This document shows positions 1 to 41,524 of a stretch of DNA of 41,524 bases, piece by piece. Numbering within the stretch: the stretch's first letter is position 1; every line of letters begins with the position of its first letter. The stretch spans positions 1 to 41,524 of the forward strand of contig RFPI01000006.1 in NCBI GenBank assembly GCA_009926205.1, written 5' to 3'. The position numbers and the translations under genes were made by a program. Under the pieces are notes generated by a model. It saw only the letters and a list, made by a program, of their open reading frames with translations. It did not search any database and was not told where the DNA came from. The DNA comes from Methylophilaceae bacterium. Its GTDB lineage: Bacteria; Pseudomonadota; Gammaproteobacteria; Burkholderiales; Methylophilaceae.

Positions 1-18
1 GTCCCCACTAAGCAGACT

Positions 19-291
19 ATGACAAAACAGACTGAAAAACCATTAATAGAATTTCCATGCGATTTCCCCATTAAAGTGATGGGCGAGACGCATGAGACCT
101 TTGCAGAGTTGATGATTGCTGTCATCCGAGAACATAGGCCAGAGTTTGACGCCAGTCGAGTAGAAATGCGCGCCAGCAGTGCAGGCAAATATATCAGCTT
201 AACCTGTTTGGTTACCGTCGACTCTCAAACACAACTGGACAATGTATATCGCGCCTTGACCTCGCATCCTTTAGTAAAGTACGTGCTTTAA
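19..291 (+). CDS. DUF493 (YbeD-like) family protein
   Basis: This 90-residue protein matches the DUF493/UPF0250 family, whose members have a small ferredoxin-like (ACT-like) fold. The C-terminal half, with its alternating beta pattern around SLTCLVTV and the ending LVKYVL, is characteristic. The family usually sits just upstream of lipB, as here (21 bases apart). Its molecular role is not established; a regulatory role linked to lipoate is inferred from context only. In another frame a stop at 20-22 overlaps the ATG (ATGA), so the last codons of an upstream gene may lie in bases 1-22, but too little is present to identify it. The frame is open to the window edge, yet ATG 19 fits the family length. 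Confidence 0.88.
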   Translation: MTKQTEKPLIEFPCDFPIKVMGETHETFAELMIAVIREHRPEFDASRVEMRASSAGKYISLTCLVTVDSQTQLDNVYRALTSHPLVKYVL

Positions 292-312
292 TTTGCATCT
301 GCTTATATTTAG

Positions 313-954
313 ATGACCATCTTGATAGACCCACAATCTCGTTTGACCGTGCAATATCTTGGCTTGCAAGACTTTACTGAGATATGGCAAAAAATGCAGC
401 GCTACACTGCGCAACGCGATAGCCATAGTTTGGATCAGGTTTGGTTTGTTCAACACTCGCCTATTTATACTTTGGGACTGAACCGTAAAGACGTGCGTAT
501 GCCCAGCCGTGACGATATCCCTGTGCTCGCCATCGATAGAGGAGGAAAAATTACCTATCACGGCCCCGGTCAATTGGTGATGTATACATTAATCGACTTA
601 AAGCGAAAAAAAATCACGGTGCGACAATTAGTCAGTGCCTTGGAAAATGCCGTCATACATTTATTAGCCCAGCATCATGTCATCGCAATGGCACGTGCAG
701 ATGCGCCTGGAGTTTATGTTCAGGACAAGAAAATAGCCTCGGTTGGTTTGCGCCTCAAACAAGAGCGCAGCTATCATGGCCTTTCGCTGAATGTGAATAT
801 GGATTTAAGTCCTTTCTCGGCGATAGACCCTTGTGGATATCAGGGCTTACAAGTGACACAAATGCATGATTTAGAGATACACATGAGCGAGCAACAGATT
901 GCTGCAAAACTGTTAGAATCCTTCGCTCAGCAACTTGGATACCAGCATGACTGA
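313..954 (+). CDS. lipB: Octanoyl-[ACP]:protein N-octanoyltransferase LipB
   Basis: LipB moves the octanoyl group from acyl carrier protein to the lipoyl domains of 2-oxoacid dehydrogenases and the glycine cleavage H protein, in the cytoplasm. The 213 residues carry the family signature [16 protein letters not shown] at 76-91. The catalytic lysine is K140 (in KKIASVGLR) and the acyl-accepting cysteine is C174 (in IDPCGYQGL), matching E. coli LipB. The length is normal. No clear Shine-Dalgarno precedes ATG 313, so translation may depend on the preceding DUF493 gene. The end overlaps lipA by 8 bases, which indicates translational coupling. Confidence 0.97.
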
Positions 955-1903
955 ACCTGTCGTAAAAGTAATAAAGCCAGCCGGCGTCAAACAAAGAGGC
1001 GCCGATAAAACGGCACGCATCCCTATCAAAATTGTCCCTCAGCCGCCTATGCGCAAACCTGAGTGGATTAAGATGCAAGTGCCAGACAGCCCACGCTTTC
1101 AAGAAATTAAATCTATCTTGCGTGAAAATCAATTGCATACAGTATGCGAGGAAGCGAGTTGTCCTAATATCGGCGAGTGCTTCAGTGGGGGTACGGCGAC
1201 CTTTATGATTTTGGGGGATATTTGTACTCGCCGTTGTCCATTCTGTGATGTGGCGCATGGTCGACCATTAGCACCTGACGCCCATGAGCCAGAAAATTTA
1301 GCCCGTACCATTGCGCAAATGCGATTGAAATATGTGGTGATTACCAGTGTCGATAGAGATGATTTACGTGATGGTGGAGCACAACATTTTGTCGACTGTA
1401 TTAGTGCCGTCAGACGTGAGTCGCCACAAATTAAAATTGAAATCTTAGTACCCGATTTTCGTGGACGTTTGGATATCGCGATACAAATTTTGCAAGATGC
1501 GCCGCCTGACGTGATGAATCACAACCTAGAAACTGTGCCACGTTTATACAAACAAGCGCGTCCCGGGGCTGACTATCAAAATTCGCTAGATTTACTCAAA
1601 CAGTTTCAAGACCTTCACCCAAATGTCCCCACAAAATCTGGCTTGATGTTAGGTTTGGGTGAAACCGATGAAGAAATTTTGCAAGTCATGCAAGACCTCA
1701 GAGACCATGGAGTCACCATGCTGACCTTGGGTCAATATTTGCAACCATCTCGTCACCATTTGCCAGTGGCTAGATTTGTCAGCCCAGAGCGCTTCAAGCA
1801 ATTTGAGCAAGAGGCCTATGCCATGGGATTTACTCAGGCGGCTTGTGGTCCTATGGTGAGAAGTTCTTACCATGCGGATCAGCAAGCGCATGGCGTCGTT
1901 TAA
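947..1903 (+). CDS. lipA: Lipoyl synthase LipA (radical SAM)
   Basis: LipA inserts two sulfur atoms into the octanoyl chain that LipB attaches. It is a radical SAM enzyme with two [4Fe-4S] clusters. Both cluster motifs are visible: the auxiliary CX4CX5C ([12 protein letters not shown]) and the radical SAM CX3CX2C (CTRRCPFC). The conserved C-terminal RSSYHA segment is also present. I chose ATG 947, giving 318 residues and an 8-base overlap with lipB. A TTG at 935 in the same frame would add four residues and has no better ribosome site. The roughly 40 basic and Pro-rich N-terminal residues are ordinary for proteobacterial LipA. Confidence 0.97.
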
Positions 1904-1922
1904 CCTTTAAGGATTACAGATT

Positions 1923-2939
1923 ATGAGCAAACTTCGTTGGGGAATCTTAGGCGCAGCGCGAGTTAACGAGCGTTTGCTGCCGGCGATTGTGGATGCGCAT
2001 AACGCAGAATTAGTGGCGATTGCAAGTCGCCGTGCTGGTGCCGCACAAGAGACTTTACTGAAGTATGCACCACACATGGCACAGCAAGTACAAACACTAG
2101 ACGCGTTGGAGCCTCTATTAGAAAGATCTGATATCGACGCTATTTATATTCCTTTGGCGAATCATGAACACGCAGAATGGGCGATCAAAGCGATGCAAGC
2201 TGGCAAGCATGTGCTGATTGAAAAACCTATGGCTATCAAGCTTGAGGATATTCAGGCAATTGCCCATGCCGCAGAGAAATATCAGAGACAAGTGATGGAA
2301 GGATTTATGTATCGCTTTCATCCACAACACCAACGTGTGAAAGAGATTGTCGCGTCTGGCAAGATAGGCGATGTGCGTTTTGCTAAAGCGAGTTACTCTT
2401 TTATGATGCGTCCGGCGCGTATGTATAGACTTGCCCATCATACGGATATGGGCGGCGGTGCTATGTGGGATATTGGCCCATATGCGGTGCACACTTTGCG
2501 TCATTGTTTCGAGCAAGATCCGCTCTCTGTCGTGGCGAGTGCAAAATATGCTGAGAGTGGGGCAGACATTACTACCAGTGGCATTATCGATTTTGGCGAT
2601 GGTCGTCGTGGGCACTTCGATACCAGTTTTGAATGCAGCCGACAATCTGAATACACCCTTATAGGCACCAAGGGTGGACTCAAATGCCATACTGTCTGGC
2701 AACTTCCCGGCACTAATGATGTGCCAGTGATTTCTTGGTGGAGTGAGGACGGTAGTCGTGGAGAAGAAATCTATCCGGCAAGTAATCATTTTGTGCTGGA
2801 AATCGAACATTTTTCTGATTGTGTTTTGAACAACAAATCGCCTTTGTTGACTCTGCAAGACGCGCGTATCAACTGCGCTACCATCGAAGCAGTGTTGCAA
2901 TCTGCGGCAACTGGTCAACGAGTCGACATCCGTGTCTAG
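1923..2939 (+). CDS. Gfo/Idh/MocA-family NAD(P)-dependent oxidoreductase
   Basis: This 338-residue protein has the layout of the Gfo/Idh/MocA family: an N-terminal Rossmann fold (WGILGAARV at 6-14), the EKP motif at 100-102 containing the conserved lysine, and the substrate-domain motif GGGAMWDIGPYAVH at 177-190 with D183 and H190 as likely active-site residues. Members oxidise or reduce sugars, inositols, dihydrodiols or biliverdin-like compounds, and the substrate cannot be told from sequence. A ribosome site (AAGGAT) lies about 10 bases before ATG 1923. The end overlaps the HIT gene by 8 bases. The neighbouring lipoate genes do not point to a substrate. Confidence 0.9.
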   Translation: MSKLRWGILGAARVNERLLPAIVDAHNAELVAIASRRAGAAQETLLKYAPHMAQQVQTLDALEPLLERSDIDAIYIPLANHEHAEWAIKAMQAGKHVLIEKPMAIKLEDIQAIAHAAEKYQRQVMEGFMYRFHPQHQRVKEIVASGKIGDVRFAKASYSFMMRPARMYRLAHHTDMGGGAMWDIGPYAVHTLRHCFEQDPLSVVASAKYAESGADITTSGIIDFGDGRRGHFDTSFECSRQSEYTLIGTKGGLKCHTVWQLPGTNDVPVISWWSEDGSRGEEIYPASNHFVLEIEHFSDCVLNNKSPLLTLQDARINCATIEAVLQSAATGQRVDIRV

Positions 2940-3369
2940 CAGCAGTCCTCATACTCACTGTGTATTCTGCCAAGAGACAGGCGGTGAGCTGATTTGGCAA
3001 AATGCACTATGCCGTGTGGTGCTCATTAATGATGCTGATTATGTCGGATTTTGTCGGGTGATATTGAACCAGCATGTGAAAGAGATGAGCGATTTGTCCG
3101 GCGATCAGCAATGGGCATTAATGCAGATAGTTTTTTTGGTTGAACAAGTGCAGCGGGAGATATTACAGCCAGATAAAATTAATCTCGCCAGTTTGGGGAA
3201 TAAGACACCGCATGTGCATTGGCATGTCATCCCACGTTTTGCTAGTGATAAAAATTTTCCTGAGGCGACTTGGGGGCCCAAGCAGAGAGAGGGTAAAACT
3301 GCGGATATAGGATTGCTGAGCAAATTTAAGCAGCGTTTACTGACCCAACTTGAGCAGCAATTTGCTTAA
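2932..3369 (+). CDS. HIT-family hydrolase
   Basis: This 145-residue protein has the histidine triad HVHWHVI at residues 94-100, with H94, H96 and H98 and the catalytic region followed by PRF. HIT proteins hydrolyse dinucleoside polyphosphates, AMP-lysine or related nucleotide-phosphoramidates. The exact substrate is not evident. A CxxC pair (C10, C13) at the N-terminus resembles the zinc-binding pair of some HIT proteins. The start is GTG 2932, inside the last codons of the oxidoreductase gene. Its stop at 3367-3369 directly abuts the stop of the convergent ferredoxin gene, with no space for a terminator. Confidence 0.92.
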   Translation: MSSSSPHTHCVFCQETGGELIWQNALCRVVLINDADYVGFCRVILNQHVKEMSDLSGDQQWALMQIVFLVEQVQREILQPDKINLASLGNKTPHVHWHVIPRFASDKNFPEATWGPKQREGKTADIGLLSKFKQRLLTQLEQQFA

Positions 3370-3690
3370 TTAATCTACCAATAATCTTTCTACAATCTCG
3401 CCATGTCGCAAGTGGCGCTCAATAATTTCATCTACATCGGCGTTGTCTACAAAGGTGTACCACACTGCTTGCGGGTAGACCACTAGCAACGGTCCTTGCG
3501 CACAACGATCTAAACAGCCAGCACGATTTATTCTTACTTTGCCTTTGCCATTCAGGTGCAATTTTTTGACTTGTGCTTTCATATAATCGAAAGCCTGCTC
3601 AGCGCCATGTTGGGTGCAACAGTTAGCACCATCCTCGCGCACATTCAAACAAAAAAACACATGGTATTGATAATGACTTTTTTCGGGCAT
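3370..3690 (-). CDS. Thioredoxin-like [2Fe-2S] ferredoxin
   Basis: This 106-residue cytoplasmic protein has the cysteine pattern of thioredoxin-fold (Shethna-like) [2Fe-2S] ferredoxins: C14, C24/C25, C59 and C63 (the latter two in AGCLDRCAQGP). The start of the sequence (HVFFCLNVR) and the segment GPLLVVYP are typical of this family. It probably serves as a one-electron carrier, with unknown partner. It is transcribed away from the HIT gene and lies downstream of the TonB-family gene on the same strand (35 bases apart), a combination often seen in betaproteobacteria. Confidence 0.9.
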   Translation of the reverse strand: MPEKSHYQYHVFFCLNVREDGANCCTQHGAEQAFDYMKAQVKKLHLNGKGKVRINRAGCLDRCAQGPLLVVYPQAVWYTFVDNADVDEIIERHLRHGEIVERLLVD

Positions 3691-3725
3691 GATGTATCCA
3701 ATATGATGAAGGTGAAGATTAGAAT

Positions 3726-4655
3726 CTAATCGCCACCATTAAAGCTATCCTCTTTGGTAAATGTCCATGTGCGAGTGATATCTAGCACATCAACTTCTTT
3801 GCGAATATCTTCCGGGAACGGCGCATAGGGCGCAGCTAGTTCAACTATTCGCCGTGCCGCATCATCTAATACGCGATGACCAGAACTGCGACGGATTTCA
3901 ACCTTTTCCAAACTTCCGTCGGATTTGATGTAAACCGTCATTTGTAGATTGCCATAAAGCTTTTGCTCGCGCGCCGCCGCAGGATAATTGAGATTGCCTA
4001 TACGCTCGACTTTTTGCCGCCAAGCTTCCACATAAATTGCAAACTTATATTCTTGCGTGCGTATCCCCACAGATTTGCGTCTAGGTCTGCGTTGATAATC
4101 TTCTTGTTGGCGTGCGATCTGTGCTTCTGAGCGCGAGATTTCTTCGTTACTAGCAAGTAAATCAGCCGTGCTTAAATTCAATTTTTTTGGTTGTGCCACG
4201 GCTTCATTATTATTGGCTGACGGCGCGGGTGTATTTTCAATCACGGGCTGAGATTGCAACTGATGCAATAAATTTTTAGCCTGATTTTCTAACTGTTTTA
4301 CTTGTGCTTGTTTTTCGCGCGAGCTAGATTCAATTTTATCTACGCGCTTAGACAGTTTTTCTAATTTCGCTACAGTTTTTTTATCAACATTGCTATCCAC
4401 TGGCGGAGGGCTGGATTTCCTCTGCTCCTGTTTTGCTTGTGCAGCATCTGCATCATGATTGGTTTGTGCTAACAGGGATGCTTGAGGAGGCGCTTTTTCA
4501 GCAGGATTGCTGACAATGACTACTTCTAAGGGGGGGATTTTATCGCGCAGAAATTTAGTATAGTCAGGCTGAATCTTTACCCCAAGGATAAATAAAATAT
4601 GGAGCAACAGCGAGAAGCTGATGGCGAGATAAAAAATTTTGGATTGATTCAACAT
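3726..4655 (-). CDS. TonB-family energy transducer protein
   Basis: This 309-residue inner-membrane protein has one N-terminal transmembrane segment (about residues 7-24), a low-complexity periplasmic part with Ala, Gln and Lys, a likely coiled coil (about 95-135, KLEKLSKRVDKIE), and a C-terminal TonB domain (about 220-300) with NLNYPAAAREQKLYG and VEIRRSSGHRVLDDAA. TonB proteins transfer proton-motive energy from an ExbB/ExbD complex to outer-membrane receptors. No exbB or exbD lies in this window, so it may not be the canonical iron-uptake TonB; the long coiled coil suggests a structural or specialised variant. The next gene upstream is mpl, 30 bases away on the same strand. Confidence 0.88.
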   Translation of the reverse strand: MLNQSKIFYLAISFSLLLHILFILGVKIQPDYTKFLRDKIPPLEVVIVSNPAEKAPPQASLLAQTNHDADAAQAKQEQRKSSPPPVDSNVDKKTVAKLEKLSKRVDKIESSSREKQAQVKQLENQAKNLLHQLQSQPVIENTPAPSANNNEAVAQPKKLNLSTADLLASNEEISRSEAQIARQQEDYQRRPRRKSVGIRTQEYKFAIYVEAWRQKVERIGNLNYPAAAREQKLYGNLQMTVYIKSDGSLEKVEIRRSSGHRVLDDAARRIVELAAPYAPFPEDIRKEVDVLDITRTWTFTKEDSFNGGD

Positions 4656-4685
4656 ACTTTCCAGACAATCCTCTTGATATTTGGA

Positions 4686-6056
4686 TTAGGCAAGTGCATC
4701 CAATAATTGTTGGTGTATGCCACCAAAGCCACCATTACTCATCACCAAAATATGATCCCCTGATTGGGCGACTTGGCAAATCGCTTGCACCATGGCAGGA
4801 AGGTCATCAAACACTTGGCTCTTATGGGCAATCGGCTGCAAGGCCTCTTGGGCTGACCAGCCTAAATTAGCACCGTAACAAAATACCAAATCTGCGTCTC
4901 GCAAGCTATCAGGCAAAGCCTGTTTCATCACCCCTAATTTCATTGTATTAGAGCGCGGTTCCAGCACAGCCAAGATACGCGCTTTGCCGACCTTGCTGCG
5001 CAAGCCTGCCACAGTGGTGGCAATTGCAGTGGGGTGATGAGCGAAATCGTCATACACGGAAATCTCCCGCACTACACCGCGTAGCTCCATACGACGTTTT
5101 ACATTTTTAAATTCGGCCAAAGCCGCTATCGCTTCTGCAACCTGCACGCCAGCATGTCGTGCTGCGGCAATGGCGGCTAGTGCATTCATACGATTATGCT
5201 CGCCTAGCAAATCCCATTGCACCGTTCCCATAGTTTGACCTTGCCAAGACACGCTGAAATGTCCTTGTGCATCAGCAGGTCCCATATCCCATCCGCTCGA
5301 CGCGCCAAAGGTTTCCACCGGCGTCCAACATCCACGTTGTATCACACGTTCCAGCGAGGCCTCGCGACCATTAGAGACGACTAATCCTTGCTGTGGAACG
5401 GTTCTGACCAAATGATGGAATTGAGTTTCTATCGCAGCCAAGTCGGCAAAAATATCGGCATGATCGAATTCCAAATTATTTAGAATCGCCGTACGTGGAC
5501 GGTAATGCACAAACTTAGAGCGTTTATCAAAAAACGCAGTGTCATACTCGTCTGCTTCAATCACGAAAAATGGCGAGGTGCTATTCGGATCTTGTGTGGG
5601 TGTTTGCGGTAGTCGGGCCGATACCGAGAAATTTTCTGGTACACCACCAATCAAAAATCCGGGCGCTAAACCAGCGTACTCTAAAATCCAAGCGAGCATG
5701 GAACTGGTGGTGGTTTTGCCGTGTGTGCCAGCCACTGCCATCACCCATTTACCTTGCAACACATTTTCTGCCAACCATTGTGGTCCGGAGATATAAGGTA
5801 GACCGCGATTAAGAATTTCTTCCATCAGCGGATTACCGCGCGATACCACATTGCCAATCACATAGATATCGGGATTCAGCGCCAATTGCTCCACCCCAAA
5901 GCCTTCAATTAACTCGATTCCTTGGCTTTCAAGCTGGGTACTCATGGGCGGATAGACGTTTGCATCACAACCAGTGACGCGGTGGCCAGCATTTTTGGCT
6001 AATACCGCAATGCCACCCATAAACGTGCCACAGATACCTAAGATATGAATATGCAT
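4686..6056 (-). CDS. mpl: UDP-N-acetylmuramate:L-Ala-gamma-D-Glu-meso-DAP ligase Mpl
   Basis: Mpl recycles peptidoglycan by ligating the recovered tripeptide L-Ala-gamma-D-Glu-meso-DAP to UDP-MurNAc with ATP, in the cytoplasm. The 456 residues fit the Mur ligase family: N-terminal MHIHILGICGTFMGG, the ATP loop GTHGKTT at 110-116, LNNLEFDHADIF in the central domain and VYDDFAHHPTAI in the C-terminal domain. The N-terminus starting HILGICGTFM separates Mpl from MurC. It lies between metH (21 bases) and the TonB-family gene on the same strand. Confidence 0.96.
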   Translation of the reverse strand: MHIHILGICGTFMGGIAVLAKNAGHRVTGCDANVYPPMSTQLESQGIELIEGFGVEQLALNPDIYVIGNVVSRGNPLMEEILNRGLPYISGPQWLAENVLQGKWVMAVAGTHGKTTTSSMLAWILEYAGLAPGFLIGGVPENFSVSARLPQTPTQDPNSTSPFFVIEADEYDTAFFDKRSKFVHYRPRTAILNNLEFDHADIFADLAAIETQFHHLVRTVPQQGLVVSNGREASLERVIQRGCWTPVETFGASSGWDMGPADAQGHFSVSWQGQTMGTVQWDLLGEHNRMNALAAIAAARHAGVQVAEAIAALAEFKNVKRRMELRGVVREISVYDDFAHHPTAIATTVAGLRSKVGKARILAVLEPRSNTMKLGVMKQALPDSLRDADLVFCYGANLGWSAQEALQPIAHKSQVFDDLPAMVQAICQVAQSGDHILVMSNGGFGGIHQQLLDALA

Positions 6057-6077
6057 TGTGCTATCCTTAGTAGAGAC

Positions 6078-9000
6078 CTAGCTCAAATTGGGCGCTAGCC
6101 ATTGTGCCAATAACTGCTCAGATACAGCACGACGTTTTGCCATATCGGCTAATTGATCTTGACCAATTTTATCCACGCTGAAATATTTTGCATCACGATG
6201 CGCAAAATAGAATCCCGATACCGATGCCGCTGGGTGCATCGCAAAAGACTCAGTCAACTGCATGCCTATCTCTTGGCATTGCATCAGAGCAAACATATCC
6301 GCCTTAACGGTATGGTCAGGACAAGCTGGATAACCTGGCGCAGGTCGTATACCACGATACTGCTCTGCAATCAGTGCGCTATTATCTAGTTGCTCATGGC
6401 TGGCATAACCCCACAAATCTTTGCGCACTCGCTCATGCAGATACTCAGCAAATGCTTCTGCCAGTCTATCAGCCAAAGACTTCAACATAATGGCGCTATA
6501 GTCGTCATGTTGTTGTAAGAAGCGCTGCTCGTGTTTTTCCAAACCAAGACCGGCAGTCACTGCAAACATACCGATATAATCGGCAACCCCAGACTCTTTG
6601 GGGGCGATAAAATCCGATAGACATTGATTGGGACGCGCTACCCCATCCACCACCGGCTTTTGCGTTTGTTGGCGCATGCCATAGTAGGTAAAGGCAACTT
6701 GCTCGCGCTGTTCATCAGCATAGATTTCGATATCATCATCATGCACAGTGTTAGCTGGCAAAAGAGCGATAACTCCATTGGCGGTGAGCCAACGTCCCTC
6801 GACAATTTTCTTTAACATTGCTTGTGCATCGGCAAATACCTTGCGTGCCGTTTCTCCCACAATCTCGTCTTGCAAGATAGCAGGATAGCTTCCCACCAAA
6901 TCCCAAGTTTGGAAGAACGGACTCCAATCGATATATTGCGCAAGGATGCCTAAATCTACATTTTCTAATACGCGACGCCCAATAAATTTGGGTTTGCTAG
7001 GGGTGAATTCACCGCCAAATTGGCAATGCATTTTATTCTTACGCGCATCGTTAAGACTTAATAGCGCAACCCCTTTTTTATTGGCATGTTGTTGACGAAT
7101 ACGCTCATAGTCTTGCGTCAAACTTTGTAAATATTGCTCGCGCTGTTCGGGGGTGAGTAGCGATTGCATAATGGCTACTGAGCGAGAAGCATCGGGCACA
7201 TATACCACTGGGCCATCATAATGTGGGGCAATTTTCACCGCAGTATGAGTGCGTGAGGTGGTTGCGCCGCCGATGAGCAAAGGCATTTTTACACCACGGA
7301 AGTAGGGGTCGCGTTGCATTTCTTTGGCGACATGGGCCATCTCCTCCAAAGAGGGGGTAATCAATCCTGATAGGCCAATAATGTCAGCATTTTCCTCTTT
7401 TGCCTTGGCCAAAATCTCGGCGGCAGGCACCATCACCCCCATATTGACTACCTCGAAGTTGTTACATTGCAACACCACCGAGACGATGTTTTTGCCGATG
7501 TCATGCACATCGCCTTTTACTGTGGCGATAATAATTTTTCCACGTGGTTGTTGTTTAATGCCGGTCAGCTTTTCTTGTTCCAGTTTTTCGGCCTCGATAA
7601 ATGGCACCAGATGTGCGACAGCTTGTTTCATGACGCGTGCTGATTTCACCACTTGCGGTAAGAACATTTTGCCTTGACCAAACAAATCTCCCACCGTGTT
7701 CATGCCATCCATGAGCGGACCTTCAATGACCTCGATAGGACGGCCGCCACGCGCAGCAATCTCTTGGCGCGCTTCTTCGGTGTCTTCAACAATAAATTCA
7801 GTGATGCCATGAATTAGCGCATGAGATAAACGTTGCGCTACGGGTACTGCCTGTTCTTCTGTGCCGCGCCAAGCAAGACCAGTGTCAGCTTTTTTATCTC
7901 CAGCCGTCAGCGTGCCTGCAAATTCAATCATACGTTCTGTTGCATCATCACGGCGATTGAGCACCACATCCTCGACATGCTCGCGTAATTCAGGCGATAG
8001 CTCATCATAAATGCCTATCATGCCGGCATTGACGATACCCATACTCATCCCTGCTTTGATGGCATGGTAGAGGAACACGGTATGAATCGCTTCACGCGCT
8101 GGCTCATTGCCTCGGAAGCTAAAACTTACATTCGATACACCGCCAGAGATACGCGCATAGGGTAGATTCTGTTTTATCCAAGCGGTGGCATTGATAAAGT
8201 CGACGGCATAGTTGTTGTGTTCTTCAATGCCCGTCGCAATGGCAAAAATATTGGGATCAAAAATAATATCTTCTGGTGCAAAACCTATGCCTTGGTCGTA
8301 GTTGCCAGTTGCGGCATCGCTGCGATATTGCGCGGGATCGCCTGCCAATAGTCTATAAGCACGCTCACAAATTTCGATTTTGCGTTGATAGGTGTCAGCC
8401 TGCCCTTGCTCATCAAAAGCCATCACGATTACCGCAGCACCATAGCGTTGGCATAAAGTGGCTTGGCGTAAAAATTCCTCTTCGCCTTCTTTTAAGGAAA
8501 TTGAATTAACGATGGCTTTGCCCTGAACACATTGCAATCCAGCCTCAAGCACTTCCCATTTGGATGAGTCAATCATGATAGGAATGCGTGCAATATCCGG
8601 TTCTGAAGCCACCATATTGAGGAAATGGCGCATGGCTTTGACAGAATCCAACATGGCTTCGTCCATATTGATATCAATCACCTGTGCGCCGTTTTCTACT
8701 TGTTGACGGGCGACCTGTAGCGCTTGCTCATATTCTTCATTCAAAATCAGGCGAGCAAAGGCTTTAGAACCAGTCACGTTAGTGCGCTCACCCACATTGA
8801 CGAAGAGGCTGTCGTTCAAGATGGTAAAAGGTTCTAAACCAGCCAAACGCGTCGCGCGAGGTATTTCAGGCAATTTGCGCGGAGGGATATTTTTGACTAC
8901 CTCGGCAATCGCTTGAATATGATCAGGTGTTGTACCACAACATCCGCCAGCGATATTCACAAACCCGCTCTCGGCAAAATCCTTAAGCAAGGCAGAGGTG

Positions 9001-9974
9001 TCGGCAGGTTTTTCATCAAAACCAGTGTCCGACATCGGATTGGGTAAACCAGCATTGGGATAGATACAAACAAATGTATCTGCAATATCTGACAACTCCT
9101 CCGCATAAGGTCGCATCAAGGCTGCACCTAGGGCACAATTTAGACCAATGGTGAGTGGTCTGGCGTGGCGCACTGAATGCCAGAAGGCGGCAACTGTTTG
9201 TCCCGACAAAATACGTCCCGAGGCATCCGTCACCGTGCCGGAAATCATGATCGGCAAACGATGGCCCAGCTTTTCGAAATATTGCTCGATAGCGAACAGC
9301 GCTGCTTTACAGTTCAGCGTATCAAAAATGGTTTCCACCAACAGAATATCCACACCGCCTTGCACCAAAGCGTCTACTTGCTGATAGTAAGCCTCGCTTA
9401 ACTGTTGGAAGGTCACATTACGCGCCGCAGGATCATTCACATCCGGCGATATGGACGCTGTTTTTGGAGTTGGCCCCAAAGCACCCGCGACAAAGCGGGG
9501 TTTGTCAGGGGTGGAGTATTTATCGCAAGCGGCACGTGCCAGTTTGGCCGCATTCAGATTCATCTCGTTGACCAAGTGCGCCATAAAATAATCGTCTTGG
9601 GCAATGGTGGTGGCACCAAAAGTATTGGTCTCGATAATGTCTGCACCAGCAGCTAAATATTGCTCGTGGATTTGTTGAATAATTTCAGGCTGAGTAAGAT
9701 TTAATAGCTCATTATTGCCTTTTACGAACAGCTCGCGACTGGGTTCTGCGGGTGTAGGATGATGATTAGCTCCGCACCCACAAGAGGGTCCTTTGGCACA
9801 GAAAGTCGCATCCTTGGGACCCTGAAAATCCTTAAAGCGCTCCCCGCGATAATCTTCCTCGCTCAGCTTGTATTGCTGAATCATGGTGCCCATCGCGCCA
9901 TCCAAAATCAGGATGCGATGCTGCATCAAATCACGCAATATTTTTTCAGTTGGGGAAATCAAAGACTTACTCAT
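6078..9974 (-). CDS. metH: Cobalamin-dependent methionine synthase MetH
   Basis: MetH transfers the methyl group of 5-methyltetrahydrofolate to homocysteine through methylcobalamin. All modules are present in 1298 residues: the homocysteine domain with zinc ligands in GLNCALGA and [10 protein letters not shown], the pterin domain ([13 protein letters not shown]), the cap domain, the B12 domain with DVHDIG at 822-827 (H824 is the cobalt ligand), and the SAM-binding reactivation domain ([12 protein letters not shown]). It is about 70 residues longer than E. coli MetH as I remember it. One extra piece at about residues 51-80 holds C59, C65, C67, H71 and H72, and a smaller one lies in the pterin domain before the FDPN motif. 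A possible ribosome site (AGGCAG) precedes ATG 9974. No room for a full B12 riboswitch exists upstream. Confidence 0.97.
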
Positions 9975-9998
9975 TTCTGCCTATGCCCTTTGGGGCGT

Positions 9999-10026
9999 TA
10001 AAAACACCCAGCATTATAAATGCTGG
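9999..10026 (-). terminator. Probable intrinsic terminator between the VIT1 gene and metH
   Basis: An 8-bp perfect inverted repeat (CCAGCATT at 10008-10015, AATGCTGG at 10019-10026) with a 3-base loop is followed on the minus strand by GTG and five T residues. It would end transcription of the VIT1-type gene before metH. The gap of three bases before a short T run makes it weaker than a classic terminator; it could also be a structure in the metH leader. Confidence 0.5.
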
Positions 10027-10061
10027 CGGGCTTTCGCGCTAAGGGAAGATGAGAAAAACCA

Positions 10062-11088
10062 CTATGCCAAATTAGCACCCATCAAATGACCTATCCAATA
10101 AGTCAACAAACCGGCACCACCACCAATCAACAGCATACGCAAACCGCCCCATAGCGCTGAGCGGCCAGTGAACAGGGATAGAGCGGCGCCTATAGCAAAT
10201 AAAGCCAAGGCCGTTAGCGCGACGGAGGCCTGTAAACGCAGTTCTGTCATAGCAATCACGAAGGGGAGCAGTGGGATGATGCCACCACCAACGAATGCCA
10301 AGAACGAAGAGCATGCAGCGACCCATGGTGAGCCTAACTCGTCAGGATTTAAACCTAACTCTTCACGCGCCAGGGTGTCCAGACCAACCTCAGGATTGGC
10401 AATCATTCTTTTACCCAAAGCGATGGCCTGTTTTTCGGGCATACCACGCGCCATATAAATCAAGGCCAACTCGCCCGCTTCTTCCTCGGGATATTCCGCC
10501 AGCTCCTCTCGCTCCAAAGCGATTTGATATTCAAACATCTCTCGTTGTGAGCGCATGGAAATATATTCACCAGCGGCCATAGAAAATGCACCAGCCAGCA
10601 AACCAGCGATACCAGTCAGCAATATAGTGTCATTGCTACTTGCTGCACCGGCGACACCAAACAGCAAACAGGCAATGGAGACCAAACCATCATTAACGCC
10701 AAAGACTGCAGCTCTCAGACCACCGCTGCTGGATGATTTGTGACTGGCACCGACTTCCTCTAAGCTGGTCAACACAGGATGACCTGCATCCCGCCCAGAG
10801 TATACCGATAAGCCACGAATTTTAATTGCAGCGAGTATGGGTTTGATGCGTTGTGCACCGACATGGCGGATTAAAAATGCCACCATCTTCGTGCGCAAAT
10901 TGGCTCGATATTCTTCACCAATTGGTTGGCCAGCGCGTTCAGCTTCTTTTGCCCATAAACCGGCTTGATGCTCTGCCTCTTGCGCTAATAAATAATTGCT
11001 GACGATTTTTGAGTGTTTCATGTTGTGCAACGATGCGATATAAATAAGCCGATTGCATCTCTTCATGCCAACTGTTCCATGCCTGCAT
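10062..11088 (-). pseudogene. Ferritin-like/VIT1-family metal transporter, apparent frameshift near the N-terminus
   Basis: From about 11066 to 10062 the minus strand encodes a VIT1/CCC1-type Fe/Mn transporter with five predicted membrane segments (for example GLRAAVFGVNDGLVSIACLL and FSMAAGEYISMRSQ). Family members with an N-terminal ferritin-like domain start with a W-x-x-E-x-x-SA-x-LYR helix. That helix is present here in a different frame: ATG 11088, preceded by GGGAG, gives WHEEMQSAYLYRIVAQHE. The matching second helix (LLAQEAEHQAGLW) is in the downstream frame. A shift of one extra or two missing bases between about 10983 and 11022 joins them. The run of five A residues (minus strand, 11010-11006) and the TTATTTATTA stretch are candidate sites. 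It may be a real mutation or a sequencing error; an internal start could still give a transporter without the ferritin-like part. Confidence 0.75.
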
Positions 11089-11227
11089 ACCTTCTCCCAA
11101 GCCGAATAATAAGGGGATCAATACTAGATAGACTCGCTCCAAACGTATTTTATTTGCTAGGTGGCAAAAAAGAAGGATTTACTGAGAAAAAACTATTCAC
11201 ATATCATTAAATTAATAAATACTAAAA

Positions 11228-11476
11228 TTAGTCTGATAATCTTCGCTTATTTTTCTCTAACTCATCGACCAATTTTTGTAGTGCATCTAATTTCAAACGG
11301 GTTTGACGTAATATCTCTGATTGCACATCAAATTCTTCGCGCGAAACTAGTGCAAGTTTAGAAAAAGTGCTCTGTAATAGTGCGTGCAGATTTTTTTCTA
11401 AATCTCCTCTTGGGCTGTCTTGCGCTAATAGTTTTATTTTTGCAGATAAATCTTCGATGAAATTCAAGCCATTCAT
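11228..11476 (-). CDS. ubiK: Ubiquinone biosynthesis accessory factor UbiK (BMFP family)
   Basis: This 82-residue helical protein matches the BMFP/YqiC (UbiK) family: a helical N-terminus (FIEDLSAKIKLLAQ), a central segment ending in LVSREEFDVQ and a C-terminal coiled coil (TRLKLDALQKLVDELEK). UbiK works as an accessory factor for aerobic ubiquinone synthesis and binds UbiJ and membranes. The VREEFDVQ-like motif is the clearest hallmark. It stands alone, divergent from the torF-glnK-amt block. Confidence 0.9.
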   Translation of the reverse strand: MNGLNFIEDLSAKIKLLAQDSPRGDLEKNLHALLQSTFSKLALVSREEFDVQSEILRQTRLKLDALQKLVDELEKNKRRLSD

Positions 11477-11624
11477 AAATTTATACTCCCTAATATTTGC
11501 TTCATATTGTAACAGACGCCGTCCACCGGAACAATTAATTTATCTTTAAAAATTATTGGCTTATATTATTTTTACAGTAATTTTTTCAAAAAATCAAAAA
11601 CTATTTCAAGAAAAAACCACAAAG

Positions 11625-11642
11625 TTGGCATGGCTGTTGCTT
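11625..11642 (+). promoter_or_regulatory. Sigma-54 (RpoN) promoter of torF-glnK-amt
   Basis: TTGGCATGGCTGTTGCTT matches the RpoN consensus TGGCAY-N5-TTGCW. The GG (11627-11628) and GC (11639-11640) are separated by exactly 10 bases, as required. Transcription would start near 11652, about 30 bases before the torF ATG. Sigma-54 with the activator NtrC drives glnK-amt operons in many proteobacteria, so nitrogen-limitation control is inferred. I could not identify clear NtrC sites upstream. Confidence 0.82.
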
Positions 11643-11681
11643 GTGGTTACCTGCAGGATTTTTTAAAAATGGAGAATTATT

Positions 11682-12611
11682 ATGAAAACATCATTGATTA
11701 AATTAGCAGTTCTAACTGCATTGACTTCTTCAAGCCTAGTGATGGCAGAAGAGGCAGCGAAAGAAGCTGCTAAACCAGATTGGGATTTAACAGCCAACGT
11801 AGGCTTTGTGACTGATTACTATGCACGTGGTATTTCACAAACATGGCACAAACCAGCTGCGCAAGGTGGTTTTGATTTAACTCACTCTAGTGGTTTTTAT
11901 GCAGGTGTTTGGGGTTCAAGCGTATCACCAAATACTTATCCATCAACCAATACTGAAATTGACATCTATGCTGGATATAACGGTCAAATCAAGGCAGTAG
12001 AGGATTTAGGTTACACATTAGGTTTGATTGGCTACATCTACCCTGGAGCAAGTTGGAAAGACTATCGTTGCTATTGTGAGCCTGGTGTCAGTCAAACACC
12101 TAACGGTGGCAAATGGAACACTTATGAAGCTAACTTTGGCGTTTCTTATAAATGGTTGAGCGCGAAGATGTCATATACCTTGTCCAATTGGTATGGCGCA
12201 GAAAAGGATACTGGTTGGGATGGAAGCACTCGTGGCACTACTTATGTCGAGTTGAACGCTGCTTATCCATTACCTTATGACGGCTGGACTGTGATTGGTC
12301 ACGTTGGCCATTTAAATGTGGCAGGAGAATTGAATTTAAATGCTGATTTTAGTCCAAATGGCGGATCTGCCCCTTCTGAGTCAGGGACCATGGAAACCAA
12401 ACCGGACTATACGGATTATAAAGTGGGTATTAGTAAATCATTTAGCATTGCCAAGTCCGAAGGATGGAATGCTGGCTTGTATTACACAGGTAGCAACAAC
12501 AGCGATTATTGGGGTAAACGCGGATACGGTGGTGCTAGCTTCAATGGCAGCACGGAGTCTAGAGCCTTGAATGACAACCGTTGGATTTTCTCTCTATCAC
12601 GTAGTTTCTAA
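11682..12611 (+). CDS. TorF-family putative porin
   Basis: This 309-residue protein has a signal peptide (about residues 1-22, cleavage after VMA) and then repeated amphipathic beta strands ending in a C-terminal phenylalanine (FSLSRSF), as in outer-membrane barrels. The early segment NVGFVTDYYARGISQTWHKPA is diagnostic of the TorF putative-porin family (TIGR02001). It is preceded by a good ribosome site (GGAGAA) and directly follows the sigma-54 promoter, with glnK 54 bases downstream. Co-expression suggests it passes nitrogen-containing solutes or ammonium across the outer membrane, which is inference. Confidence 0.92.
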   Translation: MKTSLIKLAVLTALTSSSLVMAEEAAKEAAKPDWDLTANVGFVTDYYARGISQTWHKPAAQGGFDLTHSSGFYAGVWGSSVSPNTYPSTNTEIDIYAGYNGQIKAVEDLGYTLGLIGYIYPGASWKDYRCYCEPGVSQTPNGGKWNTYEANFGVSYKWLSAKMSYTLSNWYGAEKDTGWDGSTRGTTYVELNAAYPLPYDGWTVIGHVGHLNVAGELNLNADFSPNGGSAPSESGTMETKPDYTDYKVGISKSFSIAKSEGWNAGLYYTGSNNSDYWGKRGYGGASFNGSTESRALNDNRWIFSLSRSF

Positions 12612-12619
12612 TTTTTTTA

Positions 12620-12651
12620 CCGACAAGATGGGGCAAAAGTCCCACCGTCGG
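12620..12651 (+). promoter_or_regulatory. Intercistronic hairpin between torF and glnK
   Basis: CCGAC (12620-12624) pairs with GTCGG (12647-12651), and an inner TGGG (12629-12632) pairs with CCCA (12641-12644). The T run comes before, not after, the stem, so it is not a standard intrinsic terminator for plus-strand transcription. The glnK ribosome site (GAGGAGGA) starts just after it. It may stabilise or process the mRNA and set different levels of torF and glnK-amt. Confidence 0.55.
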
Positions 12652-12656
12652 CCTGA

Positions 12657-13004
<348 letters not shown>

Positions 13005-13017
13005 AAGGAGTTCTAAC

Positions 13018-14520
13018 ATGAAAAAGTTATTGGCTATATTGGCACTGACGAGTGCGCTTAGTATGAGCAGTTTGGGATTTATCTCAGCTGCGCATGCTGA
13101 CGAAGTAAAAACGGATGCTGTGGCTACTGTAGTCGCTGATGCAGCAGTTGCACCAGATGCTGCTGCGCGAGCTGCTGAAACAGCAGCACCAGCTGAAGCA
13201 GCAAAAGCACCAACGCCGGAAAAAGGCGATATCGCTTGGATGATAGTGGCGACTATTCTTGTGACGCTGATGGTGATTCCCGGTCTCGGCTTATTTTATG
13301 GCGGCCTAGTACGCTCCAAAAATATGCTTTCTGTACTGATGCAAACATTTGTTGTGTTCTCTCTCATCGGTGTTCTTTGGGCTATTTACGGTTACAGCGT
13401 AGCCTTTACCGATGGTAGTGCATTTATTGGGGGTCTCAGTAAAGCCTTCCTAGCAGGCGTCACACCAGACTCTACGGCAGCAACTTTCAGCAAAGGTGTT
13501 GTGATTCCGGAATATTTATATATCGCTTTCCAAATGACGTTTGCAGCGATTACCCCAGCACTGATTGTGGGTGCATTTGCAGAACGCATGAAATTTTCAG
13601 CGGTATTACTATTCGTTATTTTATGGTTCACATTCTCCTACTTGCCGATTGCGCATATGGTATGGTTCTGGGCAGGTCCAGACGCTTATACCAGTGAAGA
13701 AGCAGCGGCAGCCGCTAACGCAGGTGCTGGCTTCTTGTTCCAAAAAGGCGCGCTTGATTTCGCCGGTGGTACAGTAGTACATATCAACGCAGGTATCGCT
13801 GGTTTAGTGGGTGCGATTATGCTTGGCAAACGTATCGGTTATGGTAGAGAAGCGATGACACCACACAGTCTTACGATGACTATGATAGGTGCATCATTAC
13901 TGTGGGTGGGTTGGTATGGCTTTAACGTAGGTTCTAACCTAGAAGCCACTGGTTTTGCTACATTGGTATTCGTCAATACTTTGTTAGCGACTTGTGCGGC
14001 AACACTCTCATGGACACTGACTGAATGGTTATTAAAAGGTAAACCTTCTATGTTGGGTGCAGCCTCTGGGGCGGTAGCTGGCTTGGTGGCGGTGACACCT
14101 GCATGTGGTTTTGCAGGCCCAATGGGTGCCATCTTGTTAGGCTTGATTGTTTCCCCAGTATGTTTCTTCTTTGTCAGCAAAGTGAAATCATGGTTGGGAT
14201 ATGATGACTCTCTGGATGTATTCGGTGTGCACGGTGTGGGTGGTATCATCGGTGCGATTGGTACAGGAATTGTGGTCAATCCAGCATTGGGTGGTACCGG
14301 TGTTTATGACTATGTCGCTAATGCAGTTGGAAGTTACGACATGGCAGCACAAGTGACCAGCCAAGCTTGGGGTGTTGTAACCACTGTGATTTGGTCTACT
14401 GTAGTAGCTGTAATTGCTTACAAGATTGTTGACCTAGTGGTTGGCTTACGTGTCAGCGAAGAAACAGAACGCGAAGGTTTGGATACGGCAGAGCATGGTG
14501 AACGTGCCTACCATATGTAA
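13018..14520 (+). CDS. amt: Ammonium transporter Amt
   Basis: Amt proteins conduct ammonium/ammonia across the inner membrane. The start is ATG 13018 behind AAGGAG, giving 500 residues. A signal peptide (about 1-27, ending AAHA) and an Ala-rich stretch to about residue 65 come first, then eleven membrane segments. The pore twin histidines are H255 (GGTVVHINAG) and H405 (FGVHGVGG); family motifs PGLGLFYGGLVR and WFWAGPDAY are also present. The pairing with glnK shows P-II control. A terminator follows 22 bases after the stop. Confidence 0.96.
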   Translation: MKKLLAILALTSALSMSSLGFISAAHADEVKTDAVATVVADAAVAPDAAARAAETAAPAEAAKAPTPEKGDIAWMIVATILVTLMVIPGLGLFYGGLVRSKNMLSVLMQTFVVFSLIGVLWAIYGYSVAFTDGSAFIGGLSKAFLAGVTPDSTAATFSKGVVIPEYLYIAFQMTFAAITPALIVGAFAERMKFSAVLLFVILWFTFSYLPIAHMVWFWAGPDAYTSEEAAAAANAGAGFLFQKGALDFAGGTVVHINAGIAGLVGAIMLGKRIGYGREAMTPHSLTMTMIGASLLWVGWYGFNVGSNLEATGFATLVFVNTLLATCAATLSWTLTEWLLKGKPSMLGAASGAVAGLVAVTPACGFAGPMGAILLGLIVSPVCFFFVSKVKSWLGYDDSLDVFGVHGVGGIIGAIGTGIVVNPALGGTGVYDYVANAVGSYDMAAQVTSQAWGVVTTVIWSTVVAVIAYKIVDLVVGLRVSEETEREGLDTAEHGERAYHM

Positions 14521-14542
14521 TCCTGAGTGTATAAAGTAAGGG

Positions 14543-14571
14543 AAACGGACACTGCGGTGTCCGTTTTTTTT
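14543..14571 (+). terminator. Intrinsic terminator after amt
   Basis: A 10-bp stem (AAACGGACAC at 14543-14552 with GTGTCCGTTT at 14557-14566) with loop TGCG is followed by further T residues to 14571. It closes the torF-glnK-amt transcript. Confidence 0.92.
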
Positions 14572-14660
14572 ATTCAAAAATTACTCATGCCCAATGGTAT
14601 CCATTTAGCAATATTCGACTATCTTCATCAACCTGATTTCCCCATTTTTATTCACTTCGT

Positions 14661-14678
14661 CATGTGCCATGGCATATG
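14661..14678. promoter_or_regulatory. Dyad upstream of gshA (possible operator)
   Basis: CATGTGCCA and TGGCATATG form a 9+9 inverted repeat with one mismatch, containing the perfect palindrome TGCCATGGCA (14665-14674). It sits about 42 bases before the gshA start and beside a TAAAAT sequence (14682-14687) that could be a -10 element. Binding by a regulator is a guess from symmetry only. Confidence 0.35.
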
Positions 14679-14719
14679 CGCTAAAATGACATCTTTAAGT
14701 TTTATTGGACAACAGAAGT

Positions 14720-16018
14720 ATGGTTCCACATCTCACCACGGCCTTGACCGGTCCACTGCTGGCGCTAGAAAAAAACATTCTTGACCATATGGCGGGGATT
14801 GAGCATTGGTTTCGTGTGCAATGGCTTGAGCATGAGTCACCCTTTTATGCCTCAGTAGATTTGCGTAATGCAGGTTTCAAGCTTGCCCCAGTCGATACCA
14901 ATTTATTTCCGGGTGGGTTTAATAATCTGAATCCAGATTTTTTACCTTTGTGTGTGCAAGCGGCCACGGTGGCGGTGGAGAAGATTTGTCCCGAAGCGCA
15001 TCGATTATTAATCATCCCCGAAAATCACACGCGCAATACCTATTACCTACGCAACGTTGCAGCCCTCAGCAATATGTTGCGACAGGCTGGTTTAGATGTG
15101 CGCATTGGCAGTTTAAATCCTGAAATTACTGCACCCACTTATTTAGATACACAAGATGGTCAGCAATTGTTGCTGGAGCCTATCAAACGAGTGAAGAATC
15201 GCTTGGTATTGGATGGCTTTGATAGTTGTGCCATTTTGTTGAATAACGATTTATCAGCCGGGGTACCTGAGATTTTACAGGGCATAGAGCAGAATCTAAT
15301 TCCCCCTTTGCATGCAGGTTGGTGGCAGCGGCGTAAGTCTTGTCACTTTGCTGCTTACGATGAAATCGCCAAGTCATTTTCTGATTATCTGAAGATTGAT
15401 GATTGGTTGATTAACCCGTATTTCGATCACGCTGCGGGCATAGACTTCCATGAGCGCATTGGTGAAGAAATGCTGGCGGATAAGGTCAGCGATTTGTTAG
15501 CCAAGGTTCAGCAAAAATATCATGAATATGGTGTGGATCAAGCGCCATATCTGATTATGAAAGCAGATGCAGGCACTTATGGTATGGGCATTATGACGGT
15601 GAAAAGTCCGGATGATGTGCGAGATTTGAATCGCAAGCAGCGCAATAAAATGTCCGTCGTGAAAGAGGGTTTACAGGTCTCTGAGGTGATTATTCAAGAG
15701 GGGGTCTATACCTTTGAAAACATTCATGAGGCAGTGGCCGAGCCAGTGGTCTATATGATGGACCACTTTGTTGTGGGTGGTTTTTATCGGGTACATACAG
15801 GTCGTGCAGTGGATGAGAATTTGAATGCACCAGGCATGCATTTTGTGCCCTTGGCATTTGACACGCCATGCTCTACTCCAGATTGTGCCGATGCCCCAGA
15901 CTCTGCCAAGAATCGTTTTTATGCCTATAGCGTGGTAGCGCGTTTAGCTCTGTTGGCGGCCTCTTTAGAATTGTCGCGTTATGCGCAACAATTGGATGAA
16001 GCGGGAGCGGAGAGTTAA
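14720..16018 (+). CDS. gshA: Glutamate-cysteine ligase (Acidithiobacillus-type GshA)
   Basis: This 432-residue protein matches the glutamate-cysteine ligase family first defined in Acidithiobacillus ferrooxidans (TIGR02049), not the E. coli GshA family. Recognisable parts are the start FRVQWLEHESPFYASVDLRN, PVDTNLFPGGFNNL, ADAGTYGMGIMTVKSP and HFVVGGFYRVHTGRA. It makes gamma-glutamylcysteine from Glu and Cys with ATP. ATG 14720 was chosen; an upstream TTG at 14705 in frame would add five residues. gshB follows after two bases, so both glutathione steps are co-expressed. Confidence 0.93.
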   Translation: MVPHLTTALTGPLLALEKNILDHMAGIEHWFRVQWLEHESPFYASVDLRNAGFKLAPVDTNLFPGGFNNLNPDFLPLCVQAATVAVEKICPEAHRLLIIPENHTRNTYYLRNVAALSNMLRQAGLDVRIGSLNPEITAPTYLDTQDGQQLLLEPIKRVKNRLVLDGFDSCAILLNNDLSAGVPEILQGIEQNLIPPLHAGWWQRRKSCHFAAYDEIAKSFSDYLKIDDWLINPYFDHAAGIDFHERIGEEMLADKVSDLLAKVQQKYHEYGVDQAPYLIMKADAGTYGMGIMTVKSPDDVRDLNRKQRNKMSVVKEGLQVSEVIIQEGVYTFENIHEAVAEPVVYMMDHFVVGGFYRVHTGRAVDENLNAPGMHFVPLAFDTPCSTPDCADAPDSAKNRFYAYSVVARLALLAASLELSRYAQQLDEAGAES

Positions 16019-16020
16019 CC

Positions 16021-16953
16021 ATGCGTTTGTTATTTATCCTCGATCCAGTCAGTGACTTGAAGCCTGCAAAAGACAGCAGTCTGGCGATGATGCGTGAAGC
16101 AATCGCGCGCGGTCATGAGGTTTGGGTGGCTGGCTTGGCGGATATGTCATGGCGCGATCAACAGGTGATATTGCGTGCGACACAATTCGCATTCGCCGAG
16201 GGTCATATTTGGTATGAGTTTGGTGAAGTGGCTGAGTTTGAGGCAAGTGGATTTGATGCGATTTTAATGCGCAAAGATCCGCCCTTTGATCATGAATATT
16301 TGTATGCCACCTATCTATTAGAGTTGGCAGAATTGCATGGCGCAAGGGTCATCAATCACCCTGCCGCAGTGCGCGATTGGAATGAGAAATTAGCTGTGGC
16401 GCATTTTCCGCAATTTGCCCCCGCATTTTTAGTCAGCAAAGATCCATCCCTCATCACCAGTTTTTTACAACAGCAAGGCGATATCGTGCTCAAACCTCTG
16501 GATGGCATGGGCGGTAGTAGCGTATTTCGTGTGCAATTAACTGACCCCAATTTGGGTGTGATTATCGAGACCATGACACAACATGGACAGCGCACTGTGA
16601 TGGCGCAACGTTATTTGCCAGAAATTGTAGATGGCGATAAACGTATTCTATTGATAGATGGTGTCCCAGTGCCGCATTGTTTGGCGCGTATTCCCAAGGC
16701 TGGCGAAACGCGAGCTAATTTGGCCGTCGGCGGCCGTGGTGAGGCACGCGCTTTGACAGCACGCGATTTAGAAATTGCTTTGGCAGTCGGCAAGGTGGCG
16801 AAGCAAAAAGGGTTGATGTTGGTCGGCTTGGATGTGATTGGTGATTATTTGACCGAGATTAATGTGACCAGCCCTACTTGTATGGTGGAAATTGCCGCAC
16901 AAACCGATAGTCGTCCCGCTGCACTGATGTTGGATGCTTTGGAGCGGCTTTGA
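16021..16953 (+). CDS. gshB: Glutathione synthetase GshB
   Basis: GshB joins gamma-glutamylcysteine and glycine using ATP, completing glutathione. The 310-residue ATP-grasp protein has the family features: MRLLFILDPVSDLKPAKDSS at the start, the glycine-rich DGMGGSSVFRV loop, RYLPEIVDGDKRILLIDG, RIPKAGETRANLAVGG and the metal-binding EINVTSPTCMVEI near the end. The length is normal. Its stop (TGA 16951-16953) overlaps the apbE start by four bases. Confidence 0.97.
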   Translation: MRLLFILDPVSDLKPAKDSSLAMMREAIARGHEVWVAGLADMSWRDQQVILRATQFAFAEGHIWYEFGEVAEFEASGFDAILMRKDPPFDHEYLYATYLLELAELHGARVINHPAAVRDWNEKLAVAHFPQFAPAFLVSKDPSLITSFLQQQGDIVLKPLDGMGGSSVFRVQLTDPNLGVIIETMTQHGQRTVMAQRYLPEIVDGDKRILLIDGVPVPHCLARIPKAGETRANLAVGGRGEARALTARDLEIALAVGKVAKQKGLMLVGLDVIGDYLTEINVTSPTCMVEIAAQTDSRPAALMLDALERL

Positions 16954-18011
16954 CTAAGTCCTGTTGGCAATGGCTTGGTGCCTGCTTAATCAGTATTGCG
17001 CTAAGCGCTTGTGGAACTCGTCCTACCCCTGCGATTGAGTCTTATGTGTTTGGCACTATGGTCAGCATCAGTTTGCCTGACCAATCTCAGACCCGTGCGC
17101 AACAACTCGCGAACGCGGTTAATCAAGAGTTTTTTAAACTGCATCAGCAATTACATGCTTGGCAATCCGATAGTGAATTAAGTCGCTTAAATCAAGCCAT
17201 CGCTGCTGGTCAGTCCATGCAAGTGAGTCCTCTATTGGCACATATGTTGCGCCAAACTCAACAACTATCCGCTCAGTCCGAGGATATTTTCAATCCGGCC
17301 ATTGGCCAATTGATAGCGTTGTGGGGATTTCATCGCGACGAATTTACTCCAGTCAAAGTTGAGCCTGAGCAAATTCATCGTTTGGTCAAAACGCATCCCA
17401 GTATGGCGCAATTACATATTCAAGATCTGCAAGTGAGCAGCAGCAACAGAGAGGTACAGTTGGATTTTGGCGGTTATGCCAAGGGCTATGCTTTAGATAT
17501 CGCAGCCAACTTTTTGCGTACTCAGGGGGTGCGAAATGCGCTCATTAATATTGGTGGCAATATTATTGCCTTAGGCCAGCACGACCAACGTTCATGGCAA
17601 GTTGGCATCCAGCATCCTCGTCAATCTGGCACGATTGCGACTATTGATTTGCCAGACGGTTGGGCCATCGGTACTTCAGGAGATTACCAGCGTTACTTTA
17701 ATTTAGATGGTCAACGTTATTGTCATATCATCGATCCACGCACAGGCTATCCGGTGCAAACCACTCAATCAGTCACTGTGTTAATCCCGCCGGCTGAGTC
17801 AGCGGGTGTGATGTCTGATGTGGCTTCTAAACCTATTTTTATTGCGCGAGATGAATCTGCGCGATTGCTGGCGGCCAAAAAAATGGGGGTGGATTACTTT
17901 CTGATTGTAGATGCGCATGGCGATGTATTGATGAGTCGTGCGATGCAAAAAATTCTGCACTGGACGCAGCCGCCTAGCCATATCAAAGTGGTGGATACGG
18001 AGGCTTTATGA
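16950..18011 (+). CDS. apbE: FAD:protein FMN transferase ApbE (lipoprotein)
   Basis: ApbE uses FAD to attach FMN covalently to threonine or serine residues of target proteins outside the cytoplasmic membrane. The start is TTG 16950 with GGAGCGG just upstream; TTGA overlaps the gshB stop. A lipoprotein signal ends at LSAC (C21). Family motifs include VFGTMVSISLP, DFGGYAKGYALDIA, NALINIGGNIIALG, GTSGDYQRYF and HIIDPRTGYPV. The 353 residues are normal. The next two genes encode a NusG-II protein and a Gx-family membrane protein, overlapping or nearly so, which suggests one electron-transfer module. Confidence 0.95.
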   Translation: MTKSCWQWLGACLISIALSACGTRPTPAIESYVFGTMVSISLPDQSQTRAQQLANAVNQEFFKLHQQLHAWQSDSELSRLNQAIAAGQSMQVSPLLAHMLRQTQQLSAQSEDIFNPAIGQLIALWGFHRDEFTPVKVEPEQIHRLVKTHPSMAQLHIQDLQVSSSNREVQLDFGGYAKGYALDIAANFLRTQGVRNALINIGGNIIALGQHDQRSWQVGIQHPRQSGTIATIDLPDGWAIGTSGDYQRYFNLDGQRYCHIIDPRTGYPVQTTQSVTVLIPPAESAGVMSDVASKPIFIARDESARLLAAKKMGVDYFLIVDAHGDVLMSRAMQKILHWTQPPSHIKVVDTEAL

Positions 18012-18391
18012 AAACCTCAGGTGCATGGATACGCCCATTATCGGGTGACTATTTGATATTCATCATCGCATTGGCTTTGCTGGGTTGGTTATTCAGTCAT
18101 TACTGGAATTGGCAAGCTGCGACACGCTTGCAAATACATCAAGGCGGTCAATTAATCGCCACTTTGACGCTGGATCAGCAACGCGAACTATCGGTATCTG
18201 GTCCCTTGGGTATCACGCGAATAGAAATCGATCATGGTCGTGCGCGGGTGCATTCTTCACCCTGTACCAATCAATATTGCGTTCATCAAGGTTGGCTATC
18301 ACATGCCGGACAGGCATCATTTTGTTTACCTAATCGGGTCAGCATTCGTCTTATGGGTGCTAGCTCCAGCTATGATAGTTTGAATTATTAG
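18008..18391 (+). CDS. NusG domain II-containing membrane protein
   Basis: This 127-residue protein has one N-terminal membrane helix (about 14-32) and a periplasm-facing beta domain of the NusG domain II family (PF07009), recognisable by TRIEIDHGRARVHSSPC, CVHQGWLSHAG and FCLPNRVSIRL. Three cysteines (in SSPCTNQYCVHQG and SFCLPN) are conserved in the family. Start ATG 18008 overlaps apbE by four bases. Such genes commonly sit next to apbE and Gx-family genes; function in electron transfer or flavoprotein assembly is inferred, not shown. Confidence 0.85.
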   Translation: MKTSGAWIRPLSGDYLIFIIALALLGWLFSHYWNWQAATRLQIHQGGQLIATLTLDQQRELSVSGPLGITRIEIDHGRARVHSSPCTNQYCVHQGWLSHAGQASFCLPNRVSIRLMGASSSYDSLNY

Positions 18392-18402
18392 TGGGCGCTT
18401 AC

Positions 18403-18933
18403 ATGCAAGCAAATCAACTCATCCTTCATCCCAACCACGAAGATCATCATATTGCGCGACTTGCAGCCTATGCCATTTTGTTGCATGTCATGGAGGCCAT
18501 GATTCCATCTCCCTTACCGGGCGTAAAGCCAGGTATTGCAAATATCGTAGTGTTGTATGTGCTATACCGAGATGGCTGGAAAGCATGTGCATGGGTTAGT
18601 TTGTTACGGGTATTGGCTGGAAGTCTTGTGTTGGGAAGTTTTTTAACCCCTACCTTTATGTTGAGCTTATCAGGCGCGGTGAGCAGTTTGCTTTGTTTGG
18701 GCTTGGCGCAATTTTTACCAAAAAAATATTTTGGTCCTTTAAGTTTAAGTATGTTGGCGGCACTGGCGCATATGGCAGGTCAGCTAGTCTTGGTGCGTTG
18801 CTGGTTGATTCCTAGCGCAGGTATTGTTTACCTATTGCCCTTACTGATGAGTTTTGCCTTGCTGTTTGGTTTGGTGAACGGGGTGATTACTGCACGCTTA
18901 CTTCAACTTGCCAGTCGGCCCAAGCGTGCATAG
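18403..18933 (+). CDS. Gx-family (heptaprenyl diphosphate synthase component I-like) membrane protein
   Basis: This protein of about 176 residues matches the Gx transporter/Hpre_diP_synt_I family (PF07456). The hallmark MIPSPLPGVKPGIANIVVLYVLY segment is followed by about five hydrophobic helices. The family name 'heptaprenyl diphosphate synthase component I' is historical; a prenyl synthase activity is doubtful. ATG 18403 is chosen; a GTG at 18391 that overlaps the previous stop would add four residues. Coupling to apbE and the NusG-II gene suggests an intramembrane partner in electron transfer or substrate uptake. Confidence 0.85.
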   Translation: MQANQLILHPNHEDHHIARLAAYAILLHVMEAMIPSPLPGVKPGIANIVVLYVLYRDGWKACAWVSLLRVLAGSLVLGSFLTPTFMLSLSGAVSSLLCLGLAQFLPKKYFGPLSLSMLAALAHMAGQLVLVRCWLIPSAGIVYLLPLLMSFALLFGLVNGVITARLLQLASRPKRA

Positions 18934-18976
18934 TCATGTCATGCTAAAATACGCAAAAATTTTTCAAAGGCATATG

Positions 18977-19132
18977 ATGCGCACTTGGCTTTCTATCCTA
19001 ATTTTCATGATGATTTGCACTGCATGCGGTGTCAAAGGCCCTTTATATTTGCCCGAAAAACGTTATCCTCAACCGGGTAGCAAACCTAGCCAGTCTTCTG
19101 AACCTATTAAACAAACTGACCCAAGTGAGTAA
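18977..19132 (+). CDS. lptM: LPS translocon maturation chaperone LptM (YifL-like small lipoprotein)
   Basis: A 51-residue lipoprotein: a short hydrophobic signal followed by the lipobox ICTAC (C17) and then GVKGPLYLPE, the signature of LptM/YifL proteins. LptM helps assemble the outer-membrane LptD/LptE machine. AAAGG at 18966-18970 lies six bases before ATG 18977; an ATG at 18974 is the alternative. The gene overlaps lysA by 8 bases, the same arrangement known from many proteobacteria. Confidence 0.88.
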   Translation: MRTWLSILIFMMICTACGVKGPLYLPEKRYPQPGSKPSQSSEPIKQTDPSE

Positions 19133-20375
19133 TTTTTATTATCAAGATGGCGAGCTGTTCTGTGAACAAGTCGCCTTGCGTGAAATCGCTGAACGTTTTG
19201 GTACGCCAGCGTATGTCTATTCTCGCGCCGCGTTAAGCCAAGCTTTCAGCGCATTTACTGCGGGTCTGCAAGGCCACGACCATTTAGTTTGCTTTGCAGT
19301 GAAGTCCAATCCTAGCTTGGCTATTCTCAATCTATTTGCGCAGATGGGCGCTGGCTTTGATATCGTTTCTGGCGGTGAGTTGGCACGCGTACTTGCGGCT
19401 GGCGGAGATGCAGGTAAGGTAGTGTTTTCTGGCGTGGGCAAAACTGCAGAAGAAATGCGTGCGGCCCTAAAAGCCAATATTCGCTGCTTTAACATTGAGT
19501 CTGCAGCCGAACTTGAACGCTTGAATCAAATTGCGGGTGAAATGAATAAAGTTGCCCCAGTATCCTTCCGTGTCAATCCAGATGTGGATGCTAAAACCCA
19601 TCCATATATTTCTACTGGATTGAAAAACAACAAATTTGGCGTGGCCTATGAAGATGCCATTGCTTTGTACCAACGTGCCAGCCAAATGCCAAATATTGCT
19701 GTGCATGGAGTGGATTGTCACATCGGTTCGCAACTGACCGAGTTATCACCATTCTTGGATGCCTTGGATAGAGTGTTGTGGTTGGTAGATCAATTGCATG
19801 ATTTGGGCATACCTATTCAGCATATTGATATTGGTGGTGGCATAGGCATATGTTATCAAGACGAAACCCCCCCAGCTTTTGCTGAGTATGCCCAAGCCAT
19901 CCTAAACAAAATTGCGCAGCGTAATATTCAATTAGTCTTCGAACCAGGTCGTGCATTGGTAGGTAATGCCGGTGTGTTGCTGACCCAAGTGGAATATTTG
20001 AAACCAGGTAGCAGTAAGAATTTTGCTATCGTCGATGCCGCCATGAACGACCTAATGCGTCCAGCCCTGTATGACGCGTATCATCATATCCAGCCTGTGG
20101 TGCAACACCAAGGGCTGAAATCAGCAGTCTATGAGGTGGTGGGACCGGTATGCGAAAGTGGTGATTTTCTTGGACATGACCGAGAGCTCGCGATACAACA
20201 GGGCGACTTATTGGCCATTATGTCAGCCGGTGCATACGGAATGAGCATGAGCTCAAATTACAATACGCGTCCGCGCGCCATTGAGCTTATGGTAGATGGG
20301 GATCAGGTTCATGTGATTAGAGCGCGTGAACAAGTGAGTGATTTATTTGCCCTCGAGAAAGTCTTAAAGGCCTAG
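19125..20375 (+). CDS. lysA: Diaminopimelate decarboxylase LysA
   Basis: LysA is a PLP enzyme making lysine from meso-diaminopimelate in the cytoplasm. The start is GTG 19125 (MSNFYYQDGEL), inside the end of lptM. The 416 residues include the PLP lysine K60 (FAVKSNPSL), HIGSQL, the GGGIGI phosphate loop, EPGRALVGNAG and VCESGDFL. A longer open frame to 19029 exists but runs through lptM and has no matching N-terminus. A strong terminator follows about 35 bases after the stop. Confidence 0.96.
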   Translation: MSNFYYQDGELFCEQVALREIAERFGTPAYVYSRAALSQAFSAFTAGLQGHDHLVCFAVKSNPSLAILNLFAQMGAGFDIVSGGELARVLAAGGDAGKVVFSGVGKTAEEMRAALKANIRCFNIESAAELERLNQIAGEMNKVAPVSFRVNPDVDAKTHPYISTGLKNNKFGVAYEDAIALYQRASQMPNIAVHGVDCHIGSQLTELSPFLDALDRVLWLVDQLHDLGIPIQHIDIGGGIGICYQDETPPAFAEYAQAILNKIAQRNIQLVFEPGRALVGNAGVLLTQVEYLKPGSSKNFAIVDAAMNDLMRPALYDAYHHIQPVVQHQGLKSAVYEVVGPVCESGDFLGHDRELAIQQGDLLAIMSAGAYGMSMSSNYNTRPRAIELMVDGDQVHVIRAREQVSDLFALEKVLKA

Positions 20376-20409
20376 CGGATTTCAAGCTCTGTCATCTAAA
20401 TAAGAAAAT

Positions 20410-20437
20410 AAAAAAGCGGGATTTCCCCGCTTTTTTT
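20410..20437. terminator. Bidirectional terminator between lysA and purU
   Basis: AAAAAAGCGGG is separated by a short loop from CCCGCTTTTTTT. The A and T runs on both sides allow termination in both directions. It sits between the convergent lysA and purU genes. Confidence 0.93.
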
Positions 20438-20467
20438 ATTGCTTGTTCGATGATGATATTCAAATTA

Positions 20468-21328
20468 TCAATCAAAAATAACAGTCTTGTTTGCGTACAA
20501 CAATATTCTATTTTCGATATGCCAACGCACTGCACGCGACAAAACGATGCGCTCTAAATCGCGCCCCTTTTGTATCAGATCCTCGACTTGATCGCGGTGC
20601 GAAATACGCACAATATCTTGTTCAATAATCGGTCCTTCATCCAGTACCTCAGTCACATAATGGCTGGTGGCACCTATCAATTTCACACCTCTCTCAAAGG
20701 CACGATGGTAAGGGCGTGCGCCGATGAATGCAGGCAAGAAGGAATGGTGAATATTGATAATACGTTGTGGATAGCGCTCAACAAATGCGGGTGAAAGAAT
20801 TTGCATATAACGTGCCAAGACGATGAGGTCAATGTTATAAGCATCGAATAGTTTGAATTGCTCCGCCTCTGCTTGCGCTTTGTTTTCTTTATTCACCACG
20901 ATGTGATGGAAAGGGACGCCATAAAATTCAGCCAAACGCTGACAATCTAAGTGATTGCTGATAATCAGAGCGATATCACAAGCCAATTCTCCGCTTTGAT
21001 AGCGATGGAGTAAGTCGGCCAAACAATGATCGTATTGCGATACCATAATGGCCACTTGTGGGCGCTTCTGCGACAACTTCAGCTGCCATTGCATATCGAA
21101 GCGTTTGGCTAATGGTGAAAATTTATCAGCAAAATTCTCATTATTTAGTGCTGCGCCTGTTAAATCCCATTCAACGCGCATCAAAAAAAGATTATTTTCG
21201 GCATCTTGATGCTGGTCAGCATGCAAAATATTGGCAGAATGCTGATACAGAAAATCGGCGATGCCCGCTACTATGCCCTTTTGATCAGGACAAGTAATCA
21301 GTAGTGTGGCGGTGTTCTTTGTGCTCAT
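20468..21328 (-). CDS. purU: Formyltetrahydrofolate deformylase PurU
   Basis: PurU hydrolyses 10-formyl-tetrahydrofolate to formate and tetrahydrofolate, balancing folate pools. The 286 residues have an N-terminal ACT regulatory domain (about 6-85, LLITCPDQKGIVAGIADFLY) and a formyltransferase-like domain. The catalytic triad is visible as N192, H194 (NIHHSFLP) and D230 (VLDEGPII), with the spacing of PurN/PurU enzymes. It could supply free tetrahydrofolate for the metH methyl cycle or for formate generation. It is a single gene convergent with lysA. Confidence 0.95.
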   Translation of the reverse strand: MSTKNTATLLITCPDQKGIVAGIADFLYQHSANILHADQHQDAENNLFLMRVEWDLTGAALNNENFADKFSPLAKRFDMQWQLKLSQKRPQVAIMVSQYDHCLADLLHRYQSGELACDIALIISNHLDCQRLAEFYGVPFHHIVVNKENKAQAEAEQFKLFDAYNIDLIVLARYMQILSPAFVERYPQRIINIHHSFLPAFIGARPYHRAFERGVKLIGATSHYVTEVLDEGPIIEQDIVRISHRDQVEDLIQKGRDLERIVLSRAVRWHIENRILLYANKTVIFD

Positions 21329-21486
21329 AAGCCAATTTCATTTTTCAAAAGACTGACATTATAGCAAATATCCCAGCACTCCCCTTGTGTGTCTGAACAC
21401 AGCCCTACAGGCTGAGCTCCGTATACAGTGCATAGTGGCTTGTGGTATCTTTAGTACTATTGCCAAACAATAGATTAGGGAATTCA

Positions 21487-22002
21487 TTGAATAAACATTT
21501 ACGCTATTTTGTCATTTATTGTGCTATCCCTATCGTCGTCGTTCTATGGTGGTGGGGCATGTTTTCCTCTGCAGAGGTAAACGAACAAGACGCGCCGGCG
21601 TATCGATATGCCTATCTAGAGGTCGAGGGACCATACTCCAAATTAGGTAGTAAACAAGCTGAGGTTCAAGCTTTATTAAAGCTACAGAAAGTGAACTATA
21701 CCTACCCAATTACACTCATGATGAGTGACCCACGGGTCACTCAATATAAGCAGCGAGTTGCTAGAATTGGTTTTTTGCTAAGTTCTAATGCCAATGTGGC
21801 AGAGCCGTTAAAACTAGATACCATCCCTGCGCGTCATGTGATCAGTGTCAGTATCAAAGCCCACCCGTTATTTGCTTATGGCAAAACATATGGTGCTTTG
21901 GTGAAGTATTGTGAGCAACATGGGATGGGTTTGCAGTTGCCTACAGTAGAAATTGTTGAGCACAGTAAGTTAACTGTGCAAATGCCACTTGGAAAGGAGT
22001 AA
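21487..22002 (+). CDS. Membrane-anchored GyrI-like (AraC effector-binding) domain protein
   Basis: This protein of about 171 residues has one N-terminal membrane helix (YFVIYCAIPIVVVLWWWGMF) and a periplasmic GyrI-like/SOUL-fold domain with PYSKLGSKQAEVQALL, ARIGFLLSS and DTIPARHVISVSIKAHP. Such domains bind small molecules; the ligand is unknown. The start is taken as TTG 21487 with TAGGG seven bases upstream; a GTG at 21442 in frame would add 15 residues. The next gene, an AmpE/CobD-family protein, begins four bases after the stop, so the two are probably co-translated. Confidence 0.78.
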   Translation: MNKHLRYFVIYCAIPIVVVLWWWGMFSSAEVNEQDAPAYRYAYLEVEGPYSKLGSKQAEVQALLKLQKVNYTYPITLMMSDPRVTQYKQRVARIGFLLSSNANVAEPLKLDTIPARHVISVSIKAHPLFAYGKTYGALVKYCEQHGMGLQLPTVEIVEHSKLTVQMPLGKE

Positions 22003-22005
22003 GTT

Positions 22006-22917
22006 TTGAAGGCTATAGCACTCATCATCGCGTTGGTATTGCTTTATTATCGTCCGCGCAATCCAAAAGCCACAGGTTGGTTTCATGGCTATGTCAATTG
22101 GTTACAACGTGTCTTTAATCTTAATAGCTCACGTCAAGGTATTTTTGCTTGGTTGATGGCGGTCGGTTTACCAGCACTTCTGATGATTAATGTGTATTTC
22201 TTAATTCTTTTCAAATTTGGATTGTTGGCTGCATTAGTAGTGAATGTTGTGGTGTTGTATTTTGTCTTGCAATTCTCCAATTTTGGGCGCGAGACAGAAA
22301 ACATATATCAAGAATTGAGTGCAGAAAAATTAGATGATGCGCGTTTAAGCTATACCACTTGGCAGAAAAAACCCATGGAAGAATATAGCGTTTCTCAGTT
22401 GGCTTCACTCACCATAGAGGCTACTTTGATTCGTGCTTATCGTGGCTTGTTTGCACCGATTATGTGGTTTGTATTATTAGGTCCAGCCGGCGCTGTGTTG
22501 TATCGGGCCAGTGAGCAACTACAACAAGTTTGGCCTGACTCATCTGCTTATCCTTTGCATCAATTTTCGCAAAAAATCCATCAATGGATAGATTGGTTGC
22601 CGGTAAGATTTACTGCGATTTGTTTTGCCATTGTGGGTGATTTTGAGGACGCTGCTTATTGCTGGCGCAACCAAGCTAAGCAGTGGAGCAATCGCTCTTT
22701 GGGCATATTATTAACCAGTGCTGCAGGTGCTTTGGATATTCGTTTATCCAACAAACTTCCTGACCATGATAAAGAAATCGAACGGGCAGAAGCAGGTATC
22801 GGTGATGACCCTGGTGCAGATGAAATCTACGCAGCCTTGGCGATGGTGAGACGTGTATTGCTTTTGGTCATTGTGCTGGTTTTCCTATTAATTTTTGGTT
22901 ATTGGCTAGGTAGTTAA
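22006..22917 (+). CDS. AmpE/CobD-family integral membrane protein
   Basis: This 303-residue polytopic membrane protein belongs to the CobD/CbiB/AmpE superfamily. Segments similar to E. coli AmpE are IMWFVLLGPAGAVLYRASEQL and WIDWLPVRFTAICFAIVGDFEDA. The start is TTG 22006 with a strong AAGGAG site. CbiB/CobD acts in cobalamin side-chain assembly, whereas AmpE takes part in beta-lactamase induction signalling. The WxDWxPVR segment fits AmpE better, yet the window contains two B12 enzymes, so a cobamide role is not excluded. It sits directly upstream of ispH with no gap. Confidence 0.8.
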   Translation: MKAIALIIALVLLYYRPRNPKATGWFHGYVNWLQRVFNLNSSRQGIFAWLMAVGLPALLMINVYFLILFKFGLLAALVVNVVVLYFVLQFSNFGRETENIYQELSAEKLDDARLSYTTWQKKPMEEYSVSQLASLTIEATLIRAYRGLFAPIMWFVLLGPAGAVLYRASEQLQQVWPDSSAYPLHQFSQKIHQWIDWLPVRFTAICFAIVGDFEDAAYCWRNQAKQWSNRSLGILLTSAAGALDIRLSNKLPDHDKEIERAEAGIGDDPGADEIYAALAMVRRVLLLVIVLVFLLIFGYWLGS

Positions 22918-23862
22918 ATGACACAGATTTCTTTAGCCAATCCGCGAGGTTTTTGTGCGGGTGTCGATCGTGCCATCGTGATTGTAGAAGAGGCGCTACG
23001 CAAATTTGGCGCTCCAATTTACGTTCGACACGAGGTGGTGCATAACAAATTTGTAGTAGAAGAATTAAAAGCTAAGGGTGCTGTGTTTGTTGATGAGCTC
23101 GACCAAGTCCCCAGTGGTGCCACCGTGATTTTTAGTGCCCATGGTGTTTCCAAGCAAGTGCGTCATGAGGCGGATCAACGAGGACTAAATGTATTCGATG
23201 CGACCTGTCCTTTGGTGACCAAAGTCCATATCGAAGTCGAAAAAATGCGCGCCGAGGGAAAAGAAATCATCATGATAGGCCATCGTGGACACCCAGAGGT
23301 TGAAGGCACGATGGGTCAATCTCAGGGAGGCATGTATCTGGTCGAGAGTGTCGATGATGTTGCACAATTACAAGTAAAACATCCCAATCAACTCGCTTAT
23401 GTGACCCAGACCACACTGTCGATTGATGATGCCGCAGAGATAGTGTCTGCCCTGCAGCAACGCTTTCCAAATATTACAGCACCTAAAAGCGACTCGATTT
23501 GTTATGCCACACAAAATCGCCAAGATGCCATTAAAACTTTAGCACAGCAGTGCGAGGTGGTGATTGTGGTTGGCTCACCCAATAGCTCTAATTCAAATCG
23601 TTTGCGAGAAGTTGCTGAACTACAAGGCGCGCAAGCTTATATGGTAGACAATGCCAGTTATTTACAAACTGCTTGGGTGCAAGGTAAGCAAACTATTGGG
23701 GTTTCAGCAGGGGCTTCTGCCCCCGAGGTATTGGTCAAGGAAGTCATCAGTAGCTTGCAAAAAATGACGCAGGCGGATGTGATTGAACTCCCTGGAGTTG
23801 AGGAAAAAGTAGTCTTTCATCTTCCCAAGAATTTACGCGATGCAGAAAAAAAGGCGCATTAA
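22918..23862 (+). CDS. ispH: 4-hydroxy-3-methylbut-2-enyl diphosphate reductase IspH
   Basis: IspH (LytB) carries out the last step of the MEP isoprenoid pathway, giving IPP and DMAPP. The 314-residue enzyme has the three iron-sulfur cysteines C13 ([14 protein letters not shown]), C97 (DATCPLV) and C195 ([11 protein letters not shown]). The motif [14 protein letters not shown] is also typical. ATG 22918 directly follows the previous stop codon. Its stop codon is part of the loop of the following terminator. Confidence 0.97.
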
Positions 23863-23872
23863 GCGCCTTTTT
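23848..23872. terminator. Bidirectional terminator overlapping the ispH stop
   Basis: AAAAAGGCGC (23848-23857) and GCGCCTTTTT (23863-23872) form a 10-bp stem with loop ATTAA, so the ispH TAA lies in the loop. It serves both ispH and the convergent doxX gene. Confidence 0.92.
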
Positions 23873-23886
23873 GATTGGATGGAAAA

Positions 23887-24255
23887 TTATTTTTTCCAAC
23901 TATCCAAGCTATATGCTGTGGCTGGGTTGTTAGCCAAGATTAATAGTCCGCCGACAATCGCCAAATATTGAAATGGAGACAAACCTAAGGCCAAAGAGAT
24001 AAAAATGGCATAAATCGCCATGCCAATCGCAGCAGCTCTTGTTTTATAGCCTAACAACAGCAGGGCTCCGCCCACTAATTGCACCAAAATAATCAATGGA
24101 GCAAAGATGCCAGGTAGCCCTTGATGTCCCAAGGCATTTTGATAATCCACATAACCATTAGGATTGTTGCTAAAGCCGTAAATCAATACGATGACTTGCA
24201 ACAAAAATAATTGCGCAATCAGTATGCGACCAAGAAAACTAAATGCTTTGTTCAT
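23887..24255 (-). CDS. DoxX-family membrane protein
   Basis: This 122-residue protein has four hydrophobic helices and the DoxX family pattern (FLGRILIAQLFL, LVQLVGGALLLLGYKTRAAAIGMA). DoxX-type proteins are linked to oxidative-stress responses or thiosulfate/quinone chemistry, but most have no established function. The family's early conserved helix and the GGxxLLLGYKTR turn are clear. It is a single gene with terminator sequence downstream. Confidence 0.88.
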   Translation of the reverse strand: MNKAFSFLGRILIAQLFLLQVIVLIYGFSNNPNGYVDYQNALGHQGLPGIFAPLIILVQLVGGALLLLGYKTRAAAIGMAIYAIFISLALGLSPFQYLAIVGGLLILANNPATAYSLDSWKK

Positions 24256-24344
24256 GATTCCATCCTATAAAATTAAGCGTGGCATGAGTATATGTGAAGT
24301 TGATATCCTCGGCAAACTAGGCAAGAAATAATTGGAGTGTTGCA

Positions 24345-24782
24345 GTGCGTTACCCCGAACCAAATTTAAACATTGTGAGTTGGCAACAAGCCGAAGTTTC
24401 ATTGCGGCAGATTCGCGAGCAGGTATTTATGCAAGAGCAATCAGTGCCTGCTGAGTTGGAATGGGACGGTTTGGATGCAGAGGCTAAGCATCTATTGCTC
24501 AACATCGGTCAGCAACCGGTGGCATGTGCAAGATTATTGCCCACACAGCATTTGGGACGTATGGCGGTTTTGCCCGAGTGGCGTGGCAAAGGACTCGGCA
24601 GACGGCTTATGCAATGTGCCATTGATTATGCACAACATCACGCATGGCACGCTATTCATATATCCGCACAAATTCAAGCCCAAGGTTTCTATCAACGATT
24701 TGGTTTTACCGTCACAAGTGAGCCTTATTTAGATGCTGGCATATGGCATTGCGATATGCGCTTACAAATTTCTCCAGCATGA
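24345..24782 (+). CDS. GNAT-family N-acetyltransferase (ElaA-like)
   Basis: This 145-residue protein has the GNAT acetyl-CoA motif: LGRMAVLPEWRGKGLGRRLM with the R/Q-x-x-G-x-G/A pattern, preceded by the VACARLLP strand and followed by HISAQIQAQGFYQRFGF. The start region REQVFMQEQSVPAELEWDGLD is typical of the ElaA/YjcF subgroup. The substrate is unknown. The start is GTG 24345 with GGAG nine bases upstream. It precedes the Fae gene, which has its own promoter. Confidence 0.9.
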   Translation: MRYPEPNLNIVSWQQAEVSLRQIREQVFMQEQSVPAELEWDGLDAEAKHLLLNIGQQPVACARLLPTQHLGRMAVLPEWRGKGLGRRLMQCAIDYAQHHAWHAIHISAQIQAQGFYQRFGFTVTSEPYLDAGIWHCDMRLQISPA

Positions 24783-24783
24783 T

Positions 24784-24812
24784 TTGCTGATGTATGCTGG
24801 CTTGGGTAGAAT
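24784..24812 (+). promoter_or_regulatory. Probable sigma-70 promoter of the Fae gene
   Basis: TTGCTG (24784-24789) and TAGAAT (24807-24812) are separated by exactly 17 bases, with TG shortly before the -10 element. This gives a leader of about 45-50 bases before the ATG at 24866. Confidence 0.65.
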
Positions 24813-24865
24813 ACGCACCTCGAATTTTGTGCTTCTTTCATCAGTTTTTTTCAGGAATCTAAATT

Positions 24866-25408
24866 ATGTCCAAAATTATTTTTAAAGCGGGTGAAGCGAC
24901 TGTATTCAGCCCAGGTAAAGATGTCACTGCTGCTATGCCAGAGATTTTGATTGGCGCGGTGGATGGCCCAGTTGGCGCTGCTTTTGCCAATATGATGGCA
25001 CAAAGCAAAGGCCATACGGCCATGTTTGCTGTGCGCGATATCAATCAATTGGTACGCCCAGCATGTATGATGGTGCCAAAAGTAACGCTTAAAGATAGCG
25101 CTAATATTGAATTATTTGGTGGTGTGGTGCAGGCTGCTACAGCAGATGCCATTTTGGATTGTGTGATTGAAGGCATTATTCCAAAAGATCAAGTGAATGA
25201 TTTGTGCATCATCAGTTTGGTTTGGATTGACCCAGGTTGCGTTAAAGAAGCGAACTTGGATAAAGCGGATATGTATAAAAACAATTACGAAGCGACTAAA
25301 TTGGCGATTAAGCGTGCTCTGAACGATGAGCCTAGCATTGATGAGTTAATCAAAAATCGTAAAACCATTAAGCATTGTATGTGGGACGAAAGCTGGGGCG
25401 AGATCTAA
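24866..25408 (+). CDS. Formaldehyde-activating enzyme (Fae) homologue lacking the catalytic histidine
   Basis: True Fae condenses formaldehyde with tetrahydromethanopterin in methylotrophs. This 180-residue protein aligns along its length with Methylobacterium Fae as I remember it: LFGGVVQA, VIEGIIPKDQVNDL and NNYEATKLAIKRALNDEP match well. The catalytic histidine that lies just before the I-D-L-I-I-G strand is replaced by M24 (AAMPEILIG). Five cysteines are present (C67, C99, C114, C125, C171), and the C-terminal tail ends with two tryptophans. It is thus a Fae2/Fae3-like paralogue and possibly not a formaldehyde condensing enzyme. Ribosome site AGGA precedes ATG 24866; promoter and terminator make it monocistronic. 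Confidence 0.88.
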   Translation: MSKIIFKAGEATVFSPGKDVTAAMPEILIGAVDGPVGAAFANMMAQSKGHTAMFAVRDINQLVRPACMMVPKVTLKDSANIELFGGVVQAATADAILDCVIEGIIPKDQVNDLCIISLVWIDPGCVKEANLDKADMYKNNYEATKLAIKRALNDEPSIDELIKNRKTIKHCMWDESWGEI

Positions 25409-25432
25409 TTCTTTCGCATTGTAAAGCTAATA

Positions 25433-25462
25433 AAAAAGCAGTTCTTGTGAACTGCTTTTTTT
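25433..25462. terminator. Terminator after the Fae gene
   Basis: GCAGTTC and GAACTGC around a TTGT loop form a stem flanked by A and T runs (AAAAAAGCAGTTC, GAACTGCTTTTTTT). It ends the Fae transcript and can also serve the convergent small gene. Confidence 0.92.
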
Positions 25463-25484
25463 ATGTCTGCTATTCCACTAGTTT

Positions 25485-25730
25485 TTAATCACGCTGAGCG
25501 GAGGATTGATATGGTCTCAAATCTAATGGTGGGGAGCGCATGATTTTATCTATCACCAAACGCGCCATCGCCCAGGCGCGCTCCTCACGCATCAGTTCTA
25601 ACTCATGCTCTTCATATGGCAAATAGCGACCGCCATGCGTGAGCGAATAGCGTACAGAGTTCTCTGGCTTGGCATATGCCAGAATCACATCCTGCACTCG
25701 TTCAGCTCGACTCTTGTATAAGCTAGCCAT
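25485..25730 (-). CDS. Small conserved-looking protein of unknown function
   Basis: I do not recognise this 81-residue protein. It is soluble and largely helical in appearance, with many Arg and Glu residues (KSRAERVQDVILAYAK, EHELELMREERAWAMARLVIDKIM) and a tyrosine-containing central turn (RYSLTHGGRYLPYEE). The start is ATG 25730, preceded by GAGTGAG; a GTG one codon earlier is possible. It lies 46 bases downstream of mutY on the same strand. Codon use looks like that of its neighbours, which supports a real gene. Confidence 0.65.
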   Translation of the reverse strand: MASLYKSRAERVQDVILAYAKPENSVRYSLTHGGRYLPYEEHELELMREERAWAMARLVIDKIMRSPPLDLRPYQSSAQRD

Positions 25731-25776
25731 CACTCACTCAAAAAGAAGTTAATCAAAATTTGAATCAAATGAGAGT

Positions 25777-26826
25777 TTATACAGGCTGTATTAGGTTTAG
25801 CAATATCTTTCTTACTGGCGTAGGAATAGCCGCATTGACGGCCTCATGCAGTGGCAGCCAAAGTAGCTGGGGAGCGTGCGCTTGTGGTGCGCGTTCAGAT
25901 AGATGCATGGGTTGCGGAATAATGTTCAACTTGTAATGCGTGAAGCTATGCGGCACTTCTGCTAGCGGTTCACTGGCTTGGGCTTGAAGTGCAAATCGCG
26001 TTTGCAGCACTTGGTCGGGAATCTCTTGCGCTGATATCTCCGGTAAACTCCATAAGCCTCCCCAGATTCCGCTGGGAGGACGTTTCTCTAACAACACCTC
26101 ATCGCCATCCAAGACGATTAACATCACCGTATGTTTTTGTGGCAGGCTTTTCTTTGGCTTGCTGGTGGGTAGGATGGCGACCATTTGTTGTGCATAGGCT
26201 TGGCAACTGCTTTGGATAGGACATTCTATGCAACGCGGTTTACTGCGAGTACATAGCGTTGCTCCTAAGTCCATCAAGCCTTGGGTATAAGCCACGATAT
26301 TTTTATGAGGTAATAGTTGCTCTGCCAGTTGCCACATTTGTTTTTCAATCTTAGGTTGCCCCGGCCAACCTTGAATTAAAAAGTGACGCGCAAAAATTCG
26401 TTTCACATTGCCGTCTAAAATGGCTTGCTGTTGTTCAAAGGCGAATGCAGTAATCGCTGCGGCGGTAGATCGACCTATACCAGGCAAGGATAAAATATCT
26501 GGCATTTGCTGAGGGAATTGTCCGGCAAATTCATCGACAATTTTTTGTGCAGCGTCATGTAGATTGCGTGCACGGGAGTAATATCCCAGACCACTCCAGT
26601 AGCGCATCACTTCCTCTTGCGGGGCGGCGGCTAAGGCTTGTACATCGGGGAAGCGTTGCATAAAGCGTTGATAGTAAGCAATCACCGCCTGCACTTGGGT
26701 TTGTTGCAACATAATTTCTGACACCCAAATGGCGTAGGCATCATGCGTATTTTGCCAAGGCAATTGATGGCGACCATGCACTTGTTGCCACGCGATAATC
26801 TTTTGTGAGAAATCAGTGTGTGACAT
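25777..26826 (-). CDS. mutY: A/G-specific adenine glycosylase MutY
   Basis: MutY removes adenine mispaired with 8-oxoguanine. The 349-residue protein has the catalytic E37 (SEIMLQQTQ) and D138 (LDGNVKRI), the helix-hairpin-helix LPGIGRSTA at 114-122, and the [4Fe-4S] ligands C192, C199, C202 and C208, all at the E. coli positions. The C-terminal MutT-like domain (about 230-345) recognises 8-oxoG. It is in a minus-strand run with uppP upstream (42 bases) and the small unknown gene downstream. Confidence 0.97.
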   Translation of the reverse strand: MSHTDFSQKIIAWQQVHGRHQLPWQNTHDAYAIWVSEIMLQQTQVQAVIAYYQRFMQRFPDVQALAAAPQEEVMRYWSGLGYYSRARNLHDAAQKIVDEFAGQFPQQMPDILSLPGIGRSTAAAITAFAFEQQQAILDGNVKRIFARHFLIQGWPGQPKIEKQMWQLAEQLLPHKNIVAYTQGLMDLGATLCTRSKPRCIECPIQSSCQAYAQQMVAILPTSKPKKSLPQKHTVMLIVLDGDEVLLEKRPPSGIWGGLWSLPEISAQEIPDQVLQTRFALQAQASEPLAEVPHSFTHYKLNIIPQPMHLSERAPQAHAPQLLWLPLHEAVNAAIPTPVRKILLNLIQPV

Positions 26827-26868
26827 CGAAAATCACTCTGCGGTCATGCGTAAATCTCTGATTGAAAA

Positions 26869-27669
26869 TTAGAGAAAGTAGCACAGTACGATGATGCCTA
26901 ATACGATTCGATAATAAGCGAATACTTTGAAATCATGCTGGGCGATAAATCGCAAAAAAGTTTTGATGGCCAGCAGCGCTGAAAAGAATGCGGCAATAAA
27001 GCCCAAGCCGAATACTCCCCAATCTGAACCGGAGAGTAAATCACGATGTTTAAGCAGATCGTAGGCGCTGGCGACAAACATCACTGGAATGGCGAGGAAG
27101 AAGGAAAACTCTGTGGCGGCCCGACGTGACAGTCCCACTCCCATTGCTCCAAGTATCGTTGCGCCGGCACGCGACACACCAGGGATAAGGGCCAGTGCTT
27201 GAAATAGACCTATTTTGATGGCTTGCATCACCGTCATATGTTGGATGTCATGAGTGCGTGGTTTCAGTCTCAGTGACTCCACCCATAAGATAATCAAACC
27301 CCCAGCAATCAGGGCGCAAGCAACGGCGATAGGGTTAAATAAAAGTGCTTTAATTTGTTTGTGCAGGGCTAAACCGATCAGTGCCAATGGCAAAAATGCC
27401 AACAGCAAATGCAATACAAAACGCTGCGCTTGGCGGTCCTTGCCTAGATGTTTCACGACTTCAATCAGTCGCTGTTGATACAGCCAGCACACTGACAGAA
27501 TTGCCCCCAGCTGGATAAAGATTTCAAATACATCGCGACGAGACTTATCCATAAAATCAATCAAGTCACTCACGATAATTAAATGTCCTGTGCTACTGAT
27601 AGGCAGGAACTCTGTAGCGCCTTCTACGATGCCAAGTAACAGAGCTTTTAATAACAACAGAATATCCAA
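26869..27669 (-). CDS. uppP: Undecaprenyl-diphosphatase UppP (BacA)
   Basis: UppP dephosphorylates undecaprenyl diphosphate, recycling the lipid carrier for peptidoglycan and O-antigen. The 266-residue integral membrane protein has the motifs EGATEFLPISSTGHLI (about 16-31) and PGVSRAGATILGAM that carry the active-site Glu, Ser and Arg residues. The number of hydrophobic segments (about eight) is typical. It also gives bacitracin tolerance in many bacteria. It lies between mutY and the pseudouridine synthase on the minus strand. Confidence 0.97.
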   Translation of the reverse strand: MDILLLLKALLLGIVEGATEFLPISSTGHLIIVSDLIDFMDKSRRDVFEIFIQLGAILSVCWLYQQRLIEVVKHLGKDRQAQRFVLHLLLAFLPLALIGLALHKQIKALLFNPIAVACALIAGGLIILWVESLRLKPRTHDIQHMTVMQAIKIGLFQALALIPGVSRAGATILGAMGVGLSRRAATEFSFFLAIPVMFVASAYDLLKHRDLLSGSDWGVFGLGFIAAFFSALLAIKTFLRFIAQHDFKVFAYYRIVLGIIVLCYFL

Positions 27670-27678
27670 GCGTGCTCC

Positions 27679-28818
27679 CTAAAAACGTTCTTCCGGTCTT
27701 AAATATCGCCATTGGCCAGGGGGTAATTTGCCCAAAGTGACACTCCCGATTCTTACGCGTTTGAGACCAGTGACATGCAATCCCACCAATTCACACATGC
27801 GTCGGATTTGACGTTTACGACCCTCACGCAAGACGAAGCGTAATTGATCTTCATTTTGCCAAGACACTTTGGCAGGTTTTAATTGCACCCCATCCAAACG
27901 CAGGCCATGATTCAGTAATCGTAAACCCTCATCACTCAATTCACCCGTCACTCGCACCAAATATTCTTTTTCAACGGTAGAGTCTTCACCAATCAATTGG
28001 CGTGCTACACGGCCGTCTTGAGTAAACACTAACAAACCTGTGGAATCAATATCCAAGCGACCTGCTGGAGCTAAGCCAGCCAAGTAGCCGCGTTTAAAGC
28101 GCTTGTCGATAAGCGGGTCATCTGGCCATTGGTTATCAGGATGTAGCAACACCACAGCAGGCTGATAGCCATCTTCTGCTTGACCAGAAACATAGCCTAC
28201 AGGTTTATGTAACAAGATAGTGACCTGTTCCGCTTGATGCGTTTTTGCCTCACGATCAACCTCAATTCGTGCATCAGGACTAACCCTGACTCCCAGCTCA
28301 CTCATGACTTCACCATTCACTTTGACCCATCCATTCGCAATCCACTCATCGGCCTCACGGCGAGAGCACAGCCCTAACTCCGACATGCGTTTGGATAAAC
28401 GCGGAAAGGTTTCTGGGGAGCTAGATTTAACGTCAGGCTTTGCAGCTCTGGCTGCCGTTGGGTCATAGCCATCTCGCGCTTTGCCGCCCCGCGTAGGGGA
28501 TTGTCGATAATGCGGTTCTTCTGGATTATGTCTACGAACATGGCGGGACTCTTCATGCAGTCGACCGTCATGTCTATGGTTGCGCTGGCGAGTACTTTCT
28601 GAGGGTGCTTTGATTTCGTTATCGCGGCGCACAGGACGTTTCTCCGTGGCCACCACACTCTCTTCTGGACGCGCAAGCACTGGCTTGACCGGTGCTTTGC
28701 TACGGTCGCGTAAATGATTCGCTGGGCGACGCAAAGGAGTCTTGCCAGTGGCTGGCGTGGTATTAGGTTGCTTATTGAGTTTAATGGTGCTCAAGATATG
28801 ACCGTGCTTTCTTTTCAA
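27679..28818 (-). CDS. rRNA pseudouridine synthase, RsuA/RluB/RluF family
   Basis: The protein of 379 residues contains an S4 RNA-binding domain (about 140-190, [20 protein letters not shown]) and a pseudouridine synthase domain with the catalytic aspartate in [17 protein letters not shown]. The end [19 protein letters not shown] is the family's second motif. About 135 N-terminal residues are a low-complexity Arg, His and Pro-rich tail of probably disordered structure, so the mature protein may start later or use the tail for rRNA contact. I cannot decide between RluB-, RluE- and RluF-type target positions. Confidence 0.9.
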
Positions 28819-29033
28819 TCAGGGTATTTTAACAAAGCATTGCGGTTGTCCCTAAGGAATACTACGCAGGCTGTTTGGAAAGATGCTTTATCGGTGAGAC
28901 AGCTCAATTGATCAAACAATCATTAAATCTATGTCCATCAGTCAATTCAATAGTGAAATACCAGTTATCTAAGGGATATTTATCCAAGCTCAGCTTGCTA
29001 AGGCTAGGAGAGGAATCACTGAAAATTTATTTA

Positions 29034-29052
29034 TATGTATAAAGTATGTATA
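29034..29052 (+). promoter_or_regulatory. Direct repeat and -10-like sequences ahead of brnT (possible operator)
   Basis: TATGTATA occurs twice (29034-29041 and 29045-29052), 11 bases apart start to start, about one helical turn, overlapping TATAAA and TATAAT elements just before the brnT ATG (29060). BrnT-BrnA complexes repress their own promoters, so this may be the autoregulatory site. Evidence is position and symmetry only. Confidence 0.4.
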
Positions 29053-29059
29053 ATAGAAA

Positions 29060-29337
29060 ATGAAAATACTTTTTGACCCACAAAAAAATCTTATCAACAT
29101 TCGCAAGCACGGAATCAATTTCGTCGATGTTGAAGCCGTTTTTATGACGCGTTTGCCATCACTATTGAGGATGTCGGACATTATGAACAACGCTTTTTAA
29201 CCATTGGTATGAATATCGATCATCAATTATTAGTGATATGTTATAGCTATTCAGAACAAGATAGTTTAAGGATTATTTCAGCTAGAAAAGCAGATCCTAG
29301 CGAAAGGAGACAATATGAAGAAATCGATAGATTTTAG
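29060..29337 (+). pseudogene. brnT: BrnT-family toxin, frameshifted
   Basis: The first frame encodes MKILFDPQKNLINIRKHGI then VDVEAVFM and ends at a TAA at 29198-29200 after 46 codons. The next frame continues the BrnT fold: DAFAITIEDVGHYEQRF, then LTIGMNIDHQLLVICYS, LRIISARKADPSERRQYEE and a stop at 29335-29337. The two parts join at the five-T run at 29139-29143; six T would restore one protein of about 92 residues. The toxin is therefore inactive unless this is a sequence error. Its end overlaps brnA by 23 bases, the normal order for brnT-brnA. Confidence 0.85.
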
Positions 29338-29563
29338 CCAAGGAAAACGCGGTGCAGTGCTATCCAAAGCAAACAAAACGCGTATCACCATTCATATCGA
29401 TAGCGATATCTTGCAGTACTTCCGTGAGCAAGGACAGGCGCAGGGAAAGGGTTATCAAACCCTAATCAATGAGGCATTAAAACAGTTCCAAACTCGAACC
29501 CCATCAGTCCTTACAGAGGAACGCTTAAGGCAAGTCATAAGAGAGGAACTGGCTGCAGCCTGA
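29315..29563 (+). CDS. brnA: BrnA-family antitoxin
   Basis: An 82-residue protein with the BrnA features: KTRITIHIDSDILQYFREQGQ followed by GYQTLINEALKQF, the ribbon-helix-helix DNA-binding and dimerisation region. A strong ribosome site (AAAGGAGA at 29302-29309) lies before ATG 29315. The antitoxin normally neutralises the BrnT RNase and represses the operon. Here the antitoxin is intact while its toxin partner is frameshifted. Confidence 0.9.
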   Translation: MKKSIDFSQGKRGAVLSKANKTRITIHIDSDILQYFREQGQAQGKGYQTLINEALKQFQTRTPSVLTEERLRQVIREELAAA

Positions 29564-29583
29564 ATTTTTTCATGAGGCTTAAT

Positions 29584-29640
29584 ATGAAAACTTACGACAT
29601 CAGTGAAGCAAAAAAGCATCTAAATAAAAAGCCGACTTAG
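29584..29640 (+). pseudogene. 18-codon remnant resembling a Phd/YefM antitoxin start
   Basis: MKTYDISEAKKHLNKKPT followed by a stop resembles the beginning of Phd/YefM-type antitoxins (M-x-x-x-x-I-x-E-A-K-x-x-L). A ribosome site (GAGG) is 8 bases upstream of the ATG. The reading frame is cut short where the terminator stem begins at 29626. It looks like the leftover of a second toxin-antitoxin gene deleted up to the terminator. The match is short, so chance resemblance is possible. Confidence 0.45.
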
Positions 29641-29662
29641 TGACTCACCAAGTCGGCTTTTT
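29626..29662. terminator. Bidirectional terminator downstream of thiC and brnA
   Basis: AAAAAGCCGACTT (29626-29638) and AAGTCGGCTTTTT (29650-29662) form a 13-bp stem with loop AGTGACTCACC, which itself can form GTG/CAC pairs. It ends thiC on the minus strand and brnA transcripts on the plus strand. Confidence 0.93.
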
Positions 29663-29677
29663 AGTTGCTATACCGCC

Positions 29678-31546
<1,869 letters not shown>

Positions 31547-31549
31547 CTA

Positions 31550-31572
31550 AGCTCCATCTAATTCAGGGAGCC
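31550..31572 (-). promoter_or_regulatory. Hairpin that could mask the thiC ribosome site
   Basis: On the minus strand GGCTCC (31572-31567) can pair with GGAGCT (31555-31550), the thiC Shine-Dalgarno. The loop is 11 bases. Such pairing would fit an expression platform controlling translation under the TPP aptamer 5' of it. A second possible stem CCCTGT/ACAGGG (31603-31598 with 31588-31583) lies between. The switch is inferred by pairing only. Confidence 0.45.
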
Positions 31573-31614
31573 GTGAGGCGTCCCCTGTTGGGTTATCACA
31601 GGGAAACGAGAGAA

Positions 31615-31697
31615 TTCGCTTCCCTACGGCGGCATGACCCGCGTCAGGTTCAAAGGGTATTTCTCACTCCGAATGACATTTCAGAGACCCCTAGCAA
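31615..31697 (-). ncRNA. TPP (thiamine pyrophosphate) riboswitch
   Basis: On the minus strand the conserved THI-box core is clear: a GGGG segment, then GAGAAATACCC, TTTGAACCTGA, a short stem and CGTAGGGAAGC (plus-strand 31615-31625). These are the invariant TPP-binding elements of the aptamer. It sits about 70 bases upstream of the thiC start. Ligand binding should lower thiC expression when thiamine pyrophosphate is plentiful. Confidence 0.95.
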
Positions 31698-31705
31698 GGC
31701 CGTCA

Positions 31706-31734
31706 AAATTACGCGAAAAAGCAAATAAAAGCAA
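31706..31734 (-). promoter_or_regulatory. Promoter of the thiC riboswitch transcript
   Basis: On the minus strand TTGCTT (31734-31729) and TAATTT (31711-31706) are 17 bases apart. The predicted start, about 31699, falls right before the TPP aptamer, which supports the call. A TATAAT at 31756-31761 on the plus strand may serve the divergent methyltransferase gene. Confidence 0.65.
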
Positions 31735-31801
31735 GCGATAAGCAGGCTTAGACGCTATAATATTTGGCATTTTAATCATCTGTTTTTGCATGAGGAAAAG
31801 T

Positions 31802-32464
31802 ATGTTGAATGAGGCAACGCGGGTAGAGCAGTCCCGTTTTAATATGGTCGAACAACAAGTGCGCACGTGGGAAGTATTGGACGCCAAAGTCTTGCATTTA
31901 TTGCAGACCTTGCCACGCGAGGCTTTTGTACCCAAGGCATATCAGGGCTTGGCCTTTGCAGATATTGAGATTCCTCTGGGCCATGGCCAAACGATGTTGT
32001 CCCCTAAAATTGAGGGGCGCTTTTTACAAGCACTCGCTTTAACCGCGCAAGATAAGGTATTGGAAATTGGAACAGGTGCCGCCTATCTCACCGCTTTGAT
32101 GGCCAAGCAAGCCAAACATGTGGATAGCTATGAGGTGCATCGTGCCTTATCCAATCAGGCGGGCAAAAGTTTAAGTGCGCAAAAAATTAAAAATGTCACT
32201 TTGCATGTGGGTGACGGTTTGGCTCTAGCCAACGGTCAATACCAAGCTATTGTGTTGACTGGATCACTGCCCGTCTATCCTCAGGCGATGGAACGCTTGC
32301 TTGCGATTGGTGGTCGTATGCTGGTCGTGGTTGGGTCTGCACCCGTGATGCAAGCAATTTTGGTCAGCAGAGTTGACGAAAATAGTTTCAAACAAGATGT
32401 ATTGTTTGAAACCTGTTTGCCCGTATTAGAGAACGCACCTCAACCCTCCCGTTTTGAGTTTTAG
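31802..32464 (+). CDS. Protein-L-isoaspartate O-methyltransferase-like protein
   Basis: This 220-residue protein resembles Pcm-type methyltransferases: RFNMVEQQVRTWEVLDAKVL and PREAFVPKAYQGLAFADIEIPLGHGQTMLSPKIEGR near the start, then the SAM site VLEIGTGAAYLTALMA. The GTG-A-A-Y loop differs from the usual G-x-GSGY, so activity on isoaspartate is probable but not certain. ATG 31802 has AGGAAA upstream; an ATG at 31790 is also in frame. It is followed by tolC 19 bases downstream, a common betaproteobacterial order. Confidence 0.87.
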   Translation: MLNEATRVEQSRFNMVEQQVRTWEVLDAKVLHLLQTLPREAFVPKAYQGLAFADIEIPLGHGQTMLSPKIEGRFLQALALTAQDKVLEIGTGAAYLTALMAKQAKHVDSYEVHRALSNQAGKSLSAQKIKNVTLHVGDGLALANGQYQAIVLTGSLPVYPQAMERLLAIGGRMLVVVGSAPVMQAILVSRVDENSFKQDVLFETCLPVLENAPQPSRFEF

Positions 32465-32483
32465 CATAGGGAATATCAGTTTA

Positions 32484-33845
32484 ATGGTCGATAAACGTTG
32501 GCTTATCATTGCGTTGCTGGCTGCCAGCCTGCCTGTGCAAGCCGCACAAAATTTACTGCAAATTTATCAGCAGGCTTTAGCTCGTGATCCAGTGTGGTCG
32601 GCAGCACAAAATGCCAATCGCGCTGCCCAAGAGAAAATTGTTCAAGGCCAGGCCCAATATTTACCTGTTGTTTCTATTGCAGGTAATGCGAATGCTACAA
32701 GTAATGACGTGAAATTCGTTGGGGCAGGACCTCTGCCGCCAAATCAGCCGGGCGCAAGACGCGACGGCAGACAAAATTATGAGGGTTACAGCCTAGGACT
32801 GAATATTGTTCAACCAATATTTAGGCCACAAATTCGTGCTCAGCTAGAACAAGCCAAAAGTATGGTGCAACAATCGGACTATGAACTGGCTGTCTCCAAG
32901 CAAAATTTGATACTCAGGTCCTCGCAGTTATATTTTGACGTGCTGCTCGCCCAAGATAAGATTCATCTTATTGAAGCCCAGAAGCAGGCCATTAGTAGTC
33001 AGCTAGAGCAAGCAAGAGCCCGTTTCGAGGCAGGCACATCGACGATTACTGATGTCAACGAAGACAAAGCGAGATTCGATCTTATCCAAGCCCAGTACAT
33101 CGCGGCCGTCAACGATCTAGAAATTAAAAAGCGCGCGCTACAAGCCCTTATTGGCGACATGCCTCAGTCTTTAATGGCGGTCAGAGAAGACCTTGTGCCG
33201 CAGACGCCTGCCCCCAGTAATATCGAAAAATGGGTTGAAATGGCAAATAGCGCCAATCTGCGCATTGCGATTCAACGTCAAGCATTAGAAATTGCAGCAC
33301 AAGAAGTAGACAGACAAAATGCAGGGCACCTGCCTAGCTTAGATTTGGTGGGTAGTTATACAGATAGTTACGTAAATGGCGGTATTGCTGGTATTGGATT
33401 GGATCAGAGAGCGGCTGTCATAGGGATGCAACTCTCTGTTCCCATCTATCAGGGTGGTGCAGTGAGCTCACGCTCACGAGAAGCGCTGTCCAATAAGCTC
33501 AAAGCGCAAGACGATCTCGAGGCTGCGCGCCGCCAAGCGGATATGGAAACGCGACAAGCCTATTTAAATTTAGTGAGTACAGTCTCGCAAATTAGTGCCC
33601 TTGAGCAAGCTTTAGCCTCAACTCAATCTCAATTAGAGTCAACCCAGTTGGGCTATGAAGTCGGCGTCAGAACTAGTGTTGACGTGTTGAACGTGCAGCA
33701 ACAATTGTTTAACGCTAAACGCGACCTGTTGCAAGCGCGCTATACCTATTTGATGAATATTTTGATGCTTAAAGCGGCTGTTGGAGATTTGACCATGGCT
33801 GATTTGGAAGCAGTGAACCAACAACTTGTTGCTACCAATGAATAA
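32484..33845 (+). CDS. tolC: TolC-family outer-membrane efflux protein
   Basis: TolC forms a trimeric outer-membrane channel and periplasmic tunnel for type I secretion and RND efflux. The 453 residues have a signal peptide (about 1-20, ending VQA) and the two OEP repeats, seen in the periplasmic helices YELAVSKQNLILRSSQLYFDVLLAQDKI and ADMETRQAYLNLVSTVSQISALEQAL. Start ATG 32484 gives a correct signal peptide; an upstream TTG frame start at 32454 is less likely. No inner-membrane pump is encoded nearby. Its end overlaps the hydrolase gene by 8 bases. Confidence 0.94.
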   Translation: MVDKRWLIIALLAASLPVQAAQNLLQIYQQALARDPVWSAAQNANRAAQEKIVQGQAQYLPVVSIAGNANATSNDVKFVGAGPLPPNQPGARRDGRQNYEGYSLGLNIVQPIFRPQIRAQLEQAKSMVQQSDYELAVSKQNLILRSSQLYFDVLLAQDKIHLIEAQKQAISSQLEQARARFEAGTSTITDVNEDKARFDLIQAQYIAAVNDLEIKKRALQALIGDMPQSLMAVREDLVPQTPAPSNIEKWVEMANSANLRIAIQRQALEIAAQEVDRQNAGHLPSLDLVGSYTDSYVNGGIAGIGLDQRAAVIGMQLSVPIYQGGAVSSRSREALSNKLKAQDDLEAARRQADMETRQAYLNLVSTVSQISALEQALASTQSQLESTQLGYEVGVRTSVDVLNVQQQLFNAKRDLLQARYTYLMNILMLKAAVGDLTMADLEAVNQQLVATNE

Positions 33846-34398
33846 TCCATCCCTCAATCTGCTAGTTCAACACCAATCTCAGTTGCTAGTGATTGATGTG
33901 CAGGAAAAATTGACCGCTGTGATGCCGTCAGCGCCTATGCAATCTATGTTGAAACAGTCCCAAGTATTGCTGCAGGCAGCCGACTTGTTGGCAGTACCGG
34001 TGTTATTGACCGAGCAGTATCCAAAAGGCCTTGGGTCCACAGTGCAGGAGTTGCGTGCTCATACATCAGCCAAAGCGGTGGAAAAAACGGCTTTCTCATG
34101 TTGTCAGGTAGCAAGCTTTAATCGACAGTTGGTGGGCGATAAACCGCAAATAGTATTGCTAGGCATGGAAACTCATATTTGCGTTTTACAAACGGCATTA
34201 GATCTTTTAGCGCGTGGTAAGCAGGTGTTTATTGTCGAAGACGCGGTCATATCACGCAATCCTGAGCACAAACAAAATGCCCTTCAACGTTTGCGTCAAG
34301 CGGGCTGTGTCGTGACCAATACAGAATCTGTGATATTTGAATGGCTGAGGGTCGCTGAAGGTGACGCCTTTAAAACCATCAGCAAGTTAATCCGTTAA
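33838..34398 (+). CDS. Isochorismatase-family cysteine hydrolase
   Basis: This 186-residue protein has the isochorismatase-like hydrolase features: the catalytic Asp at D20 (LVIDVQEKL), a lysine in AVEKTAFSC and a cysteine in GMETHICVLQTALDLL. The family hydrolyses isochorismate, nicotinamide or other amides and carbamates. The substrate is not apparent. ATG 33838 overlaps tolC by 8 bases; a TTG 12 bases earlier would add four residues. It is convergent with waaA. Confidence 0.9.
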   Translation: MNNPSLNLLVQHQSQLLVIDVQEKLTAVMPSAPMQSMLKQSQVLLQAADLLAVPVLLTEQYPKGLGSTVQELRAHTSAKAVEKTAFSCCQVASFNRQLVGDKPQIVLLGMETHICVLQTALDLLARGKQVFIVEDAVISRNPEHKQNALQRLRQAGCVVTNTESVIFEWLRVAEGDAFKTISKLIR

Positions 34399-34423
34399 TC
34401 TCAGCCTGACTCAAAGGCTATCT

Positions 34424-35713
34424 TTAGTGAGCCATCATCTGCTTAATGAGGGCTACAGTTTTTTCTGTAGCGCCTTGATTGTCACTGACAAACTGTTTTG
34501 CTGCTAGGCTCATCTGGGCTAATTGCTCAGTGTGTTGCAACAACTGCTCAGCTGTCTCCAATAATTGCTTAACATCCTGCACACGGATGGCCGCACCGGC
34601 TTGTACGGCCATCTCCGCGGCTTGAGCGAAATTAAAGGTATGAGGGCCTATCAATACTGGTGTGCCCACAGCGCAAGCCTCTATCAGGTTTTGCCCGCCA
34701 AAAGGAAGCAAGCTACCACCGATATAGGCAATATCACTGGCGGCATAATATGTCGGCATCTCGCCCATGCTATCCCCGAGAATAATCTGCGCTTGGCTGA
34801 TTTCGCTGGCAACGTTACCTTGAGAAAATTCGGATCGCCGACAAAAGCGAAAGCCGTACTGACTAATCAATCGCGCCACTTCATCAAACCTTTGAGGATG
34901 GCGAGGCACAATAATGATCTTCGCATTGAGGGGAGATTGTTTGAGCGCCTGCAATATCAGTGCTTCTTCGCCTTCGCGGCTGCTTGCAATTAAAAATACA
35001 GCTTGAGATGGACCTAATAATTTGCGCAGAAAGTCACCGCGCTCATGGCTATCCTGCGCCACATTAAAATCAAATTTTAGATTGCCTGTTACTGGTATCG
35101 CTGGTGTTTCTCGCTGTCTCAGTTGTAGCAATCTTGCTGCATCCTCTTGGCTTTGTGCTGCAATCGCAGTCAATCCTTGCAATGCCTGGGCGCTTAACTG
35201 CGAGAATCTTGCATAACCCGCCGCAGATTTGGCCGATAGCCTTGCATTACAAAGTATTAATGGAATCTTTTTCTGGCGGCAGCCAGCAATCAAATTGGCC
35301 CACAACTCGGTTTCTAGTAACACCCCTAATTTTGGTTGGTAGTGCTGTAAGAAGCGATGCACAGCCCAAGGTAGGTCATAGGGCAAATAGCAACGTTGAA
35401 TCTGTGGATATGTATCACGAGGAAATAATTGAAGGCCCGTCTCGCGTCCGGTTGGAGTGGTGTGGGTCAGTAATATCGGGGTGTGGGGGTATTGTTTAAT
35501 CAGCGCTTTAATCAAGCTCTCGGCTGCTCGGGTTTCGCCCACAGACACACAATGTAGCCAAATAGATTGCTTGGTGCAGCTAGGGAAGCTAATCGCATAA
35601 CGCTCTTTCCAATGCTTGAGGTAGTCTGGTTGGCGGAAACCACGCCAAATCAGCTTCAGCAAAGTGATGGGCAGTAAAAAAAACAGGGTTAGGCTATATA
35701 ACAATCTAGGCAT
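34424..35713 (-). CDS. waaA: 3-deoxy-D-manno-octulosonic acid (Kdo) transferase WaaA
   Basis: WaaA (KdtA) adds Kdo residues to lipid A on the inner face of the cytoplasmic membrane. The 429-residue GT-B glycosyltransferase has an N-terminal membrane anchor (LYSLTLFFLLPITLLKLIW), the motif WLHCVSVGETRAAESLI with the catalytic glutamate, and GNLKFDF. The C-terminal nucleotide-sugar site is GGSLLPFGGQNLIEACAVGTPVLIGPHT. Its length is normal. It is the last gene before the nrdJ control region, transcribed away from it. Confidence 0.96.
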   Translation of the reverse strand: MPRLLYSLTLFFLLPITLLKLIWRGFRQPDYLKHWKERYAISFPSCTKQSIWLHCVSVGETRAAESLIKALIKQYPHTPILLTHTTPTGRETGLQLFPRDTYPQIQRCYLPYDLPWAVHRFLQHYQPKLGVLLETELWANLIAGCRQKKIPLILCNARLSAKSAAGYARFSQLSAQALQGLTAIAAQSQEDAARLLQLRQRETPAIPVTGNLKFDFNVAQDSHERGDFLRKLLGPSQAVFLIASSREGEEALILQALKQSPLNAKIIIVPRHPQRFDEVARLISQYGFRFCRRSEFSQGNVASEISQAQIILGDSMGEMPTYYAASDIAYIGGSLLPFGGQNLIEACAVGTPVLIGPHTFNFAQAAEMAVQAGAAIRVQDVKQLLETAEQLLQHTEQLAQMSLAAKQFVSDNQGATEKTVALIKQMMAH

Positions 35714-35919
35714 GCTTAGATTTTCTCATATAAATTCTAACGGCACCCAAAAAACTACTGATCTCCGTCACTATATATTCGACATTATTTCAAACAAAAA
35801 ATATTTTTTAATTTCATGCAAAACTACTTGATTTTTAGCAAGGGCGCGCCAAATTTAGGGCCCCACAGGCCGCACCAAAAAAGAGCATATACTTGCACAA
35901 AAATGAAGAACAAATTCGC
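35714..35919. other. AT-rich region between waaA and the nrdJ promoter
   Basis: This part of the 426-base gap between waaA and nrdJ has no coding frame that looks real. It probably holds the waaA promoter on the minus strand, as it lies 5' of that gene, but I did not find a confident match. The segment AGGGCCCCACAGGCC near 35858-35872 is GC-rich within otherwise AT-rich sequence. Confidence 0.4.
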
Positions 35920-35948
35920 TTGACCAACACAATAAAATGACATAATTT
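35920..35948 (+). promoter_or_regulatory. Sigma-70 promoter of nrdJ
   Basis: TTGACC (35920-35925) and TAATTT (35943-35948) are separated by exactly 17 bases. The start point near 35955 gives a leader of about 185 bases before nrdJ. Both candidate NrdR boxes overlap or abut this promoter. Confidence 0.75.
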
Positions 35949-35973
35949 TGCAACCAATCACAAGATATTGTGG
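35927..35973 (+). promoter_or_regulatory. Two candidate NrdR boxes controlling nrdJ
   Basis: Box 1 (35927-35942, ACACAATAAAATGACA) and box 2 (35958-35973, TCACAAGATATTGTGG) resemble the NrdR consensus ACACWATATCTTGTGT. Box 2 has complementary arms CACAA and TTGTG; box 1 matches the first half perfectly and the second half only partly. Their centres are 31 bp apart, the three-turn spacing usual for NrdR sites. Box 1 lies between the -35 and -10 elements, box 2 just after the start point, so binding would repress nrdJ. Confidence 0.7.
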
Positions 35974-36058
35974 TTTCGCTGTTTTTGACCCAGCACACAC
36001 ATTTGTTTACTAAAGTACACATTTTATCGCGCTCAAGTCAGTAAACAGTCCCTATAGC

Positions 36059-36136
36059 AAGGAGGTGCCCGGTGGACGACCGAGGCACATGAATGACAAA
36101 TTAACTGTCGTGTATATAACAATCAGGAAGGTATAG
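36059..36136 (+). ncRNA. Structured nrdJ leader with two tiny coupled ORFs
   Basis: A perfect AAGGAGGT (36059-36066) runs into a hairpin: GTGCC (36065-36069) pairs with GGCAC (36084-36088), and CGGT (36070-36073) with ACCG (36079-36082). A GTG at 36072, six bases after GGAGG, starts MDDRGT (stop 36090-36092). That stop overlaps an ATG (36089) starting the 15-residue MNDKLTVVYITIRKV, which ends at 36136, three bases before nrdJ. The nrdJ ribosome site AGGAAGG lies in the second ORF. Structured RNAs upstream of nrdJ have been described, as I recall; membership is untested. Confidence 0.55.
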
Positions 36137-36139
36137 TCC

Positions 36140-38287
36140 ATGTTACAAGCCGTCAAAACCACTGACACGCAAGCCACCGAGCAAGAGGTCCCGATTCAAC
36201 CGGTGTCTATAGATATCTGGGATAAAAAGTACCGTTTAAAAAGTAAACAAGGTGAGTTTGTGGATCAAACCATGGATGACACCTACTCACGAGTCGCGAA
36301 AGCTTTGGCCGAGGTTGAAGCGCCCGAGAAGCGTGATTATTGGCATGAGAAGTTTCTTTATGCTTTGCGTCGTGGCGCTATTCCTGCCGGTCGTATCACG
36401 TCGAATGCGGGAGCTTTAGAGCATAAGCCAGCTACCAGCACCATTAACTGTACCGTATCAGGTGTGGTTGAAGACAGTATGGATGGCATTCTAGATAAAG
36501 TGCATGAAGCGGGTCTTACCCTAAAAGCGGGTTGTGGTATCGGCTATGAATTCTCTACCTTGCGTCCCAAAGGGGCCTTTGTGGCAGGCGCGGGTGCTTA
36601 CACCAGCGGCCCTCTGTCATTTATGGATATCTACGACAAAATGTGTTTCACCGTGTCTTCTGCAGGTGGTCGTCGTGGAGCGCAGATGGCAACATTTGAT
36701 ATTTCTCATCCTGACGTCACTGACTTTATTAAAGCCAAGCGAGAAGCGGGCCGTTTGCGCCAATTCAACTTGTCTTGCTTGATTACCAAAGACTTCATGG
36801 AAGCAGTGAAGGCAGATGCAGAGTGGAAATTGGCTTTCCCAGTCACGCCAAAAGAAGTGACCTTGGATGCCATCAACCTTGACGACGATAGCCAAGTGGT
36901 TTGGCGCGAGTGGCCTGTCAAAGGCAAATATGCAACACGTGAAAGTGATGGCAAAGTCGCTTGTCGTGTCTATAAAACTATCAAGGCACGTCGTTTGTGG
37001 GATGTGATTATGAGCTCCACCTACGACTTTGCTGAGCCAGGCTTTATTCTGATTGACCGTGTCAATGAGATGAATAACAACTGGTTCTGTGAAAATATTC
37101 GTGCTACTAACCCTTGTGGTGAGCAGCCATTGCCACCCTATGGTGCTTGTTTGTTGGGATCTATCAACCTGACCAAGTTTGTTCGTCATCCTTTCACTGA
37201 TCAAGCCAGTTTTGACTGGGATGAATATCATGAAGTAGTTGCCATCTTTACTCGCATGTTAGATAACGTGGTAGAAATTAATGGCTTGCCGTTGTCACAA
37301 CAACGCGATGAAATCGCGCGCAAGCGTCGTCATGGTATGGGTTACCTAGGCTTAGGTTCTACTCTAACCATGTTGAAAATGAAATATGGTGATGAAGACT
37401 CGATCGCTTTCACTGAGCAAGTGACCAAAGTGATGGCAGAAACAGGTTGGGAAGTGGGTGTGGAATTGGCCAAAGAAAAAGGCCCAGCACCGATTATGGA
37501 TGAACAGTTTGAAGTAACTGCGGACATGTTGGCAAAACGTCCAGAAATGCTTAACGATGGTTTCAAATTGGGCGACAAGGTCAAAGGCAAAGTATTGTTA
37601 GGTCAGTACAGTCGCTATATGCAACAGTTCCCAGAGGCTTTGCGTAAAGATATCGTCAAGCATGGGGTACGTTTTACGCACCACAGCTCAATTGCGCCAA
37701 CCGGTACGATTTCATTGTCCTTGGCAAACAACGCCAGTAACGGTATTGAGCCATCATTCGCGCACCATTACTCACGTAATGTGATTCGTGAAGGCAAAAA
37801 GTCAAAAGAGAAAGTAGACGTATTCTCCTATGAGTTGTTGGCCTATCGCGAGTTAGTGAATAACAAGGCAATGCCATTTAGTGATAAAGAAGACGAGAAA
37901 TTACCGGACTACTTTGTTGACTCATCCACGATTCAGGCCAAAGCCCACGTAGATATTCAAGCGGCCGCACAAAAATGGATTGATAGCTCGATTTCCAAGA
38001 CCATTAACGTGCCAACAGAATATGCTTTTGAAGATTTCAAAGACATTTATCTATACGCTTATGAAAAAGGCCTCAAAGGCTGTACGACTTTCCGCTTCAA
38101 CCCAGAAGCATTCCAAGGCGTATTGGTGACAGAGAAAGATTTGGAAAACACCACTTACAAATTCACCTTGGAAGATGGCAGCATGATTGAAGTGAAGGGT
38201 AATGAAGAAATTGAGTATGACGGCGAAATTCATACCGCCGCTAACTTATACGACGCCCTCAAAGAAGGTTATTACGGAAAATTCTAA
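36140..38287 (+). CDS. nrdJ: Adenosylcobalamin-dependent (class II) ribonucleotide reductase, catalytic subunit NrdJa
   Basis: This 715-residue class II reductase makes deoxyribonucleotides using adenosylcobalamin and needs neither oxygen nor a separate radical subunit. The fold is marked by STINCTVSGV near residue 100, CGIGYEFSTLRPKGAFV near 131, the active-site loop NPCGEQPLPPYGACLLGSINL (C326) and APTGTISLSLANNASNGIEPSF around 520. It stops before the usual C-terminal redox and TSCPD region, which is encoded by the next gene 41 bases downstream. This is the split NrdJa/NrdJb form known from Pseudomonas. Upstream signs suggest NrdR repression and leader control. Confidence 0.95.
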   Translation: MLQAVKTTDTQATEQEVPIQPVSIDIWDKKYRLKSKQGEFVDQTMDDTYSRVAKALAEVEAPEKRDYWHEKFLYALRRGAIPAGRITSNAGALEHKPATSTINCTVSGVVEDSMDGILDKVHEAGLTLKAGCGIGYEFSTLRPKGAFVAGAGAYTSGPLSFMDIYDKMCFTVSSAGGRRGAQMATFDISHPDVTDFIKAKREAGRLRQFNLSCLITKDFMEAVKADAEWKLAFPVTPKEVTLDAINLDDDSQVVWREWPVKGKYATRESDGKVACRVYKTIKARRLWDVIMSSTYDFAEPGFILIDRVNEMNNNWFCENIRATNPCGEQPLPPYGACLLGSINLTKFVRHPFTDQASFDWDEYHEVVAIFTRMLDNVVEINGLPLSQQRDEIARKRRHGMGYLGLGSTLTMLKMKYGDEDSIAFTEQVTKVMAETGWEVGVELAKEKGPAPIMDEQFEVTADMLAKRPEMLNDGFKLGDKVKGKVLLGQYSRYMQQFPEALRKDIVKHGVRFTHHSSIAPTGTISLSLANNASNGIEPSFAHHYSRNVIREGKKSKEKVDVFSYELLAYRELVNNKAMPFSDKEDEKLPDYFVDSSTIQAKAHVDIQAAAQKWIDSSISKTINVPTEYAFEDFKDIYLYAYEKGLKGCTTFRFNPEAFQGVLVTEKDLENTTYKFTLEDGSMIEVKGNEEIEYDGEIHTAANLYDALKEGYYGKF

Positions 38288-38328
38288 GCGCCCTGAGCGA
38301 TTAGAGACAGCAAAGAGAGATAAATATT

Positions 38329-39027
38329 ATGGCCATTAAAATTGAGAAAAAAATTACCGGCTACGGCTTGGTAAGTGAAGAAGACAAAGCCAAAGATGCA
38401 GCGGCATCTGCGCAGGCTGCAACTAGCAATGTGGTGCAGATGGGTGAGCCTCTGACACGTCCGGAAAAGTTGGTAGGTAATACCTACAAAATTAAAACGC
38501 CCGTGACAGAGCATGCGCTTTATATCACGATTAATGACATCATCATGAACGAGGGCACGCCACAAGAGCACCGTCGTCCGTTTGAGATTTTCATTAACTC
38601 CAAGAACATGGATCACTTCCAGTGGATCGTAGCGCTTACTCGTGTGATGTCTGCGGTGTTCCGTAAGGGGGGTGACGTCACTTTCTTGGTCGAAGAATTG
38701 CACAGTGTGTTTGACCCGAGTGGTGGCTACTTCAAAAAGGGCGGTAAATATATTCCTAGCTTGGTGGCAGAAATCGGTGAAGTGCTTGAACAACACTTAC
38801 AAGAAATCGGCATGCTGAAAAAAGCTGGCTTAGATGAACACCAACAAAAACTGGTCGAAGAAAAGCGTAAAGAGTTTTTAGAAAAACACGCTAAATCTGG
38901 CGAGGAGAGTAATGCTGAAGGTTTCCCAGCAGGTGCTCAGTTGTGTACTAAATGTAGTACCAAAGCCGCGATTGTGATGGACGGGTGTTTGACCTGTTTG
39001 AATTGCGGTGAAAGTAAGTGCGGTTAA
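38329..39027 (+). CDS. nrdJb: NrdJb: TSCPD-domain subunit of class II ribonucleotide reductase
   Basis: This 232-residue protein is the detached C-terminal part of a class II reductase. A TSCPD domain (RPFEIFINSKNMDHFQWIVALTRVMSAVFRKGGD) is followed by HSVFDPSGGYF, a charged helix and a zinc-ribbon-like tail with C206, C209, C220, C223, C226 and C231. The terminal cysteines are expected to reduce the active-site disulfide after each turnover. Ribosome site AGAGAGA precedes the ATG at 38329. The gene follows nrdJa in the same operon. Confidence 0.9.
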   Translation: MAIKIEKKITGYGLVSEEDKAKDAAASAQAATSNVVQMGEPLTRPEKLVGNTYKIKTPVTEHALYITINDIIMNEGTPQEHRRPFEIFINSKNMDHFQWIVALTRVMSAVFRKGGDVTFLVEELHSVFDPSGGYFKKGGKYIPSLVAEIGEVLEQHLQEIGMLKKAGLDEHQQKLVEEKRKEFLEKHAKSGEESNAEGFPAGAQLCTKCSTKAAIVMDGCLTCLNCGESKCG

Positions 39028-39091
39028 TCTAGTCTTATCTGGGTGAAACTAGGCTAGAATCTATGAGTTAGTGCTGTGAATCAGGCAGTCG

Positions 39092-39107
39092 TTCTAATTC
39101 ATTAGAA
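39092..39107. repeat. Small inverted repeat downstream of nrdJb
   Basis: TTCTAAT and ATTAGAA flank TC, making a 7-bp perfect dyad. The 205-base gap 39028-39232 has no gene that I can see. No T run follows this dyad, so it is not a terminator. Confidence 0.4.
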
Positions 39108-39195
39108 TGATGAGCCGTCATTGACCTAGTGTGACTCTGCCGATATAGATTAGGCGCACTAACCATTGATTACTTCATCTTTGTATGAGGCCAAT

Positions 39196-39224
39196 AAAAA
39201 GAGGAGCTTAGCTCCTCTTTTTTT
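39196..39224. terminator. Bidirectional terminator after nrdJb
   Basis: GAGGAGC and GCTCCTC around TTA form a 7-bp stem flanked by AAAAA and TTTTTTT. It ends the nrdJ operon and the convergent outer-membrane protein gene. Confidence 0.92.
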
Positions 39225-39232
39225 GTTTATCT

Positions 39233-39991
39233 CTAGAATTGGTAGTTAATCCCCAATTGCAAGGTTGAATATTTCAAATCGACTTGGCCATTGATTGCAT
39301 AGGCATCACCCGGTGTAGCGGTACCTCCCGGAACAAGGGTTTCTTTACCTTGCAAACGCTTGCTTTTGCCTAGGTCAGTATAGAGGGCTTCAGCACGAAG
39401 GCTGAGTTTGTCAGTAAATTTGTATTCTGTTCCCAACCCAATAGTCCACCCTGTTTCAGTGTCATTAGAGGATGGGTGTGTCTCGTAAGCAGCATTTAAA
39501 GACGGGGTATAGTCGAATTTGGTTTTGACTTGGGCTGCAGAGAGTCCAGCGAGGGCGTAAATAGAATGCTGAGGTGAAATCAGTGTTCCAAACTTGGCTA
39601 ATAGTTTTGTATCGTAATGAATTCTTGCGCTTGTATTGATGGCATTTCTAGCGCCCCCGACGGAGTTGCCCGCGACGGTCGCTTCATGGCCATTCTGATC
39701 GCTACTCGAGAAGCTAGCCTCCAAGCCCATCAAGCACTGATGATGTATCCAATGATATCCCAGATGAAGACCGACTCCGCTTCCCGAAAGATTAGGAGAG
39801 TCTGTTGTCCAGACTTGGCTGGTTGGGTCGCCATCAGAAATTTCATATCCTCTAATCTTGTCTTGATTAACACCCCAAGATTGATTTAAGTGAATGCCAC
39901 CATAAAGACCTTGCCATTGATATTCCTCAGCTTTCAATGGGCTGACGGTGAGTAATAGAGCCATGAGAATCATGCTTGAATATATTTTCAT
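39233..39991 (-). CDS. Small outer-membrane beta-barrel protein
   Basis: This 252-residue protein has a signal peptide (about 1-21, ending LKA) and a barrel of about eight strands. The start WQGLYGGIHLNQSWG and the strands LGYHWIHHQCLMGLEASF, SIYALAGLSAAQVKTKF and LSLRAEALYTDLGKS, with a final phenylalanine (LQLGINYQF), are typical of OmpW/opacity-like porin-family proteins. It may be a structural or adhesion protein; its role is unknown. It is transcribed alone, between the nrdJ terminator and the phosphate transporter. Confidence 0.88.
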   Translation of the reverse strand: MKIYSSMILMALLLTVSPLKAEEYQWQGLYGGIHLNQSWGVNQDKIRGYEISDGDPTSQVWTTDSPNLSGSGVGLHLGYHWIHHQCLMGLEASFSSSDQNGHEATVAGNSVGGARNAINTSARIHYDTKLLAKFGTLISPQHSIYALAGLSAAQVKTKFDYTPSLNAAYETHPSSNDTETGWTIGLGTEYKFTDKLSLRAEALYTDLGKSKRLQGKETLVPGGTATPGDAYAINGQVDLKYSTLQLGINYQF

Positions 39992-40101
39992 TTGGATACT
40001 CCATTTCTATTGGATATAAATGTTATGTTGATTATATACATCAAAATAGAGCGTCAGCAGTTTTTTTATCAATATATTGGGGACTTAACCTGAATCGGCG
40101 A

Positions 40102-41524
40102 TTAAAAGCTCTTGATAAATATGTAATAGAAACTGGCAGACATCAGTATCGCCATCGGCATCGTCAGTACCCAAGCAGCGATAAGATTTCTTATCGTTTG
40201 CATATGAATGCCTGAGCGGTTTGCCACCATAGTGCCAGCCACGCCCGAGGAGAGAACGTGGGTAGTGGAGACGGGCAAACCAAACATATCGCTGGCAGCA
40301 ATCGTGGTCATCGTAATCAATTCAGCGCTAGCTCCTTGCGCGTAGGTGAGATGTGATTTGCCAATTTTTTCCCCTATGGTGATTACGATTCGCCGCCAAC
40401 CAATCATAGTGCCTAGTGCGAGAGATATGGCGACAGATACCTTTACCCAAACGGGAATAAATTTGGTAGCGCTATCCATTTCTTTACGCAGCTGACTCAA
40501 TTGCGTGCGTTGTTCCAGGCTGAGTTTTAGATGCGGTTCCTGTAAAACTTTGTTGATAGATTCAGATAATAAATACATCTCGTTTCTGACGTTACTCACT
40601 GCCGCTTGGGGTAAGTCACGTAAATGCCCATAAGCGCTGATTTGATTAGCGATATCACGGTTCATGATGAGCATCGCTGGTAACACTTCATCTGTCATGC
40701 TTGAGCTATTCAGATAGCTAGCTAAAACGCTTTGAGCATCCAATTTCAAAGGAGTTTGATATTCATGCAGAGTTTGCTCAGTTTGTTGCGCAATAGCGAT
40801 AAATTGACCTTGTTTGCTATCCGGGATGGCTTTGTTGAGTGCATAGACTGTAGGCACCGTGCCTACCAGGATGAGCATAATAAGCCCCATGCCTTTTTGT
40901 CCATCATTCGATCCATGTGCAAACGAAACCCCAGTACAGGTGAGTATTAATAAACAACGTATCCACAAAGGGGGTGGAGCTTTCCCTTTTGGTGCGTGAT
41001 ACAAGTCGCGATTCTTGATAAATCTTTTGGCAATAATCAGTAAGGCCGCAGCAGATAAGAATCCAATCAGCGGGGATATTAAAAGGGATACCATTACCTT
41101 ATGCGCGTGGGCCCAATCTACTCCACTCATCGCACTATTACCTTTAACCCAGGCATTGGCCATGCCTATGCCAATAATAGAACCAACCATGGTGTGTGAA
41201 GAAGATGCCGGCAGGCCCAGCCACCAAGTGCCCAGATTCCACAGAATGGCGGAAAGGAGTAAGGCAAACACCATGGCAAAACCAGCTCGTGAACCAACTT
41301 GTAAAATCAACTCTACAGGTAGAAGTGCAATGATGCTGTAAGCCACAATTCCGCTAGACAGCATCACGCCAATAAAATTAAATATGCCTGACCAAATCAC
41401 GGCCATATTGGGCGACAATGAATGCGTATAAATGACGGTCGCGACCGCATTTGCAGTGTCATGAAAGCCGTTTACAAACTCAAAGGCAAGCGCAATAAAA
41501 AGAGCAATCGCCAATAAAATAAAG
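40102..41524 (-). CDS. Pit-family inorganic phosphate transporter (5' end beyond window)
   Basis: Pit transporters bring in metal-phosphate with protons (or sodium). The protein has the repeated signature GFHDTANAVAT (near the N-terminus) and FAHGSNDGQKGMG, plus GASAELITMTTIAASDMFGLPVSTTHVLSSGVAGTMVA. A soluble region of about 110 residues (QTEQTLHEYQTPLKL to SATKFIPVW) lies between the membrane halves, as in PitA of proteobacteria. The frame stays open to the window edge with FILL before the first possible start (TTG 41514), so the real start is probably outside. The visible portion is about 474 residues. Confidence 0.93.
   Translation of the reverse strand, partial: FILLAIALFIALAFEFVNGFHDTANAVATVIYTHSLSPNMAVIWSGIFNFIGVMLSSGIVAYSIIALLPVELILQVGSRAGFAMVFALLLSAILWNLGTWWLGLPASSSHTMVGSIIGIGMANAWVKGNSAMSGVDWAHAHKVMVSLLISPLIGFLSAAALLIIAKRFIKNRDLYHAPKGKAPPPLWIRCLLILTCTGVSFAHGSNDGQKGMGLIMLILVGTVPTVYALNKAIPDSKQGQFIAIAQQTEQTLHEYQTPLKLDAQSVLASYLNSSSMTDEVLPAMLIMNRDIANQISAYGHLRDLPQAAVSNVRNEMYLLSESINKVLQEPHLKLSLEQRTQLSQLRKEMDSATKFIPVWVKVSVAISLALGTMIGWRRIVITIGEKIGKSHLTYAQGASAELITMTTIAASDMFGLPVSTTHVLSSGVAGTMVANRSGIHMQTIRNLIAAWVLTMPMAILMSASFYYIFIKSF

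Follow-up and report, generated by a model that had tools for sequence, protein, structure and literature searches.

A Fae2 protein without the catalytic histidine in a Methylophilaceae genome that has the H4MPT pathway and no other Fae homologue found

The window analysed here is a stretch of 41,524 nucleotides from a Methylophilaceae bacterium (GenBank assembly GCA_009926205.1, contig RFPI01000006.1, forward strand). It carries a gene, fae2, for a protein of the formaldehyde-activating enzyme (Fae) family, together with the signals expected of an independently expressed gene (Table 1). The first-pass annotation had assigned this gene its own promoter and terminator, and both assignments hold. 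A simple consensus scan gave no score for the promoter; in 14 relatives its -10 box and an upstream TTG persist amid intergenic DNA that has otherwise diverged, and the hairpin downstream of the gene is followed by a T-run. An Rfam search from 23500 to 26500 gave no match. DoxX, GNAT and mutY genes adjoin fae2 here and are conserved beside it in other genomes, but no functional link is evident and they suggest no function for it. Among the window proteins tested, none other than Fae2 is the product of a methylotrophy gene.

Table 1. Features of the fae2 locus, in positions of the window
Feature	Position	Strand	Basis or remark
DoxX, GNAT and mutY genes	23887..24782 and 25777..26826		conserved fae2 neighbours, at 52-66 of about 80 Methylophilaceae loci
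promoter TTGCTG-N17-TAGAAT	24784..24812	+	sequence; -10 and upstream TTG kept in 14 relatives
ribosome-binding site AGGAA, ATG 8 nt downstream	24853..24857	+	sequence
fae2 (Fae-family protein, 180 aa, without the catalytic histidine)	24866..25408	+	PF08714, 2.7e-59; sole Fae homologue of the genome
M24-P25-E26 codons (for His17-Ile18-Asp19 of canonical Fae)	24935..24943	+	1y5y alignment; MPE in 117/117 distinct Fae2
His50 codon	25013..25015	+	every Fae2 (117/117) and Fae3 (49/49) has it; 57/62 His17-bearing Fae do not
Lys72-Val73-Thr74 codons	25079..25087	+	K72 and T74 = Lys66 and Thr68 of M. extorquens Fae (alignment)
Gln89 codon	25130..25132	+	= Gln83 of M. extorquens Fae (alignment)
His170 codon	25373..25375	+	invariant across Fae2, Fae3 and canonical Fae
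intrinsic terminator hairpin (13-bp stem, 4-nt loop, T-run), symmetrical, usable from either strand	25432..25461	.	sequence

The protein scores 200 bits against PF08714 (cut-off 27) over residues 9-172, which bears out the earlier reading of a full-length Fae paralogue, and 144.7 bits against TIGR03126, the NCBI equivalog-domain model for formaldehyde-activating enzyme (cut-off 118). By sequence, its only solved relatives are the Fae of M. extorquens (1y5y/1y60) and a chain deposited as "Avd". (Chain B of PDB 8ub7, with 290 residues, is deposited under that name, as in nine entries; its residues 130-284 are letter-identical to M. extorquens Fae, and it is apparently a fusion construct.) When a predicted Fae2 model was searched with Foldseek, the top five matches were 1y60/1y5y (E 2e-11 to 1e-9, rmsd 7-9 Å). 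The AlphaFold model was built from Fae2 sequences only and has a pLDDT of 64, with residues 35-76 below 50; the search with this model confirms the Fae fold, and the fold is all that it supports. A scan of genome contigs returned 252 relatives of the window protein, the best 80 of which are 84-96% identical to it over the full length and come almost entirely from Methylophilaceae. The viral contigs searched held no relative.

An alignment of 228 distinct Fae-family proteins falls into three classes at the His17 column: 117 with MPE, 49 with EPE and 62 with histidine. In a maximum-likelihood tree of 71 representatives from an earlier, first alignment, the three groups each occupy one side of one branch (support 98/89 for Fae2, 100/96 for Fae3 and 100/100 for canonical Fae). 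Fae2 and Fae3 share a side, with the deepest joins uncertain owing to long branches, and the window protein lies within the Fae2 clade, apart from Fae1 and Fae3. The three types can occur side by side: in the alphaproteobacterial genus g381, three genomes (G508, G622, G740) have one Fae1, one Fae2 and one Fae3 each, and a fourth (G614) has the same set with a second Fae3. Published work on nine Methylophilaceae genomes from Lake Washington reported fae2 in every one and fae3 patchily (PMC4109929). This pattern fits the MPE class for fae2 and the EPE class for fae3. The published fae2 of Methylobacterium aquaticum 22A (Maq22A_1p31155) lies on plasmid 1p (PMC7356819), which has exactly one Fae gene; its product belongs to the MPE clade and is 60.6% identical to the window protein. 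As the plasmid record carries no locus tags, this gene is presumably the published fae2, and from the Lake Washington distribution and the plasmid together we infer that the MPE class is the published Fae2. The window copy does not differ in substance from the Fae2 of other Methylophilaceae, Methylobacterium and Methyloversatilis. It is thus an ordinary member of a known subfamily, but in a genome without Fae1; neither the subfamily nor the standing of the gene as sole Fae homologue had been part of the first-pass annotation.

In formaldehyde-activating enzyme, His17 is the general acid that aids the condensation of formaldehyde with H4MPT. The window protein has Met24 in this column: on alignment to 1y5y, M24 lies under the histidine of AHIDLIIG, P25 under the isoleucine and E26 under the aspartate, and no other histidine of the protein falls in that column. 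The missing histidine had been recognised from the start; an invariant His50, common to Fae2 and Fae3 and a candidate substitute, had gone unnoticed. M24, P25, E26, H50, K72, T74, Q89 and H170 are invariant in all 117 distinct proteobacterial Fae2, and EPE replaces MPE in each of the 49 Fae3. K72, T74 and Q89 occupy the positions of canonical Lys66, Thr68 and Gln83, which we take to be H4MPT contacts. Fae2 shares with canonical Fae (Fae1; M. extorquens, 1Y5Y, 1Y60) the fold, alignment over the full length, these three positions and that of His159; it differs in His17 to Met, Ile18 to Pro, Asp19 to Glu, Leu48 to Phe and Phe44 to His50, has an insertion of about five residues near 126-131, and is about 30% identical. 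Fae3 is a sister clade that likewise lacks His17 and has Pro25-Glu26 and His50, but it carries Glu at position 24, is 41-48% identical to Fae2 and is patchily distributed. No statement that Fae2 lacks the catalytic histidine was found in the open-access literature, to which the search was confined.

What might His50 be doing? It is present in all 166 Fae2 and Fae3 proteins, and in 57 of the 62 His17-bearing proteins the position holds Phe, Val, Asp, Ile, Met or Ala. Residue 50 sits four residues ahead of the position of Leu48, presumably another contact in the H4MPT site, and is probably on the same strand, so that His50 could face the site; the predicted model is poor in just this region. A strict reciprocal exchange of His17 for His50 across the family is ruled out, since five sequences have both. 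These make up a fourth, Burkholderiales-type group of Fae-like proteins with an HIN motif (L257-L260 and L282), found in Burkholderiales-type and other families of Gammaproteobacteria. Like Fae2, they belong to the Fae family and have a histidine at position 50; unlike Fae2, they keep His17 and have lost the Asp, the Thr and the residue at the His170 position (Asp19 to Asn, Thr68 to Gln or Glu, His159 to Asn).

The gene is under strong constraint. Set against three other genomes, the window genome shows 87-96% identity in Fae2 and 68-73% in Mch, and comparison of fae2 with its relatives gives dN of 0.05-0.10 and dS above 1.6 or saturated. A pseudogene or a sequencing error is ruled out by dN well below dS and by the invariance of MPE in 117 distinct relatives. 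The early view of a gene that has its own promoter and is deliberately kept is upheld. That Fae2 is a decaying or redundant paralogue without function can hardly be right: the lack of a growth phenotype in a Methyloversatilis universalis FAM5 mutant (PMC5023235) would agree with it, but it is contradicted by identity of 87-96% across genera, by dN far below dS, by the conserved promoter and near-universal retention, and by the growth defect of the M. aquaticum mutant (PMC7356819). Constraint does not extend to every feature that first drew attention. The five cysteines are present, but four of them vary among Fae2 proteins (C171 83%, C99 82%, C125 73%, C67 46%) and only C114 (97%) is near-invariant, which speaks against the suggested new cysteine chemistry, and the "tryptophan-rich tail" amounts to two tryptophans, W173 and W177.

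Why is a Fae without its general acid retained so faithfully? The distribution of the gene points to the H4MPT pathway. Mch and Fae were sought in 120 Methylophilaceae genomes, of which 93 were good (at least 90% complete and at most 5% contaminated). Seventy of these have both Mch and Fae2 and 22 lack both; Mch occurs alone in a single genome and Fae2 alone in none. Among the good genomes, Fae2 thus accompanies mch in 70 of 71 and never occurs without it; the mch-less genomes belong mainly to two reduced genera of 1.1-1.4 Mb, and the counts are thus phylogenetically clustered and reflect few independent losses. (The single exception, G013, with loci L150 and L151, has Fae1 and Fae3.) Outside the family, all 18 good genomes with Fae2 have mch, and Fae2 and Mch are both present in a Thiodictyon MAG. 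In most Methylophilaceae, the neighbours of fae2 are DoxX, GNAT and mutY, and the pathway genes lie elsewhere. The earlier remark that no methylotrophy gene is nearby is correct for the window, but it does not hold everywhere: on three betaproteobacterial replicons, those of Azoarcus KH32C, Aquabacterium olei and G715, fae2 follows directly behind fhcBADC, the H4MPT pathway operon (in G715, the order is fhcA, fhcC, fae2, pabB).

Fae2 has retained the site but not the acid, and genomes retain Fae2 only together with the pathway; it would therefore be expected to handle H4MPT or its C1 adduct. On this evidence, Fae2 is probably an H4MPT-pathway protein that uses the Fae pterin site without His17 and is not equivalent to Fae1, the enzyme of bulk flux. 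The protein has the fold of Fae and keeps its H4MPT contact residues, with Met-Pro in place of the general-acid histidine, and it most likely binds H4MPT or a formaldehyde adduct of it (hydroxymethyl- or methylene-H4MPT) in the ancestral site. Any proton transfer would then have to come from Glu26 or from His50, which is specific to Fae2 and Fae3. The idea put forward at first, that the protein binds a pterin without condensing it, is plausible in view of the retained contact residues. Use of another C1 carrier or aldehyde, such as tetrahydrofolate, with Fae2 shuttling C1 units between carriers, has been suggested for other Fae-like proteins of methanotrophs and Methyloversatilis; here it is very unlikely, since strict co-occurrence of Fae2 with mch, like its H4MPT contact residues, points to the methanopterin carrier.

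The window genome is 96% complete, and Fae2 is the only Fae homologue found in it, although the assembly is fragmented and a fae1 could have been missed. One of its contigs (C45) encodes fhcC, fhcD, fhcA, fhcB, a beta-RFAP synthase (mptG-like), an MtdB-like dehydrogenase, Mch and an MptN-like ligase. (MtdB was assigned by gene place and sequence similarity among these genomes, with no family model.) It is not alone: 12 good mch-bearing genomes from four genera, the window genome included, lack any histidine-bearing Fae and carry Fae2, some of them Fae3 as well. This is about one-sixth of the well-assembled Methylophilaceae genomes that have the methanopterin formaldehyde pathway. Three of the Fae1-less genomes (G019, G021, G028) are single contigs, and in each of them the genes clustered with mch were read. 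An isolate without Fae1, "Methylophilaceae 7", had already been noted in 2014 (PMC4109929); the record is extended here from that one isolate to 12 genomes in four genera. Two DNA searches of plasmids with the fae1 region of G003 found nothing.

As these 12 genomes have no Fae-family type but Fae2 (some also Fae3), Fae2 might itself condense formaldehyde with H4MPT to methylene-H4MPT, with Glu26, His50 or both as the acid, and so be the working Fae where Fae1 has been lost. The retained H4MPT contacts would suit such an enzyme, as would the invariance of His50 in both clades that lack His17 and its absence from most proteins that have it. However, this condensation also proceeds spontaneously, without an enzyme (PMC8879981), and Methylophilaceae can consume formaldehyde via the RuMP cycle (PMC4109929), so that a cell without Fae1 is no proof of Fae2 activity. 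Furthermore, the active-site columns are unchanged in the Fae1-less genomes, the five proteins with both His17 and His50 show that the swap is not strictly reciprocal, and fae1 mutants fail on methanol even with fae2 present (see below). A condensing Fae2 is accordingly unlikely. In the fuller proposal, Fae2 would be a formaldehyde-H4MPT enzyme that works independently of histidine 17, its acid-base group having shifted to His50 (with Glu26), and in several Methylophilaceae lineages it would have taken over from canonical Fae as the sole enzymatic entry to the methanopterin pathway; this should be considered rather unlikely.

Published mutants bear on these questions. Fae2 has some physiological weight: its deletion in M. 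aquaticum 22A slows growth on methanol and lowers the yield (PMC7356819), whereas the corresponding deletion in M. universalis FAM5 left growth on methanol and on methylamine unimpaired (PMC5023235). Loss of fae1, on the other hand, prevents growth on methanol in M. aquaticum 22A (PMC7356819) and in M. universalis FAM5 (PMC5023235), although fae2 is present in both, and the preferred reading accordingly treats Fae2 as not equivalent to Fae1. As for genes named fae3, the one in M. universalis is induced by methylamine (PMC5023235), and one from M. alcaliphilum did not complement a fae-null AM1 strain (PMC11748545).

A Fae that has lost its acid and retained its site could also be a non-catalytic sensor or regulator, responding to formaldehyde or methylene-H4MPT and reporting the state of the C1 pool. 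Sensing roles have been proposed for Fae homologues (PMC3728764, PMC11748545), and the moderate, condition-independent level of the fae2 transcript in Methylotenera and Methylovorus (PMC3728764), like the extreme conservation of the protein, would be in keeping with such a role. However, Fae2 has no effector domain and no conserved regulatory neighbour, and chemotaxis of M. aquaticum to formaldehyde and methanol requires none of fae1, fae2 and hgd (PMC10613068). A sensor is thus possible, if doubtful, and the probable reading remains that of a pathway protein working in the Fae pterin site.

Fae-like proteins fall into groups that have long been recognised while their function stayed unassigned (PMC11748545). 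What makes Fae2 interesting is that, taken together, one histidine is invariably lost and a new one invariably present, retention with the pathway is near-perfect, and some genomes have no histidine-bearing Fae at all. Fae1-less genomes that have Fae2 and the H4MPT pathway, some of them on single contigs, allow a direct test of Fae-like function. They also call for caution in annotation: fae serves as a marker of methylotrophy, and TIGR03126 scores the histidine-less Fae2 above its cut-off as formaldehyde-activating enzyme.

Fae2 is also found on a plasmid of a purple sulfur bacterium, Candidatus Thiodictyon syntrophicum (NZ_CP020372.1, 424397-424951; L239). The protein is 84.5% identical to that of the window and its gene lies close to IS66 and integrase genes, which suggests that it was transferred from Methylophilaceae. 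In the related Thiodictyon MAG (L093), mch and a second Fae-family gene lie on one contig.
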